This document shows positions 1 through 64,000 of a stretch of 64,000 nt of DNA, piece by piece (position 1 is the stretch's first letter; each line of letters opens with the position of its first letter). Position numbers and translations under genes: made by a program. The DNA is from Roseobacter sp. MH60115 (GTDB lineage Bacteria > Pseudomonadota > Alphaproteobacteria > Rhodobacterales > Rhodobacteraceae), in NCBI RefSeq assembly GCF_015644665.1, contig NZ_JADOBQ010000002.1, positions 868,001-932,000 of the forward strand, in the 5' to 3' direction. The notes under the pieces are model-generated. The model was not told the DNA's origin. It made no database searches and saw nothing but the letters and a program-made list of their open reading frames with translations.

Positions 1-922
1 GCAAAGGCATTGCTGGCCTGACATTGTTTTGAACCGCAGGGCTGGGTCCACACTCATCTGGTGCATGTAATTGAGCAGCGCACAGTCTTTGGCAATTTTG
101 TCATTGGCGCAGCGATAAGAAACCATGATCCGCAACGTCGACGCCCGGCCTGTTGATGGAACGCCCAAGTAGGGATGCTGATAAGTCATTGTCATCGACG
201 GGTAACCCGGGACAGCCGGGTAATTGCCATCCCCGATCCGGCAGCCGCAATTAGCGCCTTTGCGGTTCGGGAAAGCTGCCGGAATGGGGGCGCGGTGATC
301 CGTTACGAACCCCTCTCCTCTGTCCATTGGAGCCGCCGATTGACGGGTCATAAAAAGTCAAATCGCCCGGCAACGTTTCGACCAGATCCGCGTTTTGGGC
401 GCTCTGATTGCTGTCGGGCAACAGTCCCTCGTGGGCCGATGGACCTAAGGAAAATGTTTCTAACTCCCGTTTCCCTCCGAAGGGATCACGCCCGGCCTGT
501 CGCATCAGATGGGGAAGACCAAGGATGATTCGTGCTTGGATTATCTGGCCACTTTCGACCTTGCAGAACCTCCCGACGCCTAAAAATGCCAACCGTTTGG
601 AGGGGTAAATGCCAAAAATACGGGCGTCGGACGTGCCTGCGTAATGGGTGGCAGAGGCAATTCGGGCGTCGCCTTCCGCGCATCGGTTTGCCCCAGCGAT
701 GAATATATCGTCTCTTCAATGTACGTGCTGCAGTGCGGCGCGAAGCGGTTTGAAGACCCCTTCGACCATCACGTCAGTACCTGGCAGAGAACCACATGTA
801 GGCGACATATCGAAGCTGCAGCAGGGGTGCAGAAGCCGATCACACCTGCGCCGCAGCGCAGCGCCATCCAAGCTTTGCAGGCTGTTTAAAAAAACGCGAA
901 TTGTCAGCTTTGTGCTCCGCAT
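1..922 (-). pseudogene. Decayed two-domain SnoaL-like (NTF2-fold) protein, runs off left edge
   Basis: The minus strand can be read as a relic of the protein encoded at 7777-8823. From an ATG at 920-922 the frame gives VFKPLRAALQHVH, then an in-frame TGA (716-718), then RDDIFIAG, aligning with VYGPLVRAVPDLERRDHIVMAG of the intact gene. The same frame continues through HYAGT, KVESGQI and LMRQAG (intact gene FYTGT, RFENGKI, MMQAG) and GPSAHEGLLP (GPATCDGLLP). Near base 320 it shifts by one frame into EGFVTDHRAP, GDGNYPAV and LGVPSTGRASTLRIM (intact gene LGIAPTAAKIEMRSLDF), which stays open to base 1. About 27 residues are missing between the two domains. One stop plus one frameshift indicate loss of function. 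The alignment is by eye and the 3' end lies outside the window. Confidence 0.72.
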
Positions 923-952
923 CGAAGCAAGTGCCGCGCGCTTTGGTTGAGC

Positions 953-970
953 TTTGCACACGTGTGCAAA
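953..970. promoter_or_regulatory. Perfect 18-bp palindrome upstream of the ABC operon (LacI-type operator candidate)
   Basis: TTTGCACACGTGTGCAAA is its own reverse complement with a central CG step, the shape typical of LacI/GalR-family operators. It lies 78 bases before the ATPase start, in the 126-base gap between the pseudogene and the importer operon, and a LacI-family regulator is encoded inside that operon at 9581-10597. TTTGCA/TGCAAA elements recur before the binding-protein and first permease genes. Assignment to that regulator is inference. Confidence 0.5.
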
Positions 971-1048
971 AATCTCTTGCCAAGCGCCAAGTTGAATGTC
1001 TAGCGTTAATACATCCTGCAAAAGGCAGGGCGCGACAGCGGGGGCGGC

Positions 1049-2140
1049 ATGGCTGAGATTCAACTGCGGAACATCAACAAACGGTGGGGCAGCTTTGTCG
1101 GGGTTGATGACTTCGACCTCACGATTGCCGACCAGGAGTTTCTTGTGCTGCTGGGGCCATCGGGCTGTGGCAAGACAACGACGATGCGCATGATTGCCGG
1201 GCTGGAAGACGCTACGGACGGTGAAATCATCATCGACGGGCGCGTCGTGAATGACCTTGATCCCAAGGATCGAGACGTGGCCATGGTGTTTCAGTCCTAC
1301 GGCCTCTACCCGAACATGAACGTCTACGAAAACATTCGCTTCCCGCTCAAGGTGCGCAAGGTGCCGGAGGGCGAGCATGACGAACGGGTGCGCCGTGCCT
1401 CCGCCATGGTGGAGCTGGACGATTTCCTGCACCGCAAACCGGCCGAGTTGTCGGGCGGCCAGCGCCAGCGCGTGGCGCTTGCCCGCGCCATCGTGCGCGA
1501 ACCCAACGTCTTCCTGATGGACGAGCCGCTCTCGAACCTTGACGCCAAGCTGCGCGTCTCGACCCGGGCGCAGATCAAGAACCTCAGCCACGAACTCAAG
1601 GTCACCACCGTCTACGTGACCCACGACCAGATCGAGGCGATGACGCTGGCCGACCGCGTTGTGGTGATGAAACAGGGCAAGGTGCAGCAGGTCGGCACGC
1701 CCACGGACATCTACGACCAGCCCGCCAACACCTTCGTGGCCAGCTTTATCGGCAGCCCGGCGATGAACCTGATGGATGGCGAGATGCGCGGTGGCACCTT
1801 CTCTGGCAACAACGTCTCGATCTCCGGCCTGACGGGTTCGGACGGACCCGTGACACTGGGGTTCCGGGCCGAGGATGCGACCTTGGCTCAAGGGACCAGC
1901 GGCCAGATCACCGCGCCCATCTACACCATCGAACTCTTGGGCGATGCCACTATGCTGACCGTCCGGGCCGGGGGGCAGTTGGTTTCGGTCAAGGCACACA
2001 AGGAATTCCGCGCCGAGATCGGTGACATGGTGTCTTTCTCGGTACCGGTCGCGATCTGTCACCTCTTCGACACGAGTACCGGACAGCGCATCGATACAGC
2101 GGGTTCGGACACAAGCGCGCAGGTCGGCGTCGCTGGATGA
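1049..2140 (+). CDS. ABC importer ATP-binding subunit (MalK/UgpC type)
   Basis: Cytoplasmic ATPase that energises uptake through the permeases encoded at 3566 and 4642. It shows Walker A (GPSGCGKTTTMR, about residues 36-47), the Q-loop (VFQSYGLYPNM), the signature LSGGQRQRVALARA, Walker B (VFLMDEPLSNLDAKLR) and the H-loop (VTHDQ). A C-terminal OB/TOBE region of about 120 residues follows, as in CUT1 carbohydrate, glycerol-phosphate and polyol importers; 363 aa is normal for the family. The ATG at 1049 is chosen because the conserved IQLRNINKRWG strand starts at once. First gene of the plus-strand operon and downstream of the palindrome at 953. Substrate cannot be read from this subunit. Confidence 0.93.
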   Translation: MAEIQLRNINKRWGSFVGVDDFDLTIADQEFLVLLGPSGCGKTTTMRMIAGLEDATDGEIIIDGRVVNDLDPKDRDVAMVFQSYGLYPNMNVYENIRFPLKVRKVPEGEHDERVRRASAMVELDDFLHRKPAELSGGQRQRVALARAIVREPNVFLMDEPLSNLDAKLRVSTRAQIKNLSHELKVTTVYVTHDQIEAMTLADRVVVMKQGKVQQVGTPTDIYDQPANTFVASFIGSPAMNLMDGEMRGGTFSGNNVSISGLTGSDGPVTLGFRAEDATLAQGTSGQITAPIYTIELLGDATMLTVRAGGQLVSVKAHKEFRAEIGDMVSFSVPVAICHLFDTSTGQRIDTAGSDTSAQVGVAG

Positions 2141-2216
2141 CACATGCCCTTCGGGGCCAATCACGAGTGCAGCCTTGCAAGATGCACTCTGCAAAACTGC
2201 AAAAGGGAGTTTGCAT

Positions 2217-3434
2217 ATGTTCTTGAAGAAAATCGCACTGGCGGGGGTTGTCTCGCTCTTGGGGAGCGCGGCGATGGCCTGCTCCTATCAAAACGAGGTG
2301 CCGGTCAAGTCGCTCTCCGCCGGGTTCGAGGCGTGGAAAGCCGTGACCGATGCAATGGCCGAATGCGGGAATTTCCAGGCCGAGTTGGATCAGGAATTCC
2401 GCACCAAGCAGCCCGCGGCCTTTGAGGCCAACCCCTCGCTCTACCAGATCGGCGGCGTGTCAAATGGCACGATCACACCGCTGTTGAATGCCGGCACCAT
2501 TCGCCCCCTCGACGACCTGGTCGAGAAATATGGCCAGAACCTCAGCCCCAACCAGCTCATTCGCATCAATGGCCAGATCATGGCCGTGGCAATGATGGTG
2601 AATACACAGCACCTGATGTACCGTTCCGATATCCTTGCCGATCTGGGGATCGACACCCCCACCACATGGGATGAGGTCTACGCCGCAGCCGAGAAGATCA
2701 AAGAGGCTGGGGTGGTTGACTATCCACTGGGTGCCACGATGAAATCCGGTTGGAATATCGCGCAGGAATTCGTGAACATGTACCCCGGCCACGGCGGCAA
2801 GTTCTTCAACGATGACAACACAACCGCCGTGAATTCCGATGCGGGGCTCGCATCGCTGGAGACCATGAAAAAAGCACTCGACTACACCGATCCAGAAGTG
2901 CTGGTCAGTGATTCCACCTACGTGCAGCAGCAGTTTCAGCAGGGTAAGATTGCCATGGCGAATCTCTGGGCAAGCCGCGCGGGCGCGATGAATGATGAGG
3001 CCGAAAGCCAGGTTGTGGGCAAGGTGGCGATGGCTGCCGCCCCCAAGGCAGTTGCCGATGGCGCACCCGCCACAACGCTTTGGTGGGATGGCATCGTGAT
3101 TGCGAAAAACATCTCGGATGAAGAGGCGGATGCCGCTTTCCGTCTGGCCATGGAAGGCCTCGACACAGAAATGGTGCAGGGTGCGAATGACGCGGCGATC
3201 TGGCTGGTTGGAGGCTATGAGCCCACCGATATCGCGACAGGCGCGATTGAGACGGCAACGGCCAATCCGGCCCCGCCTGCCTATCCCTCAACCACGCAAA
3301 TGGGCTTGCTGCACACTGCCCTCGGCAATGAGCTTCCTGCCTTCCTGACCGGCGAGCGCGACGCAGCCGCAACGCTTATCGCCATCGAAGAGGCCTATAC
3401 GACCTCTGCCAAGGAAGCGGGCGTCCTGAAGTAA
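2217..3434 (+). CDS. ABC importer periplasmic substrate-binding protein (family 1)
   Basis: Binding protein of the importer, 405 aa. It has a cleavable signal (MFLKKIALAGVVSLLGSAAMA) followed by a mature N-terminus rich in small polar residues. The body shows features of extracellular solute-binding family 1: NGTITPLLNAGTIRPLDDLVEKYG, MYRSDILADLGIDTPTTWDE and a late LWASRAGAM/WWDGIVIAK lobe. GGGAG precedes the ATG at 2217, so the longer in-frame extension upstream, which overlaps the ATPase gene, is rejected. Cysteines near the mature start (ACSY, AECGN) could form a disulfide. Two strong hairpins follow the stop. Ligand unknown; family 1 proteins bind sugars, polyols and glycerol phosphates. 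Confidence 0.92.
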   Translation: MFLKKIALAGVVSLLGSAAMACSYQNEVPVKSLSAGFEAWKAVTDAMAECGNFQAELDQEFRTKQPAAFEANPSLYQIGGVSNGTITPLLNAGTIRPLDDLVEKYGQNLSPNQLIRINGQIMAVAMMVNTQHLMYRSDILADLGIDTPTTWDEVYAAAEKIKEAGVVDYPLGATMKSGWNIAQEFVNMYPGHGGKFFNDDNTTAVNSDAGLASLETMKKALDYTDPEVLVSDSTYVQQQFQQGKIAMANLWASRAGAMNDEAESQVVGKVAMAAAPKAVADGAPATTLWWDGIVIAKNISDEEADAAFRLAMEGLDTEMVQGANDAAIWLVGGYEPTDIATGAIETATANPAPPAYPSTTQMGLLHTALGNELPAFLTGERDAAATLIAIEEAYTTSAKEAGVLK

Positions 3435-3439
3435 GGATG

Positions 3440-3490
3440 CGCTGGCCGGGGGCTTCCCGGCCAGCGTCCCACGCCACTCCGGGGGGAGTG
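3440..3490 (+). other. Two tandem hairpins between binding-protein and permease genes
   Basis: Six bases after the binding-protein stop, CGCTGGCCGGG (3440-3450) pairs perfectly with CCCGGCCAGCG (3456-3466) around a 5-base loop. A second hairpin, CACTCC/GGAGTG, spans 3475-3490. Neither is followed by a T-tract. In importer operons such structures commonly protect the upstream message and limit read-through, giving an excess of binding protein over membrane subunits. That role is inferred here. Confidence 0.6.
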
Positions 3491-3536
3491 CCAAGCGCAA
3501 GAGCTGTGCGTTTTGCAAACCCTTCCCGGCCTCTTT

Positions 3537-3550
3537 GCAAACATGTTTGC
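3537..3550. promoter_or_regulatory. 14-bp palindrome before permease gene
   Basis: GCAAACATGTTTGC is a perfect palindrome 15 bases before the permease ATG, and a further TTTTGCAAAC copy of the half-site lies at 3511-3520. It resembles the TTTGCA arms of the palindrome at 953-970, so it may be a secondary operator of the same LacI-family regulator. Confidence 0.35.
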
Positions 3551-3565
3551 CACTAGGAGAACACC

Positions 3566-4591
3566 ATGAAGTTCAAGACATTTGCAGCCTTTGTCGGGCC
3601 TTCCGTCTTCATGATGCTTCTGTTCATTGCTGCCCCGCTTGTCAGTGTGTTCATCCAGAGCTTCCAGGTCACCCAACCAATCCTGGAACAGATCGAGGTC
3701 GAGACCTGCACCCCCGGGTTCCTGACCCAGACCTGTACCACCGAGATCAAGACCGTGCCCGTGCTCGACGAGGCCGGCAAGACGGTCACGGCAACCCGCT
3801 GGGTCGGTTTGCAAAGCTATCGCAACGTGTTGCAAATGGATAAATTCTGGTCTGCTGTCGGCAATGGCAGCTGGAACCAGATCATGCAGATAGATTTCTG
3901 GAAAGCGCTGCGCTTCACGCTTTCCTTTACGCTGCTGACCCTGCCGCTGGTGATTGGCGTGGGCCTTGCCATCGCGCTCGCGGTCAACAACGCCACCCGC
4001 TCCATCCGCGGCCCGATCATCTTCATCTCGCTCCTGCCCTTCATCATTACCCCTGTGATCGGTTCGCTCTCGATCTACTGGCTCTTTGTGGGCGACGGTA
4101 TCCTCACAGCGATGATGGAGCGCTGGTCAGGCCAGAACATCTCCATGTTCGCGCAGGCCTGGACCATCGAGCTTCTGATGTATTTCTACCGCGTCTGGCA
4201 CGTGGCGCCCTTCGCCTTCGTAATCTTCTACGCCGGCCTGCAAACCGTGAACATGGATACGCTGGAATCCGCCGTGATCGATGGGGCCAGCCGCTGGGAG
4301 CGTCTGCGCCACGTGATCGTGCCGCACCTGATGCCGCTGATCATCTTCATCGCGCTCATCCACCTGATGGACTGCTACCGCGTCTTTGATGAAATCGTGG
4401 GCTTCCGCAGCCAGGCGCATGTGATTTCACTGCAATGGCTGACCTTCGACTTCATGACGCCGGATGATGCAGGCAACCGCGCGATGTCGCGTGCCTCGGC
4501 CTCCTCCATGCTCACCATGATCGGGATCGTGCTGCTGCTGATCATGCCCCTGCGCCGCACGTGGCGCGACCACAAGGGGAGCGCACACTGA
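3566..4591 (+). CDS. ABC importer permease, MalF-type, with enlarged periplasmic loop
   Basis: Inner-membrane subunit of 341 aa. TM1 (about residues 5-28) is followed by some 85 mostly hydrophilic residues before the next membrane segment. These include a C-x8-C pair (TCTPGFLTQTC), which would lie in the periplasm. The core has the usual transmembrane helices and the EAA coupling loop ESAVIDGASRWERLRHVIVPHL that docks on the ATPase. AGGAGA sits well placed before the ATG at 3566. Part of the importer with the ATPase at 1049, binding protein at 2217 and permease at 4642. MalF proteins also carry a periplasmic insert here that contacts the binding protein; equivalence is inferred. Confidence 0.92.
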   Translation: MKFKTFAAFVGPSVFMMLLFIAAPLVSVFIQSFQVTQPILEQIEVETCTPGFLTQTCTTEIKTVPVLDEAGKTVTATRWVGLQSYRNVLQMDKFWSAVGNGSWNQIMQIDFWKALRFTLSFTLLTLPLVIGVGLAIALAVNNATRSIRGPIIFISLLPFIITPVIGSLSIYWLFVGDGILTAMMERWSGQNISMFAQAWTIELLMYFYRVWHVAPFAFVIFYAGLQTVNMDTLESAVIDGASRWERLRHVIVPHLMPLIIFIALIHLMDCYRVFDEIVGFRSQAHVISLQWLTFDFMTPDDAGNRAMSRASASSMLTMIGIVLLLIMPLRRTWRDHKGSAH

Positions 4592-4641
4592 TGGCACGTC
4601 AATCCGACGCCAGACCACTGCCCCAAAGGGAGGCTTTCTGA
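4591..4641 (+). CDS. Possible 16-codon leader between the two permease genes
   Basis: An ATG overlapping the TGA of the upstream permease opens a 16-residue frame (MARQSDARPLPQREAF). Its TGA lies directly against the ATG of the next permease and in the same frame. GGGAGG inside this mini-ORF is the ribosome-binding site of the downstream gene. It could couple translation, or mark a former longer N-terminus of the second permease now cut by a stop. Nothing beyond position supports expression. Confidence 0.2.
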   Translation: MARQSDARPLPQREAF

Positions 4642-5799
4642 ATGTCTACACCCAGAGCCATGCGGCAGTCCTTTGCACTGCGGTTTTCGTCCGGTGCTTT
4701 CCTGGCCTTTTGGTGCCTGCTTGCCGCCTTCCCGATCTTCTGGATCGCGGTGATGAGCTTCAAATCTCCCGTCGACGCCTTCGCCGATAGCGCCTGGGAC
4801 GTGATCACGGGGCCCGCCACCCGGGCTAATGGCGACGGGCTTTCGATCATCGACATCGCTCTGGGTGTCGTTGTGCTGTTCTTCGCCATCCGCTGGGCTT
4901 TCACCAAACTGCCCGCACTGGTGCGGCAGTATTGCCCGCCCGGCCTCATCGTGCTGGGCTGGATCGTTGGCGCGCTGGTCTACGCCATAACCTTTGTGCT
5001 GATCTTCTTTGGCCTGCTGCCGCTTATCCTCGGTGTGCTCAACAGCCTCCTCGGCCCGCTTGGCACGCCTGTTTTGGGCATGACCACCCAACACTACATC
5101 GCCGTCTGGGGTGAGAACGAATTTTATCGCAACTTCCTCAACTCCATGCTGGTCACCGCAGGCGTTGTGACCATCTCCCTGACCGTCGGCACCCTCGCAG
5201 GTTACGGGCTCGCGCGCTCCGGGTCTGATCTCGCCTTTTGGTTGCTCATCCTCGCCCTGATCTTCCGCGCCCTGCCGCATTCCGTGCTGGTGGCCGGCTA
5301 CCTGCCGGTCTTCATCAACTCCTCTGAAATCCTGGCTCCGATCTTCGGCGAAGGGGCGCCGACGCTCTATGGCCAGCCCTGGGCAGTGATCGCCGTGCTG
5401 GTCTCGATCAACCAGCCCTTCACCATCTGGATGCTGCGCAGCTTCTTCCAGAACATCCCCGCCGAACTGGACGAGGCCGCGCGCGTTGACGGCTGCAGCC
5501 ACTTCCAGGCCTTCCGCCGCGTGATCATGCCGGTGATGTGGCCAGGTGTGATCACCACCGGTCTCTTCAGTTTCCTTCTGGGCTACAACGACTTCCTCGT
5601 CACCGCCCTGCTGCTCGATGCACAGAACCAGACGATGGTCCCGGCCATCGCGGGCTACTTCAACCGTGAAACCACCACCACGGATCAGGTCGAAGCGGTC
5701 GCTGCTGCCGTTTCCATCACAGCGCCCCTTTTCCTGCTGGTCATGGTTTTCCAGCGCCAGATCGTCTCAGGTCTTACCGCGGGGGCGGTGAAGGGATGA
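4642..5799 (+). CDS. ABC importer permease, MalG-type, with extra N-terminal membrane segments
   Basis: Second permease, 385 aa, about 90-100 residues longer than ordinary MalG-type subunits. The extra length lies after TM1 and holds further hydrophobic stretches (IIDIALGVVVLFFAIRW; GLIVLGWIVGALVYAITFVL) before the conserved core. The core contains the EAA loop DEAARVDGCSHFQAFRRVIMPVM (about residues 274-296). GGGAGG lies 8 bases before the ATG. It pairs with the 3566 permease. The extra helices are unusual enough to note but the subunit class is clear. Confidence 0.92.
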   Translation: MSTPRAMRQSFALRFSSGAFLAFWCLLAAFPIFWIAVMSFKSPVDAFADSAWDVITGPATRANGDGLSIIDIALGVVVLFFAIRWAFTKLPALVRQYCPPGLIVLGWIVGALVYAITFVLIFFGLLPLILGVLNSLLGPLGTPVLGMTTQHYIAVWGENEFYRNFLNSMLVTAGVVTISLTVGTLAGYGLARSGSDLAFWLLILALIFRALPHSVLVAGYLPVFINSSEILAPIFGEGAPTLYGQPWAVIAVLVSINQPFTIWMLRSFFQNIPAELDEAARVDGCSHFQAFRRVIMPVMWPGVITTGLFSFLLGYNDFLVTALLLDAQNQTMVPAIAGYFNRETTTTDQVEAVAAAVSITAPLFLLVMVFQRQIVSGLTAGAVKG

Positions 5800-5845
5800 T
5801 GGTTTTCATTGTTCTCCAAATATGCCCGCCGGAGGCGTCTTCCCA

Positions 5846-6376
5846 ATGAAAGGATCCCGCCCCGAACAAGCGTCCCTCAGCCGCGATACGGATATGTCCA
5901 AAACGGAAGACACCCGCGCGGTGATCGAAGGCATGGTGGACGGTCTGAACGATCACCGGATCGACGATATCGGCTCTTTCTTCGCGCAAAACTTCCGCTG
6001 GATGGGCAACCAGGGCTGCGGCACCAAAAACGGATTGCGGGAATTTCAGGACAACTGGCAGCGCCCGTTTCAGGCCGCCTTCTCCGACAAAACCTGCATC
6101 GACGAAGCCCGGCTCTACATGGGCGAATGGGCCGCCGCCTTCGGACGGCAGGAGGCAACCCATTCCGGGGTGTTCATGGGCGTGGCCCCCACCGGCAAAC
6201 GGGTGGACATCCGCTATATGGATTTCTGGAAAGTGGAAAACGGCAAGATCACCGACAACTGGGTGATGGTCGATTTCCCGCATGTTCTGGCCCAGCTCGG
6301 CGTCGATGTGTTCGACGGCGAAGGCTGGGAAGCTTTTGACCGGGGCGAGAAGACGCCGCCCCAGCCTGATCAGTGA
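5846..6376 (+). CDS. SnoaL-like single-domain protein (NTF2-like fold)
   Basis: A 176-residue protein with one SnoaL/NTF2-like domain: an N-terminal helix (DTRAVIEGMVDGLNDH), RWMGNQGCGTKNGLREFQDNW, then the C-terminal sheet GVAPTGKRVDIRYMDFWKVENGKITDNWVMVDFPHVLAQLGVDVF. SnoaL relatives include polyketide cyclases, isomerases and dehydratases, so the reaction is not fixed by family. It sits between the importer and the dehydrogenase and shares its C-terminal signature with the proteins at 7777 and 10594 and with the relic at 1-922. GGAGG lies 10 bases before ATG 5846; an ATG at 5894 (MSKTEDTR) is the main alternative start. Confidence 0.82.
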   Translation: MKGSRPEQASLSRDTDMSKTEDTRAVIEGMVDGLNDHRIDDIGSFFAQNFRWMGNQGCGTKNGLREFQDNWQRPFQAAFSDKTCIDEARLYMGEWAAAFGRQEATHSGVFMGVAPTGKRVDIRYMDFWKVENGKITDNWVMVDFPHVLAQLGVDVFDGEGWEAFDRGEKTPPQPDQ

Positions 6377-6384
6377 GGTAAGAG

Positions 6385-7713
6385 ATGGCAATCGAGGTTC
6401 TGAAACGCGGCAAACCAGAGGCCGAGCGCGCCGAGGACGATGCGAAGACGCGGGCGGCTGTCGAGGCGACGCTGGCCGATATCGAGGCGCGCGGCGATCT
6501 GGCGGTGCGCGAGCTTAGTGAGAAATTCGACAACTACAGCCCGGCCTCGTTCAAGCTGAGCCAACAGGAGATCGACGACCTGATTGCCCAGCTGAGCCCC
6601 CGCGAGCTCCAAGACATCAAATTTGCACAAGAGCAGGTGCGCAACTTCGCCCAAGCCCAGCGAGATTCGATGCTGGACATCGAGGTCGAGACGATGCCCG
6701 GCGTGATCCTCGGGCATAAGAACATCCCTGTGCAGTCGGTGGGCTGCTATGTGCCCGGTGGGAAGTTCCCTATGGTGGCCTCGGCGCACATGTCCGTGGC
6801 CACGGCAAGCGTTGCGAAAGTGCCGCGCATCATCGCCTGCACGCCGCCCTTCAAGGGCAAACCGAACCCCGGGGTGATTGCGGCGATGCATCTGGGCGGG
6901 GCGCATGAGATCTATGTGATGGGCGGCATCCAGGCGGTGGGCGCGATGGCGCTGGGGACGGAGACCATCGATCCGGTGCATATGATCGTCGGCCCAGGCA
7001 ATGCCTTTGTCGCCGAGGCCAAGCGCCAGCTGTTCGGCCGCGTCGGAATTGATCTCTTCGCGGGCCCGACCGAGACGATGGTGATCGCCGATGAGACCGT
7101 GGATGCGGAGATGTGCGCGACCGATCTGCTGGGGCAGGCAGAGCATGGCTACAATTCGCCCGCAGTTCTTCTCACCAATTCACGAAAGCTGGCGGAGGAG
7201 ACGCTCTCTGAAATCGACCGTATCCTAGAAATCCTGCCTACAGCCGAGACCGCGCGGGTGAGCTGGGAGGAGTATGGCGAGGCCATCCTCTGCGACACCT
7301 ATGACGAGATGCTGCAGGTGGCCGATGATGTGGCCTCCGAGCACGTGCAGGTGATGACCGACCGCGACGACTGGTTCCTGGAACACATGACCTGCTATGG
7401 CGCGCTGTTCCTGGGTCCGCGCACCAATGTGGCTAATGGGGACAAGGTGATCGGCACCAACCACACGCTGCCAACCAAGAAGGCGGGGCGCTATACAGGC
7501 GGGCTTTGGGTCGGCAAGTTCCTGAAAACACACAGCTATCAGAAGGTGACAACGGATGCGGCGGCGGCGGAGATCGGCGCCTATGGCTCGCGCCTCTGCA
7601 TGCTGGAGGGGTTTGTCGGGCATGCTGAACAGTGCAACCTGCGGGTCCGGCGCTATGGTGGGGTCAATGTGCCCTACGGTGAAGGGGCCCCCGCGCAGCA
7701 AGCCGCCGAGTAG
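6385..7713 (+). CDS. Histidinol dehydrogenase-like (HpsN-type) NAD-dependent dehydrogenase
   Basis: A 442-residue member of the histidinol dehydrogenase family. It keeps all four positions expected to bind zinc (Q251 and H254 in LLGQAEHG, D353 in ANGDKVIG, H413 in VGHAEQ) and the catalytic ASEH pair (E319-H320). Family members oxidise a primary alcohol through the aldehyde to a carboxylate in two NAD-dependent steps; HpsN does this with 2,3-dihydroxypropane-1-sulfonate. With a transporter, an SDR and SnoaL-like proteins around it and no histidine genes, a catabolic role is far more likely than histidine synthesis. The exact alcohol is unknown. The gene begins 8 bases after the SnoaL-like gene. 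Confidence 0.85.
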
Positions 7714-7720
7714 GAGGTAC

Positions 7721-7774
7721 GCCGCCCCGGGGGCGCTGCCCCCGGACCCCCGGGATACTTTTGGCCAGAAGAAG
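7721..7774 (+). repeat. GC-rich hairpin repeat of roseobacter type
   Basis: CCGGGGGC-GCT-GCCCCCGG (7727-7745) is a perfect hairpin, followed by ACCCCCGGG and ATACTTTTGGCCAGAAGAAG. I recognise this arrangement as an intergenic element dispersed in roseobacter genomes; that is memory, not a search. It fills most of the gap between the dehydrogenase and the next gene, and its AGAAGAAG end lies where the ribosome-binding site of 7777 should be. It may also act as a partial terminator or message stabiliser. Confidence 0.55.
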
Positions 7775-7776
7775 AC

Positions 7777-8823
7777 ATGGACACACATTCCTCTCACAAA
7801 GCGCTTTTTGCGCCGTTGCGCGCGGCGATGTATGATTTCGACCTCGCGGAGGTGCGGGCGATTCTACAGGGTATCTGCGCGCCGGATGTGGTCTTTCGCC
7901 TCGCCTTCCCTTTCGAGACTGTCCAGGGCGTCGATGCCTATGTGGACGCGGTTTACGGGCCGCTTGTTCGTGCTGTGCCAGATCTGGAGCGGCGCGACCA
8001 CATCGTGATGGCGGGCCCCACGCCCGAGGGGGCCGATTGGATCGGCTGTGGTGGGTTCTACACCGGTACTTTCCGGGCGTCGTGGCTCGATATCCCGCCG
8101 ACGGGGCACCTCACGCATATGCGGTTCCATGAGTTCTATCGTTTCGAGAATGGTAAGATCACCGAGATGCAGGCGCTGTGGGATCTGCCGGAGGTGATGA
8201 TGCAGGCGGGCGCCTGGCCGATGAGCCCGTCGCTGGGGCGGGAGTGGCACATCCCGGGACCCGCGACCTGTGATGGACTGTTGCCGGGCCCTTACGATGC
8301 GGAGGCCGCTGAAGCGAGCCGTGTTCATATTGTCGATATGCTGGAGCATCTCAAGCGCCATCCCTCCGAAGGCGGGCCGGAGGTCATGGAAATGGCGCGT
8401 TTCTGGCATCCGCGCATGACGTGGTATGGGCCATCTGGTATCGGCACGGGCCGGGGGATCGAAGGCTTTCGCAAATGGCACCAGATCCCGTTTCTCAACG
8501 GCATGCCAGACCGGGGACAGTATCTTGATGAAGTCGAGTATCACTTCTTCGGGGATCGGAATTACGCCGCCGTGACCGGCTGGCCGGACATGGTGCAGTC
8601 GATCACCCATGGCGGTTGGCTTGGCATCGCGCCAACGGCCGCAAAGATCGAGATGCGGTCCCTGGATTTCTGGCGCATCGAAAACGGGCTGATCCGGGAA
8701 AACTGGGTGATGGTGGACCTGCTGCACATGTACGACCAGATCGGTGTCGATGTGCTGGCGCGGATGCGCGAATTCAACAAAGCGCGTGTGGGTTTTGACC
8801 CGGAGACGGGGGTCGCGCTGTGA
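7777..8823 (+). CDS. Two-domain SnoaL-like protein
   Basis: A 348-residue protein made of two consecutive SnoaL/NTF2-like domains, joined near GPATCDGLLPGPYD (about residue 165). Each half ends in the strand pair typical of the family: IPPTGHLTHMRFHEFYRFENGKI and IAPTAAKIEMRSLDFWRIENGLIRENWVMVDLLHMYDQIGVDVL. Polyketide cyclase-type members act on carbonyl compounds, but no reaction can be assigned. The pseudogene at 1-922 is its closest visible relative here. Its stop overlaps the GTG start of the SDR gene by four bases, which points to co-translation in the operon. Confidence 0.85.
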   Translation: MDTHSSHKALFAPLRAAMYDFDLAEVRAILQGICAPDVVFRLAFPFETVQGVDAYVDAVYGPLVRAVPDLERRDHIVMAGPTPEGADWIGCGGFYTGTFRASWLDIPPTGHLTHMRFHEFYRFENGKITEMQALWDLPEVMMQAGAWPMSPSLGREWHIPGPATCDGLLPGPYDAEAAEASRVHIVDMLEHLKRHPSEGGPEVMEMARFWHPRMTWYGPSGIGTGRGIEGFRKWHQIPFLNGMPDRGQYLDEVEYHFFGDRNYAAVTGWPDMVQSITHGGWLGIAPTAAKIEMRSLDFWRIENGLIRENWVMVDLLHMYDQIGVDVLARMREFNKARVGFDPETGVAL

Positions 8824-9581
8824 GTGATCTGCCGCGCACGCCGTCCTTTGACCTGACAGGCAAACGCGCGCTGGTGACCGGCGCGTCGTCGGGCATTGGG
8901 TTGGGCTGTGCTGTGGCGCTGGCGGAGGCCGGTGCGCATGTGGTTTGCGCCGCGCGGCGCGCGGATGTGCTGCAGGATGCCGTAAATGCGATGGCCGGGC
9001 AGGGCTGGTCGGCGGAGGCGATGCCGCTGGATCAGAGCGATGTGACAGCACTTGCTGGGGCTTTTGACACGCCCTTCGATGTCGTGGTGAACTCGGCCGG
9101 GCTGGCCCGCCATGCGCCCGCAACCGAGACCACGCCAGAGGATTACGATGCGGTGATGGATATCAACCTGCGCGGCGCCTATTTTCTCTCGGCCCAGGCC
9201 GCCAAGGCGCTGATTGAAGAGGGAAAATCGGGTTCGATCATCCATATCTCCAGCCAGATGGGCCATGTGGGCGGGGTCGACCGGGCGGTCTATTGCACCT
9301 CGAAACACGGGCTCGAAGGCATGGTGAAAGCCATGGCCATCGAATGGGGCAAAGCGGGCATCCGCATCAACACGATCTGCCCGACCTTCATCCGCACGCC
9401 GCTGAGCCAGGTCACCTTCGACAAACCCGACCGCCTCGCTTGGATTCTCGACAAGATCAAGCTGCCCCGCGTCGGCGAGGTGGAGGATATCATGGGCGCA
9501 GTGCTGTTCCTTGCGTCTGACGCCTCGGCAATGGTCACCGGCACCTCGATGCTGATCGACGGCGGCTGGACCGCAGGCTGA
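8820..9581 (+). CDS. Short-chain dehydrogenase/reductase
   Basis: Cytoplasmic NAD(P)-dependent oxidoreductase of 253 aa. It has the glycine motif TGASSGIG (residues 20-27), NSAG (91-94), ISSQMG (143-148, catalytic Ser), YCTSK (Tyr158, Lys162) and the C-terminal IDGGWTAG. The length is that of a classical SDR. The GTG start overlaps the preceding stop and its own stop overlaps the LacI gene start. Context makes it a dehydrogenase acting on a hydroxyl group of the imported compound or an intermediate; an arginine after the second beta strand (AARRADV) hints at NADP, but this is weak. Confidence 0.9.
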   Translation: MSDLPRTPSFDLTGKRALVTGASSGIGLGCAVALAEAGAHVVCAARRADVLQDAVNAMAGQGWSAEAMPLDQSDVTALAGAFDTPFDVVVNSAGLARHAPATETTPEDYDAVMDINLRGAYFLSAQAAKALIEEGKSGSIIHISSQMGHVGGVDRAVYCTSKHGLEGMVKAMAIEWGKAGIRINTICPTFIRTPLSQVTFDKPDRLAWILDKIKLPRVGEVEDIMGAVLFLASDASAMVTGTSMLIDGGWTAG

Positions 9582-10597
9582 TGTCCAAGGTGACCTCTCT
9601 TGATGTGGCCGAAAAGGCCGGGGTCAGCCGCTCTGCGGTGAGCCGCGTTTTCACGCCCGGGGCCTCCGTCAGCAAGGGCACGGCTGAGAAGGTGCGCAAG
9701 GCGGCTGCCGCATTGGGCTACCGTCCAAACGTGCTCGCGCGCTCGCTGATCACCGGGCGCAGCCGGATCATCGGGCTGGTTGTGGCCTACCTCGAAAACC
9801 AGTTTTACCCTGAGGCCATCGAACGGCTCAGCAAGGCGCTGCAGGCCGAAGGCTATCACGTGCTCGTCTTCATGGCCTCGAACGATCATGCCGCCACGCA
9901 GAAGGTGATCGATGAGCTGCTGGACTACCAGGTGGATGCGATCATCGCCGCTTCCGTGGGCCTCTCGAACGACCTGACGAAGCGCTGCGAGGGGTTGGGC
10001 ATCCCCATCGTGCTCTTTAACCGGCATCAGTATGACGACCGGCTGACCTCGGTCACCTCGGACAACGTCGCGGGCGGGCGCAAGCTGGCCGAATTCCTGA
10101 TTGCGGGCGGGCACAGCCGCATTGCCCATATCGCGGGCTGGGAAGACGCCTCGACCCAGATCGACCGGGAAGCGGGTTTCATGGCCGGGCTGGAGGCGTC
10201 GGGCATGGCCCTGCACGCGCGCGGGGTTGGCAATTTCCACTTCGAGACCGCGCAGGCGGCGGCGCGCGAGATGTTCCACGCCACCTCGCCGCCTGATGCG
10301 GTTTTTGTGGCCAATGATCACATGGCCTTTGCCGTCATGGATGTGCTGCGCTATGAGCTGGGCTTGCGGGTGCCGCAGGACGTTTCGGTCGTGGGCTATG
10401 ACGACGTGACGCTCTCGCATTGGCCCAGCTACAACCTCACCACCGTGCGCCAACCAGCCAATGCGATGGTTGCCGCCACGGTCGAGGCGTTGATGGCGCG
10501 GCTCAACGAAGATGATGAGGCGCCGCGCCGGATCACGCTCGATGGTCCTTTGATTGTCCGCGGCTCTGCCCGCAAACCTGAAGGTATGACCCTATGA
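9581..10597 (+). CDS. LacI/GalR-family transcriptional regulator
   Basis: A 338-residue regulator. It has an N-terminal helix-turn-helix (TSLDVAEKAGVSRSAVSRVF), a hinge (YRPNVLARSLITGRS) and a periplasmic-binding-like effector domain (IIGLVVAYLENQFYPEAIERL through VSVVGYDDVTLSHWPSYNLTTV). It is encoded within the catabolic operon, overlapping the SDR stop and the following SnoaL-like start by four bases each. It most likely represses the operon until the substrate or a metabolite binds. The palindromes at 953-970 and 3537-3550 are the best operator candidates. Confidence 0.92.
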   Translation: MSKVTSLDVAEKAGVSRSAVSRVFTPGASVSKGTAEKVRKAAAALGYRPNVLARSLITGRSRIIGLVVAYLENQFYPEAIERLSKALQAEGYHVLVFMASNDHAATQKVIDELLDYQVDAIIAASVGLSNDLTKRCEGLGIPIVLFNRHQYDDRLTSVTSDNVAGGRKLAEFLIAGGHSRIAHIAGWEDASTQIDREAGFMAGLEASGMALHARGVGNFHFETAQAAAREMFHATSPPDAVFVANDHMAFAVMDVLRYELGLRVPQDVSVVGYDDVTLSHWPSYNLTTVRQPANAMVAATVEALMARLNEDDEAPRRITLDGPLIVRGSARKPEGMTL

Positions 10598-11562
10598 AAG
10601 GCTTCGATCCGAAGTTCGCGGATTTCCCCGATTATATCATCGGCATCACCAAGGAGATATGGGAGGATCGCGGTATCGCGACCCTGCACCAGTATTACGC
10701 TGACGATATCGTCGTGCGCTCGCCCGCCTCGGTGGTGGTGGGCAATCAAAACGTGATCGGGGCCACCATGGCGACGCTGGCCGAATTCCCGGATCGCACG
10801 CTGCTGGGCGAAGACGTGATCTGGTCCGGCACGCCGGAGGAGGGGATGTTGTCCTCGCACCGGCTGCTGAGCACCGCAACCCACGCGCATGACGGCGTTT
10901 ACGGCAAGGCTACGGGCAAGAAGCTGACCTACCGCATTCTGGCGGACTGTCACGCGATCAACAACCAGATCAACGATGAATGGCTGATCCGCGATCAGGG
11001 CGCCATCGTGCGTCAGCTGGGCTGGGACCCGAAAGACTACGCCGCTGATCTGATTGCGCGCGAAGGGGGGCCGGAGGCCTGTGTGCCGCCGCTGACGCCT
11101 GCGACGGATCAGCCCGGGCCCTACAAGGGCCGCGGCAATGACAACGAGTGGGGCGAAAAATACGCCGACATCCTGACCCGCATCATGGGGGCGGATATGG
11201 CGGTAATCCCCGCCGCTTATGACCGCGCGGTGCACGTCGAATACCCCGGCGGGAAGACTGGCCACAGCCACGGCGATGTCGATCAGTTCTGGATGGGCCT
11301 GCGCGCGTCTTTTCCCGATGCGACGTTCCAGATCGACCACCAGATCGGTCGCGATGACGCGTTGATGCCGCCCCGCGCCGCTCTGCGCTGGTCTTTGCAC
11401 GGGAAACACAGCGGCTGGGGCCGCTTCGGCGCGCCCACCGGGGCCGAGGTCTACCTTTTGGGCATCAGCCATGCGGAATTTGGCCCTTGGGGGCTGCGCC
11501 GCGAATATGTGATTTTTGACGAAACCACGATCTGGAAGCAGATCCTGCTGGCCACAGGTTAA
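10594..11562 (+). CDS. Two-domain SnoaL-like protein, divergent paralogue
   Basis: A 322-residue protein that reads as two NTF2-like domains: IWEDRGIATLHQYYADDIVVRSPASVVVGNQNVIG in the first, then ILTRIMGADMAVIPAAYDRAVHVEYPGGKTGHSHGDVDQFWMG in the second. The end, FGAPTGAEVYLLGISHAEFGPWGLRREYVIFDETTIWKQIL, matches the SnoaL C-terminal pattern but is more diverged than in the proteins at 5846 and 7777. Its ATG overlaps the end of the LacI gene. Function unknown; co-occurrence of three intact SnoaL-like proteins suggests sequential or combined action on one pathway. Confidence 0.8.
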   Translation: MKGFDPKFADFPDYIIGITKEIWEDRGIATLHQYYADDIVVRSPASVVVGNQNVIGATMATLAEFPDRTLLGEDVIWSGTPEEGMLSSHRLLSTATHAHDGVYGKATGKKLTYRILADCHAINNQINDEWLIRDQGAIVRQLGWDPKDYAADLIAREGGPEACVPPLTPATDQPGPYKGRGNDNEWGEKYADILTRIMGADMAVIPAAYDRAVHVEYPGGKTGHSHGDVDQFWMGLRASFPDATFQIDHQIGRDDALMPPRAALRWSLHGKHSGWGRFGAPTGAEVYLLGISHAEFGPWGLRREYVIFDETTIWKQILLATG

Positions 11563-11582
11563 CAGGCTAAGAGGTTACGAAC

Positions 11583-11639
11583 ATGCATATTTATGGAACA
11601 ATGAAGGAGCGGGTCATGCGCCCGGTGGTTAGATGGTAA
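11583..11639 (+). CDS. Possible 18-codon leader ORF overlapping the bicupin start
   Basis: ATG at 11583 opens MHIYGTMKERVMRPVVRW and its TAA overlaps the ATG of the bicupin gene. An AGAGG lies about 8 bases before it, whereas the bicupin start itself has no close ribosome-binding site. Translational coupling through this mini-ORF is a reasonable guess. No conservation can be tested here. Confidence 0.22.
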   Translation: MHIYGTMKERVMRPVVRW

Positions 11640-12601
11640 CACCTGCTGAGATGGAAACCCGCATTGTGCGGTATGGCGATCTGATGCCCTGCAAGACCGC
11701 CTTCATTGATGCGCATACGCCTGGATCGGACCAGAAGGAGAACTTTACGATCATCGGCGGTGGTGTTTCGGAGAGCCCGGATCAGCACGTGCATATCTCC
11801 ATCCCGCATGGCTTCAACATCGGGGCTGCGGGTCAGCCGCCGAAATGCCGTAACTCGCTGCACAGCCACCGCACGGCAGAGGTCTTCTTTGTGCTCAAGG
11901 GCCGTTGGCGTTTCTTCTGGGGCCGCTGGGGTGATGCGGGGGAGGTCACGCTTGAGGAGGGTGATATCTTCAACATCCCAACGGGCATTTTCCGTGGGTT
12001 TGAGAATATCGGCAATGACTACGGGATGATCATGGCGATCCTGGGCGGTGATGATGCGGGCGGCGGCGTGATCTGGGCGCCGCAGGTGATTGAGGATGCG
12101 GCAGATCACGGGTTGGTGCTGTCTGAGGAGGGCAAACTCTACGACACCAAGAAAGGTGAGGTCCTGCCCGAGGGTGTGAGCCCAATGCCGCTGCTCACCG
12201 AGCAGGAGTTGCACGCCTTCCCCGAGCCCACGACAGCGGAGGTGATCCCGGGGTATGTGGCGCGCTACTGGGACATGGTCGCACTGGCGGATCGGCACCC
12301 GGCCAAGGTCATCGGTGCGGGGGCCATGCTGCGTGACAAGCCGGGTTTCGAGGTTGCGCTCCTCACCCGCGGTTCGGCCAGCGCAGAGATGCACCGTCAT
12401 GACAAACCATCGGTGCTGATGCCGGTTACCGGCCACTGGCGGGTCACCTGGGAGGGCGGTGCCACCACGCTTGCGCCGGGCGATACCATGTCGGTGCCGG
12501 AGAATGTGATGCACAGCGCCGTTCCGTCGATGACTGGTGAGGCGGCGCTTTATCATGTCGTCGGCACAGATGATCCCGCTGGCCCGACGTGGCAAGGATG
12601 A
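11633..12601 (+). CDS. Bicupin protein
   Basis: A 322-residue protein with two cupin barrels. The first has SLHSHRTAEVFFVLKGRWRFFWG with an H-x-H-x3-E metal-binding pattern and a later GDIFNIPTGIFRGFEN. The second has EMHRHDKPSVLMPVTGHWRVTWEG and PGDTMSVPENVMHSA. Bicupins of this kind include dioxygenases and isomerases of small acids. The Glu of the second motif is replaced, so only the first site may bind metal fully. Its TGA overlaps the methyltransferase ATG. The start at 11633 is provisional; ATG 11651 (METRIVRYG) is possible. Confidence 0.82.
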   Translation: MVTPAEMETRIVRYGDLMPCKTAFIDAHTPGSDQKENFTIIGGGVSESPDQHVHISIPHGFNIGAAGQPPKCRNSLHSHRTAEVFFVLKGRWRFFWGRWGDAGEVTLEEGDIFNIPTGIFRGFENIGNDYGMIMAILGGDDAGGGVIWAPQVIEDAADHGLVLSEEGKLYDTKKGEVLPEGVSPMPLLTEQELHAFPEPTTAEVIPGYVARYWDMVALADRHPAKVIGAGAMLRDKPGFEVALLTRGSASAEMHRHDKPSVLMPVTGHWRVTWEGGATTLAPGDTMSVPENVMHSAVPSMTGEAALYHVVGTDDPAGPTWQG

Positions 12602-13200
12602 GCGCAGATCCGAAGGGCATCCGCGACGTCTACGAGAGTCAGGCCGCGGTCTATGACGCGCAGCGCTCGCGTGCGCTCTTTGAGGCGCGCTGGCTGGCGC
12701 GCTTTGCCGCCTGCCTGCCGCCGGGCGGGCGGGTGCTTGATCTCGGCTGTGGCGCAGGTGAGCCTATTGCACGCTGGTTCATCGCCGAAGGTTTCCGCGT
12801 GACGGGTGTGGATTTCGCCGATGCGATGCTGGAGATCGCCCGCAGCCGCTGGCCGGAGGGTGACTGGCGGCAGGGGGACATGCGTCGCTTCGATCTGGGC
12901 GAGACTTTTGACGGGATCATCGCCTGGAACAGCTTTTTCCACCTGACGCCCGAGGAGCAGCGCGGCTGCATTATACGCATGGCCGCCCATCTTGAACCGG
13001 GCGCCTCGCTGCTGATGACCGTGGGGCCCGACGCGGGGGAGGCCAGCGGCACCGTGGGCGGGCAGCCTGTTTATCACGCCTCGCTGTCCCCCGCCCAATA
13101 CGCCACATGCCTTGAGCAAAACGATCTGCGTCTGACCGGTTATCTGGCTGAGGATCCGGAGACCAACCAACACAGCGTGCTCATGGCGCGCAAGATCTGA
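12598..13200 (+). CDS. Class I SAM-dependent methyltransferase
   Basis: A 200-residue Rossmann methyltransferase. Motif I is VLDLGCGAGEP (about residues 47-57), followed by FRVTGVDFADAMLEIAR (motif II acid at GVD) and DGIIAWNSFFHLTPEEQ (motif IV-V region). The methyl acceptor is not evident. It overlaps the bicupin gene by four bases and precedes a MetE/EaCoMT-like gene, so the two may handle a methyl group together. The ATG at 12598 is preferred over an upstream GTG because it overlaps the preceding stop. Confidence 0.88.
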   Translation: MSADPKGIRDVYESQAAVYDAQRSRALFEARWLARFAACLPPGGRVLDLGCGAGEPIARWFIAEGFRVTGVDFADAMLEIARSRWPEGDWRQGDMRRFDLGETFDGIIAWNSFFHLTPEEQRGCIIRMAAHLEPGASLLMTVGPDAGEASGTVGGQPVYHASLSPAQYATCLEQNDLRLTGYLAEDPETNQHSVLMARKI

Positions 13201-13211
13201 GGAGACCCGCC

Positions 13212-14339
13212 ATGCCTATCCTGACAACCCACGCAGGTTCGCTGCCCCGCACCCAGAAGGTGGTGGATTTCATCTTTGCCCGTGAACATGGCACCCCCTA
13301 TGACCCTGCAGAGTTCGACGCGGCGATGACCGAAGCCGTCTCTGCCACGGTGGCCAAACAGGTGGCTGCGGGCGTGGGCGTGGTGAGCGACGGCGAGACC
13401 TCCAAGATTTCCTACGCCACCTACGTCAAGGACCGCTACACCGGGTTTTCCGGCGACAGCCCGCGCAACGCGCCTGCCGATCTCAAGAAATTTCCCAGCT
13501 TTCTCAAGCGCCTGGCGGAGGATGGCGGGACGCCGAAATATGCGCGTCCCATGTGTACCGGCGAGGTGACGTCAAAAGGGCAGGGCGAGTTGCAAAAGGA
13601 CATCGCCAACCTCAAATCCGCGATGGCCGAGCATGGCGCGACGCGCGGGTTCATGAATGCGGCCTCACCGGGGGTGATTTCTCTTTTCCTGCAAAACGAT
13701 CACTACAAGACACGCGACGCCTACCTTGCAGCCCTCGCGGATGCCATGCGTGAGGAATACCGCACCATCGTAGACGCGGGTCTCGATCTGCAACTCGATT
13801 GTCCCGACCTCGCGCTGTCGCGGCACATGCTTTTTAACGATCTCTCCGATGATGAATTCCTCAAGATCGCGGGCGCCCATGTGGAGGCGCTGAACCACGC
13901 GCTCGACGGCATCCCGCAAGACCGGGTGCGCGTGCATATCTGCTGGGGCAACTACGAGGGTCCGCATGTTTGCGACATCGGGATGGAAAAGGTGTTTGAC
14001 ACGCTGATGTCGACCAAGGTGTCCTATTTGCTCTTTGAAACCTCGAACCCGCGCCACGCGCATGAATGGACGGTTTTCCGTGATCGCAAAGGGGACATCC
14101 CGGACGACAAGATACTGGTGCCTGGCGTTGTCGATACGACGACCAATTTTGTTGAACATCCCGAACTGGTGGCCCAGCGACTTGACAAATTCACACAAAT
14201 TGTGGGCGCAGATCGCGTTGTGGCGGGATCAGATTGTGGTTTTGGAACATTTGCCGGTTTTGGGGCCATTGATCCCGAAATCGCCTATGCCAAGCTTGAA
14301 GCCTTGCGCGATGGGGTAAAGCTGGCGGAGGGACGGTAA
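13212..14339 (+). CDS. Cobalamin-independent methionine synthase-like / epoxyalkane:CoM transferase-like zinc protein
   Basis: A 375-residue single barrel related to the C-terminal half of MetE and to epoxyalkane:coenzyme M transferases. The zinc ligands are in place: His242-x-Cys244 in VHICWGNYEGPH and Cys342 in GSDCGFGT. The N-terminus TTHAGSLPRT is the family's substrate loop. Such enzymes activate a thiol on zinc for alkyl or methyl transfer. There is no N-terminal MetE domain, so methionine synthesis is unlikely. AGGAGA precedes the ATG, and its TAA overlaps the next ATG. In context it may accept or remove a methyl or alkyl group of the imported compound. Confidence 0.8.
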   Translation: MPILTTHAGSLPRTQKVVDFIFAREHGTPYDPAEFDAAMTEAVSATVAKQVAAGVGVVSDGETSKISYATYVKDRYTGFSGDSPRNAPADLKKFPSFLKRLAEDGGTPKYARPMCTGEVTSKGQGELQKDIANLKSAMAEHGATRGFMNAASPGVISLFLQNDHYKTRDAYLAALADAMREEYRTIVDAGLDLQLDCPDLALSRHMLFNDLSDDEFLKIAGAHVEALNHALDGIPQDRVRVHICWGNYEGPHVCDIGMEKVFDTLMSTKVSYLLFETSNPRHAHEWTVFRDRKGDIPDDKILVPGVVDTTTNFVEHPELVAQRLDKFTQIVGADRVVAGSDCGFGTFAGFGAIDPEIAYAKLEALRDGVKLAEGR

Positions 14340-15031
14340 TGGATGCAGCCCTTCTCAAGCTTTTGCAGAGGGTCGATACGCCGACCGTGTGCAATGCGAT
14401 TGAGGTTGCGCAAGGCACGCGCGGGTTCAACGACTTCACCCGCGGCACGATGCAATGCTCTGCCCCCGGTGAGGCGATGGTGGGCTATGCCCGCACCGCG
14501 CGCATCCGTGCCGTGACCGCCCCCGACGAGGCGCCCGAGGTGATCAAGGCGCGGCGCATGACTTACTACAAGTATATGGCCGAAGGCCCGCGCCCCGGCG
14601 TTGCCGTGGTACAGGACATGGATGGGGAAATGGCCATCGGGGCCTATTGGGGTGAGGTGAACACCAATATCCACAAGGCCTTTGGCCTTTCAGGTGCGCT
14701 GACCAATGGCGTGATGCGCGATCTGGGCGATTTGCCCGAAGGGTTCCCGGTGGTGGCCGGGTCTATCGGCCCGAGTCACGGGTTTGTGCATGTGATCGAC
14801 TTTGACCAATCGGTTGAGGTTTTCGGTATGACCATTGCACCCGGTGCCCTTGTGCACGCGGACCGACATGGGGCGGTGGTCATTCCAGATGATGTGATCC
14901 CGCAGCTTTCTGATGCGATCGCAACACTGATGCGGTCTGAGAAGATCGTTTTCGATGCGGTCAAAGGCAAGCAGATTGATTTCGAGGGGTTTGAGGCAGT
15001 GTGGGCTGCTTTTGAGGCTGCGCGCACGTGA
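14339..15031 (+). CDS. RraA-like / 4-hydroxy-4-methyl-2-oxoglutarate aldolase family protein
   Basis: A 230-residue member of the RraA-like fold. It shows the N-terminal DTPTVCNAIE helix, VQDMDGEMAIGAYWGEV, and ALTNGVMRDLGDLPEGFPVVAG; in the aldolases the equivalent G-x-x-x-D-G-x-x-R-D motif holds the metal and substrate. Here an Asn stands where the first Asp is usual, while the R-D pair remains. Catabolic members split 4-hydroxy-2-oxo acids to pyruvate or oxaloacetate, which would suit the last step of a pathway. It overlaps both neighbours by a few bases. Confidence 0.8.
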   Translation: MDAALLKLLQRVDTPTVCNAIEVAQGTRGFNDFTRGTMQCSAPGEAMVGYARTARIRAVTAPDEAPEVIKARRMTYYKYMAEGPRPGVAVVQDMDGEMAIGAYWGEVNTNIHKAFGLSGALTNGVMRDLGDLPEGFPVVAGSIGPSHGFVHVIDFDQSVEVFGMTIAPGALVHADRHGAVVIPDDVIPQLSDAIATLMRSEKIVFDAVKGKQIDFEGFEAVWAAFEAART

Positions 15032-15549
15032 TTGCGCGGGCCGTGATGCTGGCCTGCGTATGGGCGGCGACGGCCTTCGCAGAGGAGACACATATGGAGC
15101 TGTCACCGCAATGGGAGTACGTCGCCGACGGCGTGATGGGCGGTGTTTCAACCGGTCAGGCCGTGCATATGACAGTTGAAAGCCGGGAGGCGGTGCGGCT
15201 GACGGGTGAGGTGTCGACGGAAAACAACGGCGGCTTTATCCAGGTCGCTTTTGACGTGCGGATGGATGTGAGCGGCTGGACCGGGCTCGAGATCGACGTG
15301 ATGGGCAATGGTGAGCGCTATGATCTGCGCCTGCGCACGGATCAGATGACGCGACCCTGGCAATCCTTCCGAACGTCCTTTGTGGCGCCCGAGAGCTGGC
15401 GCAGCATCAGGGTGCCTTTCGCGACGCTTGAAGCCAATAAAATCGATGCGCAGTTCGATCCCGCTCGGTTGCGTCGTGTTGGCGTGCTGGCAGTGGGGCG
15501 CGCGTTTTCGGCTGATCTGGCTATCGCCGGGATACGCCTTTATCGCTAG
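15028..15549 (+). CDS. Secreted CIA30-like protein
   Basis: A 173-residue protein. It starts at GTG (overlapping the previous stop) with a signal sequence MIARAVMLACVWAATAFA, followed by EWEYVADGVMGG-like text (PQWEYVADGVMGGVSTG) and a beta-rich body (GEVSTENNGGFIQVAF, YDLRLRTDQMTRPWQSFRTSF). This is the pattern of complex I intermediate-associated protein 30 / galactose-binding-like proteins. In bacteria its job is unclear. Last gene of the plus-strand operon; its TAG overlaps the stop of the convergent enolase-superfamily gene. Confidence 0.75.
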   Translation: MIARAVMLACVWAATAFAEETHMELSPQWEYVADGVMGGVSTGQAVHMTVESREAVRLTGEVSTENNGGFIQVAFDVRMDVSGWTGLEIDVMGNGERYDLRLRTDQMTRPWQSFRTSFVAPESWRSIRVPFATLEANKIDAQFDPARLRRVGVLAVGRAFSADLAIAGIRLYR

Positions 15550-16778
15550 CTTTTTGGTGCTGGCGCGCCACCTTCAAACGCGTTGCCATTCACATAGTCG
15601 CAGGGCTCATCCCGCATTTCCAAATGCAACCCGCTACCGGTGTAGGGATGCGCGCGGGCAAGCTCTTCGTCCACCTCGATGCCCAGCCCAGGCGTTTCCG
15701 GCGGGGTGATGAACCCCTCCTGCACACGGATGCCGCCTTTGATGAGCGCGTCGTGGAACGGCGTCTCAATGGTTTCCGCCATCAGCAGATTGGGGATCGA
15801 GGCCGCAAAGTGAATGTTCGCGGCCCATTCGATGGGACCGGCGTAAAGGTGAGGCGCCATTTGCGCGTTGTAGACTTCGGCCATGGCCGCGACTTTCTTC
15901 ATTTCCCAGATGCCGCCTGCGCGTCCCAATGCGGGCTGCAGGATCGTGGCGGCGCCAGCGCGCAGGACCGGCGCGAATTCGGCCTTGGTGGTCAACCGCT
16001 CACCGGTGGCCAAGGGGATGCGCACGGCGCGCGCGACTTTTGCCATTTCTTCAACGGCATCTGGCGGAATGGGCTCCTCGAACCAAAGCGGGGAATAGGG
16101 TTCCAGCGCTTGACCAAGCCGGATTGCGCCTGCGGTAGTGAACTGGCCGTGAGTGCCAAAGAGCAGATCGGCTTTGTCGCCGACAGCTTCCCGGATCGCT
16201 TTGCAGAAGGCCACGGATTGAGAGATGTCGCGCATCGCGGGCATATGGCCGCCGCGCAGGGTGTAGGGGCCTGCCGGGTCGAATTTCACCGCTGTGTACC
16301 CGCGCGCGACGCAGTCAGCGGCGCTTTCTGCAGCCATTTCAGGGGAGGTCCAGAAGGCGTTAAGGTCGTGGTGCGGCAGGGGGTATAGGTAGGTATAGGC
16401 GCGGATGCGGTCGTTCATGCGCCCGCCCAGAAGGGCCCAGGCCGGCCTGTCGCGGGCTTTGCCGAGGATGTCCCAGCAGGCGATTTCGAGGCCGGAAAAC
16501 GCCCCCATGACCGTGAGATCGGGCCGTTGCGTGAAGCCGGAGGAATAGGCGCGTCGGAACATTTTTTCGATGTTTTCGGGGCTTTCGCCCTGCATATGGC
16601 GGGTGAAGACGTCTGTGATCACACCGCGCATCGCGGCCGGACCGATGGAAGAGGCGTAGCATTCGCCCCAGCCGGTGATGCCGGTGTCGGTGGTGAGCTT
16701 GACGAGGATCCAATACCGCCCGCCCCAGCCGGGCGCTGGGGGGGCCGTTACGATGATGTCGAGGTCCTGCAGTTTCAT
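15546..16778 (-). CDS. Mandelate racemase / muconate lactonizing enzyme family protein
   Basis: A 410-residue enolase-superfamily enzyme. It has the N-terminal capping domain (ITGWGECYASSIG) and a barrel with AVKFDPAGP (Lys165), LWFEEPIPPD (Glu234/235), LATGERLTTK (Glu260) and APHLYAGP (His310). At the first metal-ligand position the sequence is LLFGTHGQF with Gly208, not Asp. At the dyad position it is LQPALGR rather than QPD. These fit a dehydratase/cycloisomerase subgroup of sugar acids rather than true mandelate racemases, though I cannot confirm which. It probably forms a unit with the zinc alcohol dehydrogenase upstream and converges on the SnoaL operon. Confidence 0.85.
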   Translation of the reverse strand: MKLQDLDIIVTAPPAPGWGGRYWILVKLTTDTGITGWGECYASSIGPAAMRGVITDVFTRHMQGESPENIEKMFRRAYSSGFTQRPDLTVMGAFSGLEIACWDILGKARDRPAWALLGGRMNDRIRAYTYLYPLPHHDLNAFWTSPEMAAESAADCVARGYTAVKFDPAGPYTLRGGHMPAMRDISQSVAFCKAIREAVGDKADLLFGTHGQFTTAGAIRLGQALEPYSPLWFEEPIPPDAVEEMAKVARAVRIPLATGERLTTKAEFAPVLRAGAATILQPALGRAGGIWEMKKVAAMAEVYNAQMAPHLYAGPIEWAANIHFAASIPNLLMAETIETPFHDALIKGGIRVQEGFITPPETPGLGIEVDEELARAHPYTGSGLHLEMRDEPCDYVNGNAFEGGAPAPKS

Positions 16779-16825
16779 CGCGGTGTCCTTTTGCCCAAAG
16801 GTGGCCTGAAGCCCACCTTACCTGC

Positions 16826-17926
16826 CTATTGCGCCTGTCGGTCGAAGAGGATGACGTTGCGCCGTGCAGCCCCGGTTTTGGTGTCTGCGATGGCTTCGTT
16901 GATCTGGTCCAATCGCCAGCGGCCCGAGATCAGCTCATCGAGTTTCAGCCGCCCCTGGGCGTAGAGATCGACCATCCAGGGGATGTCCCGCTGGATCACC
17001 ACGTCGCCCATTTTCGACCCCACCATGCCCTGGCCGACTGCGGCCAAAATGACGGGTTCATAGGTCGAACTTGCCCCGGAATGCGGCATGCCCACCATGA
17101 TGACCTTGCCGCCGGAGCCCAAATAGCGCGGGGCCTGATCATAGGCCGGGATGGCGCCGACCGTGACGATGACCGCATCGGCGCCACGCCCGCCGAGCGC
17201 CTTGAACGCGGCTTTCCAGGGTTTATCAGATGTGGCGAGTACGCCGTTGGTGGCCCCGAATGCTTTGGCGACCTCCAGCTTGTCGGCGCTCATGTCCACG
17301 GCGACGATGCGGCGCGCCCCGGCGATGCGCGCGCCTTGGATGGCGTTAAGCCCGACCCCCCCGGCGCCGATCACCACGACATCTTGTCCGGTGCGCAGAC
17401 CGGCGGCGTTGACGACTGCGCCCACCCCGGTGATGACACCGCAGGCGATCAGGCTGGCGACGTCCTTGGGGATGTCCGGGTCGATGCGGACCACCTGATT
17501 TTGCGCGACCACGACCTTCTCGGCAAAGGCGCCGCAGGCCATGGCCTGATGTAATTTCCCGCCTGTCGCGGTGGTGATTGGCCCCTTGTCACCGTCATAA
17601 GGCGTTTCACAGAGCGTTGGTTTGCCGCCTGCGCAATTGCCGCAGGACCCGCAGGCGCGGATCAGGGTGACAACCACGCTGTCGCCGACGGACAATCCTT
17701 GCACTCCGGCCCCACAGGCGGTGATCACACCCGCGGCCTCGTGCCCGTAGACAGCAGGCAGTGAGCCACCCCAAGCGCCTTCGGCGTAGGAGATGTCAGA
17801 ATGGCAGATCGCCACCGCGTCCAGCGTGACCTCCACCTCGCCCAGTTCGGGTGCGCGCAGTTGGATGTCTTCGATTTCGAGGGGGGCACCAAAGGCGTGG
17901 CACACGGCGGCTTTGATCGTTTGCAT
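16826..17926 (-). CDS. Zinc-dependent alcohol dehydrogenase (MDR superfamily)
   Basis: A 366-residue medium-chain dehydrogenase. Catalytic zinc residues are visible in AICHSDISYAEG and YGHEAAG. The structural-zinc cysteines are CGSCGNCAGGKPTLC, and the nucleotide-binding motif is VIGAGGVGLNAIQGA. The overall pattern is close to glutathione-dependent formaldehyde dehydrogenase and aryl/alkyl alcohol dehydrogenases. GGAAGA lies upstream of the ATG at 17926, so the longer in-frame extension is rejected. It is 47 bases upstream of the enolase-superfamily gene on the same strand. If linked to the SnoaL operon it could oxidise an alcohol intermediate or handle formaldehyde from demethylation; both are inference. 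Confidence 0.88.
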   Translation of the reverse strand: MQTIKAAVCHAFGAPLEIEDIQLRAPELGEVEVTLDAVAICHSDISYAEGAWGGSLPAVYGHEAAGVITACGAGVQGLSVGDSVVVTLIRACGSCGNCAGGKPTLCETPYDGDKGPITTATGGKLHQAMACGAFAEKVVVAQNQVVRIDPDIPKDVASLIACGVITGVGAVVNAAGLRTGQDVVVIGAGGVGLNAIQGARIAGARRIVAVDMSADKLEVAKAFGATNGVLATSDKPWKAAFKALGGRGADAVIVTVGAIPAYDQAPRYLGSGGKVIMVGMPHSGASSTYEPVILAAVGQGMVGSKMGDVVIQRDIPWMVDLYAQGRLKLDELISGRWRLDQINEAIADTKTGAARRNVILFDRQAQ

Positions 17927-18032
17927 CTGTCGGCGTCTTCCTTTCAGGCGCGATGTCGCGCGGGTCCCGAAGGGCAGGGTGACCCGATGTCGTGTGCCAA
18001 AGCAAGGCGCAAACCGACATGAAAGGTCGCTG

Positions 18033-19250
18033 TTATCCCGCGTCACGGGCAAGGGCGTGTTTGGGCGGGAAGGCGATAAACACGACAAGCCCGACAATGA
18101 TCAGGGCGGCCGAGAGCAAAAACGGCGCGCCGGGCAGGTAAAACGCGGCGTCGGTCTCGGTGAAGGCGGCGAAGGTGCCGGTCATCACCATCGGTGAGAG
18201 GATCATTGCCAGGGCCATGGCCGAGGTGAGCGCGCCTTGCAGCTCTCCCTGGGCGTCCGCGCTGACGGCCTTGGACATGATGCCTTGAAGTGCGGGCGTG
18301 ATGACCGCTGCCAGAGCCGCGAGCGGGGTCAGGATCAGCGCCACCGTGCCATTGGTCACGAAGGCCAGCGCCACGAAGGCGCCCACGTCGAAGACATGGC
18401 CATAGACAACTGTGCCGCGTTCGCCGAGAAGGCGCAGGACCCAGCGGATCAGACCGCCTTGCACCACGGCCATCATGATCCCGAAAAGCGCGAGGCTGAG
18501 CCCGATGGTCGCGGGCTCCCACCCGAAACGCTCCTTGCCGAAGTAAGACCAGATCGCGGGGTAGACCATGAACGCCACCTGATAGAGGAAGAAGACGATC
18601 AGCAAGGGACCGACGCCCGGCACGCGGCCCAACTGCCGGATGCTGCCGAGCGGGTTTGCGCGTGCCCAGCGAAAGGGCCGCCGGATGTCATCTGTCACGG
18701 TTTCGCGCAGGACGAAGTAGCCGAAGATCGCGTTCAACGCGGCCAGTCCCGCCGCGGCGTAAAAGGGCGCTCGGGTGCCGTATTCGGCCAGGACGCCGCC
18801 CAGCAGGGGGCCCAGCACAAATCCCACGCCAAAGGCTGCGCCGATCAGGCCGAAATTCGCGGCCCGGTCATCGGGGCCGGAGATGTCGGCCATATAGGCG
18901 TTGGCGGTGGATTGTGTGGCGGCGGTGATCCCGCCGACGACGCGCCCCAGCAGCAACAGGAAAATACTGCCCGCGACGGCCATAACCAGATAGTCGAGCG
19001 CCATCACCACCAGCGAGAGCAGCAGCACAGGCCGTCTGCCAAAACGGTCCGACAGCCCACCGATGACCGGGCCAAAGAGGAACTGCATCACGGCGAAGGT
19101 GGTCGAGAGCACGCCACCCCAGAGGGCCGCAGTGCTCAACCCTGTGCCTTGTACCTCCTGAATGAGGTCCGGCATCACCGGGATGATCAGCCCGATGCCC
19201 ATGGAATCGAGCATGACGGTGATGAGAATGAAAAGAACGGCTGGACGCAT
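18033..19250 (-). CDS. MFS exporter, TetA/TCR type
   Basis: A 405-residue major facilitator with about 12 hydrophobic segments. It starts [24 protein letters not shown], has the motif A loop [14 protein letters not shown] and FGPVIGG before it, and motif C-like [16 protein letters not shown] in TM5. This is the tetracycline/chloramphenicol proton antiporter branch. Location between an alcohol dehydrogenase and pcaB gives no drug-resistance context; it may export aromatic or organic acids. The stop is only 106 bases from the alcohol dehydrogenase start and it begins four bases after pcaB. Confidence 0.88.
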
Positions 19251-19253
19251 TCC

Positions 19254-20579
19254 CTAAAGCGCGCGGGCGCGGGCCACGAAGGCGCGCGCCTCGGCCGGGG
19301 CCTGCCCGAGCTGCGCGTCGGGGCGGAACAGATCGGCGGACAGATCTGGGTGCCGCGCGCGGGCGAGGGGCTCCAGCGGCTCGCCGGATTGCATAGCTGC
19401 GCGGCAGAGCGCCTTGGTTTCTGCCTGCGCCTCCGGGCGGGGCATTTTGGTGGCCAGCGCAAAGCTCAAGGCCTCCGCGTGGATGAGGCCAAGCCCGTTC
19501 CTCAAGCCACCCGCCATTCGCGCCGGGTTTGGTTGCAGCTTCTCTGTGATCTGTTTGGCGTGCTGCAGGGCGCTGGCACCGCCGAGCATGATTTGCGGCA
19601 TAACCATCCATTCGGTAAACCACGCCGCCCCATCGCGCTGATGCTGATGCGCGGCGGCAGCCTGTAGCGCGGCCTGCAAGCCGCCCATTTGATGCGAGAG
19701 GGCCACCAGCACAGAGGCAGCAACCGGGTTTTGCTTTTGCGGCATGGTCGAGGAGGCACCGGCATCCTCAAAGGTGACCTCGCGCAGTTCCGTGGCAGCG
19801 AGGGCGATCAGGCTTTGACCCATGGCGGCGAGTGTTGCGGTGATTTGCGCCATCCAGCCCGCGATGCGCAGGACGGGGCCACGATCCGTGTGCCAGCTGC
19901 GGCCCGGGTCCTTTAACGCCAGCCCCTCGGCAAGGGCCGCGCGCAGGGCAGGGGCGCTTTCCCCCAATGCCGCGCTTGTTCCGGCGGCACCTGACAGGGA
20001 GACCCAGAGACTGTTTTCACGCAGGTCAGGCAAGGCCTCCAGCGCGTCCATCAAGGGCATGCCCCATCCGGCCAGTACCGCCCCCCAGCTTGTCGGCGTC
20101 GCCTGTTGGCCATAGGTGCGCGCGGCCATTGGAAGCTCTGCATGTTGCTCTGCCTGGTCCGCCAGGGCCTGCGTGATCTGGCGTAGATCCGCCTCCGCCA
20201 AGGCAAGCGATTGGCGCAGGCGCAGCATCAACCCGGTGTCGATGATATCCTGAGAGGTGGCCCCCCAGTGCAGATATTGCGCATGTTCAGGTGCATTCAT
20301 CTCTGCCCGGAAGGCGGCAACCATGCCCGGTACGCTGACCCCGTTTGCACCGGTTGATTGCGCCAGGGCGCCCGGGTCAATCTGGATCTCCAAGGTGGCG
20401 CGATGGATCGCGGCGGCGCTGATTTCGGGGATGATGCCCAGAGTGCCCTGCGCCTTGGCCAGCGCCCCTTCGACCAGCAGCATGGCCCGCAGCGCGGCGC
20501 TGTCGGAAAACAGGCGGCCCGCCTCGCCGGTGGGAAAGAGACCTGCAAAAAGCGGGCTGTCGAAAACGCTTGCCGCCAT
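19254..20579 (-). CDS. pcaB: 3-carboxy-cis,cis-muconate cycloisomerase
   Basis: A 441-residue fumarase/aspartase-superfamily enzyme with the signature GASSTMPQKQNPVAAS (about residues 273-288) and a HWGATSQDIIDTG loop. It lactonises 3-carboxymuconate to 4-carboxymuconolactone in the protocatechuate branch of the beta-ketoadipate pathway. The early text ASVFDSPLFAGLFPTGEAGRLFSD is typical of PcaB. It lies 28 bases downstream of pcaD on the same strand. Protocatechuate dioxygenase (pcaGH) and pcaC are not in the window. Confidence 0.92.
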   Translation of the reverse strand: MAASVFDSPLFAGLFPTGEAGRLFSDSAALRAMLLVEGALAKAQGTLGIIPEISAAAIHRATLEIQIDPGALAQSTGANGVSVPGMVAAFRAEMNAPEHAQYLHWGATSQDIIDTGLMLRLRQSLALAEADLRQITQALADQAEQHAELPMAARTYGQQATPTSWGAVLAGWGMPLMDALEALPDLRENSLWVSLSGAAGTSAALGESAPALRAALAEGLALKDPGRSWHTDRGPVLRIAGWMAQITATLAAMGQSLIALAATELREVTFEDAGASSTMPQKQNPVAASVLVALSHQMGGLQAALQAAAAHQHQRDGAAWFTEWMVMPQIMLGGASALQHAKQITEKLQPNPARMAGGLRNGLGLIHAEALSFALATKMPRPEAQAETKALCRAAMQSGEPLEPLARARHPDLSADLFRPDAQLGQAPAEARAFVARARAL

Positions 20580-20607
20580 GGATCAGGCGACCTCGACGGC
20601 CCGGACG

Positions 20608-21396
20608 TCAGACATGACCCACCTCTTTGAGGAACCGCGTCAGGTGGGCTGCGTATTCTTCTGGCTGTTCGACGCAGGGCAGGTGGCCCGCCTTGCGGAT
20701 CACATGACATTGGCTGCCGGGGATCAGACCGGTGGTTTCGCGCACCAGATCGGGCGGGGTTGAGCCATCCTCCGATCCCGCGATGCCCAGCGTGGGCAGG
20801 CGCAGGCTGGCCGTGGTTGTGTAGAAATCCGTGCCGGAAATAGCGGCGGAGCATCCCATGTAACCTTCGTCCTCTTGCCGCGTCAGCATGTTGCGCCACA
20901 GTTCCAGCTCCGGCGTCGCACGGAACCCGGCAGAGAACCAGCGCTCCATTACCGCATCGGCAAGGCTTTCGATCCCGCCCTGGCGGACACTCTCGATCCG
21001 CTCTGACCACATGTCCGGCGTGCCGATCTTGGCGCCGGTGTTGGAAAGGACCATCGCGCGGATCATATCGAGGCGTTTCACTGCGAGCCCCTGCGCGATC
21101 ATGCCGCCGATGGAAAGGCCCACGAAGACGCCGTCGCGCACCTGCAGGTGATCGAGCAACTGTTCCGTATCGGTGATCAGCGCGCCCATCGTGTAAGGGC
21201 CGGGGGGACAGCTGGAGAGCCCGTGCCCGCGCTTGTCAAACCGGATGATCCGCAGGCCCTCCGGCAGATGCGGCAGGATTGGATCCCAGAGGCGCAGATC
21301 GGTACCAAGGGAGTTGGCAAAGACCACCGGCGCACCTTCGGCCGGGCCATCGACCCGGTAGTGGAGCCTGACATCGCCAAGGTCGAGTATCTTCAT
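20608..21396 (-). CDS. pcaD: 3-oxoadipate enol-lactonase
   Basis: A 262-residue alpha/beta hydrolase. Its oxyanion-hole region is VVFANSLGTDLRLWDPI, its nucleophile elbow VGLSIGGMIAQGLA, and its catalytic His lies in RKAGHLPCVEQPEEYA. It hydrolyses 3-oxoadipate enol-lactone to 3-oxoadipate, the step after PcaB and PcaC. The ATG overlaps the stop of the upstream PLP dehydratase by four bases, and pcaB follows, so the pathway context supports the name. Confidence 0.9.
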   Translation of the reverse strand: MKILDLGDVRLHYRVDGPAEGAPVVFANSLGTDLRLWDPILPHLPEGLRIIRFDKRGHGLSSCPPGPYTMGALITDTEQLLDHLQVRDGVFVGLSIGGMIAQGLAVKRLDMIRAMVLSNTGAKIGTPDMWSERIESVRQGGIESLADAVMERWFSAGFRATPELELWRNMLTRQEDEGYMGCSAAISGTDFYTTTASLRLPTLGIAGSEDGSTPPDLVRETTGLIPGSQCHVIRKAGHLPCVEQPEEYAAHLTRFLKEVGHV

Positions 21397-22394
21397 GCCG
21401 CATCTCCCTGTCTGTCCTGTGCCGCCGCAAGGGTGAGCGCTTGCTGGAAGACCTCGGGATCCACGTTGCCCCCCGAAATAGTGACGATCACATCCTCACC
21501 CGAAATCCGGTCGCCATGGTACAAGGCCGCGGCCAGGGCCACGGCACCGCCGGGTTCGGCCACCACCTTCAGACGGTTGAACGCGTGGGCAACGGCCAGC
21601 AGCGCCTGGTCTTCGGTCACGGCAAACCCCGGCCCGGCCAGACGTTTCAGAATTGGAAAGGTCAGATTGCCGGGCTGCGGCGTAACGATTGCGTCGCAGA
21701 GGCTGCCGGTCAATACCGCGTTGCGCTCGACCGCGCCGGACCTCAACGACCGGGCGACGTCATCGAAATTCTCGGGTTCTGCCGTGCGGACCCGCAGCCC
21801 CGGCGCCTCAGCCTCAAGCGCCAGTGCGATGCCGGAGGAAAACCCGCCGCCGCCGCAGCAGACGATGACGTCTGCCATTGTCACACCAACCTCTGCCGCC
21901 TGCGCGGCAATCTCCAGACCGGTGGTGCCCTGGCCTGCGATGACCTGCGGCTCATCATAGGGTTTGATCAGGGTCAGGCCCCGCTCGTCCACCAGCCTGG
22001 CCCCCAGCGCATCGCGATCCTCGCCCGCGGCCCGGTCATAGAGCACCACCTCAGCCCCCAACCGGCGGGTGTTTTCGATCTTTACCCGGGGGGCGTCGCG
22101 CGGCATGACAATGACGGCCTGCACCCCATGGGCCTGGGCCGCCAGCGCGACACCCTGCGCATGGTTGCCGCTGGAAAAGGCGACAACCCCGCGGGCACGC
22201 GTCTCCTCCGCAAGGGCGGAAACCGCAGACCAGGCCCCGCGAAACTTGAAGCTGCCCGTGTGTTGCAGGCACTCCGCCTTGATCCAGAGGCGGCGACCGG
22301 CAATCGCATCCAGAAACGGCGAGGACAGAAGCGGCGTGCGCCGCGCGTGCCCCTCAAGCCGCTCAGCCGCAGCCCTGATCATGTCGATATTCAT
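21393..22394 (-). CDS. Threonine/serine dehydratase-like PLP enzyme
   Basis: A 333-residue fold-type II PLP enzyme. The PLP lysine sits in TGSFKFRGA (about residue 50), the phosphate-binding glycines in CCGGGGFSSG, and SSGNHAQG is the asparagine loop. There is no C-terminal ACT domain, so this is the catabolic type: serine/threonine dehydratase, hydroxyaspartate dehydratase or serine racemase-like. It overlaps pcaD and lies 10 bases from an alpha/beta hydrolase gene. Substrate unknown. Confidence 0.88.
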   Translation of the reverse strand: MNIDMIRAAAERLEGHARRTPLLSSPFLDAIAGRRLWIKAECLQHTGSFKFRGAWSAVSALAEETRARGVVAFSSGNHAQGVALAAQAHGVQAVIVMPRDAPRVKIENTRRLGAEVVLYDRAAGEDRDALGARLVDERGLTLIKPYDEPQVIAGQGTTGLEIAAQAAEVGVTMADVIVCCGGGGFSSGIALALEAEAPGLRVRTAEPENFDDVARSLRSGAVERNAVLTGSLCDAIVTPQPGNLTFPILKRLAGPGFAVTEDQALLAVAHAFNRLKVVAEPGGAVALAAALYHGDRISGEDVIVTISGGNVDPEVFQQALTLAAAQDRQGDAA

Positions 22395-22404
22395 CGCAGG
22401 CTCC

Positions 22405-23229
22405 TCATCTCAGCGCATTGATCCAGGTTTGCAGCGCGGCCACGGATTCAGGCTCATCCAGAAACGGAATATGGCCGCGGCCCGCCACTGTGACACCAAT
22501 CATATCCGGGCGACGGCGCTGCATCTCTGCAAAGGTTTCATGGCTGAGCAGATCGGAGTTTTCGCCGCGAATGCAGGCCAGCGGGAGGTCTTCCATCGCA
22601 TCGAAACAGGGCCAGAGATCGGGCGCCTCCTGTGCGCCCGCTGCGTCGAAGGCGTCGCGCAGGCGTGGATCATAGGTGATGGTCAGCCCATTGTCCGTCT
22701 GCCGAAAATGCTTGTGCGCCTCCTCGATCCAGCGCGATTGCGGCACATCCTTGAAGCCGGTGTAGGTGCTGCCCATGCCGTGGGCCGCGTCCGCAAGGGT
22801 TTTCGCAGCGGGCGGGCGCCCGAGATAGGTTGAGATGAACTCGAGCCCTTCCGGCTCAATAACCGGGCCAATGTCATTCAGGGCCACGCCGGTCAGGCGG
22901 TCCTTTGCCCCCATGGCAAGGCCCATCGCATTGAGGCCGCCGCGCGAGGTGCCGAGGATCGCCACTTTATCCAGCCCCAGATGGTCCAGCAGCTCGATCA
23001 CGTCACGGCATTCGACCGGGAGCGAATAGTTTTGCCAGGTCTTGTCCCAATCCGATTGTCCACGGCCCCGGTAGTCCATCTTGATCAGACGCACGCCGTT
23101 GAGATGGGGGGTGACATAGTCGAAATCCGCCGTCGTCCGGGTCAGCCCGGCAAGGCAGAGTATGGGCGGGCCCGTACCCTCGTCGGTGTAGTAGAGCGAT
23201 AGCTTGTCGGATGTTCGGAAAAACGCCAT
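22405..23229 (-). CDS. Alpha/beta hydrolase
   Basis: A 274-residue hydrolase. It shows PILCLAGLTRTTADF (oxyanion region), YRGRGQSDW, the nucleophile elbow ILGTSRGGLNAMGLA, and the His loop AGRGHIPFLDEPESV. The ATG at 23229 overlaps the TGA of the upstream haloacid dehalogenase gene, which fixes the start. The mix of hydrolase, dehalogenase and dehydratase suggests processing of short-chain esters or halogenated acids, but nothing identifies the substrate. Confidence 0.87.
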   Translation of the reverse strand: MAFFRTSDKLSLYYTDEGTGPPILCLAGLTRTTADFDYVTPHLNGVRLIKMDYRGRGQSDWDKTWQNYSLPVECRDVIELLDHLGLDKVAILGTSRGGLNAMGLAMGAKDRLTGVALNDIGPVIEPEGLEFISTYLGRPPAAKTLADAAHGMGSTYTGFKDVPQSRWIEEAHKHFRQTDNGLTITYDPRLRDAFDAAGAQEAPDLWPCFDAMEDLPLACIRGENSDLLSHETFAEMQRRRPDMIGVTVAGRGHIPFLDEPESVAALQTWINALR

Positions 23230-23915
23230 CAGAGCCCCGCCAATGCCGGAATGCCGGTGAGATCGGACAGGATGTGCGCCGGTGTCCATGGCAGACGATC
23301 CACCGGATCACCCGCACGGTTGACCCAGGCGGTCGTGAACCCGTAGCCCGTGGCACAGCCCGCGTCCCACCCGTTGGAGGAAACGAAGAGCACCTCTTTC
23401 TTGTCACACCCGAACCGCTTGGCGACCAGGTCGTAGACCCGCGCATCGGGCTTGAACACCCCGACACTTTGGACCGACAGCGTGTCATCCAGCAAGGCAT
23501 CGATGCCAGCAGAAGTGACCGCCCCGCGCAGCATATCGGGGGACCCGTTCGACAGAATCGCCGTGGCCATGCCCCCGGCCTTGAGCTGACGCAGCATGTC
23601 CGGCACCTCCGGATAGCTCTGCAATTCCCAGTAGAGCGCAAGCAGCCGTTCACGCAGCGCGGCATCGCCCGCCAGACCGGTTTTCTCCAGCGCCCAATCG
23701 AGCCCCTGCTGCGTGACCTCCCAGAAGTCGCAGTGGTCATCGGTGACGGCCCGCAGCCATGTGTACTGCAACTGTTTCAGACGCCAATGCTCCGCGAGCG
23801 CCGGCCAGGTGCTTTCCAGTTTCGAGAAATCCGGCTCGGACGCTGCTTGTCGTGCTGCCGCGGCAACATCAAACAAGGTGCCGTATGCGTCAAAGACGCA
23901 GGTCGTAATCGACAT
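23229..23915 (-). CDS. Haloacid dehalogenase, type II (L-2-haloacid dehalogenase family)
   Basis: A 228-residue HAD enzyme. The nucleophile Asp is in CVFDAYGTLFD, motif II is AILSNGSPDML, the motif III Lys is in GVFKPDARVYDL, and FVSSNGWDAGCATGYGF is the C-terminal Asn/Asp loop that marks 2-haloacid dehalogenases. These hydrolyse 2-halo acids to 2-hydroxy acids through an ester intermediate. First gene of the minus-strand set that runs through pcaB. True dehalogenase activity versus a related phosphatase is not decided by sequence reading alone. Confidence 0.88.
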   Translation of the reverse strand: MSITTCVFDAYGTLFDVAAAARQAASEPDFSKLESTWPALAEHWRLKQLQYTWLRAVTDDHCDFWEVTQQGLDWALEKTGLAGDAALRERLLALYWELQSYPEVPDMLRQLKAGGMATAILSNGSPDMLRGAVTSAGIDALLDDTLSVQSVGVFKPDARVYDLVAKRFGCDKKEVLFVSSNGWDAGCATGYGFTTAWVNRAGDPVDRLPWTPAHILSDLTGIPALAGL

Positions 23916-24099
23916 GGGCGCACCCCTTCACAAATGCTCTTGCGCAGAGTGTCACGGCTCAGCTTATGCGAAAAGGCCCAAATGCAGGGTTTTTCGCCTT
24001 TACTCATCTGGATTGGACAGGCAGGCTGAGGTCATCTCAGGAGAACCCGCGCAGATACGTGGCCTCCCACACTCTTTCCCAGACATGATCGGAGCATCA

Positions 24100-24528
24100 A
24101 TGACCCAGGTGAAAACGGGCGACACGGTTGGCATTCACTACACAGGAACCTTGCTGGATGGCACAAAATTCGACAGTTCAGAAGGGCGTGATCCGCTGGA
24201 GTTCGAAGTGGGGTCCGGCCAGATCATTCCCGGGCTGGACGAAGCGTTGCCCGGCATGAGCGTGGGCGACAAGAAAACGGTCGAGGTTCCTTGCACCGAG
24301 GCCTACGGTCCGATCAATCCCGAGATGCGGCAGGCGGTGCCGCGCGAGGGCATTCCGGACGATGTTCCGCTCGATATTGGCACGCAACTGAATGTGCAGA
24401 CACCCGAGGGGCAGGCGATGCAGGTGATGGTTGTCGCGGTGGACGACGCCACGGTGACGATCGATGCCAATCATCCGCTGGCGGGGCAGGACCTTAAGTT
24501 CGATATCGAGTTGATGTCGATCTCCTGA
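24100..24528 (+). CDS. FKBP-type peptidyl-prolyl cis-trans isomerase (SlyD-like)
   Basis: A 142-residue cytoplasmic isomerase: GDTVGIHYTGTLLDGTKFDSS, GSGQIIPGLDEALPGMSVGDKK, then an insert-in-flap region (PREGIPDDVPLDIGTQLNVQTPEGQ) and ANHPLAGQDLKFDIEL, as in SlyD. It lacks the His-rich metal-binding tail of E. coli SlyD. GGAG lies five bases before ATG 24100; another ATG 15 bases upstream is less well placed. Roles are folding assistance and proline isomerisation. Confidence 0.9.
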   Translation: MTQVKTGDTVGIHYTGTLLDGTKFDSSEGRDPLEFEVGSGQIIPGLDEALPGMSVGDKKTVEVPCTEAYGPINPEMRQAVPREGIPDDVPLDIGTQLNVQTPEGQAMQVMVVAVDDATVTIDANHPLAGQDLKFDIELMSIS

Positions 24529-24537
24529 GGCGGCAGA

Positions 24538-24882
24538 TCAGCCCTCTTCCCCGGCAGCGGGCAAGGGGCGGTTCACCGGCGTTCGTGCAATCGGAAGGCC
24601 CGCGATTTTCGCGTTCAGCTCAGCGGCCTTTTGAGCCGCTGCCTCTTGCAGCTCGCGGGCTTCATCGGTCGGGAATTCGCCCTGCATCACGGCGGCAAGG
24701 AGGGGTTTGACCTCATCCAATCCGCTTTGCAGCTTGGGTTGCAGCGCCGGATCCGACCAGAGCGCGGCCGAAAACACGGCGGCCGTGACCGGCATCAACA
24801 GCCACGCATAAAGGCGCGCGCGGCTGGATCGCCGGATGTAACGCGCCTGTCGCAGGGTCCGTGAATTGGCATAGGTGAGCAT
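24538..24882 (-). CDS. Small membrane protein of unknown function
   Basis: A 114-residue protein with a basic N-terminus (RQARYIRRSSRARLY), one transmembrane stretch (AWLLMPVTAAVFSAALW, about residues 27-43) and an Ala/Glu-rich helical tail (EARELQEAAAQKAAELNAKIAGL) that could form a coiled coil. I do not recognise a family. It converges on the FKBP gene with a 9-base gap and lies upstream of fabI on the same strand. Reading-frame length and codon use look genuine. Confidence 0.6.
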   Translation of the reverse strand: MLTYANSRTLRQARYIRRSSRARLYAWLLMPVTAAVFSAALWSDPALQPKLQSGLDEVKPLLAAVMQGEFPTDEARELQEAAAQKAAELNAKIAGLPIARTPVNRPLPAAGEEG

Positions 24883-24947
24883 GCCCTTTCCATAGACATG
24901 GAATATGGCATCAGTTGGGCTTAATCGCGGCCTGTGCGGTACTTGGT

Positions 24948-25739
24948 TTAGATGTTCTCGCCCTGCGGCATGCCCAGCACGTGGTATCCGCCATCCACCC
25001 GAATGACCTCTCCGGTGGTGCAGGCGCCTGCATCGGAGGCCAGATAAACCGCCGTACCGCCCACCGCTTCAAGCGTCGCGTTCGAGCGCAGCGGCGCGTT
25101 CTGATCGGTGAATTTGTAGGTCTTGCGGGCCCCACCAATGGCGGCCCCGGCCAGCGTTTTCATCGGCCCCGGCGAGATGGCGTTCACGCGGATACCTTCC
25201 GGGCCGAGATCATTTGCCAGATAGCGCGTGGCGCTTTCCAGCGCGGCCTTGGCAACCCCCATCACGTTGTAATTCGGCACAACGGTGTTGCTGCCCTGAT
25301 AGGTCAGGGTCATCAGCGTGCCGCCGTTTTCGACCATTAACGGGTGCGCTCGGCGGGCAACCTCGATCAGGGAATAGGCGCTGATGTCCATGGTCTGTTT
25401 GAAGTTGGCACGGGTGGTGTTGAGGAACCGCCCCGTCAGCTCATTCTTGTCGGAAAAGGCGATGGCATGCACCACAAAATCCACTGTCGGCCAGCGCGCG
25501 GCCAGCTGATCAAAGGCTGCGTCCAGCGAGGCATCGTCGGTGACATCCACGTCGACCATGAAATCCGACCCAACCGAGGCGGCGAGAGGCGCCAGCCGGG
25601 AGCCAAAGGCCTCGCCCTGATAGGTGAAGGCAAGTTCCGCTCCGGCCTCCGACATAGCCTTGGCAATACCCCAAGCGATGGAGCGTTCATTCGCCACGCC
25701 CATGATCAGGCCGCGTTTTCCGTTCAATAGACCAGACAT
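24948..25739 (-). CDS. fabI: Enoyl-[acyl-carrier-protein] reductase (NADH)
   Basis: A 263-residue SDR-type reductase. It has the FabI hallmarks GVANERSIAWGIAKAM (cofactor loop), the catalytic pair in YNVMGVAKAALES (Tyr-x6-Lys) and NAISPGPMKTLAG (substrate loop). It performs the last step of each fatty acid elongation cycle and is the usual triclosan target class. It follows fabB by 9 bases in a fabA-fabB-fabI operon. Confidence 0.96.
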   Translation of the reverse strand: MSGLLNGKRGLIMGVANERSIAWGIAKAMSEAGAELAFTYQGEAFGSRLAPLAASVGSDFMVDVDVTDDASLDAAFDQLAARWPTVDFVVHAIAFSDKNELTGRFLNTTRANFKQTMDISAYSLIEVARRAHPLMVENGGTLMTLTYQGSNTVVPNYNVMGVAKAALESATRYLANDLGPEGIRVNAISPGPMKTLAGAAIGGARKTYKFTDQNAPLRSNATLEAVGGTAVYLASDAGACTTGEVIRVDGGYHVLGMPQGENI

Positions 25740-25748
25740 AACTGTACC

Positions 25749-26978
25749 TTACCCGCGATATTTGGACAGGATCATCGATCCGTTTGTGCCGCCGAACCCG
25801 AAGGAGTTTGTCATCACCGAATCGAGCCCGGCATTCTCGACAAGTTCTGTGGCGATCTCCGAGGGCTCAAAGGCGGGGTCCAGCGTTTCGACGTTGATCG
25901 ATGGGGCGATGAAATCGTCCTTGAGCATCAGCAGACAATAGATGGCTTCCTGCGCGCCCGCAGCCCCCTGGCTGTGCCCGGTCATCGATTTCGTCGAACT
26001 CACAGGCGGTTGGGTCAACCCCTCGAAGGCGCGGCGCACGGCCTCGATCTCGGGCTGATCGCCCGCAGGCGTGCTGGTGCCATGGGCGTTGATGTAGCTG
26101 ACGCTGCGCCCGTGGGGCAGCGTTTCCAGGGCCAGTTGCATCGCGCGTCCACCGCCTTCGCCGGAGGGCGCGACCATGTCGTGCCCGTCGGAGGTGGCCG
26201 CGTAACCGGTGACTTCGGCGTAGATATGCGCGCCGCGGGCCAGCGCATGCTCCAGCTCTTCCAGCACCACCATGCCGCCGCCGCCGGAGATCACGAAACC
26301 ATCGCGGTTCGCATCGAAGGCGCGCGAGGCCTTGTCGGGGGTGTCGTTGTACTTGCTGCTCATCGCGCCCATGGCGTCAAAGAGGCAGGACAGCGTCCAG
26401 TCGAGCTCTTCCCCGCCGCCCGCAAACATCACGTCTTGCTTGCCGAGCATAATCTGTTCGGCCGCGTTGCCAATGCAATGCAAAGAGGTCGAACAGGCCG
26501 AGGTGATCGAATAATTGATACCTTTGATCTTATAAGCTGTGGATAAGTTGGCACTGACGGTCGAGGACATACATTTCGGCACGGCGAAGGGACCGATGCG
26601 TTTCGTGGCACCTGTGTCCTTGACGACCGTGTGGGCCGTCAACATAGCGCTGGTTGAGGGCCCACCCGACCCGGCAACAAGGCCGGTGCGCGGATGGGAG
26701 ACGACGTCCTCACCGAGACCTGCATCCTGAATCGCCTGATCCATCGCGATATAGGCATAGGCCGCACCCGGCCCCATGAACCGCAGCGTGCGTTTGTCGA
26801 TGTGTTCCGCCACATCGAGCTTGAGCGTGCCCGCGACCCGGCTGCGGAACCCATGCTCTGCCATCTCGTCACTGGCGACGATGCCGCTGGTGCCGGATTT
26901 GAGCGAGGATGTGACCTCTTCGGCATTGTTTCCGATGGATGAGACGATCCCCAACCCTGTCACGACGACGCGGCGCAT
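25749..26978 (-). CDS. fabB: 3-oxoacyl-[acyl-carrier-protein] synthase I
   Basis: A 409-residue condensing enzyme. The Cys nucleophile is in [10 protein letters not shown] (about residues 159-168) and the two His are in [11 protein letters not shown] and [10 protein letters not shown]. The C-terminal [11 protein letters not shown] is standard. Linkage to fabA and sequence features fit FabB, which elongates unsaturated precursors. GGAG precedes the ATG at 26978; a longer upstream extension would run into fabA and is not used. Confidence 0.95.
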
Positions 26979-27003
26979 GGCGTTCTCCTTTGTATCTTCA
27001 ACG

Positions 27004-27513
27004 TCAGCTTTCAGACAGGGCCACGCGCATGCCGGTGACCTGATAGATGGTTTCCCCATCTGCCTCCACACGGCCATTGGCGACACCCATTGTCAAGCGC
27101 CGGGTCTGAAGGGCTTTTGTAAAATCAACGTAATAGGTCAGCATTTTTCGATCCGGTCGGACCATGCCGGTGAGCCTGACTTCGCCGACGCCAACCGCCA
27201 TGCCCCGGCCTGTCCAGCCGCGCCAGCCAAGATTGAACCCGGTCAGCTGCCAAAGCCCATCCAGACCCAGACAACCAGGCATGATGGGATTGCCGGGAAA
27301 GTGACAGTCGAAAAACCACAACTCCGGTTTGATATCGAATTCGGCGACCACATGCCCCTTGCCGTGTTCACCACCATCTGCAGAAATATCCGTGATCCTG
27401 TCCATCATCAGCATCGGCGGTTCGGGAAGCTGTGCGTTGCCGGGGCCAAAAAGCTCCCCGCGCGCGCATTTAAGCAGGTCGTCCTTGGTGAAGCTGGTCG
27501 GGTATTGGGCCAT
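27004..27513 (-). CDS. fabA: 3-hydroxydecanoyl-[acyl-carrier-protein] dehydratase/isomerase
   Basis: A 169-residue hot-dog fold enzyme. The active-site His is in [15 protein letters not shown] and the catalytic Asp in LGLDGLWQL. It dehydrates 3-hydroxydecanoyl-ACP and isomerises the double bond to start unsaturated fatty acids. First gene of the fabA-fabB-fabI operon, divergent from the irr-like gene, an arrangement common in alphaproteobacteria. Confidence 0.96.
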
Positions 27514-27665
27514 TTTGGCGCGTCTCCTGCTCGGTATTCTTTTTCGTCAGTCCCGTCTAGCATCGCGTTTGCGGCCTCTGCAAGGGCGGGTGCGGTCGCT
27601 GCGTATCTGTCCGCGTTGGCCGTGGCTGCGTCAATTGCGACGGGTTAAATCGCGTGAATCCAATT

Positions 27666-27684
27666 GAAAATGACTCGCATTGAC
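27666..27684. promoter_or_regulatory. Fur/Mur-box-like sequence in fabA-irr gap
   Basis: GAAAATGACTCGCATTGAC matches the classical 19-base Fur box (GATAATGATAATCATTATC) at 13 positions counted by eye, with AATG/CATT arms. It lies 37 bases before the irr start. A fur-family protein may control irr here, or irr may regulate itself. Confidence 0.35.
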
Positions 27685-27720
27685 CCTTATATGAATGAAA
27701 TGAGGCCACGAGAGGGTGCC

Positions 27721-28140
27721 ATGACGCCTGCGCAACAGACAATCGGGACAAGCTGGCTGGCCAAAGCCGGGCTGCGGCCCACCCGTCAGCGGGTGGCCCT
27801 CGCGACCTTGCTGATCGGCGATGGGCAGCACCGCCACGTGACCGCGGAAAGCCTGTTCGATGCGGCCAAGGATCAGGGCGAGGCGGTGTCGCTGGCCACG
27901 GTCTACAATACCCTGCGCGCCTTTTGCGATGCCGGATTGATGCAGGAAGTCACCGTCGACGGCTCCAAGAGCTATTTCGACACCAACACGCATGATCATC
28001 CGCATTTTTTCTGGGAAGACGAGGCGAAGCTCACGGATGCGCCGTCCGACCAGTTGGTGATTGCGCAACTGCCCGACGCGCCGGAAGGGGCGGAGATTGC
28101 ATCTGTGGATGTGGTAATCCGCCTGCGCCGTAAATCCTGA
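27721..28140 (+). CDS. irr: Fur-family iron response regulator
   Basis: A 139-residue regulator. It has the Fur winged-helix start (AGLRPTRQRVALATLLIGDGQHRHVTAESL), LATVYNTLRAFCDAGLMQEV recognition region and the dimerisation region NTHDHPHFFWEDEAKL. The His-rich THDHPHF segment and divergence from fabA match the alphaproteobacterial Irr branch, which senses iron through haem status. GAGAGGG precedes the ATG at 27721. Fur, Mur or Zur are less likely given the location and short C-terminus. Confidence 0.85.
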   Translation: MTPAQQTIGTSWLAKAGLRPTRQRVALATLLIGDGQHRHVTAESLFDAAKDQGEAVSLATVYNTLRAFCDAGLMQEVTVDGSKSYFDTNTHDHPHFFWEDEAKLTDAPSDQLVIAQLPDAPEGAEIASVDVVIRLRRKS

Positions 28141-28186
28141 TTTTCTCCCGGCGCTGGCTTTAGAAAGCGCTCAGAGGCAACCCGCC

Positions 28187-28996
28187 GTGCCACACACCTT
28201 GATCACGCAACAAGACATCGAGACCTACGCCCGCGATGGTGTGGTGTTGATCCGTGGGCTTTTTGCGGATCATGTGGAGACGCTCCGGGCAGGGGTGGCG
28301 CACAACATGGCGCATCCTGGACCTTATGCAGCCGAAAACCTGCACAAACACGAAACCGGCCGCTTTTTCGACGACTATTGCAATTGGGATCGGATTGCCG
28401 AATTTGGCGAGATTATTGGCAATTCTGCCGTCGCCGAGGTTGCCGCCGATCTGATGCAAAGCGACCGGGTGCAGCTCTTCCATGATCACGTGCTGGTGAA
28501 AGAGCCGGGCACGTCGAAACCAACCCCGTGGCATCAGGACGCGCCCTATTATTTTGTCGAGGGAGAGCAGACGATCAGTTTCTGGTCGCCACTTGACCCG
28601 GTGAAAGAGGCGACGCTGCGCTGTGTTGCCGGGTCACATCGCTGGCCGAAACCGGTGCTGCCCACGCGCTGGCTGGCCGAAACGGATTTCTATCCGGAGA
28701 GCGATGCCTACATCCCCGTTCCCGACCCTGACGCAGAAGGCATGGACATCCGGGAATTCCAGATGGAACCCGGGGATGCCGTCGCCTTTCACTACCGCGT
28801 GCTGCACGGCGCACGCGGCAACACCGCAGACACGCGCCGCCGGGCGTTTTCGCTGCGTCTTCTCGGGGAGGATGCGCGTTACGTGGCGCGTCCCGGTCCA
28901 ACCTCGCCCCCCTTTCCGGGCCATGCCATGCAGCCGGGTGAGCGGTTGCGGACGGACTGGTTCCCGATTTTGCTGGATCGCAACGCAGGCGCTTGA
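28187..28996 (+). CDS. Phytanoyl-CoA dioxygenase (PhyH) family protein
   Basis: A 269-residue Fe(II)/2-oxoglutarate oxygenase. The iron triad is visible as His116-x-Asp118 in TPWHQDAPYY and His206 in YRVLHGARGN. FWSPLDPVKEATLRCVAGSH is the second conserved strand. Family members hydroxylate fatty acyl-CoA, ectoine, phosphonates and other small molecules, so the substrate is open. The GTG start at 28187 follows closely on irr; there is no other partner gene nearby. Confidence 0.85.
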   Translation: MPHTLITQQDIETYARDGVVLIRGLFADHVETLRAGVAHNMAHPGPYAAENLHKHETGRFFDDYCNWDRIAEFGEIIGNSAVAEVAADLMQSDRVQLFHDHVLVKEPGTSKPTPWHQDAPYYFVEGEQTISFWSPLDPVKEATLRCVAGSHRWPKPVLPTRWLAETDFYPESDAYIPVPDPDAEGMDIREFQMEPGDAVAFHYRVLHGARGNTADTRRRAFSLRLLGEDARYVARPGPTSPPFPGHAMQPGERLRTDWFPILLDRNAGA

Positions 28997-29018
28997 GACG
29001 CCTGTCGCGACGACGGCC

Positions 29019-29888
29019 TCAGAACCACTGACCGGGCTCCATCAGCCCCAGATCAAGCAACTGCCGCGAATGCCACTCAAAGGGCGCTGAGTTGTGCCAT
29101 TTGAACGTGTGAATGTCATAGGTGCTGCCGGGATTGCGCTTCAGCGCCTTGGCCGTGCGGAAGGAACAGATGGCGGCGGTGATGTTGTGATGCCACGGGC
29201 AGGCGTAGGTGTTGTATTCCTCATCCGAGAAGGTGTGATCGTCGCGCAGTTCCAGCCCCGGCTTTGCCCGGAAAAGAGAGATACGGTCGATTTTGCGCCG
29301 CGTGTGGGGCACGTGCTCCTCGAACCGCCAGCGCAGCCCGCCGAAGAAATCCAACTGCCGTTCCTTGGGATGATCGTTCCTGGCGACATCCTTGCGCGCC
29401 AGCGCATAATACCCGGATCGGTCCAGATGCGCCCGGTCCAGCGACACGGCATCGGGGTGTTCGGCCAGATCGTCCGCATAGAGATCGACGACATAGGTCA
29501 GCATCGCATCGCGTCGCTCTTCGCTGTGAAACGCCAGCATCTCACCGACGGTCCGGGTCTCGCAGAAGGGGAAAAAGAGATACTCCGCGTTGAAACAGTA
29601 ATACATCCAGGCGCCGGGGGCCGCTGCCGCGATGCTGTTCACGGCCCGTTCCACCGTGCCGTCGGCGGTGGCGTCATAATCGATCCGGTGCACGATGTCC
29701 TGCAGGTCGTCGGGCAGATCGAAAGCGGCCGGCATCAGCGCAATGACACAGGCAAACCCCATGTGATCATGGTGGCGCAACGTGGTCGCCACCTCGATGT
29801 CATCTTCGACAAAAACCATTGCCACCGGCCCCTTGCGCAATGCGTCGGGCGGAGAGGTCAAAAAGTCTTTCAGGTTCTTGTAGTGCAT
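29019..29888 (-). CDS. Conserved protein, possibly glycosyltransferase family 2-like
   Basis: A 289-residue soluble protein beginning MHYKNLKDFLTSP. The segment GPVAMVFVEDDIEVATTLRHH suggests a Rossmann-type nucleotide-binding start. AAPGAWMYYCFNAEYLFFPFCETRT and ACPWHHNITAAICSFRTAKALKRN look highly conserved. I recall similar roseobacter proteins annotated as family 2 glycosyltransferases, but the motif evidence is thin. GGAG lies five bases before ATG 29888, so the in-frame ATG 21 bases further upstream is not preferred. Diverges from miaB. Confidence 0.7.
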   Translation of the reverse strand: MHYKNLKDFLTSPPDALRKGPVAMVFVEDDIEVATTLRHHDHMGFACVIALMPAAFDLPDDLQDIVHRIDYDATADGTVERAVNSIAAAAPGAWMYYCFNAEYLFFPFCETRTVGEMLAFHSEERRDAMLTYVVDLYADDLAEHPDAVSLDRAHLDRSGYYALARKDVARNDHPKERQLDFFGGLRWRFEEHVPHTRRKIDRISLFRAKPGLELRDDHTFSDEEYNTYACPWHHNITAAICSFRTAKALKRNPGSTYDIHTFKWHNSAPFEWHSRQLLDLGLMEPGQWF

Positions 29889-29999
29889 CATCGCTCCGGG
29901 TGGCTGCATGGCGCAGAATCAGTTAATTCAGCGTTCATTGCAAGCCGGTGCTGCGGCTGGTAAGCAGCGCGCCAACCCACCGTGATTTGGATCCCACCC

Positions 30000-31325
30000 A
30001 TGACCGCGCCCAAAAAGCTCTTCGTCAAGACCTATGGCTGCCAGATGAATGTCTATGACAGCGAACGCATGGCCGAAGTGCTGGGCGAGCAGGGATATCA
30101 GCCCACCGACACCGCCGAAGACGCGGATATGATCTTGTTGAACACCTGTCACATTCGGGAAAAGGCGGCTGAAAAAGTCTATTCCGAGCTGGGGCGTCTG
30201 AAGGGGCTGAAGGCGGAGAACCCGGATCTGAAGATCGGCGTCACCGGATGTGTGGCGCAGGCTGAGGGCGAGGAGATCATGCGCCGCCAGCCCGCCGTCG
30301 ATCTGGTGGTGGGGCCGCAGTCCTATCACCGCCTGCCTCAGATGGAGGCGCGGGTGCGGGAGGGCGGCAAAGCGCTCGATACCGATTTTCCCGAAGAGGA
30401 TAAGTTCGACACGCTGAAACGGCGACCCAAGGCGGCGCGCGCACCGTCGGCGTTTCTGACAGTGCAGGAAGGCTGTGACAAGTTCTGTGCCTTCTGCGTG
30501 GTGCCCTATACCCGCGGTGCCGAAACCAGCCGCCCGGTGGCCCGCATTCTCGAAGAGGCACGCGATCTGGTGGAGCGTGGTGTGCGGGAAGTCACCCTGC
30601 TGGGACAGAATGTGAACGCCTATCATGGGCTGGGCGCTGATGGTCGGGAGCAGAGCCTCGCTGCGTTGATCTGGGCACTTAACGATATCGACGGGCTGGA
30701 GCGCATTCGCTTTACCACCTCGCATCCCAACGACATGACCGATGATCTGATTGAGGCCCATGGTGCTTGTGAAAAACTGATGCCATACCTGCATTTGCCG
30801 GTGCAGTCTGGGTCGGACAAGATCCTCAAACGCATGAACCGCAGCCACACGTCGGAGAGCTATCTGCGGGTGATCGAACGTATTCGGGCCGCGCGTCCTG
30901 ATATCCTGATGTCAGGGGATTTCATCGTGGGCTTCCCGGAAGAGACCGAAGAGGATTTTCAGGCAACGCTCGATCTGATCGAAGAGGTTAAATACGGCTA
31001 CGCCTATTCCTTCAAATACTCCACGCGCCCTGGGACCCCGGCGGCGGAACGGACGCAGGTGGATGCAGCGGAGGCCGACGAGCGGTTGCAGCGCATTCAG
31101 GCGCTGATCACCCGCCAGCAGCAGGACATTCAGAAGGCGATGGTTGGCCGGAGTGCCCGGGTTCTTGTGGAGAAACCGGGGCGCGAAGCGGGGCAGATGG
31201 TGGGGAAATCGGAATACCTGCACGCGGTTCATATTGAGAATTCCGACGCGGCTGTCGGTGACATCGTGCCGGTCAGAATCATCGGGGCGAAACGCAACTC
31301 CCTGGCCGCAATAAGGCAGGAATAA
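30000..31325 (+). CDS. miaB: tRNA-2-methylthio-N6-dimethylallyladenosine synthase
   Basis: A 441-residue radical-SAM methylthiotransferase. The N-terminal cluster cysteines are in [22 protein letters not shown] and [11 protein letters not shown]. The radical-SAM motif is [15 protein letters not shown] (C-x3-C-x2-C), and a TRAM domain ends the protein ([19 protein letters not shown]). It modifies A37 of tRNAs reading UNN codons. ATG 30000 is preferred to an in-frame GTG 18 bases upstream because family members begin shortly before [13 protein letters not shown]. Confidence 0.95.
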
Positions 31326-31508
31326 AGGTTAACCTTTCACGATGCAGTCGGAATGTGGCATTTATGCGCGCTGTGTTGCTGCAGTGGCGACAATGCGTGC
31401 AATTCCTTGCCTCATTACCCTTTAGAATTTACATAAACTCTTAGTTTGTTTTTGTGTCTCGCGTGTTTTGGCACCGGGGTTTGGGTGTGATCAGTAAAGG
31501 AATAGGCC

Positions 31509-32084
31509 GTGAAATTTGCTTTTTCGGATGTCGGACGTGGTCTGGCCGGGGTGGTTTTGGGCGTTGTCGTTGCGCTTCAGGGGAGTGTCGCAGGGGCGCA
31601 AACAGCCTCGCAGAGCGGTTTGGATCGGGGGCAATACATCCCCAGCATCTGGGTCGACCCGGATGGGTGCGAGCACTGGGTGATGGACGATGGCGCCGAA
31701 GGCTTCATGACCCCGCATGTGAACCGTCAGGGCATTCCGGTCTGCCGCGAGGCCGATGTCTGCGCCGTGATGAGTTCGGATCAGTTTTTTGCCACCGATA
31801 GTTTCCGGATCAGCCAGGCCGGGCGGGACAGCCTTGGGGATTTCTTCCGCAGATCAACCGCCAATGCCTTCATCATCACAGGCCACACCGACAGCAGCGC
31901 GTCCGATGCCTACAACATGCAGTTGTCGCTGAACCGCGCCAACACGGTGGCGGACATTGCACGCGCACAAGGTGCGGTGGTGTCGGATGTCCGCGGCTTG
32001 GGCGAACGCCAGCCTGCCGCGTCAAACGCGACACCTGAAGGCCGGTCAAAGAACCGTCGCGTCGAAATCATCTGTATTCAGTAA
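31509..32084 (+). CDS. OmpA-family secreted/outer-membrane protein
   Basis: A 191-residue protein. It has a signal sequence ending near VAGAQ, then the motif IWVDPDGCEHWVMDDGAEG (about residues 46-64), then a C-terminal OmpA peptidoglycan-binding domain with FIITGHTDSSASDAYNMQLSLNRA and GLGERQPAASNATPEGRSKNRRVEI. The start is GTG with AAAGGAA upstream. The middle motif is shared with the adjacent lipoprotein at 32097. It probably tethers the envelope to peptidoglycan; the role of the shared motif is unknown. A 183-base AT-rich gap with no gene precedes it. Confidence 0.82.
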   Translation: MKFAFSDVGRGLAGVVLGVVVALQGSVAGAQTASQSGLDRGQYIPSIWVDPDGCEHWVMDDGAEGFMTPHVNRQGIPVCREADVCAVMSSDQFFATDSFRISQAGRDSLGDFFRRSTANAFIITGHTDSSASDAYNMQLSLNRANTVADIARAQGAVVSDVRGLGERQPAASNATPEGRSKNRRVEIICIQ

Positions 32085-32096
32085 CGAGGGCCGCGC

Positions 32097-32405
32097 ATGA
32101 CACGTTTCAATCTTTATTTGGTGGGCCTTGCCGCGCTTGCGGTGGCCGGGTGCAGTGAACTTGGTTCTGATAAGGCTTTTGATCGCGGGCCCGATTCCAA
32201 GGACCTGCTGGATCTGCAGGCAGGCATCTGGGTCGATCCCAACGGCTGTGATCACTGGATCATCGACGACGGGATCGAAGGCTATCTCTCCGCCCGGCTT
32301 GATCGTAACACCGGCAAACCCGTGTGCTCCGGCGTTGCTGCCCCAACCCAGACCGTGGGCGATTTCAAACGCGGCGGCACAGAGATCATCGGCGATCCCT
32401 TCTAA
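32097..32405 (+). CDS. Small lipoprotein sharing a motif with the adjacent OmpA-like protein
   Basis: A 102-residue lipoprotein. It has the signal peptide MTRFNLYLVGLAALAVAGC with a lipobox (AVAGC), then GIWVDPNGCDHWIIDDGIEGYLSARLD and GKPVC. This aligns without gaps over about 30 residues with the OmpA-like protein 12 bases upstream: conserved IWVDP-GC-HW--DDG-EG, then a C-terminal PVC. The two genes most likely arose by partial duplication and are co-transcribed. No known family is recognised. Confidence 0.75.
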   Translation: MTRFNLYLVGLAALAVAGCSELGSDKAFDRGPDSKDLLDLQAGIWVDPNGCDHWIIDDGIEGYLSARLDRNTGKPVCSGVAAPTQTVGDFKRGGTEIIGDPF

Positions 32406-32556
32406 GGCCGGATTGGTTTTCACATTGCGGGCATGGGCGGTATTTCCCCGCGCATGTCCTTTTTTGTTTCAAACATGTGAATTCCATGTAGTTGCGCTTG
32501 CACCTGCCGCGCGGAATTGGCACCGTCAGGCATAGTTTAATCCTGAGGAACAGCGA

Positions 32557-33573
32557 TTGGCCGCCAGCGACCAGAGCCCGACAGACACAACAACCGCAGC
32601 GCCCGGTGGCACGGTTGAATTCCCGGACAACAGACTTCTGATCGATCTATGTGGTGCCTATGACGCCAATCTGGCGTTGATCGAGAAGGCGCTCGGGGTT
32701 CAGATCGTGCGGCGCGGCAATCAATTGGCCGTCGTCGGTGAGGCGGACGCCCAAACCGATGCGATGCGGGTCTTGCATGCGCTCTATGCGCGGCTGGAGA
32801 GTGGGCGCGCGGTGGAGCCGGGCGATGTGGACCGCGAATTGCGCATGGGCCCCTTTGAGGAGGCAACCGGCGTTCAGGACGGCGATCAGATGGAAATGCC
32901 CATCGGCAGCCGTGTCGAGATCCAGACCCGCAAAAAGCGTGTCGAACCCCGCACGGATGCGCAGAAAGCCTATGTGCAATCGCTGTTCGACAATGAGCTG
33001 GCCTTTGGCATCGGCCCTGCAGGCACCGGTAAAACCTATCTGGCAGTGGCGGTCGGCGTGTCGATGTTCATCTCCGGCCATGTGGACAAGATCATCCTGT
33101 CCCGTCCGGCCGTGGAAGCGGGCGAGCGTCTGGGCTTTCTGCCGGGGGACATGAAAGACAAGGTCGATCCCTATATGCAGCCGCTCTACGATGCGCTGGG
33201 GGATTTCCTGCCGGGCAAGCAACTGGCCAAGCTGATCGAGGAAAAGCAGATCGAGATCGCGCCGCTGGCCTTTATGCGGGGGCGCACGCTCAGCAACGCT
33301 TTTGTCGTGCTGGACGAGGCGCAGAATGCGACGTCGATGCAGATGAAGATGTTCCTCACCCGTCTCGGCGAAGGCTCGCGCATGGTGATCACCGGTGACC
33401 GGACCCAGATCGACCTGCCGCGCGGTGTTTCGTCAGGGCTGGCAGATGCGGAACGGCTGCTGAAAACCATTCCCAAGATCAGCTTCAACTATTTCACCTC
33501 CAAGGACGTGGTACGCCACCCGCTGGTCGCCGCCATCATCGAAGCCTACGAGGCGGAGACACCGCCCGCGTGA
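32557..33573 (+). CDS. PhoH-like ATPase
   Basis: A 338-residue cytoplasmic ATPase with an N-terminal KH-like region and a PhoH domain. Walker A is GIGPAGTGKTYLAVAVG (from about residue 151) and Walker B is AFVVLDEAQNATSMQMKMFLTRLGEGSRM. It starts at TTG with GAGGAA upstream, which is unusual but fits the N-terminus and spacing. PhoH is usually encoded next to ybeY, as here, and is thought to act in RNA metabolism. Confidence 0.92.
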   Translation: MAASDQSPTDTTTAAPGGTVEFPDNRLLIDLCGAYDANLALIEKALGVQIVRRGNQLAVVGEADAQTDAMRVLHALYARLESGRAVEPGDVDRELRMGPFEEATGVQDGDQMEMPIGSRVEIQTRKKRVEPRTDAQKAYVQSLFDNELAFGIGPAGTGKTYLAVAVGVSMFISGHVDKIILSRPAVEAGERLGFLPGDMKDKVDPYMQPLYDALGDFLPGKQLAKLIEEKQIEIAPLAFMRGRTLSNAFVVLDEAQNATSMQMKMFLTRLGEGSRMVITGDRTQIDLPRGVSSGLADAERLLKTIPKISFNYFTSKDVVRHPLVAAIIEAYEAETPPA

Positions 33574-33628
33574 GGGCCGGGTGGATGGCTGGGAGCCGAG
33601 GGGCGTGGTCCGGAACGGCGATGATCCG

Positions 33629-34126
33629 ATGATCGATATTCTGATCGATGACCCGCAATGGCAGGAGGTCCCGCTGGCGGACCTGGCCGAGCGTGCGATG
33701 GCGGAAACACTCCGCCACCTCGGGGTGCCGCCGGACCCCGTGAGCGTTTCGCTCCTGGCCTGCGATGATGCGCGCATCGCCGAATTGAACGGCGCATTCC
33801 GCGACAAACCGGGGCCTACAAATGTGCTGAGCTGGCCCACCGAGGACCTCACTGCCGAGGCCGCAGGCAAATCCCCGCTGATGCCCACACCTGATTTTGA
33901 CGGCTCCATGGCGCTTGGCGATGTCGCGATTGCCTATGAAACCTGCGGCCGCGAGGCCCGCGAATTCGGTAAATCACTGGACGATCACGTCACCCATCTG
34001 CTTGTTCACGGAATTTTGCATCTTTTCGGCTATGACCATATCCGTGACCCGGATGCTACGCTGATGCAGGGGTTGGAAACCGAAATACTTGGCAAACTGG
34101 GTCTGGATGACCCATATAGGAGCTGA
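33629..34126 (+). CDS. ybeY: Endoribonuclease YbeY (rRNA maturation)
   Basis: A 165-residue metal-dependent RNase. The zinc motif is HLLVHGILHLFGYDH (H-x3-H-x5-H pattern near residues 122-136), preceded by RDKPGPTNVLSWP. It works in 16S rRNA 3' processing and ribosome quality control. ATG 33629 (MIDILIDDPQW) is preferred to an upstream GTG, since family proteins begin at this strand. Sits in the conserved phoH-ybeY-corC-lnt order. Confidence 0.94.
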   Translation: MIDILIDDPQWQEVPLADLAERAMAETLRHLGVPPDPVSVSLLACDDARIAELNGAFRDKPGPTNVLSWPTEDLTAEAAGKSPLMPTPDFDGSMALGDVAIAYETCGREAREFGKSLDDHVTHLLVHGILHLFGYDHIRDPDATLMQGLETEILGKLGLDDPYRS

Positions 34127-34163
34127 TCGGTCCACGTGCCGAGCCATTCTAGAACAGGACCCA

Positions 34164-35060
34164 ATGGGCGACAACGACGGACAATCTGACGCAGCGCACC
34201 GCGCGCATGTCGAAACAGACACCTCTCCAGAACCGGAACCTTCCAGGCAAGGCGGCTTTTTCAGCCGCGTGATCGAAGCGCTGAGCCCGACGGACGACGC
34301 CGAGGCGGTCCCTGTCCTGCAGGCACCTCAGGCACGGCCACAGACCCACGGCATGATGAACCTGCGGCGGATGCGGGTGGAAGACGTTTCGGTCCCCAAG
34401 GCCGATATCACTGCCATTCCAACAACCGCCACGCTGGATGAGGTGGTGGCGATCTTCAAGGACAGCGGGTTGACCCGTCTGCCCGCCTATGAGGGCACGC
34501 TGGATACGCCCATCGGCCTGTTGCACCTCAAGGATCTCGCCCTGACGCATGGGTTCAACGGCGACAGCCACAATTTCGACCTGCGCGCCATGTTGCGCCC
34601 GTTGCTCTTTGTGCCGCCCTCCATGACCATCGGCGTGCTGCTGACCAAGATGCAGGCAGAGCGGCGCCATATGGCGCTTGTGATCGATGAATATGGCGGT
34701 GTCGACGGGCTGGTGACCATCGAGGATTTGATCGAGCAGGTGATCGGCGAGATCGAAGACGAACACGATGTCGACGAAGGGCTGTACTGGACCAAGGAAA
34801 AGCCCGGGTGCTATCTGGCTCTGGCCAAAACACCGCTGGAGGATTTCGAGGCGGAGATCGGGCAATCGCTGACCGATCACGATGAGGTCGACGAAGAAGA
34901 GATCGATACGCTCGGCGGGCTGGTCTTTATGCTGTCTGGCCGCGTGCCTGCACGAGGCGAGGTTGTCATCCACCCCGATGGGCCTGAATTCGAGGTGATC
35001 GATGCCGATCCGCGGCGCATCAAACGCCTGCGGGTACGCGCAGATACACGTGGACACTGA
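34164..35060 (+). CDS. CBS-domain CorC/HlyC-type protein
   Basis: A 298-residue protein. A disordered, acidic N-terminus is followed by two CBS domains (VPKADITAIPTTATLDEVVAIFKDSGLTRLP; RPLLFVPPSMTIGVLLTKMQAERRHMALVIDEYGGVDGLVT) and a CorC/HlyC transporter-associated domain (LAKTPLEDFEAEIG through RGEVVIHPDGPEFEVIDADPRRIKRLRV). It binds nucleotide and has been linked to magnesium and cobalt efflux. Its TGA overlaps the lnt ATG. Confidence 0.9.
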   Translation: MGDNDGQSDAAHRAHVETDTSPEPEPSRQGGFFSRVIEALSPTDDAEAVPVLQAPQARPQTHGMMNLRRMRVEDVSVPKADITAIPTTATLDEVVAIFKDSGLTRLPAYEGTLDTPIGLLHLKDLALTHGFNGDSHNFDLRAMLRPLLFVPPSMTIGVLLTKMQAERRHMALVIDEYGGVDGLVTIEDLIEQVIGEIEDEHDVDEGLYWTKEKPGCYLALAKTPLEDFEAEIGQSLTDHDEVDEEEIDTLGGLVFMLSGRVPARGEVVIHPDGPEFEVIDADPRRIKRLRVRADTRGH

Positions 35061-36595
35061 TGACGCGGGCTGGCTCCCGGCCCGGTAAACCCTGGGGGTG
35101 GTACACGCGGCTGCCGCGCGTGGCGCGCGCTGCGATTGCTGGTTTTGTGGGGGCCTTGGGGGCTCTCGGGCAGGCGCCCTATGATCAGCCGCTGATCATG
35201 CTGCTGGCTTTCTCATTGGCATTCTTGATGCTCCGGCGGCAAAAGCGTGCCCGTGACGCAGCGCTCGTGGGGTGGTGCTTCGGGATCGGCTATTTCTGCG
35301 TTGCGTTGATCTGGATATTGCAGCCGTTTCAGATCGACCCCGACAAGCACGCCTGGATGGCGCCTTTTGCCCTGCTCTTCATGAGCACCGGGCTTGCGCT
35401 CTTTTGGGGTGCGGCGTTCTGGGCGGCCCGCCTTTTGTCCAATCGGACATGGCCCCTGATCCTCACGTGGACGGCTGCGGAAGTGTTGCGCGCCTATGTG
35501 CTCACGGGGTTTCCCTGGGCCAATCCGGCACAGGCCCTGGTGAATGGGGCCGCCGGGCAGGGTCTGGCCTGGGTCGGTCCGCATGGGATCACACTGTGGT
35601 TGATGTCGCTGGCCTGGGCCTTGTCCTTTCCCGCCATCTATCGTCGTCGTCACGTCATGCGCCTGGGACAGGCCGCTCTGTTGGTCAGCGTTGCGGCCCT
35701 GTTCTATCTAAGGCCCTCGGCGCCGGAGGCACCGCTGACACCTCATTGGGTTCGGCTGGTGCAGCCCAATGCGGAACAGCACCTCAAATGGCATCCCGAT
35801 CATGCGCGCGGGTTCTTTGATCGGCAACTGGCGCTGACTGCGGCGCCGCCGGAAACGGCTGCTGCGGCACCCGATCTTACGATCTGGCCGGAAACGGCAA
35901 TCCCCTGGGTGCATCCGGATGCGGAGGCCGCGCTTGAGATGATCTCCACCGCTGCGCAGGGCAAGCCGGTCGCGCTTGGTCTGTTGCGTCGGCAGGGTGG
36001 GGGGCTGCTCAACAGCATGGTGGTTCTCGACGCTACCGGACAAGCAACGCAGATCTATGACAAGCACCACCTTGTCCCTTTCGGTGAATATATTCCGCTG
36101 TCCAGCGTCGCGGAACGGTTCGGGTTGACCGGAATGGCGCAGATCTCCGCAACCGGATTTGCGCGCGGACCGGGGGCGCAGACGCTGGATTTTGGCGCGC
36201 TTGGGCGCGGTCTGCCATTGATCTGCTACGAGGCCGTGTTTGCCCATGATGTGAACGCCGCCCCCGAACGCCCCGATTTCATCATACAGATCACCAATGA
36301 TGCGTGGTTTGGCCGGGATGTCGGGCCGCAACAGCATCTTGCACAGGCGCGCATGCGGGCGATCGAACAGGGGCTGCCGCTGATGCGCGCGGCCAATACC
36401 GGGATCTCGGCCATGATCGACCCCCACGGCCGCGTTCTTGCCAGCTTGCCGATGGGGGTTTCGGGCTTTCTTGATGTGCAACTGCCGGCACCGCTGGAGC
36501 CCACACTTTACAGTCGCACAGGCGATGGCCCGCTTGCCCTTCTGTTGCTCATTGGGCTCGTCGGCGCCGCCATCCGCCGTGCTGCGTCGAAATAG
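35060..36595 (+). CDS. lnt: Apolipoprotein N-acyltransferase
   Basis: A 511-residue inner-membrane enzyme. Several N-terminal membrane helices precede a nitrilase-like periplasmic domain containing the Glu-Lys-Cys triad: Glu in TIWPETAIPW, Lys in YDKHHLVPFGEY and Cys in LICYEAVF. It adds the third acyl chain to lipoproteins, and at least one lipoprotein is encoded nearby (32097). Last gene of phoH-ybeY-corC-lnt. Confidence 0.95.
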   Translation: MTRAGSRPGKPWGWYTRLPRVARAAIAGFVGALGALGQAPYDQPLIMLLAFSLAFLMLRRQKRARDAALVGWCFGIGYFCVALIWILQPFQIDPDKHAWMAPFALLFMSTGLALFWGAAFWAARLLSNRTWPLILTWTAAEVLRAYVLTGFPWANPAQALVNGAAGQGLAWVGPHGITLWLMSLAWALSFPAIYRRRHVMRLGQAALLVSVAALFYLRPSAPEAPLTPHWVRLVQPNAEQHLKWHPDHARGFFDRQLALTAAPPETAAAAPDLTIWPETAIPWVHPDAEAALEMISTAAQGKPVALGLLRRQGGGLLNSMVVLDATGQATQIYDKHHLVPFGEYIPLSSVAERFGLTGMAQISATGFARGPGAQTLDFGALGRGLPLICYEAVFAHDVNAAPERPDFIIQITNDAWFGRDVGPQQHLAQARMRAIEQGLPLMRAANTGISAMIDPHGRVLASLPMGVSGFLDVQLPAPLEPTLYSRTGDGPLALLLLIGLVGAAIRRAASK

Positions 36596-36639
36596 CAATT
36601 GACGGTGCTTATCAGGCCACGTAAGCACGCGCGACGCAT

Positions 36640-36683
36640 GCCACAACGGCTTCCTGACGTGGCGTGAAATTTTCAGTGGAGCA
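36640..36683 (+). ncRNA. SAM/SAH riboswitch controlling metK
   Basis: GCCAC (36640-36644) pairs with GTGGC (36659-36663) around AACGGCTTCCTGAC, and after a linker comes TGGAGCA (36677-36683), the ribosome-binding region of metK. The CACAACGGCTTCCTG...CGTG...TGGAGCA pattern is the core of the SAM/SAH riboswitch, in which the GCTTCC loop pairs with the GGAGC of the Shine-Dalgarno sequence as an H-type pseudoknot when SAM or SAH binds. This would shut down translation of metK at high SAM. The linker GTGAAATTTTCAG can itself fold into a small hairpin. Confidence 0.9.
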
Positions 36684-36687
36684 CTAC

Positions 36688-37869
36688 ATGTCCCGTAAAA
36701 ATTATGTTTTCACTTCGGAATCCGTTTCCGAGGGTCACCCCGATAAAGTCTGCGACCGGATTTCCGATGCTGTTCTGGACGCCTTTCTCGCCGCCGAGCC
36801 AGAAGCACGCGTTGCCGCCGAGACATTTGCCACCACGAACCGCGTTGTGATCGGTGGCGAAGTCGGGTTGTCAGACAAGGACGCGTTGAAAGACTACATG
36901 GGCCGGATCGAGGAGATCGCGCGTGCCTGTATCAAGGATATCGGGTACGAGCAGGACAAGTTTCACCACGCAACCTGCGAAGTGACCAATCTGCTGCATG
37001 AGCAATCCGCCCATATTGCGCAGGGTGTTGATGCCAGCGGCAACAAGGATGAGGGCGCAGGCGACCAGGGTATCATGTTCGGTTTCGCCACCAATGAGAC
37101 GCCGGAGTTGATGCCCGCACCGATCCACTACGCCCATGCCGTTTTGCGTCGCCTGGCCGAAGTGCGCAAGGACGGCACCGAACCAACTCTGCGTCCGGAT
37201 GCCAAGAGCCAGCTGTCAGTGCGCTATGAAGACGGTCGCCCGGTGGGGGTGACCTCTATCGTGCTCTCCACGCAGCATGCGGATGAAAGCCAGACCTCCG
37301 AGGATATCCGCGCGATTGTTGAACCCTATATCCGTGAGGTTCTGCCGCAGGGGTGGATCACCGACGCAACCGAATGGTGGGTGAACCCCACCGGCACCTT
37401 CGTGATCGGCGGCCCGGACGGGGACGCGGGCCTGACGGGCCGCAAGATCATCGTGGACACCTACGGCGGCGCAGCGCCACATGGCGGCGGCGCGTTTTCG
37501 GGCAAGGATCCGACCAAGGTGGACCGCTCGGCGGCCTATGTCGCGCGCTATCTGGCAAAGAACGTCGTCGCTTCCGGCATGGCCGAGAAATGCACGATCC
37601 AGCTGAGCTATGCGATCGGGGTCAGCAAGCCGCTGTCGATCTACTGCGATACCTTCGGCACGGGGCAAGTGGATGACGCGGCGATTGAAACCGCAATTGG
37701 GCAGACCATCGATCTGACGCCGCGTGGCATTCGCGAACATCTGCAGCTCAACCGTCCGATCTACGCGCGCACCGCGGCTTATGGTCACTTTGGCCGAACG
37801 CCAGACGCGGATGGTGGGTTCAGCTGGGAAAAGACCGACCTGGTGGACGCGCTGAAGGCAGCGGTCTAA
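36688..37869 (+). CDS. metK: S-adenosylmethionine synthase
   Basis: A 393-residue enzyme making SAM from methionine and ATP. It shows [20 protein letters not shown], the [12 protein letters not shown] loop and [19 protein letters not shown]. The ATG at 36688 lies six bases after GGAG, which is also the 3' strand of the riboswitch pseudoknot, so this start is firm; an in-frame GTG at 36664 lies inside the RNA element and is rejected. It is controlled by the SAM/SAH riboswitch directly upstream. Confidence 0.97.
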
Positions 37870-37964
37870 ACGCCGCGTTTGTGTTAATCGTATCCCGTGT
37901 CTCGTCCGTCAGGTGAGGCACGCAGCGCCCGTGGTCTGACTGAAATCCGGGCAGATGCAGGCGC

Positions 37965-38846
37965 TCAATGCTTGCCGAACAGGCTCGGGCGCGGTTTCTT
38001 CCCGGGTATGTTTGCTCCGGTGTCTCCCGCCTTTATACGTCGTGGTTGTGTTGCGGGCGATGCAGTCTCTGCGGTGGCTTGATCCGGGAAGTCATTGACG
38101 ATCACGGGCGGTTGTGCCGTGCTGGGGTTGACCGGGATCGACAGGGGCGCGTCCGACAGATCGGTGCCTTGATATTGCTCCAGGTCATCGAGGAATTCCC
38201 ACAGCCGCATGCAGGAGTTTTCGATCCGGCCAAACCGCTCGCTTGCCTGTTCTTCGCTGAGACTGGGGGCTTCGCGCAGGTCCCGCAGTTGACGCATCAG
38301 ACGGCTTAGAACCGGTTTGATCTCACTTGCGCATTCGGTCGAAAACCGCTCCAGCACCGCTTCGATCTGCTGACGTCTTACATCCTGGGTTTCGATCCCC
38401 ACCGACAGGGATGATTTTTGCAGCGCATTGATCGTGGCCTTCTTGAAGGACGCAGGCGACAGGTCATCCTTGATGATGTAGTCGCTGCACCCGCGTTTCA
38501 AAGCCTCGATCGCGACATCCGTCTGGCCGTCACCGGCCACCATGATCGTCGCGGCGTGACGGTTTTTGGTATCAAGGCGAATGGCGTCCAGCGCCATCAG
38601 ACCGTTCCCGTCCGGCAGATTGTAATCGACAAGGATCAGGTCGAATTTGTCACGCTGGAGCATCGTGCCCATGGATTCCAGCCGGTCGGCTTCCACCACA
38701 TGGGTCTCGAATTCCAAGCCGCTGATCAGACGCTTGAGCCGGGCGCGGTCAAATCTTTGGTCATCCACAACCAGAATGCTGGCCAGTTTGGGCAGTTTTG
38801 TGGTTTCAGGACGCACTCTGGCGTGAACTCTTCCAACCTTGGCCAC
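37965..38846 (-). CDS. Response regulator with receiver domain and unclassified C-terminus
   Basis: A 293-residue protein. A receiver domain (about residues 22-140) has the acidic pair in ILVVDDQ, phospho-acceptor Asp74 in ILVDYNLPDGNG, and the conserved Lys126 in YIIKDD. The rest is helical (RQQIEAVLERFSTECASEIKPVLSRLMRQL) with a Pro-rich tail and no DNA-binding or enzymatic domain I recognise. It could work in phosphotransfer or protein-protein signalling. It is divergent from trmB and has no histidine kinase next to it. Confidence 0.82.
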   Translation of the reverse strand: MAKVGRVHARVRPETTKLPKLASILVVDDQRFDRARLKRLISGLEFETHVVEADRLESMGTMLQRDKFDLILVDYNLPDGNGLMALDAIRLDTKNRHAATIMVAGDGQTDVAIEALKRGCSDYIIKDDLSPASFKKATINALQKSSLSVGIETQDVRRQQIEAVLERFSTECASEIKPVLSRLMRQLRDLREAPSLSEEQASERFGRIENSCMRLWEFLDDLEQYQGTDLSDAPLSIPVNPSTAQPPVIVNDFPDQATAETASPATQPRRIKAGDTGANIPGKKPRPSLFGKH

Positions 38847-38963
38847 GTACGTTCTCCTGCTGAGCAGAGGGAATGTAGCAGGGCTGTCTTAATTCTTGAT
38901 GAAACCGTTAAAGCGCCGGGTCAGAGCGTTGCAGCCGTGCCCGGTCCGGGGTAGACGCCGCGC

Positions 38964-39665
38964 ATGACGCACCAAAACCGACCCCGCAGAAACTTCTATG
39001 GCCGCCTCAAGGGGAAATCCCTCAAGCAGTCGCAAAAGGGCTATCTGGAAGAAGATCTCGCCGCCTTGTCACCCGGTGCGATAAGTTGGGAGGACAATCC
39101 GGATCGGACGCCGATTGATCTGCAGCAGCTGTTTGACGGCAAGCCGGTCTGGCTGGAGATTGGGTTTGGCGGGGGTGAGCACATGGTGCATCAGGCCGCT
39201 CAAAATCCGCAGATCGGGCTGATCGGGGCAGAACCCTATATCAACGGTGTTGCCATGCTGTTGGGTAAAATCCGGCGGGCTGGCGTGTCAAACCTCGCCG
39301 TGCACCCTGGTGACGTGCGGGATCTCTTCGATGTGCTGCCGGATCAATCCATCGAGCGCGCCTTCCTGCTCTATCCCGACCCCTGGCCGAAAACCCGGCA
39401 CCACCGCCGCCGCTTTGTCACGCAGGAGCATTTGGCGCCATTGGCGCGGGTGCTCAAGCCCGGGTCGATTTTCCGCGTTGCGACGGACATCGAGGACTAC
39501 GTGCGCCAGACCCTGGAAGAGGTGCCGCGCCACGGCTTTGACTGGCTGGCCGAGCGCCCGCAGGATTGGCAGCAGCCTTGGGGGGATTGGCTCTCCACGC
39601 GCTATGAACAGAAAGCCCTGCGCGAAGGCCGTACGCCGCACTACCTGACTTTCCGCAAGCGCTAA
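38964..39665 (+). CDS. trmB: tRNA (guanine-N7-)-methyltransferase
   Basis: A 233-residue SAM methyltransferase. It shows WLEIGFGGGEHMVHQA (SAM motif), GAEPYINGVAMLL, and the TrmB signature LLYPDPWPKTRHHRRRFVT. It methylates G46 of tRNA. It lies 117 bases from the divergent response-regulator gene and 82 bases before aroA. Confidence 0.95.
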   Translation: MTHQNRPRRNFYGRLKGKSLKQSQKGYLEEDLAALSPGAISWEDNPDRTPIDLQQLFDGKPVWLEIGFGGGEHMVHQAAQNPQIGLIGAEPYINGVAMLLGKIRRAGVSNLAVHPGDVRDLFDVLPDQSIERAFLLYPDPWPKTRHHRRRFVTQEHLAPLARVLKPGSIFRVATDIEDYVRQTLEEVPRHGFDWLAERPQDWQQPWGDWLSTRYEQKALREGRTPHYLTFRKR

Positions 39666-39667
39666 CA

Positions 39668-39717
39668 GTCCGGGCGGCTAAAGGGCTGGACCCGGACAGA
39701 GACAGCGGCTAAGTCTC
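39668..39717 (+). other. Two adjacent hairpins with matching loop text before aroA
   Basis: Directly after the trmB stop, GTCCGGG (39668-39674) pairs with CCCGGAC (39691-39697), and GAGAC (39699-39703) with GTCTC (39713-39717). Both loops contain GGCTAA preceded by C. No T-tract follows, so neither is a clear terminator. They may be a weak trmB terminator or a structured aroA leader. Confidence 0.4.
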
Positions 39718-39747
39718 GCGGAACCTCTGACCGATACGAGAAGTCCC

Positions 39748-41100
39748 ATGTCCAGCCACGGCGCCTCCATCCCCATGACATCCCGCCCCTGCGGCCCGCT
39801 GAAGGGCGAAGCGCGGGTGCCGGGCGACAAGTCGATCTCGCACCGGTCGCTGATCCTCGGGGCGCTTTGCGTGGGCGAAACCGAGATCACCGGCCTGCTC
39901 GAAGGGCAGGACGTGCTGGACACGGCGAAGGCGATGCGGGCCTTTGGCGCCGAGGTCACCGATCACGGTGGCGGCAACTGGAGCGTCCATGGTGTCGGCG
40001 TCGGTGGCTTTGCCGAGCCTGAGCAGGTGATTGATTGCGGGAACTCCGGCACCGGTGTGCGGCTGATCATGGGGGCCATGGCCACCTCGCCGATTGCTGC
40101 GACCTTTACCGGTGATGCGTCCCTGAACGGACGGCCGATGGCGCGGGTGACCGACCCGCTGGCGCTTTTCGGCACGCAGGCCTTTGGCCGGGCAGGGGGG
40201 CGGTTGCCGATGACCATTCTGGGGGCTGCTGACCCGGTGCCTGTCACCTATACGGTGCCGGTTCCTTCGGCGCAGGTGAAATCGGCAGTGCTGCTGGCGG
40301 GGTTGAACGCGCCGGGTAAAACCGTGGTGATCGAAGCTGAAGCCACGCGGGACCACACCGAACGTATGCTGAAAGGTTTCGGCGCCGAGATCACAGTAGA
40401 AGAGACCGACGAAGGCCGGGTGATCACCCTGACCGGCCAGCCGGAGCTCAAACCGCAAAAGATCGACGTGCCACGTGATCCATCCTCTGCCGCATTCCCT
40501 GTTTGCGCCGCACTCATCGTGCCGGGGTCGGATGTGCTGGTGCCCGGCATCGGGCTCAACCCGACGCGCGCAGGTCTCTATAACACGCTGCGCGAGATGG
40601 GCGCCGATCTGACCTATGAGAATGAACGCACCGAAGGCGGCGAACCCGTCGCCGATCTGCGCGCGCGTTTCTCGCCTGAGATGAAAGGCATCGAGGTGCC
40701 ACCCGAGCGCGCGGCCAGCATGATCGACGAATACCCGGTCCTCTCTGTGGTGGCGGCTTTTGCGCAAGGCGAAACGGTGATGCGCGGCGTGAAAGAGCTG
40801 CGCGTCAAGGAAAGCGACCGGATTGATGCCATGGCCGTGGGGCTGCGCGCCAATGGGATCACCGTGGACGAAGGGCCGGACTGGTGGACCGTGACGGGGC
40901 TTGGGCATGGCAATGTACCGGGCGGGGCCACCAGCGCCAGCCATCTCGATCACCGGATCGCGATGTCCTTCCTGATCCTCGGCATGGCCGCACAGAAACC
41001 GGTGAGCGTGGATGACGGCGGCCCGATTGCCACCTCCTTCCCGATTTTCGAGCCGTTGATGTCCGAGCTGGGCGCGCATCTGGTGCGCGACAATGCATGA
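39748..41100 (+). CDS. aroA: 3-phosphoshikimate 1-carboxyvinyltransferase (EPSP synthase)
   Basis: A 450-residue shikimate-pathway enzyme. Characteristic text is [48 protein letters not shown], and [12 protein letters not shown]. The Ala in NSGTGVR and GALC context resemble class II (glyphosate-tolerant type) enzymes, though I infer this only loosely. Its TGA overlaps the cmk ATG, so the two genes are co-translated. Confidence 0.96.
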
Positions 41101-41711
41101 GCGCGCCCTTCACCATAGCGATTGACGGGCCGGCAGCGGCGGGTAAGGGCACGATTTCCAAGGCTGTTGCCGCACATTTCGGTTTTGCGCATCTGGACAC
41201 CGGGCTGCTCTACCGGGCCGTCGGGGCCAAGCTGTTGCTGGGTATGGACCCGGTGGTCGCGGCGCGAACATTGACGGCAGAAGATCTGCAAGGCGGTGAT
41301 CTGCGCAGCCCGGAGGTGGCGCAGGCCGCCAGCAAGGTTGCGGTGATCGGCGAGGTGCGCGCGGCCCTGCTGGATTTCCAACGCAGCTTTGCCCGCCGGG
41401 CCGGCGGGGCGGTGCTGGATGGGCGCGACATCGGTACGGTGATTTGCCCCAATGCAGAGGCCAAACTCTTTGTCACCGCGCGCGCCGAGGTCCGTGCCGA
41501 CAGGCGCTTTGCCGAATTGAACGCAGCAGGTGCCGCTGTCAGCCGCGCACAGGTGCTGGCAGATGTGAAAGAACGTGACGCACGGGATCGGGAACGCGCG
41601 GCGGCACCGCTGATCCCGGCGCAGGACGCCGTGGAAATCGATACCTCCGATATGAGCATTGAGGACGCGATTGCGGCGGCAATCGCTGCCATCGAGGCGC
41701 GCAGATCCTGA
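41097..41711 (+). CDS. cmk: Cytidylate kinase
   Basis: A 204-residue nucleoside monophosphate kinase. It has the P-loop [47 protein letters not shown] and [19 protein letters not shown]. It phosphorylates CMP/dCMP. It overlaps aroA by four bases. In most relatives rpsA follows directly; here about 2.6 kb with three extra genes intervenes. Confidence 0.95.
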
Positions 41712-41812
41712 CCCCATACTGATTATTGCAGGGCGATCACCAAAGGGTGCTTGGTGTTTGAAGCGATCCGGGGCTAGCTTTGGCGATACAGATATCGCGA
41801 AAGGGCATTTTC

Positions 41813-42358
41813 ATGGCACGATTTCCTCTGACTCTGGCGCTGATCCTTTGCGGCACGCTCAGCTTTGCCCAGCAAGACGAGACGCCCGCCCCGGAGCCCC
41901 TTTCGGAACCGCCGATGACGCTGGAGCGGCTGGCCAATATCATTCTGAACATCGACGAAGATGCGCAGCTGCGCGGCTCTGCCATCGAGTTCACCATTCA
42001 GGATATCCCGGTGATCGTCGTGGCCGATCCGCGCGCCGACCGGATGCGGGCCATGGTGCCGATCCGTTCGTCCGATGGGTTGGACCCCGAAGAGTTGATG
42101 CGCCTCATGCAGGCCAATTTCGACAGCGCGCTGGACGCCCGGTATGCCGTGGCGCGTGGCAGACTCTGGGGGGTCTTTATCCATCCGCTCTCCCCGCTGG
42201 AGCAGGACCAGTTTCTGTCGGCGCTGGTGCAGACCGTGAACGTGGCCCGCACCTACGGGCAAACCTATTCCGGCGGCGCCCAGGTCTTTGGCGGTGGCGA
42301 CAGCAATGGCATCTACCAGGACCTGCTGGATGACTTGCGCAAGGGCCAGGCACTCTAG
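41813..42358 (+). CDS. Secreted YbjN-domain protein
   Basis: A 181-residue protein. It has a signal peptide (MARFPLTLALILCGTLSFAQ), then a YbjN-like domain: MTLERLANIILNIDEDAQLRGSAIEFTIQDIPVIVVADPRADRMRAMVPI with ELMRLMQANFDSALDARYAVARGRLWGVFIHPLSPL. YbjN folds resemble type III secretion chaperones, and function is unknown. ATG 41813 is preferred to an in-frame start 33 bases upstream since the signal begins there. Part of an insertion between cmk and rpsA. Confidence 0.78.
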   Translation: MARFPLTLALILCGTLSFAQQDETPAPEPLSEPPMTLERLANIILNIDEDAQLRGSAIEFTIQDIPVIVVADPRADRMRAMVPIRSSDGLDPEELMRLMQANFDSALDARYAVARGRLWGVFIHPLSPLEQDQFLSALVQTVNVARTYGQTYSGGAQVFGGGDSNGIYQDLLDDLRKGQAL

Positions 42359-42681
42359 TCTGCACCGCCCACGGGACCCCGCAAAACGCGATCAACCCAG
42401 CTTATATCGAAGCCTTTCCTTTTGTTGGTAAGGTTTCACTAACTATTGCATGCTGAGCGCGCTGCGCAGGGTTAAAGTCGCGCGGTCATCTATCTCAGGA
42501 CATTTCAGGCCGTCCCTCAGTGGCTGCGCCTGAAACTGGACGAACCAAACATACGGGCCACGGTATTTTTCCTGTTTTTCCGCCGTGGCACGCATGATGC
42601 GCATGGCAATTGGCCTGCAACGGATACTCTGGTGATGATGGTCGCGGACGACCCTGTGCGGCGCATTTGTCGTAGTTCAGC
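42359..42681. other. 323-base intergenic region before the VPLPA-CTERM pair
   Basis: No convincing reading frame or RNA gene is seen on either strand. The only structure I can support is a sigma-54-like promoter at 42586-42601. Confidence 0.5.
42586..42601 (+). promoter_or_regulatory. Sigma-54-like promoter element
   Basis: TGGCACG-CATG-ATGCG matches the -24/-12 consensus TGGCACG-N4-TTGC at all but one position, with GG and GC exactly 12 bases apart. It lies 80 bases before the first VPLPA-CTERM gene. Sigma-54 activators of the PrsK/PrsR type accompany exosortase systems in other bacteria, which makes the match more interesting; none is encoded in the window. Confidence 0.42.
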
Positions 42682-43404
42682 ATGAGTACTTCTATGAAAC
42701 ATTTTCTTGCACCATCCCTTCTCTCCGCAGCCCTGATCGCGTTTTGCGCCCCTGTCTCCGCCAAATCGATCAGCTTCACCGGCATTCTCGATTTCGAAAA
42801 CTACATCGGATCGGAACAACCGTTCTCCGAACAACCCGCAACGCTTGATGTCACCATTGGAATTGATACTTCGGCACCCGTGGACTCCTCGGTCGACTCC
42901 GGTGGTCTCGGTCAGTCCGCGAGCTACCTGACAGCCGTGACCTCCGCGCAATACGAGGCCTTTGGTGTCGGCGGCAATTCGATTGGCAGCTGGTCAGCAT
43001 CGGATTTCGAATTGACGATCGTCGACTTTGTGTTCGGTGACAGCTTTCACTTTTTCTCCGGCAATGCGACGGGCCCGGCACCCCTGAACAATCTGCTGAT
43101 ATTCTTCGACAGCCCCGCCGACACCTTTTCGGGCACCGACCTCGACCTGTTGACGGAGGAAAACCTAAAGGCGCTGTCCACCGGGGTGATCGGCATTTCC
43201 AGCTTCCTCGGCGATGGCGCAATCGGGGCGTCCTACCTGATCGACGGCGATAGTATCGTCGTCACGGACGATGATCCGCGCCCCTCTGTCGTGCCGCTGC
43301 CTGCGGGTCTGCCGCTGTTGCTGGCGGGATGGGGTGCATTGGGACTGGTTCGGCACCGCAAGCGTCTGTTCGGCCTCGGCCCGCGCCTTAAGGCCGTGGC
43401 ATGA
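42682..43404 (+). CDS. VPLPA-CTERM-sorted surface protein, copy 1
   Basis: A 240-residue exported protein. It has a signal peptide (AALIAFCAPVSA), a beta-rich body beginning KSISFTGILDFENYIGSEQPFSEQPATLDV, and the C-terminal sorting signal VVPLPAGLPLLLAGWGALGLVRHRKR: VPLPA motif, transmembrane stretch, basic end. Such tails are recognised by an exosortase and removed during surface attachment. The next gene is a paralogue with the same architecture and overlaps it by four bases. No exosortase gene is in the window. ATG 42694 is an alternative start. Confidence 0.83.
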   Translation: MSTSMKHFLAPSLLSAALIAFCAPVSAKSISFTGILDFENYIGSEQPFSEQPATLDVTIGIDTSAPVDSSVDSGGLGQSASYLTAVTSAQYEAFGVGGNSIGSWSASDFELTIVDFVFGDSFHFFSGNATGPAPLNNLLIFFDSPADTFSGTDLDLLTEENLKALSTGVIGISSFLGDGAIGASYLIDGDSIVVTDDDPRPSVVPLPAGLPLLLAGWGALGLVRHRKRLFGLGPRLKAVA

Positions 43405-44099
43405 CCGGCGGTCTCAAAGCCACGGCTGCGGCGGTTGCATGGGCGGTGGTCCTTGCCAATCCGGTGGACGCCAAGACCATCAGCTTTACCGGTCTCTTCG
43501 AGGCGGAAAACTTCGTCGGTTTCGAGTACCCGCTGGCCGAGCAGCCCGCCACACTTGAGGTCATCATCGATCTCGATGAAACCTCTGCGCCGGATGTGGT
43601 GGCAGACATTGGAGCAGGCGAAACAATTGCCCAGTATTTTTCTGCGGTAACGTCCTTTTCCTATGAAGCATTTGGTGTCGGTGGCAATACGCTTGGGTCG
43701 TGGACGGCATCGGATACTCTGTTGCTGGTCAGCAGTCTCAACACCATGGACATGGTGCTGTTCACATCAGAGGCTGCAACAGGCCCCGGACCGCTTGACC
43801 GCATCCTTCTGACGTTTGAGGGAGACGCAAATGTTCTGTCCGGCAGCGATCTGGAGATGCTGGCGACGGGCACTTTGGGGGCGATGACAACCGGAGAATT
43901 CATCGTCCTGCAGGATCAGGACAACGCCCCCGCGATTGGCATGCAGTTTCTGATCGATTTCGACAGCGTCCAGGTGTTCGATGATCCGTCTTCCGGTGGT
44001 GGAACCCCGGCGGCAGTGCCCCTGCCTGCAAGTCTTCCACTGCTTTTGGCGGGGTTCTGGGCGCTCGGCCTGGTAAAACGCGGCAGATACCGGGCTTAA
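43401..44099 (+). CDS. VPLPA-CTERM-sorted surface protein, copy 2
   Basis: A 232-residue tandem paralogue of the preceding protein. A short signal (ATAAAVAWAVVLANPVDA) leads to KTISFTGLFEAENFVGFEYPLAEQPATLEV and FSYEAFGVGGNTLGSWTASD, which closely match ISFTGILDFENYIG and YEAFGVGGNSIGSWSASD of copy 1. It ends VPLPASLPLLLAGFWALGLVKRGR. Its ATG overlaps the stop of copy 1, so both should be made together. Function unknown; likely extracellular or biofilm-matrix associated. Confidence 0.83.
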   Translation: MTGGLKATAAAVAWAVVLANPVDAKTISFTGLFEAENFVGFEYPLAEQPATLEVIIDLDETSAPDVVADIGAGETIAQYFSAVTSFSYEAFGVGGNTLGSWTASDTLLLVSSLNTMDMVLFTSEAATGPGPLDRILLTFEGDANVLSGSDLEMLATGTLGAMTTGEFIVLQDQDNAPAIGMQFLIDFDSVQVFDDPSSGGGTPAAVPLPASLPLLLAGFWALGLVKRGRYRA

Positions 44100-44103
44100 G
44101 CAC

Positions 44104-44132
44104 TTGCGATAGACGCCGTTTGCGCCTATACG
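44104..44132 (+). promoter_or_regulatory. Probable sigma-70 promoter for rpsA
   Basis: TTGCGA (44104-44109) and TATACG (44127-44132) are separated by 17 bases, right after the upstream gene and about 155 bases before the rpsA start. This gives a leader of about 150 bases holding the hairpin at 44172. Confidence 0.4.
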
Positions 44133-44171
44133 CGGCCTCGTTAAAGCGGGGAAAACACCGCAGTGGCGAGC

Positions 44172-44192
44172 AGGGCCGGTTCTTCCGGCCCT
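44172..44192 (+). terminator. Hairpin with downstream T-rich tract in rpsA leader (terminator or attenuator)
   Basis: AGGGCCGG (44172-44179) pairs with CCGGCCCT (44185-44192) over a TTCTT loop, followed by TTTCTCGTTTTT. It could end transcripts from the VPLPA genes or attenuate rpsA transcription, since it lies between the probable promoter and the start codon. Confidence 0.6.
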
Positions 44193-44286
44193 TTCTCGTT
44201 TTTCGCTTTGACCAATTGAAACCTCAAAGACCGGCGGAGACAACCGCACGGCCAGACACAAAACCAAGTTAGGAAAACGACGCCAC

Positions 44287-45963
44287 ATGGCAAATATGAT
44301 GGATGAGTTTGAAGCACTCTTAGAAGAAAGCTTCGAAATGGACACACCCGAAGAAGGGTCTGTCGTCAAAGGCAAGGTGATCGCGATTGAAGCGGGCCAG
44401 GCCATCATCGACGTAGGCTACAAGATGGAAGGCCGCGTCGAGCTCAAAGAATTCGCAGATCCCGGCGAAGCGCCCAAAATCGAAGTTGGCGATGAAGTAG
44501 AAGTCTTCCTGCGTCAGGTCGAAAGCTCCCGTGGCGAAGCCGTCATTTCCCGCGAAATGGCCCGCCGCGAAGAAGCCTGGGATCGTCTGGAAAAAGCCTA
44601 CGCCGATGAAGAGCGCGTCGAAGGCGCCATCTTCGGCCGTGTCAAAGGTGGCTTCACCGTCGATCTCGGCGGCGCCGTGGCCTTCCTGCCCGGCTCTCAG
44701 GTTGATGTACGTCCCGTGCGGGACGCAGGCCCTCTGATGGGTCTGAAGCAGCCGTTCCAGATCCTGAAAATGGACCGCCGCCGGGGCAACATCGTGGTAT
44801 CGCGTCGTGCGATCCTCGAAGAATCCCGTGCCGAACAGCGCGCCGAAGTCATCGGCAATCTGACCGAAGGTCAGACCGTCGACGGCGTGGTCAAGAACAT
44901 CACCGAATACGGGGCCTTCGTGGACCTCGGCGGTGTCGACGGCCTGCTGCACGTCACCGATATGGCATGGCGCCGGGTCAACCACCCGTCCGAGATCCTG
45001 TCGATCGGCGAGACCATCAAGGTGCAGGTCATCAAGATCAACAAAGAGACACACCGCATCAGCCTTGGCATGAAGCAGCTGCAGGAAGATCCATGGGATC
45101 TGGTGGCCGCGAAGTATCCGCTGGATTCCACGCACACTGGCCGCGTGACCAACATCACCGACTACGGTGCCTTTGTTGAGCTCGAAGCCGGTGTTGAAGG
45201 TCTGGTACACGTCTCCGAGATGTCCTGGACCAAGAAGAACGTGCACCCGGGCAAGATCGTCTCGACCTCTCAGGAAGTCGAAGTCATGGTGCTGGAAATC
45301 GACGGTGCCAAGCGCCGTGTGTCTCTGGGCCTGAAACAGACCATGCGCAACCCATGGGAAGTGTTTGCAGAAACACACCCCGAGGGCACGGAAGTCGAAG
45401 GCGAAGTCAAGAACATCACCGAGTTTGGTCTGTTCGTCGGCCTCGACGGCGACATCGACGGCATGGTGCACCTCTCCGACCTCAGCTGGGACCAGCGTGG
45501 CGAAGAGGCGATCCAGGACTACCGCAAAGGCGACATGGTGCAGGCCGTTGTCTCCGAAGTGGACGTCGAGAAAGAACGCATCTCTCTGTCGATCAAGGCC
45601 GTGGGCGGGGACAAGTTCGCCGAAGCCGTGGGCGGCGTGAAGCGTGGCTCCATCGTGACCGTGACCGTGACCGCCATCGAAGACGGTGGTGTCGAGGTGG
45701 AATACGAAGGTATGAAGTCCTTCATCCGCCGCTCTGACCTGTCGCGTGACCGTGCCGAGCAGCGCCCCGAGCGTTTCTCCGTGGGGGACAAGGTCGACGT
45801 GCGCATCACCAATGTGGACAACAAGTCCCGCCGTTTGGGTGTGTCCATCAAGGCGCGCGAGATCGCGGAAGAAAAAGAGGCCGTGGAACAGTACGGCTCC
45901 TCGGACTCCGGTGCATCGCTTGGCGATATCCTGGGTGCCGCGCTCAACAAGGGCGACGACTGA
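44287..45963 (+). CDS. rpsA: 30S ribosomal protein S1
   Basis: A 558-residue protein built of six S1 RNA-binding repeats. Several are evident: VVKGKVIAIEAGQAIIDVGYKMEG, VDGVVKNITEYGAFVDLGGVDGLLHVTDMAW, HTGRVTNITDYGAFVELEAGVEGLVHVSEMSW and VEGEVKNITEFGLFVGLDGDIDGMVHLSDLSW. It helps mRNA bind the small subunit. Length and repeat number are normal. A leader hairpin precedes it and a strong terminator follows. Confidence 0.97.
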   Translation: MANMMDEFEALLEESFEMDTPEEGSVVKGKVIAIEAGQAIIDVGYKMEGRVELKEFADPGEAPKIEVGDEVEVFLRQVESSRGEAVISREMARREEAWDRLEKAYADEERVEGAIFGRVKGGFTVDLGGAVAFLPGSQVDVRPVRDAGPLMGLKQPFQILKMDRRRGNIVVSRRAILEESRAEQRAEVIGNLTEGQTVDGVVKNITEYGAFVDLGGVDGLLHVTDMAWRRVNHPSEILSIGETIKVQVIKINKETHRISLGMKQLQEDPWDLVAAKYPLDSTHTGRVTNITDYGAFVELEAGVEGLVHVSEMSWTKKNVHPGKIVSTSQEVEVMVLEIDGAKRRVSLGLKQTMRNPWEVFAETHPEGTEVEGEVKNITEFGLFVGLDGDIDGMVHLSDLSWDQRGEEAIQDYRKGDMVQAVVSEVDVEKERISLSIKAVGGDKFAEAVGGVKRGSIVTVTVTAIEDGGVEVEYEGMKSFIRRSDLSRDRAEQRPERFSVGDKVDVRITNVDNKSRRLGVSIKAREIAEEKEAVEQYGSSDSGASLGDILGAALNKGDD

Positions 45964-45992
45964 CCCGCAACCGGTCCTTAAATTGCCACAAA

Positions 45993-46024
45993 AGCCCCGC
46001 AGACGTTATTCTGCGGGGCTTTTT
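45993..46024 (+). terminator. Rho-independent terminator of rpsA
   Basis: AGCCCCGCAG (45993-46002) pairs perfectly with CTGCGGGGCT (46011-46020) and is followed by TTTTAT. It lies 29 bases after the rpsA stop and ends just before the next gene's ribosome-binding site. Confidence 0.92.
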
Positions 46025-46039
46025 ATTGGGAGAACGACA

Positions 46040-46306
46040 ATGCGGAAACTGGCGGTAGGCCTTTGTCTCTGCCTTGCGGCAAGCGCTGCGCAGGCTGGCG
46101 GCAAGGACAATTTCTTTTCGTTCAAAACGAAGGTTGTGCAGGGGCAATTGCAGATGCACGGACACTACGGAAAAAACTGGAGCGCAGAGGAGGTCCGGGC
46201 GTCTCTGGGCCGTGATTGTGCGGGGGCCGGGAAGACGCTGGTCGCGCTGCAACTGGGAGACGTACATAGGCGCAAGGGACAGTCTTTCGTCGCCGTCTGC
46301 GGCTGA
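46040..46306 (+). CDS. Small secreted protein of unknown function
   Basis: An 88-residue protein. A clear signal peptide (MRKLAVGLCLCLAASAAQA) precedes a 69-residue mature part, GGKDNFFSFKTKVVQGQLQ...RDCAGAGKTLVALQLGDVHRRKGQSFVAVCG, with two Cys that could pair. GGGAG precedes the ATG, right after the rpsA terminator. No family recognised. Confidence 0.65.
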   Translation: MRKLAVGLCLCLAASAAQAGGKDNFFSFKTKVVQGQLQMHGHYGKNWSAEEVRASLGRDCAGAGKTLVALQLGDVHRRKGQSFVAVCG

Positions 46307-46382
46307 TCTGGCGAGCCGTCTTTGACACAGATTTTTGCGTCCGGCTGGGCGCAGGCCAGCATGTCCGGCAAACTGGTTGACT

Positions 46383-46424
46383 TGATACCATTTAGTATCA
46401 TATTAAAGGATACCAAATGGTATT
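46383..46424. promoter_or_regulatory. Tandem palindromic operators upstream of the cupin gene
   Basis: Two similar 16-base sites, GATACCATTTAGTATC (46384-46399) and GATACCAAATGGTATT (46409-46424), share the pattern GATACCA-w-w-T-r-GTATy and are centred 25 bases apart. The second runs into the 5' end of the cupin gene. They look like dimer-binding sites of an unidentified repressor such as an HxlR- or MarR-type protein, but no regulator gene lies next to them. Confidence 0.6.
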
Positions 46425-46436
46425 ATGAGGTTGATC

Positions 46437-46859
46437 ATGACGAATATGCTAAACACACTTGCCTTCACCTTATCCGCTGCCGCAACGGTTGCTTCGGGTG
46501 AGGGCATCGAACTGACGGCTGCGGGCAGTTTCGACTGGGAAACAACGGCGGAAGGGGTGGCTTTTGCGCCGCTGCAAGGGGACCGTTTCAGCGAATCCTA
46601 TCAGGCCATGGTGCGGCTGCCCGCAGGCCTTGTCAGCCCGCCGCATGTGAAATCGGCCAATATGTTCGGCGTCATGCTGCAGGGAGAGATGATCCACTAC
46701 GTGCAGGGTGCTGATCCGGCGCAGGCCCAGCCCATCGGAGCCGGTTCCTTCTACCGGATTCCGCGCGGGCTGCCGCATGTGTCGGCTTGTGTGTCAGCGG
46801 ATCCCTGCATCGCCTACCTTTATCAGGACGGCGCCTTTGACTTTCTGCCGGTGCAGTAA
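46437..46859 (+). CDS. Secreted cupin-like protein
   Basis: A 140-residue protein. A signal-like N-terminus (MTNMLNTLAFTLSAAATVASG) precedes a single cupin-type barrel: MVRLPAGLVSPPHVKSANMFGVMLQGEMIHYVQG and GAGSFYRIPRGLPHVSACVS. His are kept at PPH and LPH but the usual H-x-H-x3-E is incomplete. GAGG lies six bases before ATG 46437, while the in-frame ATG 12 bases upstream directly abuts the operator, so 46437 is preferred. It is probably induced through the operator pair just upstream. Confidence 0.72.
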   Translation: MTNMLNTLAFTLSAAATVASGEGIELTAAGSFDWETTAEGVAFAPLQGDRFSESYQAMVRLPAGLVSPPHVKSANMFGVMLQGEMIHYVQGADPAQAQPIGAGSFYRIPRGLPHVSACVSADPCIAYLYQDGAFDFLPVQ

Positions 46860-46902
46860 TTCGGTAGCGCAGTGTTTCAGGTTCAAAGCCGACGAGATTA
46901 CG

Positions 46903-46935
46903 AAAAGACCCTCGCCGCGCTGCGCGGTGAGGGTC
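46903..46935 (-). terminator. Terminator between convergent cupin and flavoprotein genes
   Basis: GACCCTCGCCGCG (46907-46919) and CGCGGTGAGGGTC (46923-46935) form a 13-bp stem with one wobble pair and a CTG loop. On the minus strand it is followed by TTTT, so it chiefly ends the flavoprotein transcript. Confidence 0.78.
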
Positions 46936-46973
46936 GCCATTGGGTATAATGGGCCGGAGGTTCCTTCGCCGCG

Positions 46974-48620
46974 CTACTCCGCCGCCGTCCGTTTGCCGCG
47001 GGCTTCGCCAATCCCCTGCTGTTCCAGAAAGCTGCTGATCTGACGATGGGCGACCTCGGACGGGGGCAGGGCGTCGCCCGCATCCTTGAAGGTCATCCGC
47101 AGCACCGTCGCGGCATTTGCGTCCCGCTCCGCCCGCGGGCGCCAATCGGCGTCCAGATGATCGGCCAGATGCACCTCCCCAATTTGCGCGCCGGAGCGGA
47201 TATGCCGGATGACCGGGTGAATGAAGGCATCGGGCGTGTCCCCAAAGATATTGTGCTCGCGTTTCACATGCATCGTATCTGCGCCGAAATCGCCGTATTC
47301 GAGGGTCACCATCAGATACTCCCGACCGGCGAAACTCTTGGCGTCCTGCACCCATTCCACGGGTACATCATGATAACTGCGTCCCGCGTCCTCCTGATCG
47401 AGCAGGATGACGTCGCACAAAAACCCCGGCTGCAGAAACACCCCGGCGCAGGTGCTGATCCGGTCGATGATCGCGCGCGTCAATCCATCGGGGGCGAGTT
47501 CGGTTTGCGTGCTCGGATAGGCGGTGCCCGTCACGCGCCCGGCCACGAATTCGGACAGGCATTTCACGTTATGCCGAAAGCCGTGCACAAAACCTGACAT
47601 GGTCTTGCGATAGTCGCGCGACTGCATGATCGTGCCTGCAAAAAACAGCCCCTCGACGTTTTCGCTTTCCCACTCCGACGTCATCGCCGGGAACTTGTCG
47701 AAGTGACGCAGCGCGGGCCGGATATCTTCGGCAAAGATATCGGCATCAAAGCGGAAGCCGGTGCAGGCGATGACACGGTCATAGGTCAGGGTAATCTCAT
47801 GATCCTCTGCGGCCCGCATCTGCGCGGTGACGGTGTAGAGCCCGTCCTTGCGCTCGATCTTCACCGCTTTGGCATCGATCACCGCGTTCTGTGATTTCAA
47901 CTGATAGGTGTCGAGGAAGTTGTTGTTTACGGCGCGCAGATGCCCGACGAAATGCGTTTGCCAGGCAAAGCGCACCGGGTTCGGGCTCATCACGTGTATC
48001 GAAGCCGCGTGTTCCACCAGCGAATCAGCCGTTTCGAAGGCAGAATTGCCTTTGCCCAGGATCAGCACACGTTCGTTCTCAAACTGCTCCGGCGTGGGGT
48101 CAAAATCGAAGTAATTATCGACCAGATCGAACCCCTCGATCCCCGGATCCCAGGGCTGCGACACGCCGGTGGCAACAATCACATTCCGCGCGTGATGTGT
48201 CGCGCCGTCCGAGCACCGCAGGGCAAAGATGCCATCGGTTTTCGAAATCTCGACCACGTTGCTGTCGCACAGGATGCGGTCCTGCATCTGGGCGGCAAAG
48301 GCCTCGGCGTAATCAACGAAGTCTTCGGCAGAGGGGAAGTATTTCCGGCTCCAGTCCTTGAAAAGCATGCCTTCGTCGTTCAGCAGTGAGTTCCAATCGT
48401 AGCGCAGGCGCGTTTCAGGGTTCGAGAGGCCCGTATGCACCTTGTTGATCGAAATGAACTGACGGTGTCGCGGAAAGGTGCGGAAGAAACTACACACCTC
48501 CGAGCCGCGCTCGAGGATGACAAAATCCATACCCTTTTTCTGGAAGTAGTATCCGGCCTGAAGCCCTGCCGGACCCGATCCGATCACGCAGACATCGCGT
48601 GGCCCATCCTTTTGCGTCAT
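46974..48620 (-). CDS. FAD-dependent oxidoreductase, FOXRED2-like
   Basis: A 548-residue flavoprotein. The FAD motif is VCVIGSGPAGLQAGYYFQKKG (about residues 10-30), followed by FRTFPRHRQFISINK and RYDWNSLLNDEGMLF. A second dinucleotide fold is VLILGKGNSAFETADSL, and VIACTGFRFD is the ATG-type motif. The PRHR-FISINK/RYDWNSLL text closely recalls human FOXRED2 (ERFAD), an ER flavoprotein, as well as flavin monooxygenases. The C-terminal about 150 residues are a separate region of unknown use. ATG 48620 has AGGA upstream. Substrate unknown. Confidence 0.8.
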   Translation of the reverse strand: MTQKDGPRDVCVIGSGPAGLQAGYYFQKKGMDFVILERGSEVCSFFRTFPRHRQFISINKVHTGLSNPETRLRYDWNSLLNDEGMLFKDWSRKYFPSAEDFVDYAEAFAAQMQDRILCDSNVVEISKTDGIFALRCSDGATHHARNVIVATGVSQPWDPGIEGFDLVDNYFDFDPTPEQFENERVLILGKGNSAFETADSLVEHAASIHVMSPNPVRFAWQTHFVGHLRAVNNNFLDTYQLKSQNAVIDAKAVKIERKDGLYTVTAQMRAAEDHEITLTYDRVIACTGFRFDADIFAEDIRPALRHFDKFPAMTSEWESENVEGLFFAGTIMQSRDYRKTMSGFVHGFRHNVKCLSEFVAGRVTGTAYPSTQTELAPDGLTRAIIDRISTCAGVFLQPGFLCDVILLDQEDAGRSYHDVPVEWVQDAKSFAGREYLMVTLEYGDFGADTMHVKREHNIFGDTPDAFIHPVIRHIRSGAQIGEVHLADHLDADWRPRAERDANAATVLRMTFKDAGDALPPSEVAHRQISSFLEQQGIGEARGKRTAAE

Positions 48621-49090
48621 TCCCGTCCTATCCCTCGCCGTGGTGCTATCGTTTCTAGGCCCATTTCTCTCGATGGAAATTTGCGGGCAACCCCGTCGCC
48701 AGCTAAGCAGAAACGGGGTTTTCACGCAATGCGCGCGCTCGTCCGGCGGCCCTTACCTGGGCGTGCAGGTACAAGGTGCCAAACGGCTGGGCAGGGGCTG
48801 TGTGTTTTTGCCGGGTGGCGATGCCAAACGTCTCGTGTCGGGACACCTGGCAAACCCTCTCTCGGTGGTTCCGAATCATAAGCTGACGCTGCGCTGCGGC
48901 ATTTGGCATACATCCGCCTGCAAGCGCGGACAGCCGCGCAGGGATCGGAAAAAGCGCTATAATACAGCGTGTTCTGCGTCAAAAAAAGTGATAACGTGGC
49001 CACGGGCTCACTTTCCGTAAGCCGGGTTTCTTTCTATAGTTCCGGCATAGGCGCGGCAAAAGTGCCAACAACCAACAAGGGGACGCTGCC
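48621..49090. other. 470-base gap between flavoprotein gene and ihfB
   Basis: Only weak, overlapping reading frames are present, without recognisable protein features or ribosome-binding sites. CGTGGCCACG near 48995 is a short palindrome. The ihfB promoter should lie in the last 100 bases, where an AT-rich TTTCTTTCTATAG stretch is seen. Confidence 0.5.
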
Positions 49091-49375
49091 ATGATCCGTT
49101 CGGAGCTGATTCAAAAGATCGCCGATGAAAATCCACATCTGTATCAGCGCGACGTGGAGCGTATCGTCAACACCATCTTTGAAGAGGTGACCGGTGCGAT
49201 GGCCCGGGGCGACCGGGTTGAGCTGCGCGGCTTCGGCGCGTTCTCGGTCAAGAAACGCGATTCCCGCGTGGGCCGGAACCCCCGCACCGGCGAAACCGTG
49301 CATGTAGAAGAAAAACACGTGCCGTTTTTCAAGACCGGCAAGCTGCTGCGTGATCGTCTGAACGGGAAATCCTGA
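49091..49375 (+). CDS. ihfB: Integration host factor beta subunit
   Basis: A 94-residue DNA-bending protein of the HU/IHF family: [30 protein letters not shown], the [15 protein letters not shown] core and the DNA arm [24 protein letters not shown]. The order rpsA-ihfB-lapA supports the beta subunit. Its stop overlaps the lapA ATG by one base. Confidence 0.95.
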
Positions 49376-49725
49376 TGCGCTACATCCGCTACGCCTGCAT
49401 CGCGACATTCGGGATCGCGCTGATTGCAGTGGCCATTGCCAACCGCGGCATGGTGTCCTTGCAGTTGATCCCGTCGGAAGTTGCGGGCTGGTTTTCGGTC
49501 ACGCCCCAGATCGAACTGCCGCTCTTTCTCGTGATTTTTGGCGGCATCGTTTCGGGCCTGCTGATCGGCTTTGTCTGGGAGTGGATCCGCGAGCATGGGC
49601 AGCGGGCCGAAGCGGCGCGTCAGGCCCGCGAGATGCGCCGGCTGGAACGCGAGATCGCCAAGCTCAAGGGTGAGAAGCACGCAGGCAAAGATGAAGTTCT
49701 GGCGCTGCTGGACGAAGCCAGCTGA
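49375..49725 (+). CDS. lapA: LapA-family inner-membrane protein (DUF1049)
   Basis: A 116-residue protein. It has two membrane segments (YACIATFGIALIAVAIANRG; IELPLFLVIFGGIVSGLLIGFVW) and a charged coiled-coil tail (QAREMRRLEREIAKLKG). LapA relatives help lipopolysaccharide assembly. It lies in the usual place between ihfB and trpF. Confidence 0.88.
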   Translation: MRYIRYACIATFGIALIAVAIANRGMVSLQLIPSEVAGWFSVTPQIELPLFLVIFGGIVSGLLIGFVWEWIREHGQRAEAARQAREMRRLEREIAKLKGEKHAGKDEVLALLDEAS

Positions 49726-49770
49726 TCCTGCGCTCTTGTATCTGCGCCGGTGCCGTGCTCAAACGCGCCC

Positions 49771-50415
49771 ATGCCTGACGATATATCTGTAAAAATCTGC
49801 GGTCTGCGCACGCCCGAAGATGTCGCGGCGGTGGCCGGGGCCGGCGCGTCTTATTGTGGGTTTACCTTCTTCACCAAATCCCCGCGCAGCATCGGCTTTG
49901 AGGACGCGCGGGCGCTGGCGATAGCGGCACCGCCGGGCCTTGCCAAGGTTGCGCTGACGGTCGATGCAGATGATGCCTTTCTGGATGATCTCACCCGACA
50001 GGTCCCGCTCGACATGCTGCAATTGCATGGGCATGAAACGCCTGAGCGTGTCGCGGCGATCAAGGCACGGTACGGATTGCCGGCGATGAAGGCGGTGGGG
50101 ATTGCTGACGCGGACGATCTTGCAGAGCTTGATCGGTATCTGACCGTGGCGGACCAGATTCTGGTCGATGCGAAGCCGCCCAAGACATCTGAGCTGCCGG
50201 GCGGGAATGGGCTCACCTTTGACTGGCGGCTTGTCGCGGGGCGCCGGTGGCCGGTGCCGTGGATGCTGGCGGGGGGGCTGACCCCGGACAATGTTGCCGA
50301 AGCCATTGCCTTGACCGGCGCGAAACAGGTGGATGTGGCGTCCGGCGTCGAGCTCGCGCCGGGGGTCAAGGATCACGATGTGGTCCGCAGCTTCGTGCAC
50401 GCGGCCAAGGCATGA
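49771..50415 (+). CDS. trpF: Phosphoribosylanthranilate isomerase
   Basis: A 214-residue barrel enzyme of tryptophan synthesis: [12 protein letters not shown] with the catalytic Cys, [18 protein letters not shown] with the catalytic Asp region and [19 protein letters not shown] phosphate-binding loops. The ATG at 49771 is preferred to an upstream GTG. Its TGA overlaps the following GNAT gene start. Confidence 0.95.
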
Positions 50416-50861
50416 TGGTCACCTTCCGCCCGGCGGAGCGTCACGAGGTCGCGGCCATTGTCGCGTTACTGCAGGACGATATGCTGGGATCTGCCCGGGA
50501 AGGCAGCGACCTTGAAACCTATCTTGCGGCCTTCGACTGGATGACGACCGAGGGCGGCAACCAGCTTATCGTAGGTGCACACGGCACTCGGGTTGTGGCC
50601 ACCTATCAGCTGACCTTCATCTCGGGCCTTTCGCTGCGCGCCGCACGCCGCGCACAGATTGAAAGCGTGCGGGTGTCCAGCGATCTGCGCGGGCAGGGGA
50701 TCGGCCACCGGATGATTGAGGACGCGGTGCAGCGCGCCAGGGAAGCTGGATGCAGTCTGATCCAGCTCACCATGAACAAAAGCCGCACCGACAGCGCGCG
50801 GTTCTACGGCGACCTTGGCTTTACCCCTTCGCACATCGGGTATAAACGCAATCTGATCTGA
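50412..50861 (+). CDS. GNAT-family N-acetyltransferase
   Basis: A 149-residue acetyltransferase. It shows [18 protein letters not shown], the acetyl-CoA loop [19 protein letters not shown] and [24 protein letters not shown]. Its ATG overlaps the trpF stop and it ends 14 bases before trpB, so it is built into the trpFB operon. Acceptor unknown; small-molecule or amino acid acetylation is typical. Confidence 0.88.
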
Positions 50862-50875
50862 CAGGAGTGCGCGGG

Positions 50876-52108
50876 ATGGCAAACGATCTTTTCAATTCCT
50901 TCATGACCGGCCCGGATGAAAACGGACGGTTCGGCGATTTTGGCGGGCGGTTCGTATCCGAGACGCTGATGCCGCTGATCCTTGAGCTGGAAGCGCAATA
51001 CGAAAAAGCCAAGACTGACGATAGCTTCTGGGCTGAGATGAACCACCTCTGGACCCATTACGTGGGTCGGCCCAGCCCGCTTTACCTCGCCGAGCGCCTG
51101 ACCGCGCATCTGGGCGGCGCCAAGGTCTACATGAAGCGGGACGAGCTCAACCACACTGGCGCGCATAAGATCAACAACGTGCTGGGCCAGATCATCCTGG
51201 CGCGCCGCATGGGCAAGACCCGGATCATCGCCGAAACCGGCGCGGGCCAGCACGGCGTGGCCACCGCCACCGTCTGCGCCAAATTCGGGCTGAAGTGCGT
51301 GGTCTACATGGGCGCGCATGACGTCGAGCGTCAGGCACCGAACGTCTTCCGCATGCGCCTTTTGGGCGCCGAAGTGGTGCCCGTGACCTCCGGGCGTGGC
51401 ACGCTCAAGGATGCGATGAACGATGCGCTGCGCGATTGGGTGACCAATGTGCGCGACACCTTCTATTGCATTGGCACCGTCGCTGGTCCGCACCCCTATC
51501 CGGCGATGGTCCGTGATTTCCAGTCGATCATCGGTAAGGAGGTCCGCGAACAGATGACCGCCGCCGAGGGTCGTTTTCCCGATACGGTGATTGCTGCCAT
51601 CGGGGGCGGGTCGAACGCGATGGGTCTTTTTTACCCGTTCCTTGACGACAAGGAGGTTGGCATCATTGGTGTTGAGGCGGGCGGCAAGGGCGTGAATGCC
51701 AAGATGGAGCATTGCGCGTCGCTGACCGGTGGCCGCCCTGGCGTGCTGCACGGCAACCGCACTTATCTGCTGCAGGACGATGACGGCCAGATCCTCGAAG
51801 GGTTTTCGATCTCCGCCGGGCTCGACTATCCCGGCATCGGTCCGGAGCACGCCTGGCTGCACGAGATCGGGCGCGCGGAGTATGTCGCGATCACGGACAA
51901 AGAGGCGCTGGAGGCCTTCCAGCTCTGCTGCGAACTCGAAGGCATCATCCCGGCGCTGGAACCCTCTCACGCGCTCGCCCATGTCACGAAGATCGCGCCT
52001 GAGCTGCCTAAGGATCACATTATCTGCATGAACATGTGTGGCCGTGGCGACAAGGATATCTTCACCGTCGCCAAGGCGCTCGGTTTTGAGATGGGTGAAT
52101 TCGCCTGA
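50876..52108 (+). CDS. trpB: Tryptophan synthase beta chain
   Basis: A 410-residue PLP enzyme. The PLP Lys is in [29 protein letters not shown] is conserved, and the phosphate loop is IGGGSNAMG. It joins indole to serine. GGAG lies upstream of ATG 50876; a GTG nine bases earlier is too close to that site. The alpha subunit, trpA, is encoded separately at 60957-61748 on the other strand. Confidence 0.97.
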
Positions 52109-52163
52109 CCCACGCCTGATCTCGATCCTGACCTTGATTGCTTTCGCGGCAAGAGGGGTGAGG

Positions 52164-52711
52164 ATGAAACGGATTGTCGGCAATTGCGCTGTTTGGGCCT
52201 CTGCGCTGGCGGCTGCGGCGCAAATCCCGAAAGATATTGTGTACCGGATCTCTACGTCCTTGGCCAACCCAGTACCACCGTCCCAGTTGGGTCTCGACTA
52301 GCTTTCGGCGCTCGCGGCGCGCCGGTTTCTTTTGCGCCGCATGGTGGCCTTCAACGAGCTCAACGACAGCTACGGCGATGATCTTGGGCAGGGCTGTGTC
52401 GGTTTCGGCTTCGCGATTCCGGGAAACGACCATGATGCCTTGCGGCTTGAGCTTTCAGAAGGTGATGCCGCCCAGATCGAAATCTCGAGTTGGCAGGTCA
52501 GCGGTCACAGTCGTCACACACGAATGGCAGAAGGATCGGGTTGACGGCTGGACTTCCCGGGCACCGGTGGCTGCAAGCTGTAGCGCATGGCGGCGTGCAG
52601 GTGGCCGACCCGGATCGGGCCTGCAAAGCCAGCATGTGCGGTTCTGAACGGCCTGAGTTTTCCCGCAGCCGCCAGATTGACCGTGCGGCACGGCAGTCTC
52701 AGATCAGATAA
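52164..52711 (+). pseudogene. Degenerate coding stretch of unknown family
   Basis: Between trpB and the DUF2237 gene, 607 bases hold no intact gene. The plus strand reads like broken coding sequence: a start with GTGAGG upstream and a signal-like MKRIVGNCAVWASALAAAAQ at 52164, soon stopped. A second frame gives LAFGARGAPVSF, and a third VGFGFAIPGNDHDALRLELSEGDAAQIEISSWQVSG (ending near 52542), followed by VADPDRACKASMCGSERPEF. Third-position GC in these pieces is coding-like. I infer a frameshifted relic of a secreted protein but recognise no family. Confidence 0.35.
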
Positions 52712-52715
52712 CGCC

Positions 52716-53090
52716 TCAGACGGTCAAAGCATGGGTTTCGAGAACTTCCAGCGGAACGATTTCCAACGCGCGCTTGTGCGTTGCGGCCAGATGCACTTGT
52801 GGCGCGCAACCCTCGTCGTGGGCCTGCAGGAATCGTCCCGCGCAGAGGCACCAGCTATCGCCCGCCTTCAGGCCCTGAAAGCCGAATTCCGGGCGCGGGG
52901 TGCTGAGGTCGTTGCCGACGTATTTCGAATAGGCAAGAAATTCCTCCGTCATCACCGCACAGACGGTGTGGCTGCCCTGATCCGCCGCGCAGGTGTTGCA
53001 GTGGCCATCGCGGAAGAACCCTGTCACCGGGTCTGACCCGCAGAGGGCCAGCGATCCTCCCAGTACATTGAGGCTGTCGTCTTTCTCCAT
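52716..53090 (-). CDS. DUF2237 family protein
   Basis: A 124-residue cytoplasmic protein with the DUF2237 pattern: LALCGSDPVTGFFRDGHCNTCAADQGSHTVCAVMTEEFLAYSKYVGNDLSTPRPEFGFQGLKAGD, then WCLCAGRFLQA and ATHKRALEIV. Function of the family is unknown. GGAGAGG lies directly before ATG 53090, which excludes the longer frame. It follows the serine hydrolase gene by 10 bases on the same strand. Confidence 0.88.
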   Translation of the reverse strand: MEKDDSLNVLGGSLALCGSDPVTGFFRDGHCNTCAADQGSHTVCAVMTEEFLAYSKYVGNDLSTPRPEFGFQGLKAGDSWCLCAGRFLQAHDEGCAPQVHLAATHKRALEIVPLEVLETHALTV

Positions 53091-53100
53091 CCTCTCCTCC

Positions 53101-54264
53101 TTACGTTTTGTCGGCGATGGCGCGGAACATCTCGATGTTGCTGCGTTGCACAGCCTTGTCACGAAACTGCGGATCGACTGCGGTCAGCGCGATCACGATA
53201 CCCTGTTCCTCATTGATGTAGAGGTATTGGCCGTAAATGCCACGCCCCATGTACTCGCGGGGACGCGCATCGCGGGGCATCCACCACTGATATCCATAGC
53301 CGTATTGATCCGTGGCTGTCGGTGCCGATGCGGTTGTCGAGGCGATCACCCATGCCTCCGGCACCACCTGCCGACCGTGCCACCGCCCGTGCTGCAGGAA
53401 CATCTGGCCAAAGCGCGCGTAGTCGCGGGTCGTGCCGTTGAACCCGCCCAGTACAAAGGCCACACCGGTGCCATCGGTCAGGTAGTAGGGTTCCTGCTCC
53501 ACGCCCAGCGGCGCGACGATCTTCTCACTCATCAGGTCGATGACCGAACGCCCCGTGGCGCCGCGCAGCACCATGCCCAGCACATGGGTGTCGATCGAGA
53601 CATATTGCCATTCGGAGCCGGGTGCCGCGAAAGTCTCGCTCAGCCCGGCGGCAAAGGCGTCCATCTCCGCACCCAGCGCCAGGACGCGGCCCATCCGGTT
53701 AATGTCCGAGTTCTTGTCGGTGTAATCCTCGTCGAATGTCACGCCGGTGGCCATGTTGAGGACATGCCGGATCGTGGTGCCATCATAGGCGCCGCCCTTC
53801 AGCGCGGGCGCATATCCGGTGACCGGATCGTCGAGCGAGACAATGACACCTTCATCCAGCAGAATACCGGTCAGCGCGGAGAGATAGCTTTTCGCCATGG
53901 ACCAGCTGATGCGCAGATCGTCGGGGCGGGTGTCGAGGTAGTAGTTTTCATGGACCAGCTTGCCATCCTTCAGGACAACTACCGACGTCACCCGCCGATC
54001 ACGAACAAACTGCTCAAAATCATCCGGCAGTGCGATGGCCGGTCCGGTGGGCAGTGTCGCGACCGGTCCTGTCCCCCGGCTGATCGGGCTGTGCAGGAAC
54101 GCCTGGTCCATATGGCTGAAGTTCTGGGCGATCCGGTCCGGCAGAAACAGGCTGTTCACCGCCATCAGGCGCGAAATCTCATCCCGTTTCCAGGCCCCGA
54201 CCACCAGGGCGGCGAGGGCGAGCGCAAGCATCAGCCGCAGCGCCCATTTCAAAAGTTTGCGCAT
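53101..54264 (-). CDS. Serine hydrolase, class C beta-lactamase/esterase family
   Basis: A 387-residue envelope protein. An N-terminal membrane anchor or signal (LLKWALRLMLALALAALVVGAW) is followed by a DD-peptidase/beta-lactamase-like domain with SxxK in RISWSMAKSYLSALTG, a Tyr motif near EWQYVSIDTHVLG, and GYGYQWWMPRD and GRGIYGQYLYINEE near the third motif. This fits esterase/6-aminohexanoate hydrolase-like members more than true AmpC. It starts 3 bases after the DUF2332 gene ends. Confidence 0.85.
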   Translation of the reverse strand: MRKLLKWALRLMLALALAALVVGAWKRDEISRLMAVNSLFLPDRIAQNFSHMDQAFLHSPISRGTGPVATLPTGPAIALPDDFEQFVRDRRVTSVVVLKDGKLVHENYYLDTRPDDLRISWSMAKSYLSALTGILLDEGVIVSLDDPVTGYAPALKGGAYDGTTIRHVLNMATGVTFDEDYTDKNSDINRMGRVLALGAEMDAFAAGLSETFAAPGSEWQYVSIDTHVLGMVLRGATGRSVIDLMSEKIVAPLGVEQEPYYLTDGTGVAFVLGGFNGTTRDYARFGQMFLQHGRWHGRQVVPEAWVIASTTASAPTATDQYGYGYQWWMPRDARPREYMGRGIYGQYLYINEEQGIVIALTAVDPQFRDKAVQRSNIEMFRAIADKT

Positions 54265-54267
54265 GTC

Positions 54268-55314
54268 TCAGCCTGTATCCCGTGCCCCGTCCCAGCGTAT
54301 CCAGCGACCATGGAAATCGGCACGTCCCAGATGCAGGGTGATATCGCCGGGCCAGAGCCGGAGCACCAGTGCGGCGCCGATACCGCCGGTGGTGTCCCCA
54401 TCGCTTTCCATCGAGAGCCAAGCCAGCGGGCGGGTCGGTGTCGCCGTCGCCCCGGCGGTCTCGATCATTTCCTGGCCGCGGGCCTGAACGTCAGCGGGAA
54501 AATACTGCCAGGCAACCGTGTGCTGGATCAGATGCAGATGACCTTCGGGCGCCGATGCCAGACGGGTTGCCAACCAATCGATCGCATCGCCTCGGTGAAC
54601 CGGCGCATCGGTCACCGCAGCAGCGGCGCGGGTGAGCGCCAGACGCTCCGGTTGGTCGGGCCAGAGATAGGCGGTCAGGCGCAACAGATCCTGTGGGTCA
54701 CTGGGATCAAGCGGGTTCAGATCGACGCCCGCGCGCTCTGCAACGACGGGGCGGATGTGCGGAGGCAGGGGACCGGTCCAGTCGGGGGTGAGGGTGATCA
54801 CCGGGTCGGGTGGTGTCATCTCCACGCCCGGCAGAGACAGCCCATAGCGGTCCCACATCAGGTTCAGCCCCGCACTGGCGCCCAACTCCGAGACCATGAA
54901 GGGCAGGTCAAAGTGGTCCGCCGTCACGGCCGCCCCCGCGATCAGCGCAGCGGAGCGGCGCACTTCGTTGGTTTGAGGCGGGCTTTCCACCCAGTCGAGC
55001 ATGAAGGCTTCGTGTTGGTCGAGCGCCTCCAGAACGCCCTCGCGCAATGCCTCATCGCTGACCTGTGCCGGGGGGTAGAGGGCCGCCAGCTCCGGCGCGC
55101 GCGCGGTGAGGACCAGCGCATGCAGTCCCCCCGCAGTGCGCAGGGGCAGGGAGGCGCCCGCAGGCCCGATGTCTCCGTCAAATTGTGCCAAGCGCTGTGC
55201 CAGAGCGCTGTCCGTCGGCCAGTGTTCCGCCAGGATCCGCAGCAACCGCCCCATGAAAGGGGACCCCATGCGTTCGCAACTGATGGCCTGATGCTGAAAG
55301 GCCTCTGCCAGCAT
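54268..55314 (-). CDS. DUF2332 family protein
   Basis: A 348-residue cytoplasmic protein with DUF2332 features: FQHQAISCERMGSPFMGRLLRILAE, the segment TNEVRRSAALIAGAAV, and FMVSELGASAGLNLMWDRYGL, where SELGASAG suggests a nucleotide- or SAM-like loop. Function unknown. ATG 55314 overlaps the pth TGA (TGATG), so translation is coupled to pth. Confidence 0.86.
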   Translation of the reverse strand: MLAEAFQHQAISCERMGSPFMGRLLRILAEHWPTDSALAQRLAQFDGDIGPAGASLPLRTAGGLHALVLTARAPELAALYPPAQVSDEALREGVLEALDQHEAFMLDWVESPPQTNEVRRSAALIAGAAVTADHFDLPFMVSELGASAGLNLMWDRYGLSLPGVEMTPPDPVITLTPDWTGPLPPHIRPVVAERAGVDLNPLDPSDPQDLLRLTAYLWPDQPERLALTRAAAAVTDAPVHRGDAIDWLATRLASAPEGHLHLIQHTVAWQYFPADVQARGQEMIETAGATATPTRPLAWLSMESDGDTTGGIGAALVLRLWPGDITLHLGRADFHGRWIRWDGARDTG

Positions 55315-56006
55315 CACCGGAAACGCTCGATGAGTTTTTGCAGCGGTGATGCTGTTTCTTTCTTAGGGTTCGGCTCCGGGGGGGGCACTGGCTGCGGCTT
55401 TGCCGCCTTGGGGTTTTTTTGACCGGTGCCGGACCGTTGGGGCGAGACGCGCAATCCGACCGCATTCATGAATTTCGCCGCATCGCCGGTCGCCAGATCA
55501 GGCGCGCCGTCGCTGACACCGCGCAGCACGTCATCCAGCCAGTCCTCGTCCGCCTTTGCGAAATCGCGCAGCACATACCCCGGCACTGCGTCTTTGTGCC
55601 CCGGATGACCCACACCCAGACGCACCCGCGCATAGTCGGGCCCGATGTGTGCATGCACGGAGCGTAAACCGTTGTGCCCTGCATGCCCGCCGCCGACCTT
55701 ATGCTTGACCTTACCGGGGGCGAGATCGATCTCGTCGTGCAGGACAACGACATCTTCCGGCTCCAGCTTGTAAAACCGCATCGCGGCCTGCACCGACTGG
55801 CCGGAATTGTTCATGAAGGTCTCGGGTTTCAGCAGCACCGCCCGGTCAGCGCCAAAGCGCCCCTCGCTGATTGTGCCCTGATGCTTGCCCTTCCACGCCG
55901 GAAAGCCATGGTCCGCCGCGATCCGGTCCAGCGCCATGAACCCGATATTGTGCCGGTTTTTGCTGTATTTTGCACCCGGATTGCCCAGACCCACGATCAG
56001 CTTCAT
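55314..56006 (-). CDS. pth: Peptidyl-tRNA hydrolase
   Basis: A 230-residue enzyme. It shows VGLGNPGAKYSKNRHNIGFMALD (catalytic His19), LLKPETFMNNSGQSV, HDEIDLAPGKVKHKVGGGHAGHNGLRS. It frees tRNA from peptidyl-tRNA. A Pro/Lys-rich C-terminal tail of about 45 residues exceeds the E. coli length, a common alphaproteobacterial feature. rplY lies upstream on the same strand. Confidence 0.96.
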   Translation of the reverse strand: MKLIVGLGNPGAKYSKNRHNIGFMALDRIAADHGFPAWKGKHQGTISEGRFGADRAVLLKPETFMNNSGQSVQAAMRFYKLEPEDVVVLHDEIDLAPGKVKHKVGGGHAGHNGLRSVHAHIGPDYARVRLGVGHPGHKDAVPGYVLRDFAKADEDWLDDVLRGVSDGAPDLATGDAAKFMNAVGLRVSPQRSGTGQKNPKAAKPQPVPPPEPNPKKETASPLQKLIERFR

Positions 56007-56061
56007 GACAATGCTCCTTCATATTGCAGTGCAGCATAGCAAAGCAGGGGCGCAAACGAAA

Positions 56062-56085
56062 TACGGGGCCGCAAAGGGCCCCGTA
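56062..56085 (-). terminator. Hairpin between rplY and pth
   Basis: TACGGGGCC (56062-56070) pairs with GGCCCCGTA (56077-56085) over a six-base loop, 27 bases after the rplY stop. On the minus strand it is followed by TTTCGTTT. Probably a partial terminator within the rplY-pth unit. Confidence 0.65.
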
Positions 56086-56111
56086 CTTGTTTCAACCCAC
56101 CAGGTGGAGGA

Positions 56112-56783
56112 TCAATCGTCGGCTTGCTCGCCGTCGGGTGCATCCATCTCCGTTGTGGGCACTTCATCCGCATCCACATCGGCATCCTCGTCTTCATCGT
56201 CCGCAGACGCCAGACCCGCAGGCGCGGAAAGCTGGGCAATCACAAAGTCACGGTCGATGGTCGGCTTGGCGCCTTCCGGCAGCGTGACCGAAGAAATCGT
56301 GACGTTGTCGCCAATCTCCATCTCCGAGACGTCGATGGTGATGTGATCGGGGATATCGCCCGCGGTCACGATCAGCTCAACCTCGGGACGCACCAGCGTC
56401 AGCACGCCGCCTTTTTTCAGGCCGGGCGAGACGTCTTCGCCTTCCACTTCAACCGCGATGAAGAGGTTGATCTTGGTGGTGCGGCGCAGGCGCATGAAAT
56501 CGATGTGTGTCGGCAGGTCCTTGACCACGTGACGCTGCACGTCGCGGCAGATCACACGCACGTCGTCGTGGCCTTCTACCTTCATGTTGAACAGGGTCGA
56601 CTTGAACCGGCCCGCGCGCAGCTTCTTGATCAGCACGTTGAACGGAATGTTGATCGGCAGCGGGTCAACGTCGCCACCAAATACAATCCCAGGAACCATG
56701 CCATCGCGGCGTGCCTGACGAGCGGCGCCCTTGCCTGTCCCCGTCCGTTCCTGAGCTTCAAGATCCGGAATTGCTCCAGCCAT
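56112..56783 (-). CDS. rplY: 50S ribosomal protein L25 (general stress protein Ctc type)
   Basis: A 223-residue 5S rRNA-binding protein: [26 protein letters not shown] in the L25 N-terminal domain, then the TL5/Ctc C-terminal domain ([51 protein letters not shown]) and an acidic Asp/Glu tail of about 30 residues. Encoded upstream of pth as in most bacteria. A divergent MFS gene starts 149 bases away. Confidence 0.95.
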
Positions 56784-56932
56784 CTTTTGTCTCCAATATG
56801 TTAAGGGCGGGCCTCCTCCAAGGCTGTAGACCCGCGTGAAGCCGCGCGTATAGACCGGTTTGTGGCCCGTGAAAAGAGGTTTTTCGCAGATGCTCTCTTG
56901 CAGGCGTCGCGCGCCCGTGTCACCGCTGGCAC

Positions 56933-58099
56933 ATGCGTTTGGTGAGCGATCTCTGGCTGTCCCGAAAATCAGTTGCTGGCTTCGTCATCGTTGGCGCGGC
57001 CTGGTCCAGCTATTTCGCCCAGATGCCGGTGATCAAGGCGGCCATCGGTGCCTCTGACGGGGTCTACGGCGCGGTCATGCTGCTGGCCTCTCTGGGCGCG
57101 CTTGCCGCCATGTGGCTGGCACCGCTGGCGCACCGGATCGCAGGTCGCTGGGCCTTGCCGCTGGGGGCAATGATCATGTCGGGCGGCATGCTGGGCGCGG
57201 GCATGTCCGCCGAGATCGTGGCCTTTGGAATCGCGATGACCTGTGCCTCTGTCGGGGCCGGGATCACGGATGTTTTGGCCAACGTGCGGGTCTCCGAGAT
57301 CGAGGAGACCAGTGGCCGCCACCTAATGAACCTCAATCACGCGATGTTCTCCTTCACCTACGCGGGCTGTGCGCTGGCCACGGGCATCATGCGGGAGCTG
57401 GGTTGGTCGCCTGCGCAGGTCTTCACTGTCCTGATCGGGCTGACCGCGCTGGCAGGCTGGGTCATGCTGGAAAGACGTGCTCCCCCCATGCCAACGGACG
57501 AAACCCCGGACGATGCGCCGCTGCCGCATTTGCTGGTCTGGGGCGTCGGGGCGATCGTGATGGTCGCCTTCTTGACGGAGGCCGCGTCTGAGGGATGGTC
57601 GGCACTGCACCTGGAACGCACGCTGGGCGGCGGTCCGGCCGAAGGCGCGCTGGGGCCCGCGCTATTGGGGCTGAGCATGGGGATCGGGCGGCTTTCGGGG
57701 CACTTCCTGTCAGACCGGGTGCCGACCTTGCCCTTCATCACGGTGGCCTCCGTCGTCGCGGCGGCGGGGCTGATCCTGGTCGGGGGGGCACCGACGCTCT
57801 TTATGGCCTACATCGGTTTTGCCCTCACCGGTCTCGGCATTTCGGTGGTCGCCCCGCTGGCGCTTGCGCTGATCGGGCGGTTGGTTCCACCCAAGGCGCG
57901 CCTTGCCGCCATCAGCCGCGCCTCGGCGCTCGGCTACGCTGCGTTTTTCGTGAGCCCACCGCTGATGGGCTTCACCTCAGAAGCGCTTGGCCTGCGCGCG
58001 GGTTTCTGGGTGGTCGCTGCCCTGCTGTTGATCTGCATTGCCGCGCTGGTGCCGGTGCTGGCCGCCCGTATCGCGGCCCGCGCGCAGCAGGCCTACTGA
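56933..58099 (+). CDS. MFS transporter (YbjJ/FucP-like)
   Basis: A 388-residue permease with about 12 hydrophobic segments: [40 protein letters not shown] (motif A-like), [18 protein letters not shown], and [40 protein letters not shown]. The overall pattern recalls the inner-membrane YbjJ group. Substrate unknown. Its 3' end overlaps the convergent lldD-like gene by seven bases. Confidence 0.85.
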
Positions 58100-59262
58100 T
58101 CCAGCCAGCGCCCCTCGAAATCTTCCGGAATGAGCAGATTGTGCCGGCCAAGATCCTTCACACTGGTCTCGCCACAGAGCGCCATGGTCGTGTCCAGCTC
58201 CTTGTGGATTACTTCCAGTGCCCGCGTCACACCGGCCTGACCCATCGCGCCCAGACCATGCACAAAGGCACGCCCGATGTAGGTCCCCTTGGCCCCCAGG
58301 GCCAGCGCCTTGAGCACGTCCTGACCAGAGCGGATGCCGCTGTCCAGATGCACCTCGACCTTGTCACCGACCGCGTCCATGATGGAGGGCAGAACGCGGA
58401 TCGAACTGAGCGCGCCATCGAGCTGCCGCCCGCCGTGGTTGGACACGATGATCGCATCCGCGCCGACCTGCAGCGCCATCCTGGCGTCTTCCGCATCCAG
58501 AATACCCTTGAGGATCAGCGGGCCGCCCCACATTTTCTTGATCTCCTTGACCTCCTCCCAATTCAGCTGGGGATCAAAGCTCTCAGCCGCCCAGACGGAG
58601 AGAGAAGACAGATCGCTGATGCCATCGATGTGGCCGACGATATTGCCGAACTGGTGCCGTTTCGTCTTGGCCATGCCCGCAATCCAGCGCCACTTGGTGG
58701 CCAGGTTGGCGATATTGCCAATTGTCGGTCTGATCGGGATGGATAGCCCGTTCTTGATGTCCTTGTGGCGTTGTCCGAGGATCTGCAGGTCGAGCGTGAC
58801 CACAAGCGCCGAACACTTCGCATCCTTGGCCCGCTGGATGATGTTCTTGATGAAGGTCTTGTCGCGCATGGCATAAAGCTGGAACCAGAAGGGTTTGCTG
58901 GTGTTCGCAGCCACATCTTCGATCGAACAAATTGACATGGTGGAGAGCGTGAAGGGCACGCCAAAAGCCTCCGCTGCCTTGGCCGCGAGGATCTCACCAT
59001 CCGCGTGTTGCATGCCGGTTGATCCGACCGGGGCCAGGGCCACCGGCATCGCCACATCCTCGCCGATCATCTGGCTGGCGGTCGAGCGGCCCGTCATGTC
59101 CACGGCCACGCGCTGGCGTAGCCTGATCTTCTCAAAGTCGGTGGTGTTCTCGCGAAAGGTCTGTTCCGTCCAACTGCCTGATTCCGCGTAGTCGTAGAAC
59201 ATACGGGGCACACGACGTTGGTGAAGCTTCTTGAGATCCTGGATCGTGGTGATTGTTGGCAT
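58093..59262 (-). CDS. lldD: FMN-dependent alpha-hydroxy-acid dehydrogenase (L-lactate dehydrogenase type)
   Basis: A 389-residue flavoenzyme. It shows RVPRMFYDYAESGSWTEQT, LAPVGSTGMQHADGE, YAMRDKTFI, the Lys in PLILKGIL and the His/Arg site in VSNHGGRQLDGALSS. It oxidises L-lactate or another 2-hydroxy acid and passes electrons to the respiratory chain. ATG 59262 (MPTITTIQDL) is preferred to an upstream GTG-type extension because of GAGGG upstream. It is divergent from the nitroreductase gene across the inverted repeat at 59345, and may share that control. Confidence 0.9.
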   Translation of the reverse strand: MPTITTIQDLKKLHQRRVPRMFYDYAESGSWTEQTFRENTTDFEKIRLRQRVAVDMTGRSTASQMIGEDVAMPVALAPVGSTGMQHADGEILAAKAAEAFGVPFTLSTMSICSIEDVAANTSKPFWFQLYAMRDKTFIKNIIQRAKDAKCSALVVTLDLQILGQRHKDIKNGLSIPIRPTIGNIANLATKWRWIAGMAKTKRHQFGNIVGHIDGISDLSSLSVWAAESFDPQLNWEEVKEIKKMWGGPLILKGILDAEDARMALQVGADAIIVSNHGGRQLDGALSSIRVLPSIMDAVGDKVEVHLDSGIRSGQDVLKALALGAKGTYIGRAFVHGLGAMGQAGVTRALEVIHKELDTTMALCGETSVKDLGRHNLLIPEDFEGRWLDQ

Positions 59263-59344
59263 GGCACCCTCATATTGGTCAGTTTTGATTACCAATTCAC
59301 CACAGAAAGATCAATCGACAAAAAGATGCGCGGGCTGACTTGAT

Positions 59345-59384
59345 TAGTGCGATATCGAACTATATGTAGTTCGATATCGCACTA
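59345..59384. promoter_or_regulatory. Large perfect inverted repeat, MarR-type operator
   Basis: TAGTGCGATATCGAACTA (59345-59362) and TAGTTCGATATCGCACTA (59367-59384) are exact reverse complements of 18 bases, separated by TATG. Each arm itself contains CGATATCG. The element ends 15 bases before the nitroreductase ATG, and a MarR-family gene is co-encoded at 60499. It is very likely the operator of that regulator and may act on the divergent lldD-like gene as well. Confidence 0.82.
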
Positions 59385-59399
59385 TAAACAGAGAACACC

Positions 59400-60506
59400 A
59401 TGAACCTGTCTCGCCGCAAAGCCTTGTCCCTAATCGGTGGGGGCGCCGTTCTGGCTGCATCCGCGTCTGCCGCCGGGTTTCTCGCCAGCCGAACCCCACG
59501 CGCCACTCTGGCACCGTGGGACCTTGCCGGGAGCTATGATGATCCCCGCCTCAACGCGCTCAGCTTTGCATTGCTGGCGCCGAACCCTCACAATCTGCAG
59601 CCTTGGCAGGTTGCACTTGAAGGGCAGCACAGCCTGTCCATCTATCTGGACCCGGCCCGTCGCTTGCCGGAAACTGACCCCTATGACCGGCAGATTACCA
59701 TCGGTTTGGGATGTTTTCTGGAGCAGATGGTTTTGGCCGCGGGCGCTGCGGGACACACGGTCCACTTGTCCCTCTATCCCGACGGCGCCGATGACCCGGT
59801 TGCGCGTGCAACGTTTTCCTCCGGCGGAGCGCCTGATCCGCTCAGCACGCAGATCCTCGCGCGCAGGTCCTGCAAGGAGCCATTCGAGGCGCGGCCAGTT
59901 GATGGTGTGCAAGCAAATGAATTGGAGCTCTTCGCCGACATCTACACTGATGAGACGATGGTCAGTGCGCTGAAATCGCTCACCTGGAATGCGTGGGAAA
60001 CCGAGGCGCAGACACGCCGGACGATGATGGAATCCGTTGATCTGATGCGCTTTGGCAAGGCCGAGATCAATGCGAACCCGGATGGCATAGACCTCGGCGG
60101 GCCCTTCTTGGAGAGCCTGATGTTGGTCGGCATGTTGAGCCGGGATGCACAGTCTGATCCGGAGAGCGCGAGTTTCAAGCAGGGTGTCGAGATCTACCGC
60201 GAGATGCTCGCGGCAACACCGGCTTACGCCGCGCTGACCAGCGATGGCAACACACGCAGGGATCAGATCGAGGCCGGGCGACGCTGGCTCCGACTGAACC
60301 TCAAATGCACGGCCCTTGGTCTGGCACTGCATCCCGTGAGCCAGTGTCTGCAGGAATACCCCGAAATGTCACCGCACTTTGACACGGCGCATGATCTTCT
60401 GGCGGCGCCGGGACAGACGGTTCAAATGCTGGGTCGATTGGGCTACGGTCCGCAAACGCCCCGCACGCCGCGCTGGCCTCTGGAGACAAAGCTGCTGAAT
60501 GCCTGA
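59400..60506 (+). CDS. Tat-exported Acg-type nitroreductase-like protein
   Basis: A 368-residue protein. It has a twin-arginine signal (NLSRRKALSLIGGGAVLAASASA) and a nitroreductase-like fold of the Acg kind: APNPHNLQPWQVAL near the start, YDRQITIGLGCFLEQMVLAA, and GRRWLRLNLKCTALGLALHPVSQCLQEYPE near the end. A Tat signal fits export of a protein folded around FMN. It overlaps the MarR gene by eight bases and is preceded by the inverted-repeat operator. Substrate unknown; quinones, nitro compounds or stress-linked flavin sequestration are possible. Confidence 0.82.
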   Translation: MNLSRRKALSLIGGGAVLAASASAAGFLASRTPRATLAPWDLAGSYDDPRLNALSFALLAPNPHNLQPWQVALEGQHSLSIYLDPARRLPETDPYDRQITIGLGCFLEQMVLAAGAAGHTVHLSLYPDGADDPVARATFSSGGAPDPLSTQILARRSCKEPFEARPVDGVQANELELFADIYTDETMVSALKSLTWNAWETEAQTRRTMMESVDLMRFGKAEINANPDGIDLGGPFLESLMLVGMLSRDAQSDPESASFKQGVEIYREMLAATPAYAALTSDGNTRRDQIEAGRRWLRLNLKCTALGLALHPVSQCLQEYPEMSPHFDTAHDLLAAPGQTVQMLGRLGYGPQTPRTPRWPLETKLLNA

Positions 60507-60954
60507 CGACGCTCGCGCCACCTATTTCGATGTCTTCAACGAGATCGGAATCATCGAACAGCTCAGCCGCACATTGCTTGAAGCGCGCTTGCCGGATGGC
60601 CTGATCGCACCGCATTTCGCTGTTTTGAACCACTTGATCCGATTGGGCGACGGGCGCGCACCAATCGATATGGCGCGCGCTTTTCAGGTGCCCAAGACCT
60701 CAATGACCCACACGGTAAAGGGCCTGGAGGCGCATGGGCTTGTCGATGTGCGCCCCAATCCGGAAGACGGTCGGTCGAAACTGGTCTGGATCACGCAGAA
60801 GGGCCGCGCCGCCCGGGATCAGGCCATTGCAGATCTCACCCCAGATTTTGAGCGGCTTGCGTCGGGGTTTGACACGCATCGTCTGGACGCGATCCTGCCG
60901 GTGCTGCGGGATCTTCGCATCTTTCTGGATGAGGACAGAAATCCGTCGGGCTGA
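60499..60954 (+). CDS. MarR-family transcriptional regulator
   Basis: A 151-residue winged-helix protein: LIAPHFAVLNHLIRLGDGRAPIDMARAFQVPKTSMTHTVKGLEAHGLVDVRPNPEDGRSKLVWITQKGRAA, with helix-turn-helix then the wing. It overlaps the nitroreductase gene and likely represses that gene, and itself, through the inverted repeat at 59345-59384. Ligand unknown. Confidence 0.92.
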   Translation: MPDDARATYFDVFNEIGIIEQLSRTLLEARLPDGLIAPHFAVLNHLIRLGDGRAPIDMARAFQVPKTSMTHTVKGLEAHGLVDVRPNPEDGRSKLVWITQKGRAARDQAIADLTPDFERLASGFDTHRLDAILPVLRDLRIFLDEDRNPSG

Positions 60955-60956
60955 AC

Positions 60957-61748
60957 CTAGGCGCTATGCGCCCCGTCCGAGAGGGTTTTCACGAAGGCCA
61001 AAACATCCGCAACAGGTTCGCCCGCGCCGATCTTGCCGACAATCGCCGAGCCTACGACAACGCCGTCCGCCACATCGGCAATCGCGCGTGACTTCTCCGG
61101 TGTGTTCACGCCAAAACCGACGATGACGGGCAGGCCGCTTGCCGACTTGATCCGCGCCACCTCGGGGCCGACATCCCCGGCTTGCGCTTCGGCAGCGCCG
61201 GTGATCCCGGTGATGGAGACGTAATATACAAAGCCCGAAGTGTTCTGCAGCACCCGTGGCAGCCGTTTCGCATCCGTCGTGGGGGTCGCCAGACGGATGA
61301 AGTTGAGCCCGGCCTCTTGCGCGGGCAGGCACAATTCGCTGTCTTCTTCCGGTGGCAGGTCCACGACGATCAATCCGTCGATACCCGCGTCGATAGCCTC
61401 GGCGAGAAACCGGTCGACGCCCCGGCTGTAAATGGGATTGTAGTAGCCCATCAGGACAATCGGTGTCGTCTGGTCCTCTTTCCGAAAGGCGCGCGCCAGA
61501 TCCAGCGTCCGCTGCAACGTCATTCCACCTTCCAGGGCGCGCTGCCCGGCCAGCTGGATCGTGGGGCCATCGGCCATCGGATCGGTGAAGGGCAATCCCA
61601 GTTCGATCACATCCACCCCCGCCGCCGGCAGGCCGCGCACCACCTCCAGCGATGTGTCAAAATCCGGATCTCCGGCCATGACATAGGCAACAAAGGCCTT
61701 CTTTCCGGCTTTGGAAAGCTCTGCAAACTTGGCGTCAATTCGGGTCAT
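60957..61748 (-). CDS. trpA: Tryptophan synthase alpha chain
   Basis: A 263-residue barrel enzyme. It shows [27 protein letters not shown] with the two catalytic acids (Glu in VIELG, Asp in PMADGP), VVDLPPEE and [28 protein letters not shown]. It releases indole for TrpB, whose gene lies about 9 kb away on the opposite strand. Tail-to-tail with the MarR gene, two bases apart. Confidence 0.96.
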
Positions 61749-61899
61749 CAGGCTGGCCTTTCGTGGTATCGCCCCGCAATGCCGAAAACCAAACGGAAAA
61801 TCAATGCATCAACGGCCACTCTGTGCCACTTGTCGGAAATGGCGCGGCCTATCAGGATTTCCCCCTTTAGATTTTCCAAAGACCGCCTACCTATCAGCC

Positions 61900-62091
61900 A
61901 TGAATTACTTGCTCGCCATTCTGCTGCCACCGCTGTCGATCCTGCTGACCGGCCGGGTGATCCTCGCCATTCTGGTATTTCTCATCTGGATCCCCGCACT
62001 CATCTTTTCCGGTGGTCTGACCCATCCGATGTTCATCCTTCTGGCGTGGTTTCTGATCTTCCACGCCCGCGAAGATCGGCGTCACCGCTAG
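61900..62091 (+). CDS. Small two-helix membrane protein, Pmp3/YqaE-like
   Basis: A 63-residue peptide with two hydrophobic helices: YLLAILLPPLSILLTGRVILAILVFLIWIPALIFSGGL and FILLAWFLIFHA, then a basic tail AREDRRHR. The ILLPPLSILL...IWIPALI text matches the Pmp3/UPF0057 pattern (LPPL...WIPG.I). These are stress-linked membrane proteolipids. It is just upstream of ychF. Confidence 0.72.
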   Translation: MNYLLAILLPPLSILLTGRVILAILVFLIWIPALIFSGGLTHPMFILLAWFLIFHAREDRRHR

Positions 62092-62150
62092 GTCTTGTCT
62101 TGGCCTGTCAGACCCCCTAGGACAAGCGCCACCACAACAAGGACGTCGAT

Positions 62151-63248
62151 ATGGGTTTCAAGATGGGTATCGTGGGGTTGCCAAATGTAGGCAAATCCAC
62201 TCTTTTCAATGCGTTGACCCGCACCGCTGCAGCGCAGGCGGCGAATTTTCCATTTTGCACCATCGAACCGAATGTCGGCGACGTTGCGGTGCCGGACGCG
62301 CGTCTCGACCGTCTGGCGGAGATCGCGCAGTCGAAGCAGATCATTCCTACCCGCATGACATTTGTCGATATCGCCGGTCTGGTGAAAGGGGCCTCAAAAG
62401 GCGAGGGGTTGGGCAACCAGTTTCTGGCCAACATCCGTGAAGTTGATGCGATTGCGCATGTGCTGCGCTGTTTCGAGGACGGGGATGTCACCCATGTTGA
62501 GGGCCGGGTCGATCCGGTTGCTGACGCAGAGACCATCGAAACAGAGTTGATGCTGGCCGATATCGAGAGCATTGAAAAACGCTTGCAGAACATTGTCCGT
62601 AAAGTGCGGGGGGGCGATAAGGAGGCGGTACAACAGGAACGCTTGATGCGTGCCGCGCTGGAAGCTCTGGAGCAAGGTAAGCCCGCGCGCGTGGTTGAGG
62701 TCGACGCCGAAGATCTGCGCGCCTGGAAGCTGCTGCAGCTTCTGACGACCAAACCTGTGCTCTACGTGTGCAACGTGGGCGAGGCGGAGGCCGCGGAAGG
62801 CAACGCGCATGCGGCCAAAGTTGCCGAAATGGCGGCTGCCGAAGGCAATGCCCATGTCGTGATCTCTGCGCAGATCGAAGAAGAGATTAGCCAGCTGGAG
62901 CCCGAAGAGGCGACGATGTTTCTGGAGGAAATGGGTCTGTCGGAAGCGGGTCTGGATCGCTTGATCCAAGCGGGATACGCGCTGCTGCACCTCGAAACGT
63001 ATTTTACCGTTGGCCCGAAGGAAGCCCGCGCCTGGACCATTCGGCATGGTACCAGCGCACCGAAAGCCGCCGGGGTCATTCACGGAGATTTCGAGAAGGG
63101 GTTCATCCGGGCAGAGACGATTAGCTACAATGATTTTGTGTCGCTGGGCGGTGAGCAGCCCGCAAAAGAAGCGGGTAAAATGCGCGCAGAAGGCAAATCA
63201 TACGTCGTCAAGGACGGTGATGTGCTCCATTTCCTCTTCAACACCTGA
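62151..63248 (+). CDS. ychF: Redox-regulated ATPase YchF (Obg-like)
   Basis: A 365-residue OLA1/YchF protein. G1 is [19 protein letters not shown]3 region [16 protein letters not shown], a long coiled-coil insertion ([20 protein letters not shown]), and a C-terminal TGS domain ([36 protein letters not shown]). Despite the GTPase fold these prefer ATP and bind ribosomes. Length is typical. Confidence 0.96.
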
Positions 63249-63405
63249 AAGATCTTAAGTTTCTGGAATTATGCGGACCGGTTCTTCCAACGTCGCGATC
63301 TAGCGGGGACCGAAATCACCCTTTCTAGGTTGTCGATGCAGGGGCCTGTCCGCGCGACTGAATTCTGGGACATCGCCTGGCACCACCGCATCCCGACCAG
63401 CAGAC

Positions 63406-64000
63406 TCAGGCGGATTTCACCTCTTTTTCCTGCATCGCCCCTGTTTCTTCGCCGTCGGAGTTGACCTCTTTCTGATCGACGACAAATCCCGCGACGAGTT
63501 TCGCAAGTTTTCCAGCTTCGCCGGTAAGGGCCTGGCTGGCGGCTGTTGTGGTCTCGAACATCGCGGCGTTTTGCTGGGTCGATCTGTCGAGTTGTTCCAC
63601 TGCGGTGTTGATCTCGGTGATACCGGTCGATTGTTCGTTGGCAGAGTTGGCGATTTCGGACACGTTCTGAGATACGTTCGTGATGCCCTTGAGAATGGTC
63701 TCAAGCGCCTCGCTGGTTTGATCGATCAACGCGACGCCGCTTTCAACATGTCCCGCAGACTCCGAGATCAACCCATTGATTTGCAAAGCGGCTTCCGAAC
63801 AACGATGCGCGAGGATGCGCACTTCTGACGCGACAACGGCAAAACCGCGTCCGGCTTCACCCGCGCGGGCAGCCTCGACACCCGCGTTCAGGGCCAACAG
63901 ATTCGTCTGAAAGGCAATGGAATCGATGACCTCGACTATTTTGGAGATTTTCGAAGAGGACGTCTCGATCTCGCTCATCGCGTTCACCGCGTCGTGCATC
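63406..64000 (-). CDS. Methyl-accepting chemotaxis protein, C-terminal part (cut by window edge)
   Basis: At least 198 residues of an MCP signalling domain are visible: [42 protein letters not shown], the CheA/CheW-contact hairpin. Helical repeats follow ([48 protein letters not shown]) and an acidic tail with QEKEVKSA. The sensory and HAMP parts lie beyond the right edge. The 157 bases between ychF and its stop hold no gene I can see. Confidence 0.93.

Follow-up and report, generated by a model that had tools for sequence, protein, structure and literature searches.

Exosortase sorting and transcriptional control by sigma-54 and PrsR are easily run together, and the gene pair described here, which we call A and B, raises the question of whether the two belong together at all. 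The locus separates them, in that the evidence for exosortase sorting is good and that for sigma-54/PrsR control is not. The pair lies in a 64-kb stretch of DNA (the window), corresponding to positions 868001-932000 of contig C12 of G000, a 4.76-Mb genome in 19 contigs.

The gene pair, its sorting tails and its genomic slot

The pair and its surroundings consist of the following features, with positions numbered from the start of the window:
41097..41711, + strand, the upstream flank, which we take to be cmk (cytidylate kinase) and which lies upstream of rpsA in 19 of 19 congeners
41813..42358, + strand, a gene between cmk and the pair, presumably YbjN-like (YbjN/CesT-like; weak CesT match, E 0.016, below the cut-off)
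42359..42693, + strand, a 335-nt leader private to the pair
42694..43404, + strand, protein A, with a signal-peptide-like N-terminus, a beta-rich domain and a VPLPA-CTERM tail
43291..43365, + strand, VPLPA-CTERM tail of A (TIGR03370, 35.9 bits)
43401..44099, + strand, protein B, a paralogue of A with a four-base overlap with A
44016..44081, + strand, VPLPA-CTERM tail of B (TIGR03370, 28.1 bits in the genome search)
44172..44192, + strand, a GC hairpin and T-run in the rpsA leader, a possible terminator of the pair
44287..45963, + strand, the downstream flank, which we assume to be rpsA and whose first 150 residues are found in 19 of 19 congeners

A sequence-only reading of this DNA had described two paralogous, overlapping, exosortase-sorted proteins, and this description holds. 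The stop codon of A (TGA, 43402-43404) and the start codon of B (ATG, 43401) overlap as ATGA, a four-base overlap seen in all five known pairs, and A and B are 48% identical across 211 residues. The ATG at 42694 is favored as the start of A, with an aligned ATG in all five relatives; a start at 42682 is less likely, given that the aligned position is GTG in three relatives and no start codon in two. Recent conversion of one gene by the other in G000 was rejected: the nucleotide identity of A and B is at most 0.68 in 20-codon windows. Judged by eye, both N-termini look hydrophobic. At E 0.1 protein A is without a Pfam match, and those of B are all sub-threshold. The AlphaFold model of A has a beta-rich domain at residues 21-190, predicted with confidence (81-95 as ten-residue means), between two ends of low confidence; none of its 509 Foldseek matches to solved structures reaches E ≤0.001, which does not make the fold new, and the best VIA-align match (Z of 8.3, an OmpA model) is within that tool's range for common arrangements.

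The model for the sorting tail (TIGR03370, cut-off 25.35 bits) matches A with 31.6 bits alone and 35.9 bits in the genome search, both over the cut-off, and B with 24.0 bits alone, just under it, and 28.1 bits in the genome search, over it; at E ≤0.1 it matches all 11 aligned cassette proteins. The genome contains 29 TIGR03370 matches at E 10, of which 17 exceed the cut-off, so that the pair is part of a rather large group of XrtD substrates. The exosortase that the sequence-only reading had called for is present: one of the two exosortases in the genome is XrtD, the VPLPA-CTERM-specific type (TIGR04152, 690 bits, cut-off 400). The second, encoded on the same contig as XrtD, is of the VPEID/XrtE type (424 bits, cut-off 150; L118:7989-9608) and has a CAAX-protease-like part. 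We posit that A and B would be co-expressed and exported by Sec, that XrtD would recognize and cleave their VPLPA-CTERM tails, and that both would then be attached to the envelope or to exopolysaccharide. Judging from these sequence matches, XrtD sorting probably fixes A and B to the cell surface.

Among 193 genomes, G000 included, 27 match A at E 0.001, most of them mainly through the tail; strong full-length matches are found in six, all of the same genus, and weak long matches outside the genus in G081 (25%, one internal stop) and G098 (28%). A first scan of genome contigs for relatives of A outside the genus found none. A second contig scan, using an alignment, found at least 59 loci, and among the matches listed four are near full-length, all in Roseobacter and apparently in the same genomes as G011, G015, G002 and G006.

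The sequence-only reading had also stated that relatives usually have nothing between cmk and rpsA. This is correct for the pair, which is absent from 13 of 19 congeners, and incorrect for the interval, given that cmk, the YbjN-like gene and rpsA occur together in 19 of 19 and several have more genes there. The A/B pair is found in five congeners and A without B in G014, so that the pair or A occupies the same place in six of 19; the G014 interval holds A plus a BLUF-like gene (assigned by eye). In pairless genomes the distance from the YbjN stop to the rpsA start is 237-299 nt in seven and 695 nt in G004, with ends uncertain by a few nucleotides where the tblastn match started only at residue 3 or 5, and five further pairless genomes (G005, G008, G001, G017 and G018) have longer intervals with further ORFs. 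Other genes in congener intervals (L115, L121, L126, L128, L129 and L130) appear by eye to be HxlR-like, BLUF-like and cyclic-nucleotide-binding-like. The pair leader is absent from those pairless YbjN-rpsA intervals whose sequence was compared, and the region at 44172..44192 also precedes rpsA in the pairless congeners compared. The cmk-rpsA interval thus looks like an insertion-prone slot, and the pattern of presence across congeners suggests that the leader and the genes are gained or lost as one, at a site that accepts other genes too. Elsewhere in the window, at 46384-46423, two adjacent and operator-like inverted repeats (GATACCATTTAGTATC and ATACCAAATGGTAT) stand just before an ORF at 46425 that is cupin-like by eye.

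The leader and its sigma-54-like string

The leader upstream of A contains the following elements:
42418..42432, + strand, conserved block CCTTTTGTTGGTAAG (column conservation 0.86, five leaders)
42428..42443, + strand, weak CtrA-like site, GTAA-N7-YTAAC
42566..42580, + strand, conserved T-rich block TTTTTCCTGTTTTTC (column conservation 0.88)
42586..42600, + strand, -24/-12-like string TGGCACGCATGATGC, TGGCACG-N5-TGC
42604..42619, + strand, second GG-N10-GC string TGGCAATTGGCCTGCA (score 12.1)
42605..42638, + strand, conserved block with an imperfect dyad, GGCAATTGGCCTGCAACGGATACTCTGGTGATGA (conservation 0.67-0.83)

Six leaders were compared in all, two of them near-identical, and conservation was computed over five, leaving out G015 as near-identical to G002. 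Mean column conservation is 0.62, rising to 0.88 at 42567-42582 and 0.83 at 42622-42637 and falling to 0.17-0.44 in the first 40 nt and 0.47 at 42551-42566. A profile of the leader matches only loci of the A/B cassette (308 sequences searched, many overlapping), and GCCTGCNNNGGATACT has its only exact genomic match in the block at 42605..42638.

The sequence-only reading had placed a near-consensus -24/-12 element in this leader. The string is there, with GG-N10-GC at 42586-42600, but it is not clearly beyond chance: when the window is shuffled 100 times, 34 of the shuffled versions contain at least one such string, and sites within two mismatches of the sigma-54 consensus number seven in the window against 14.7 expected. 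We regard it as unlikely that either this string or its neighbor at 42604-42619 acts as a strain-specific sigma-54 promoter served by an activator other than PrsR. Several observations would fit such a promoter. RpoN is present (279.3 bits, cut-off 277.35), and among 25 genomic strings of the TGGCACG-N5-TGC type the one at 42586-42600 is the only one outside called ORFs; however, the reversed control yields 17 such strings, and the location of the other 24 inside ORFs (by a simple ORF call) is as expected of chance matches. With a matrix built from the sigma-54 consensus, whose scores are relative only, the string reaches 13.5 bits, and of 2000 random 250-nt stretches 4.6% reach at least 10 bits, 1.05% at least 12 and just 0.45% at least 13. 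Chance alone predicts about 0.1 leaders out of 25 at 13 bits or more, yet the string was chosen for its fit. It is kept in none of the five orthologous leaders, where the best sigma-54 scores are 6.2, 5.9, 3.3, 2.6 and 0, and its column conservation (0.50) is below the leader mean; since of the six cassettes that of G000 diverges most, loss of the string in the other five is not decisive. The second string, which lies in a conserved block, ends 74 nt before the ATG at 42694, comparable to the mean of 71 reported for motif 2 by Haft et al. (2006; PMC1569441). Its GG-N10-GC is found in three of six leaders, and the spacing or the GC is lost in the other three (one extra spacer base in G002 and G015, GC lost in G006). 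A departure from TTGC like that at 42586-42600, with the T missing, is likewise found in the pepA promoter of Aquincola tertiaricarbonis (TGGCAC and CTGCTT; PMC9850573), for which both the transcript start and the dependence on RpoN were determined by experiment.

We also scored leaders (up to 250 nt, only 168 nt for L003) of 25 of the 29 TIGR03370 matches, the four weakest being left out and starts being chosen automatically. The highest scores are 13.5 for the pair, 12.4 for L015, 11.8 for L022, 10.6 for L025 and 9.1 for L003, the L022 value falling inside a gene whose start was wrongly set. Four of 25 leaders thus reach at least 10 bits against about 1.2 expected, a mild excess that fits a sigma-54 promoter and that includes both the string at 42586-42600 and L022. 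The idea that sigma-54 controls VPLPA-CTERM genes at large was rejected; among the 25, the pair leader alone reaches 13 bits.

The proposed PrsK/PrsR control is not supported. Haft et al. (2006; PMC1569441) describe a PEP-CTERM/EpsH system with PrsK-PrsR and sigma-54, in which a motif 1 ending in TTTACA lies 32-92 nt before motif 2. In model searches of the G000 genome the best PrsR match, the activator whose presence the sequence-only reading had proposed to check, scores 316.3 bits against a cut-off of 502.6 (and 736 when compared with the NtrX model), and the best PrsK match scores 93 bits against 300. TTTACA, the 3' end of the 17-nt motif 1 and the part of it that was scanned for, is absent with up to one mismatch from the + strand of the leader, which also counts somewhat against a sigma-54 promoter here. 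Near XrtD is a TPR protein whose PrsT match (133 bits) stays below the cut-off of 312. Seven sigma-54-activator-like proteins were surveyed, weaker AAA-type matches being left out; one has GAFTGA and one GAFNGA, which favors a working sigma-54 promoter in this strain, and the orphan GAFTGA protein (G000:C12:157327) is one candidate activator for the promoter considered above. No GAFTGA-like loop is present in L032, L034, L036, L037 and L039, NtrX among these. A full TGGCACG-N4-TTGC string (L290, G000:C12:158502) follows the gene of the only GAFTGA activator at a distance of about 215 nt; a simple ORF call places it within a 140-aa ORF, so that it may or may not be intergenic.

A chance match is therefore more likely than a sigma-54 promoter at 42586-42600. 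Because conserved blocks flank the string on both sides, we hypothesize that transcription would begin inside the leader, driven by other elements than the string. These blocks match none of the promoter consensuses scanned, and the single sigma-70-type match in the region, at 41915, compares with 0.8 expected. It is distinctly unlikely that the pair lacks its own promoter and depends on read-through from the cmk/YbjN transcription unit: the genes are on the same strand and the scan found no terminator-like site between YbjN and A, but a 335-nt gap with pair-specific conserved blocks would be unusual for a passive spacer. The CtrA-like site occupies the same column in five of six leaders with one to two mismatches to TTAA-N7-TTAAC (consensus from PMC4046655), with shuffle fractions of 0.015-0.22, and 1.0 in G006, which has no site. 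Given such a weak site, CtrA control of the pair is only an idea, and no paper in the accessible literature was found to join exosortase with CtrA. The leader was rejected as an RNA element: it has no Rfam match at E 1, it is not unusually folded (z of +0.62), and RNAalifold gives a covariation term of -0.3 with four of 17 pairs changed on both sides.

A direct repeat before other VPLPA-CTERM genes

No motif common to the pair leader and other VPLPA-CTERM genes was found, and the leader block pattern, with two mismatches, occurs 107 times in the genome against 193 when reversed. Three other VPLPA-CTERM leaders of G000, at L011/L175 (G000:C6:2061), L192 (G000:C12:286074) and G000:C14:78749, have GGACAAA-N14-GGACAAA in common. 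Among the three genes behind them, L011 exceeds the TIGR03370 cut-off, and L020 (24.1 bits) and L023 (20.1 bits) fall below it. Within the genus, such a direct repeat (21-nt period, some copies reading GGTCAAA) precedes ten genes with a V/IPLPA-type tail, the sites in relatives being L174, L181, L184, L178, L169, L200 and L202. The pattern is not enriched as such, given that with up to one mismatch the 19 congeners contain 60 copies against 59 reversed (hand sums). Sixteen of the 60 sites, chosen partly for resemblance to the first three, were read in detail: ten have a V/IPLPA-type tail downstream (by eye), two a similar protein without the tail and four neither. Among nine exact copies, six precede a gene with a VPLPA-type tail, one a seemingly broken relative (G009) and two other genes. 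A wider form of the pattern occurs at 19 places in 16 of 295 family genomes, against ten reversed, and only the three G000 sites have fewer than three mismatches. A fourth exact repeat in G000 (L199, G000:C13:534736) precedes a 769-aa ORF without a VPLPA tail. The repeat score of the A/B pair leaders is within background, and the pair is without the repeat.

Divergence of the G000 cassette and comparison with known systems

The G000 cassette diverges more from a close relative, G002, than most of its neighbors do. The cmk gene of G000 is 98% identical to that of G015 and 97% to that of G002, and windows of cmk and YbjN between G000 and G002 are mostly 87-95% identical (70-80% in three windows at intergenic parts). 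From 42384 to 44069 nucleotide identity to G002 drops to 42-68% per window, and from 44070 on it is 86-100%. The cassettes of G002 and G015 are 80-100% identical per window, mostly at least 91%. A tree of cmk and YbjN from 13 of the 19 genomes joins G000, G002 and G015 (85/99), and the A tree joins G002 and G015 with G006, G011 and G014 to the exclusion of G000 (100/99). Constraining the A tree to group G000, G002 and G015 is rejected (p-AU 0.0008), the group having been named after the tree was seen, and the B tree does not reject it (p-AU 0.34), so that the trees speak for replacement of A and not clearly for that of the whole cassette.

We posit that the divergent cassette, or at least A and the leader, would have entered through recombination within the conserved flanks, and these comparisons make allele replacement likely. 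That the cassette was never exchanged and its surface proteins diverged very fast in place we judge somewhat improbable. Such divergence is compatible with the tolerance of the B tree and with the retention of the leader blocks. It accords poorly with the A tree and with the near-alike cassettes of G002 and G015, two genomes that in their cmk/YbjN windows (0.85-0.98) resemble each other scarcely more than G000 resembles G002.

The best joint explanation, which we hold with reasonable though not high confidence as a whole, is that A and B form an accessory cassette of two translationally coupled genes for secreted, XrtD-sorted surface proteins, that transcription starts in the leader from elements apart from the string at 42586-42600, and that G000 carries a recombined, divergent allele. 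Apart from that allele, the locus is ordinary. Allele-exchanged surface antigens occur in other bacteria, and by analogy we raise the tentative and rather doubtful idea that Roseobacter XrtD substrates may have left the PrsK/PrsR/sigma-54 circuit, one set being placed under a regulator of two GGACAAA boxes 21 nt apart and the cmk-rpsA pair becoming a separately regulated cassette swapped by recombination. For the control of XrtD substrates in this genus, the repeat element and a possibly swappable surface-protein locus offer test cases.

In the accessible portion of the literature on Roseobacter exosortases we found nothing on the present subject, and in that on VPLPA-CTERM only a reactor ecology study. 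The locus resembles the PEP-CTERM/EpsH system (PMC1569441) in having exosortase substrates after long intergenic regions in a genome with RpoN, and differs from it in that PrsK and PrsR are not found over cut-off, TTTACA is absent and the -24/-12 string is unconserved. Like pepA of Aquincola (PMC9850573), the pair encodes exosortase substrates behind a -24/-12-like string; there the RpoN-dependent start was mapped, and here the string is missing from relatives. The N-terminal domain of A and B, with no Pfam match (A, E 0.1; B, sub-threshold) and no solved fold (Foldseek, E 0.001), sets the pair apart from the VPLPA-CTERM (TIGR03370)/XrtD (TIGR04152) system, to which it otherwise corresponds in the sorting tail of both proteins and the matching exosortase in the genome.
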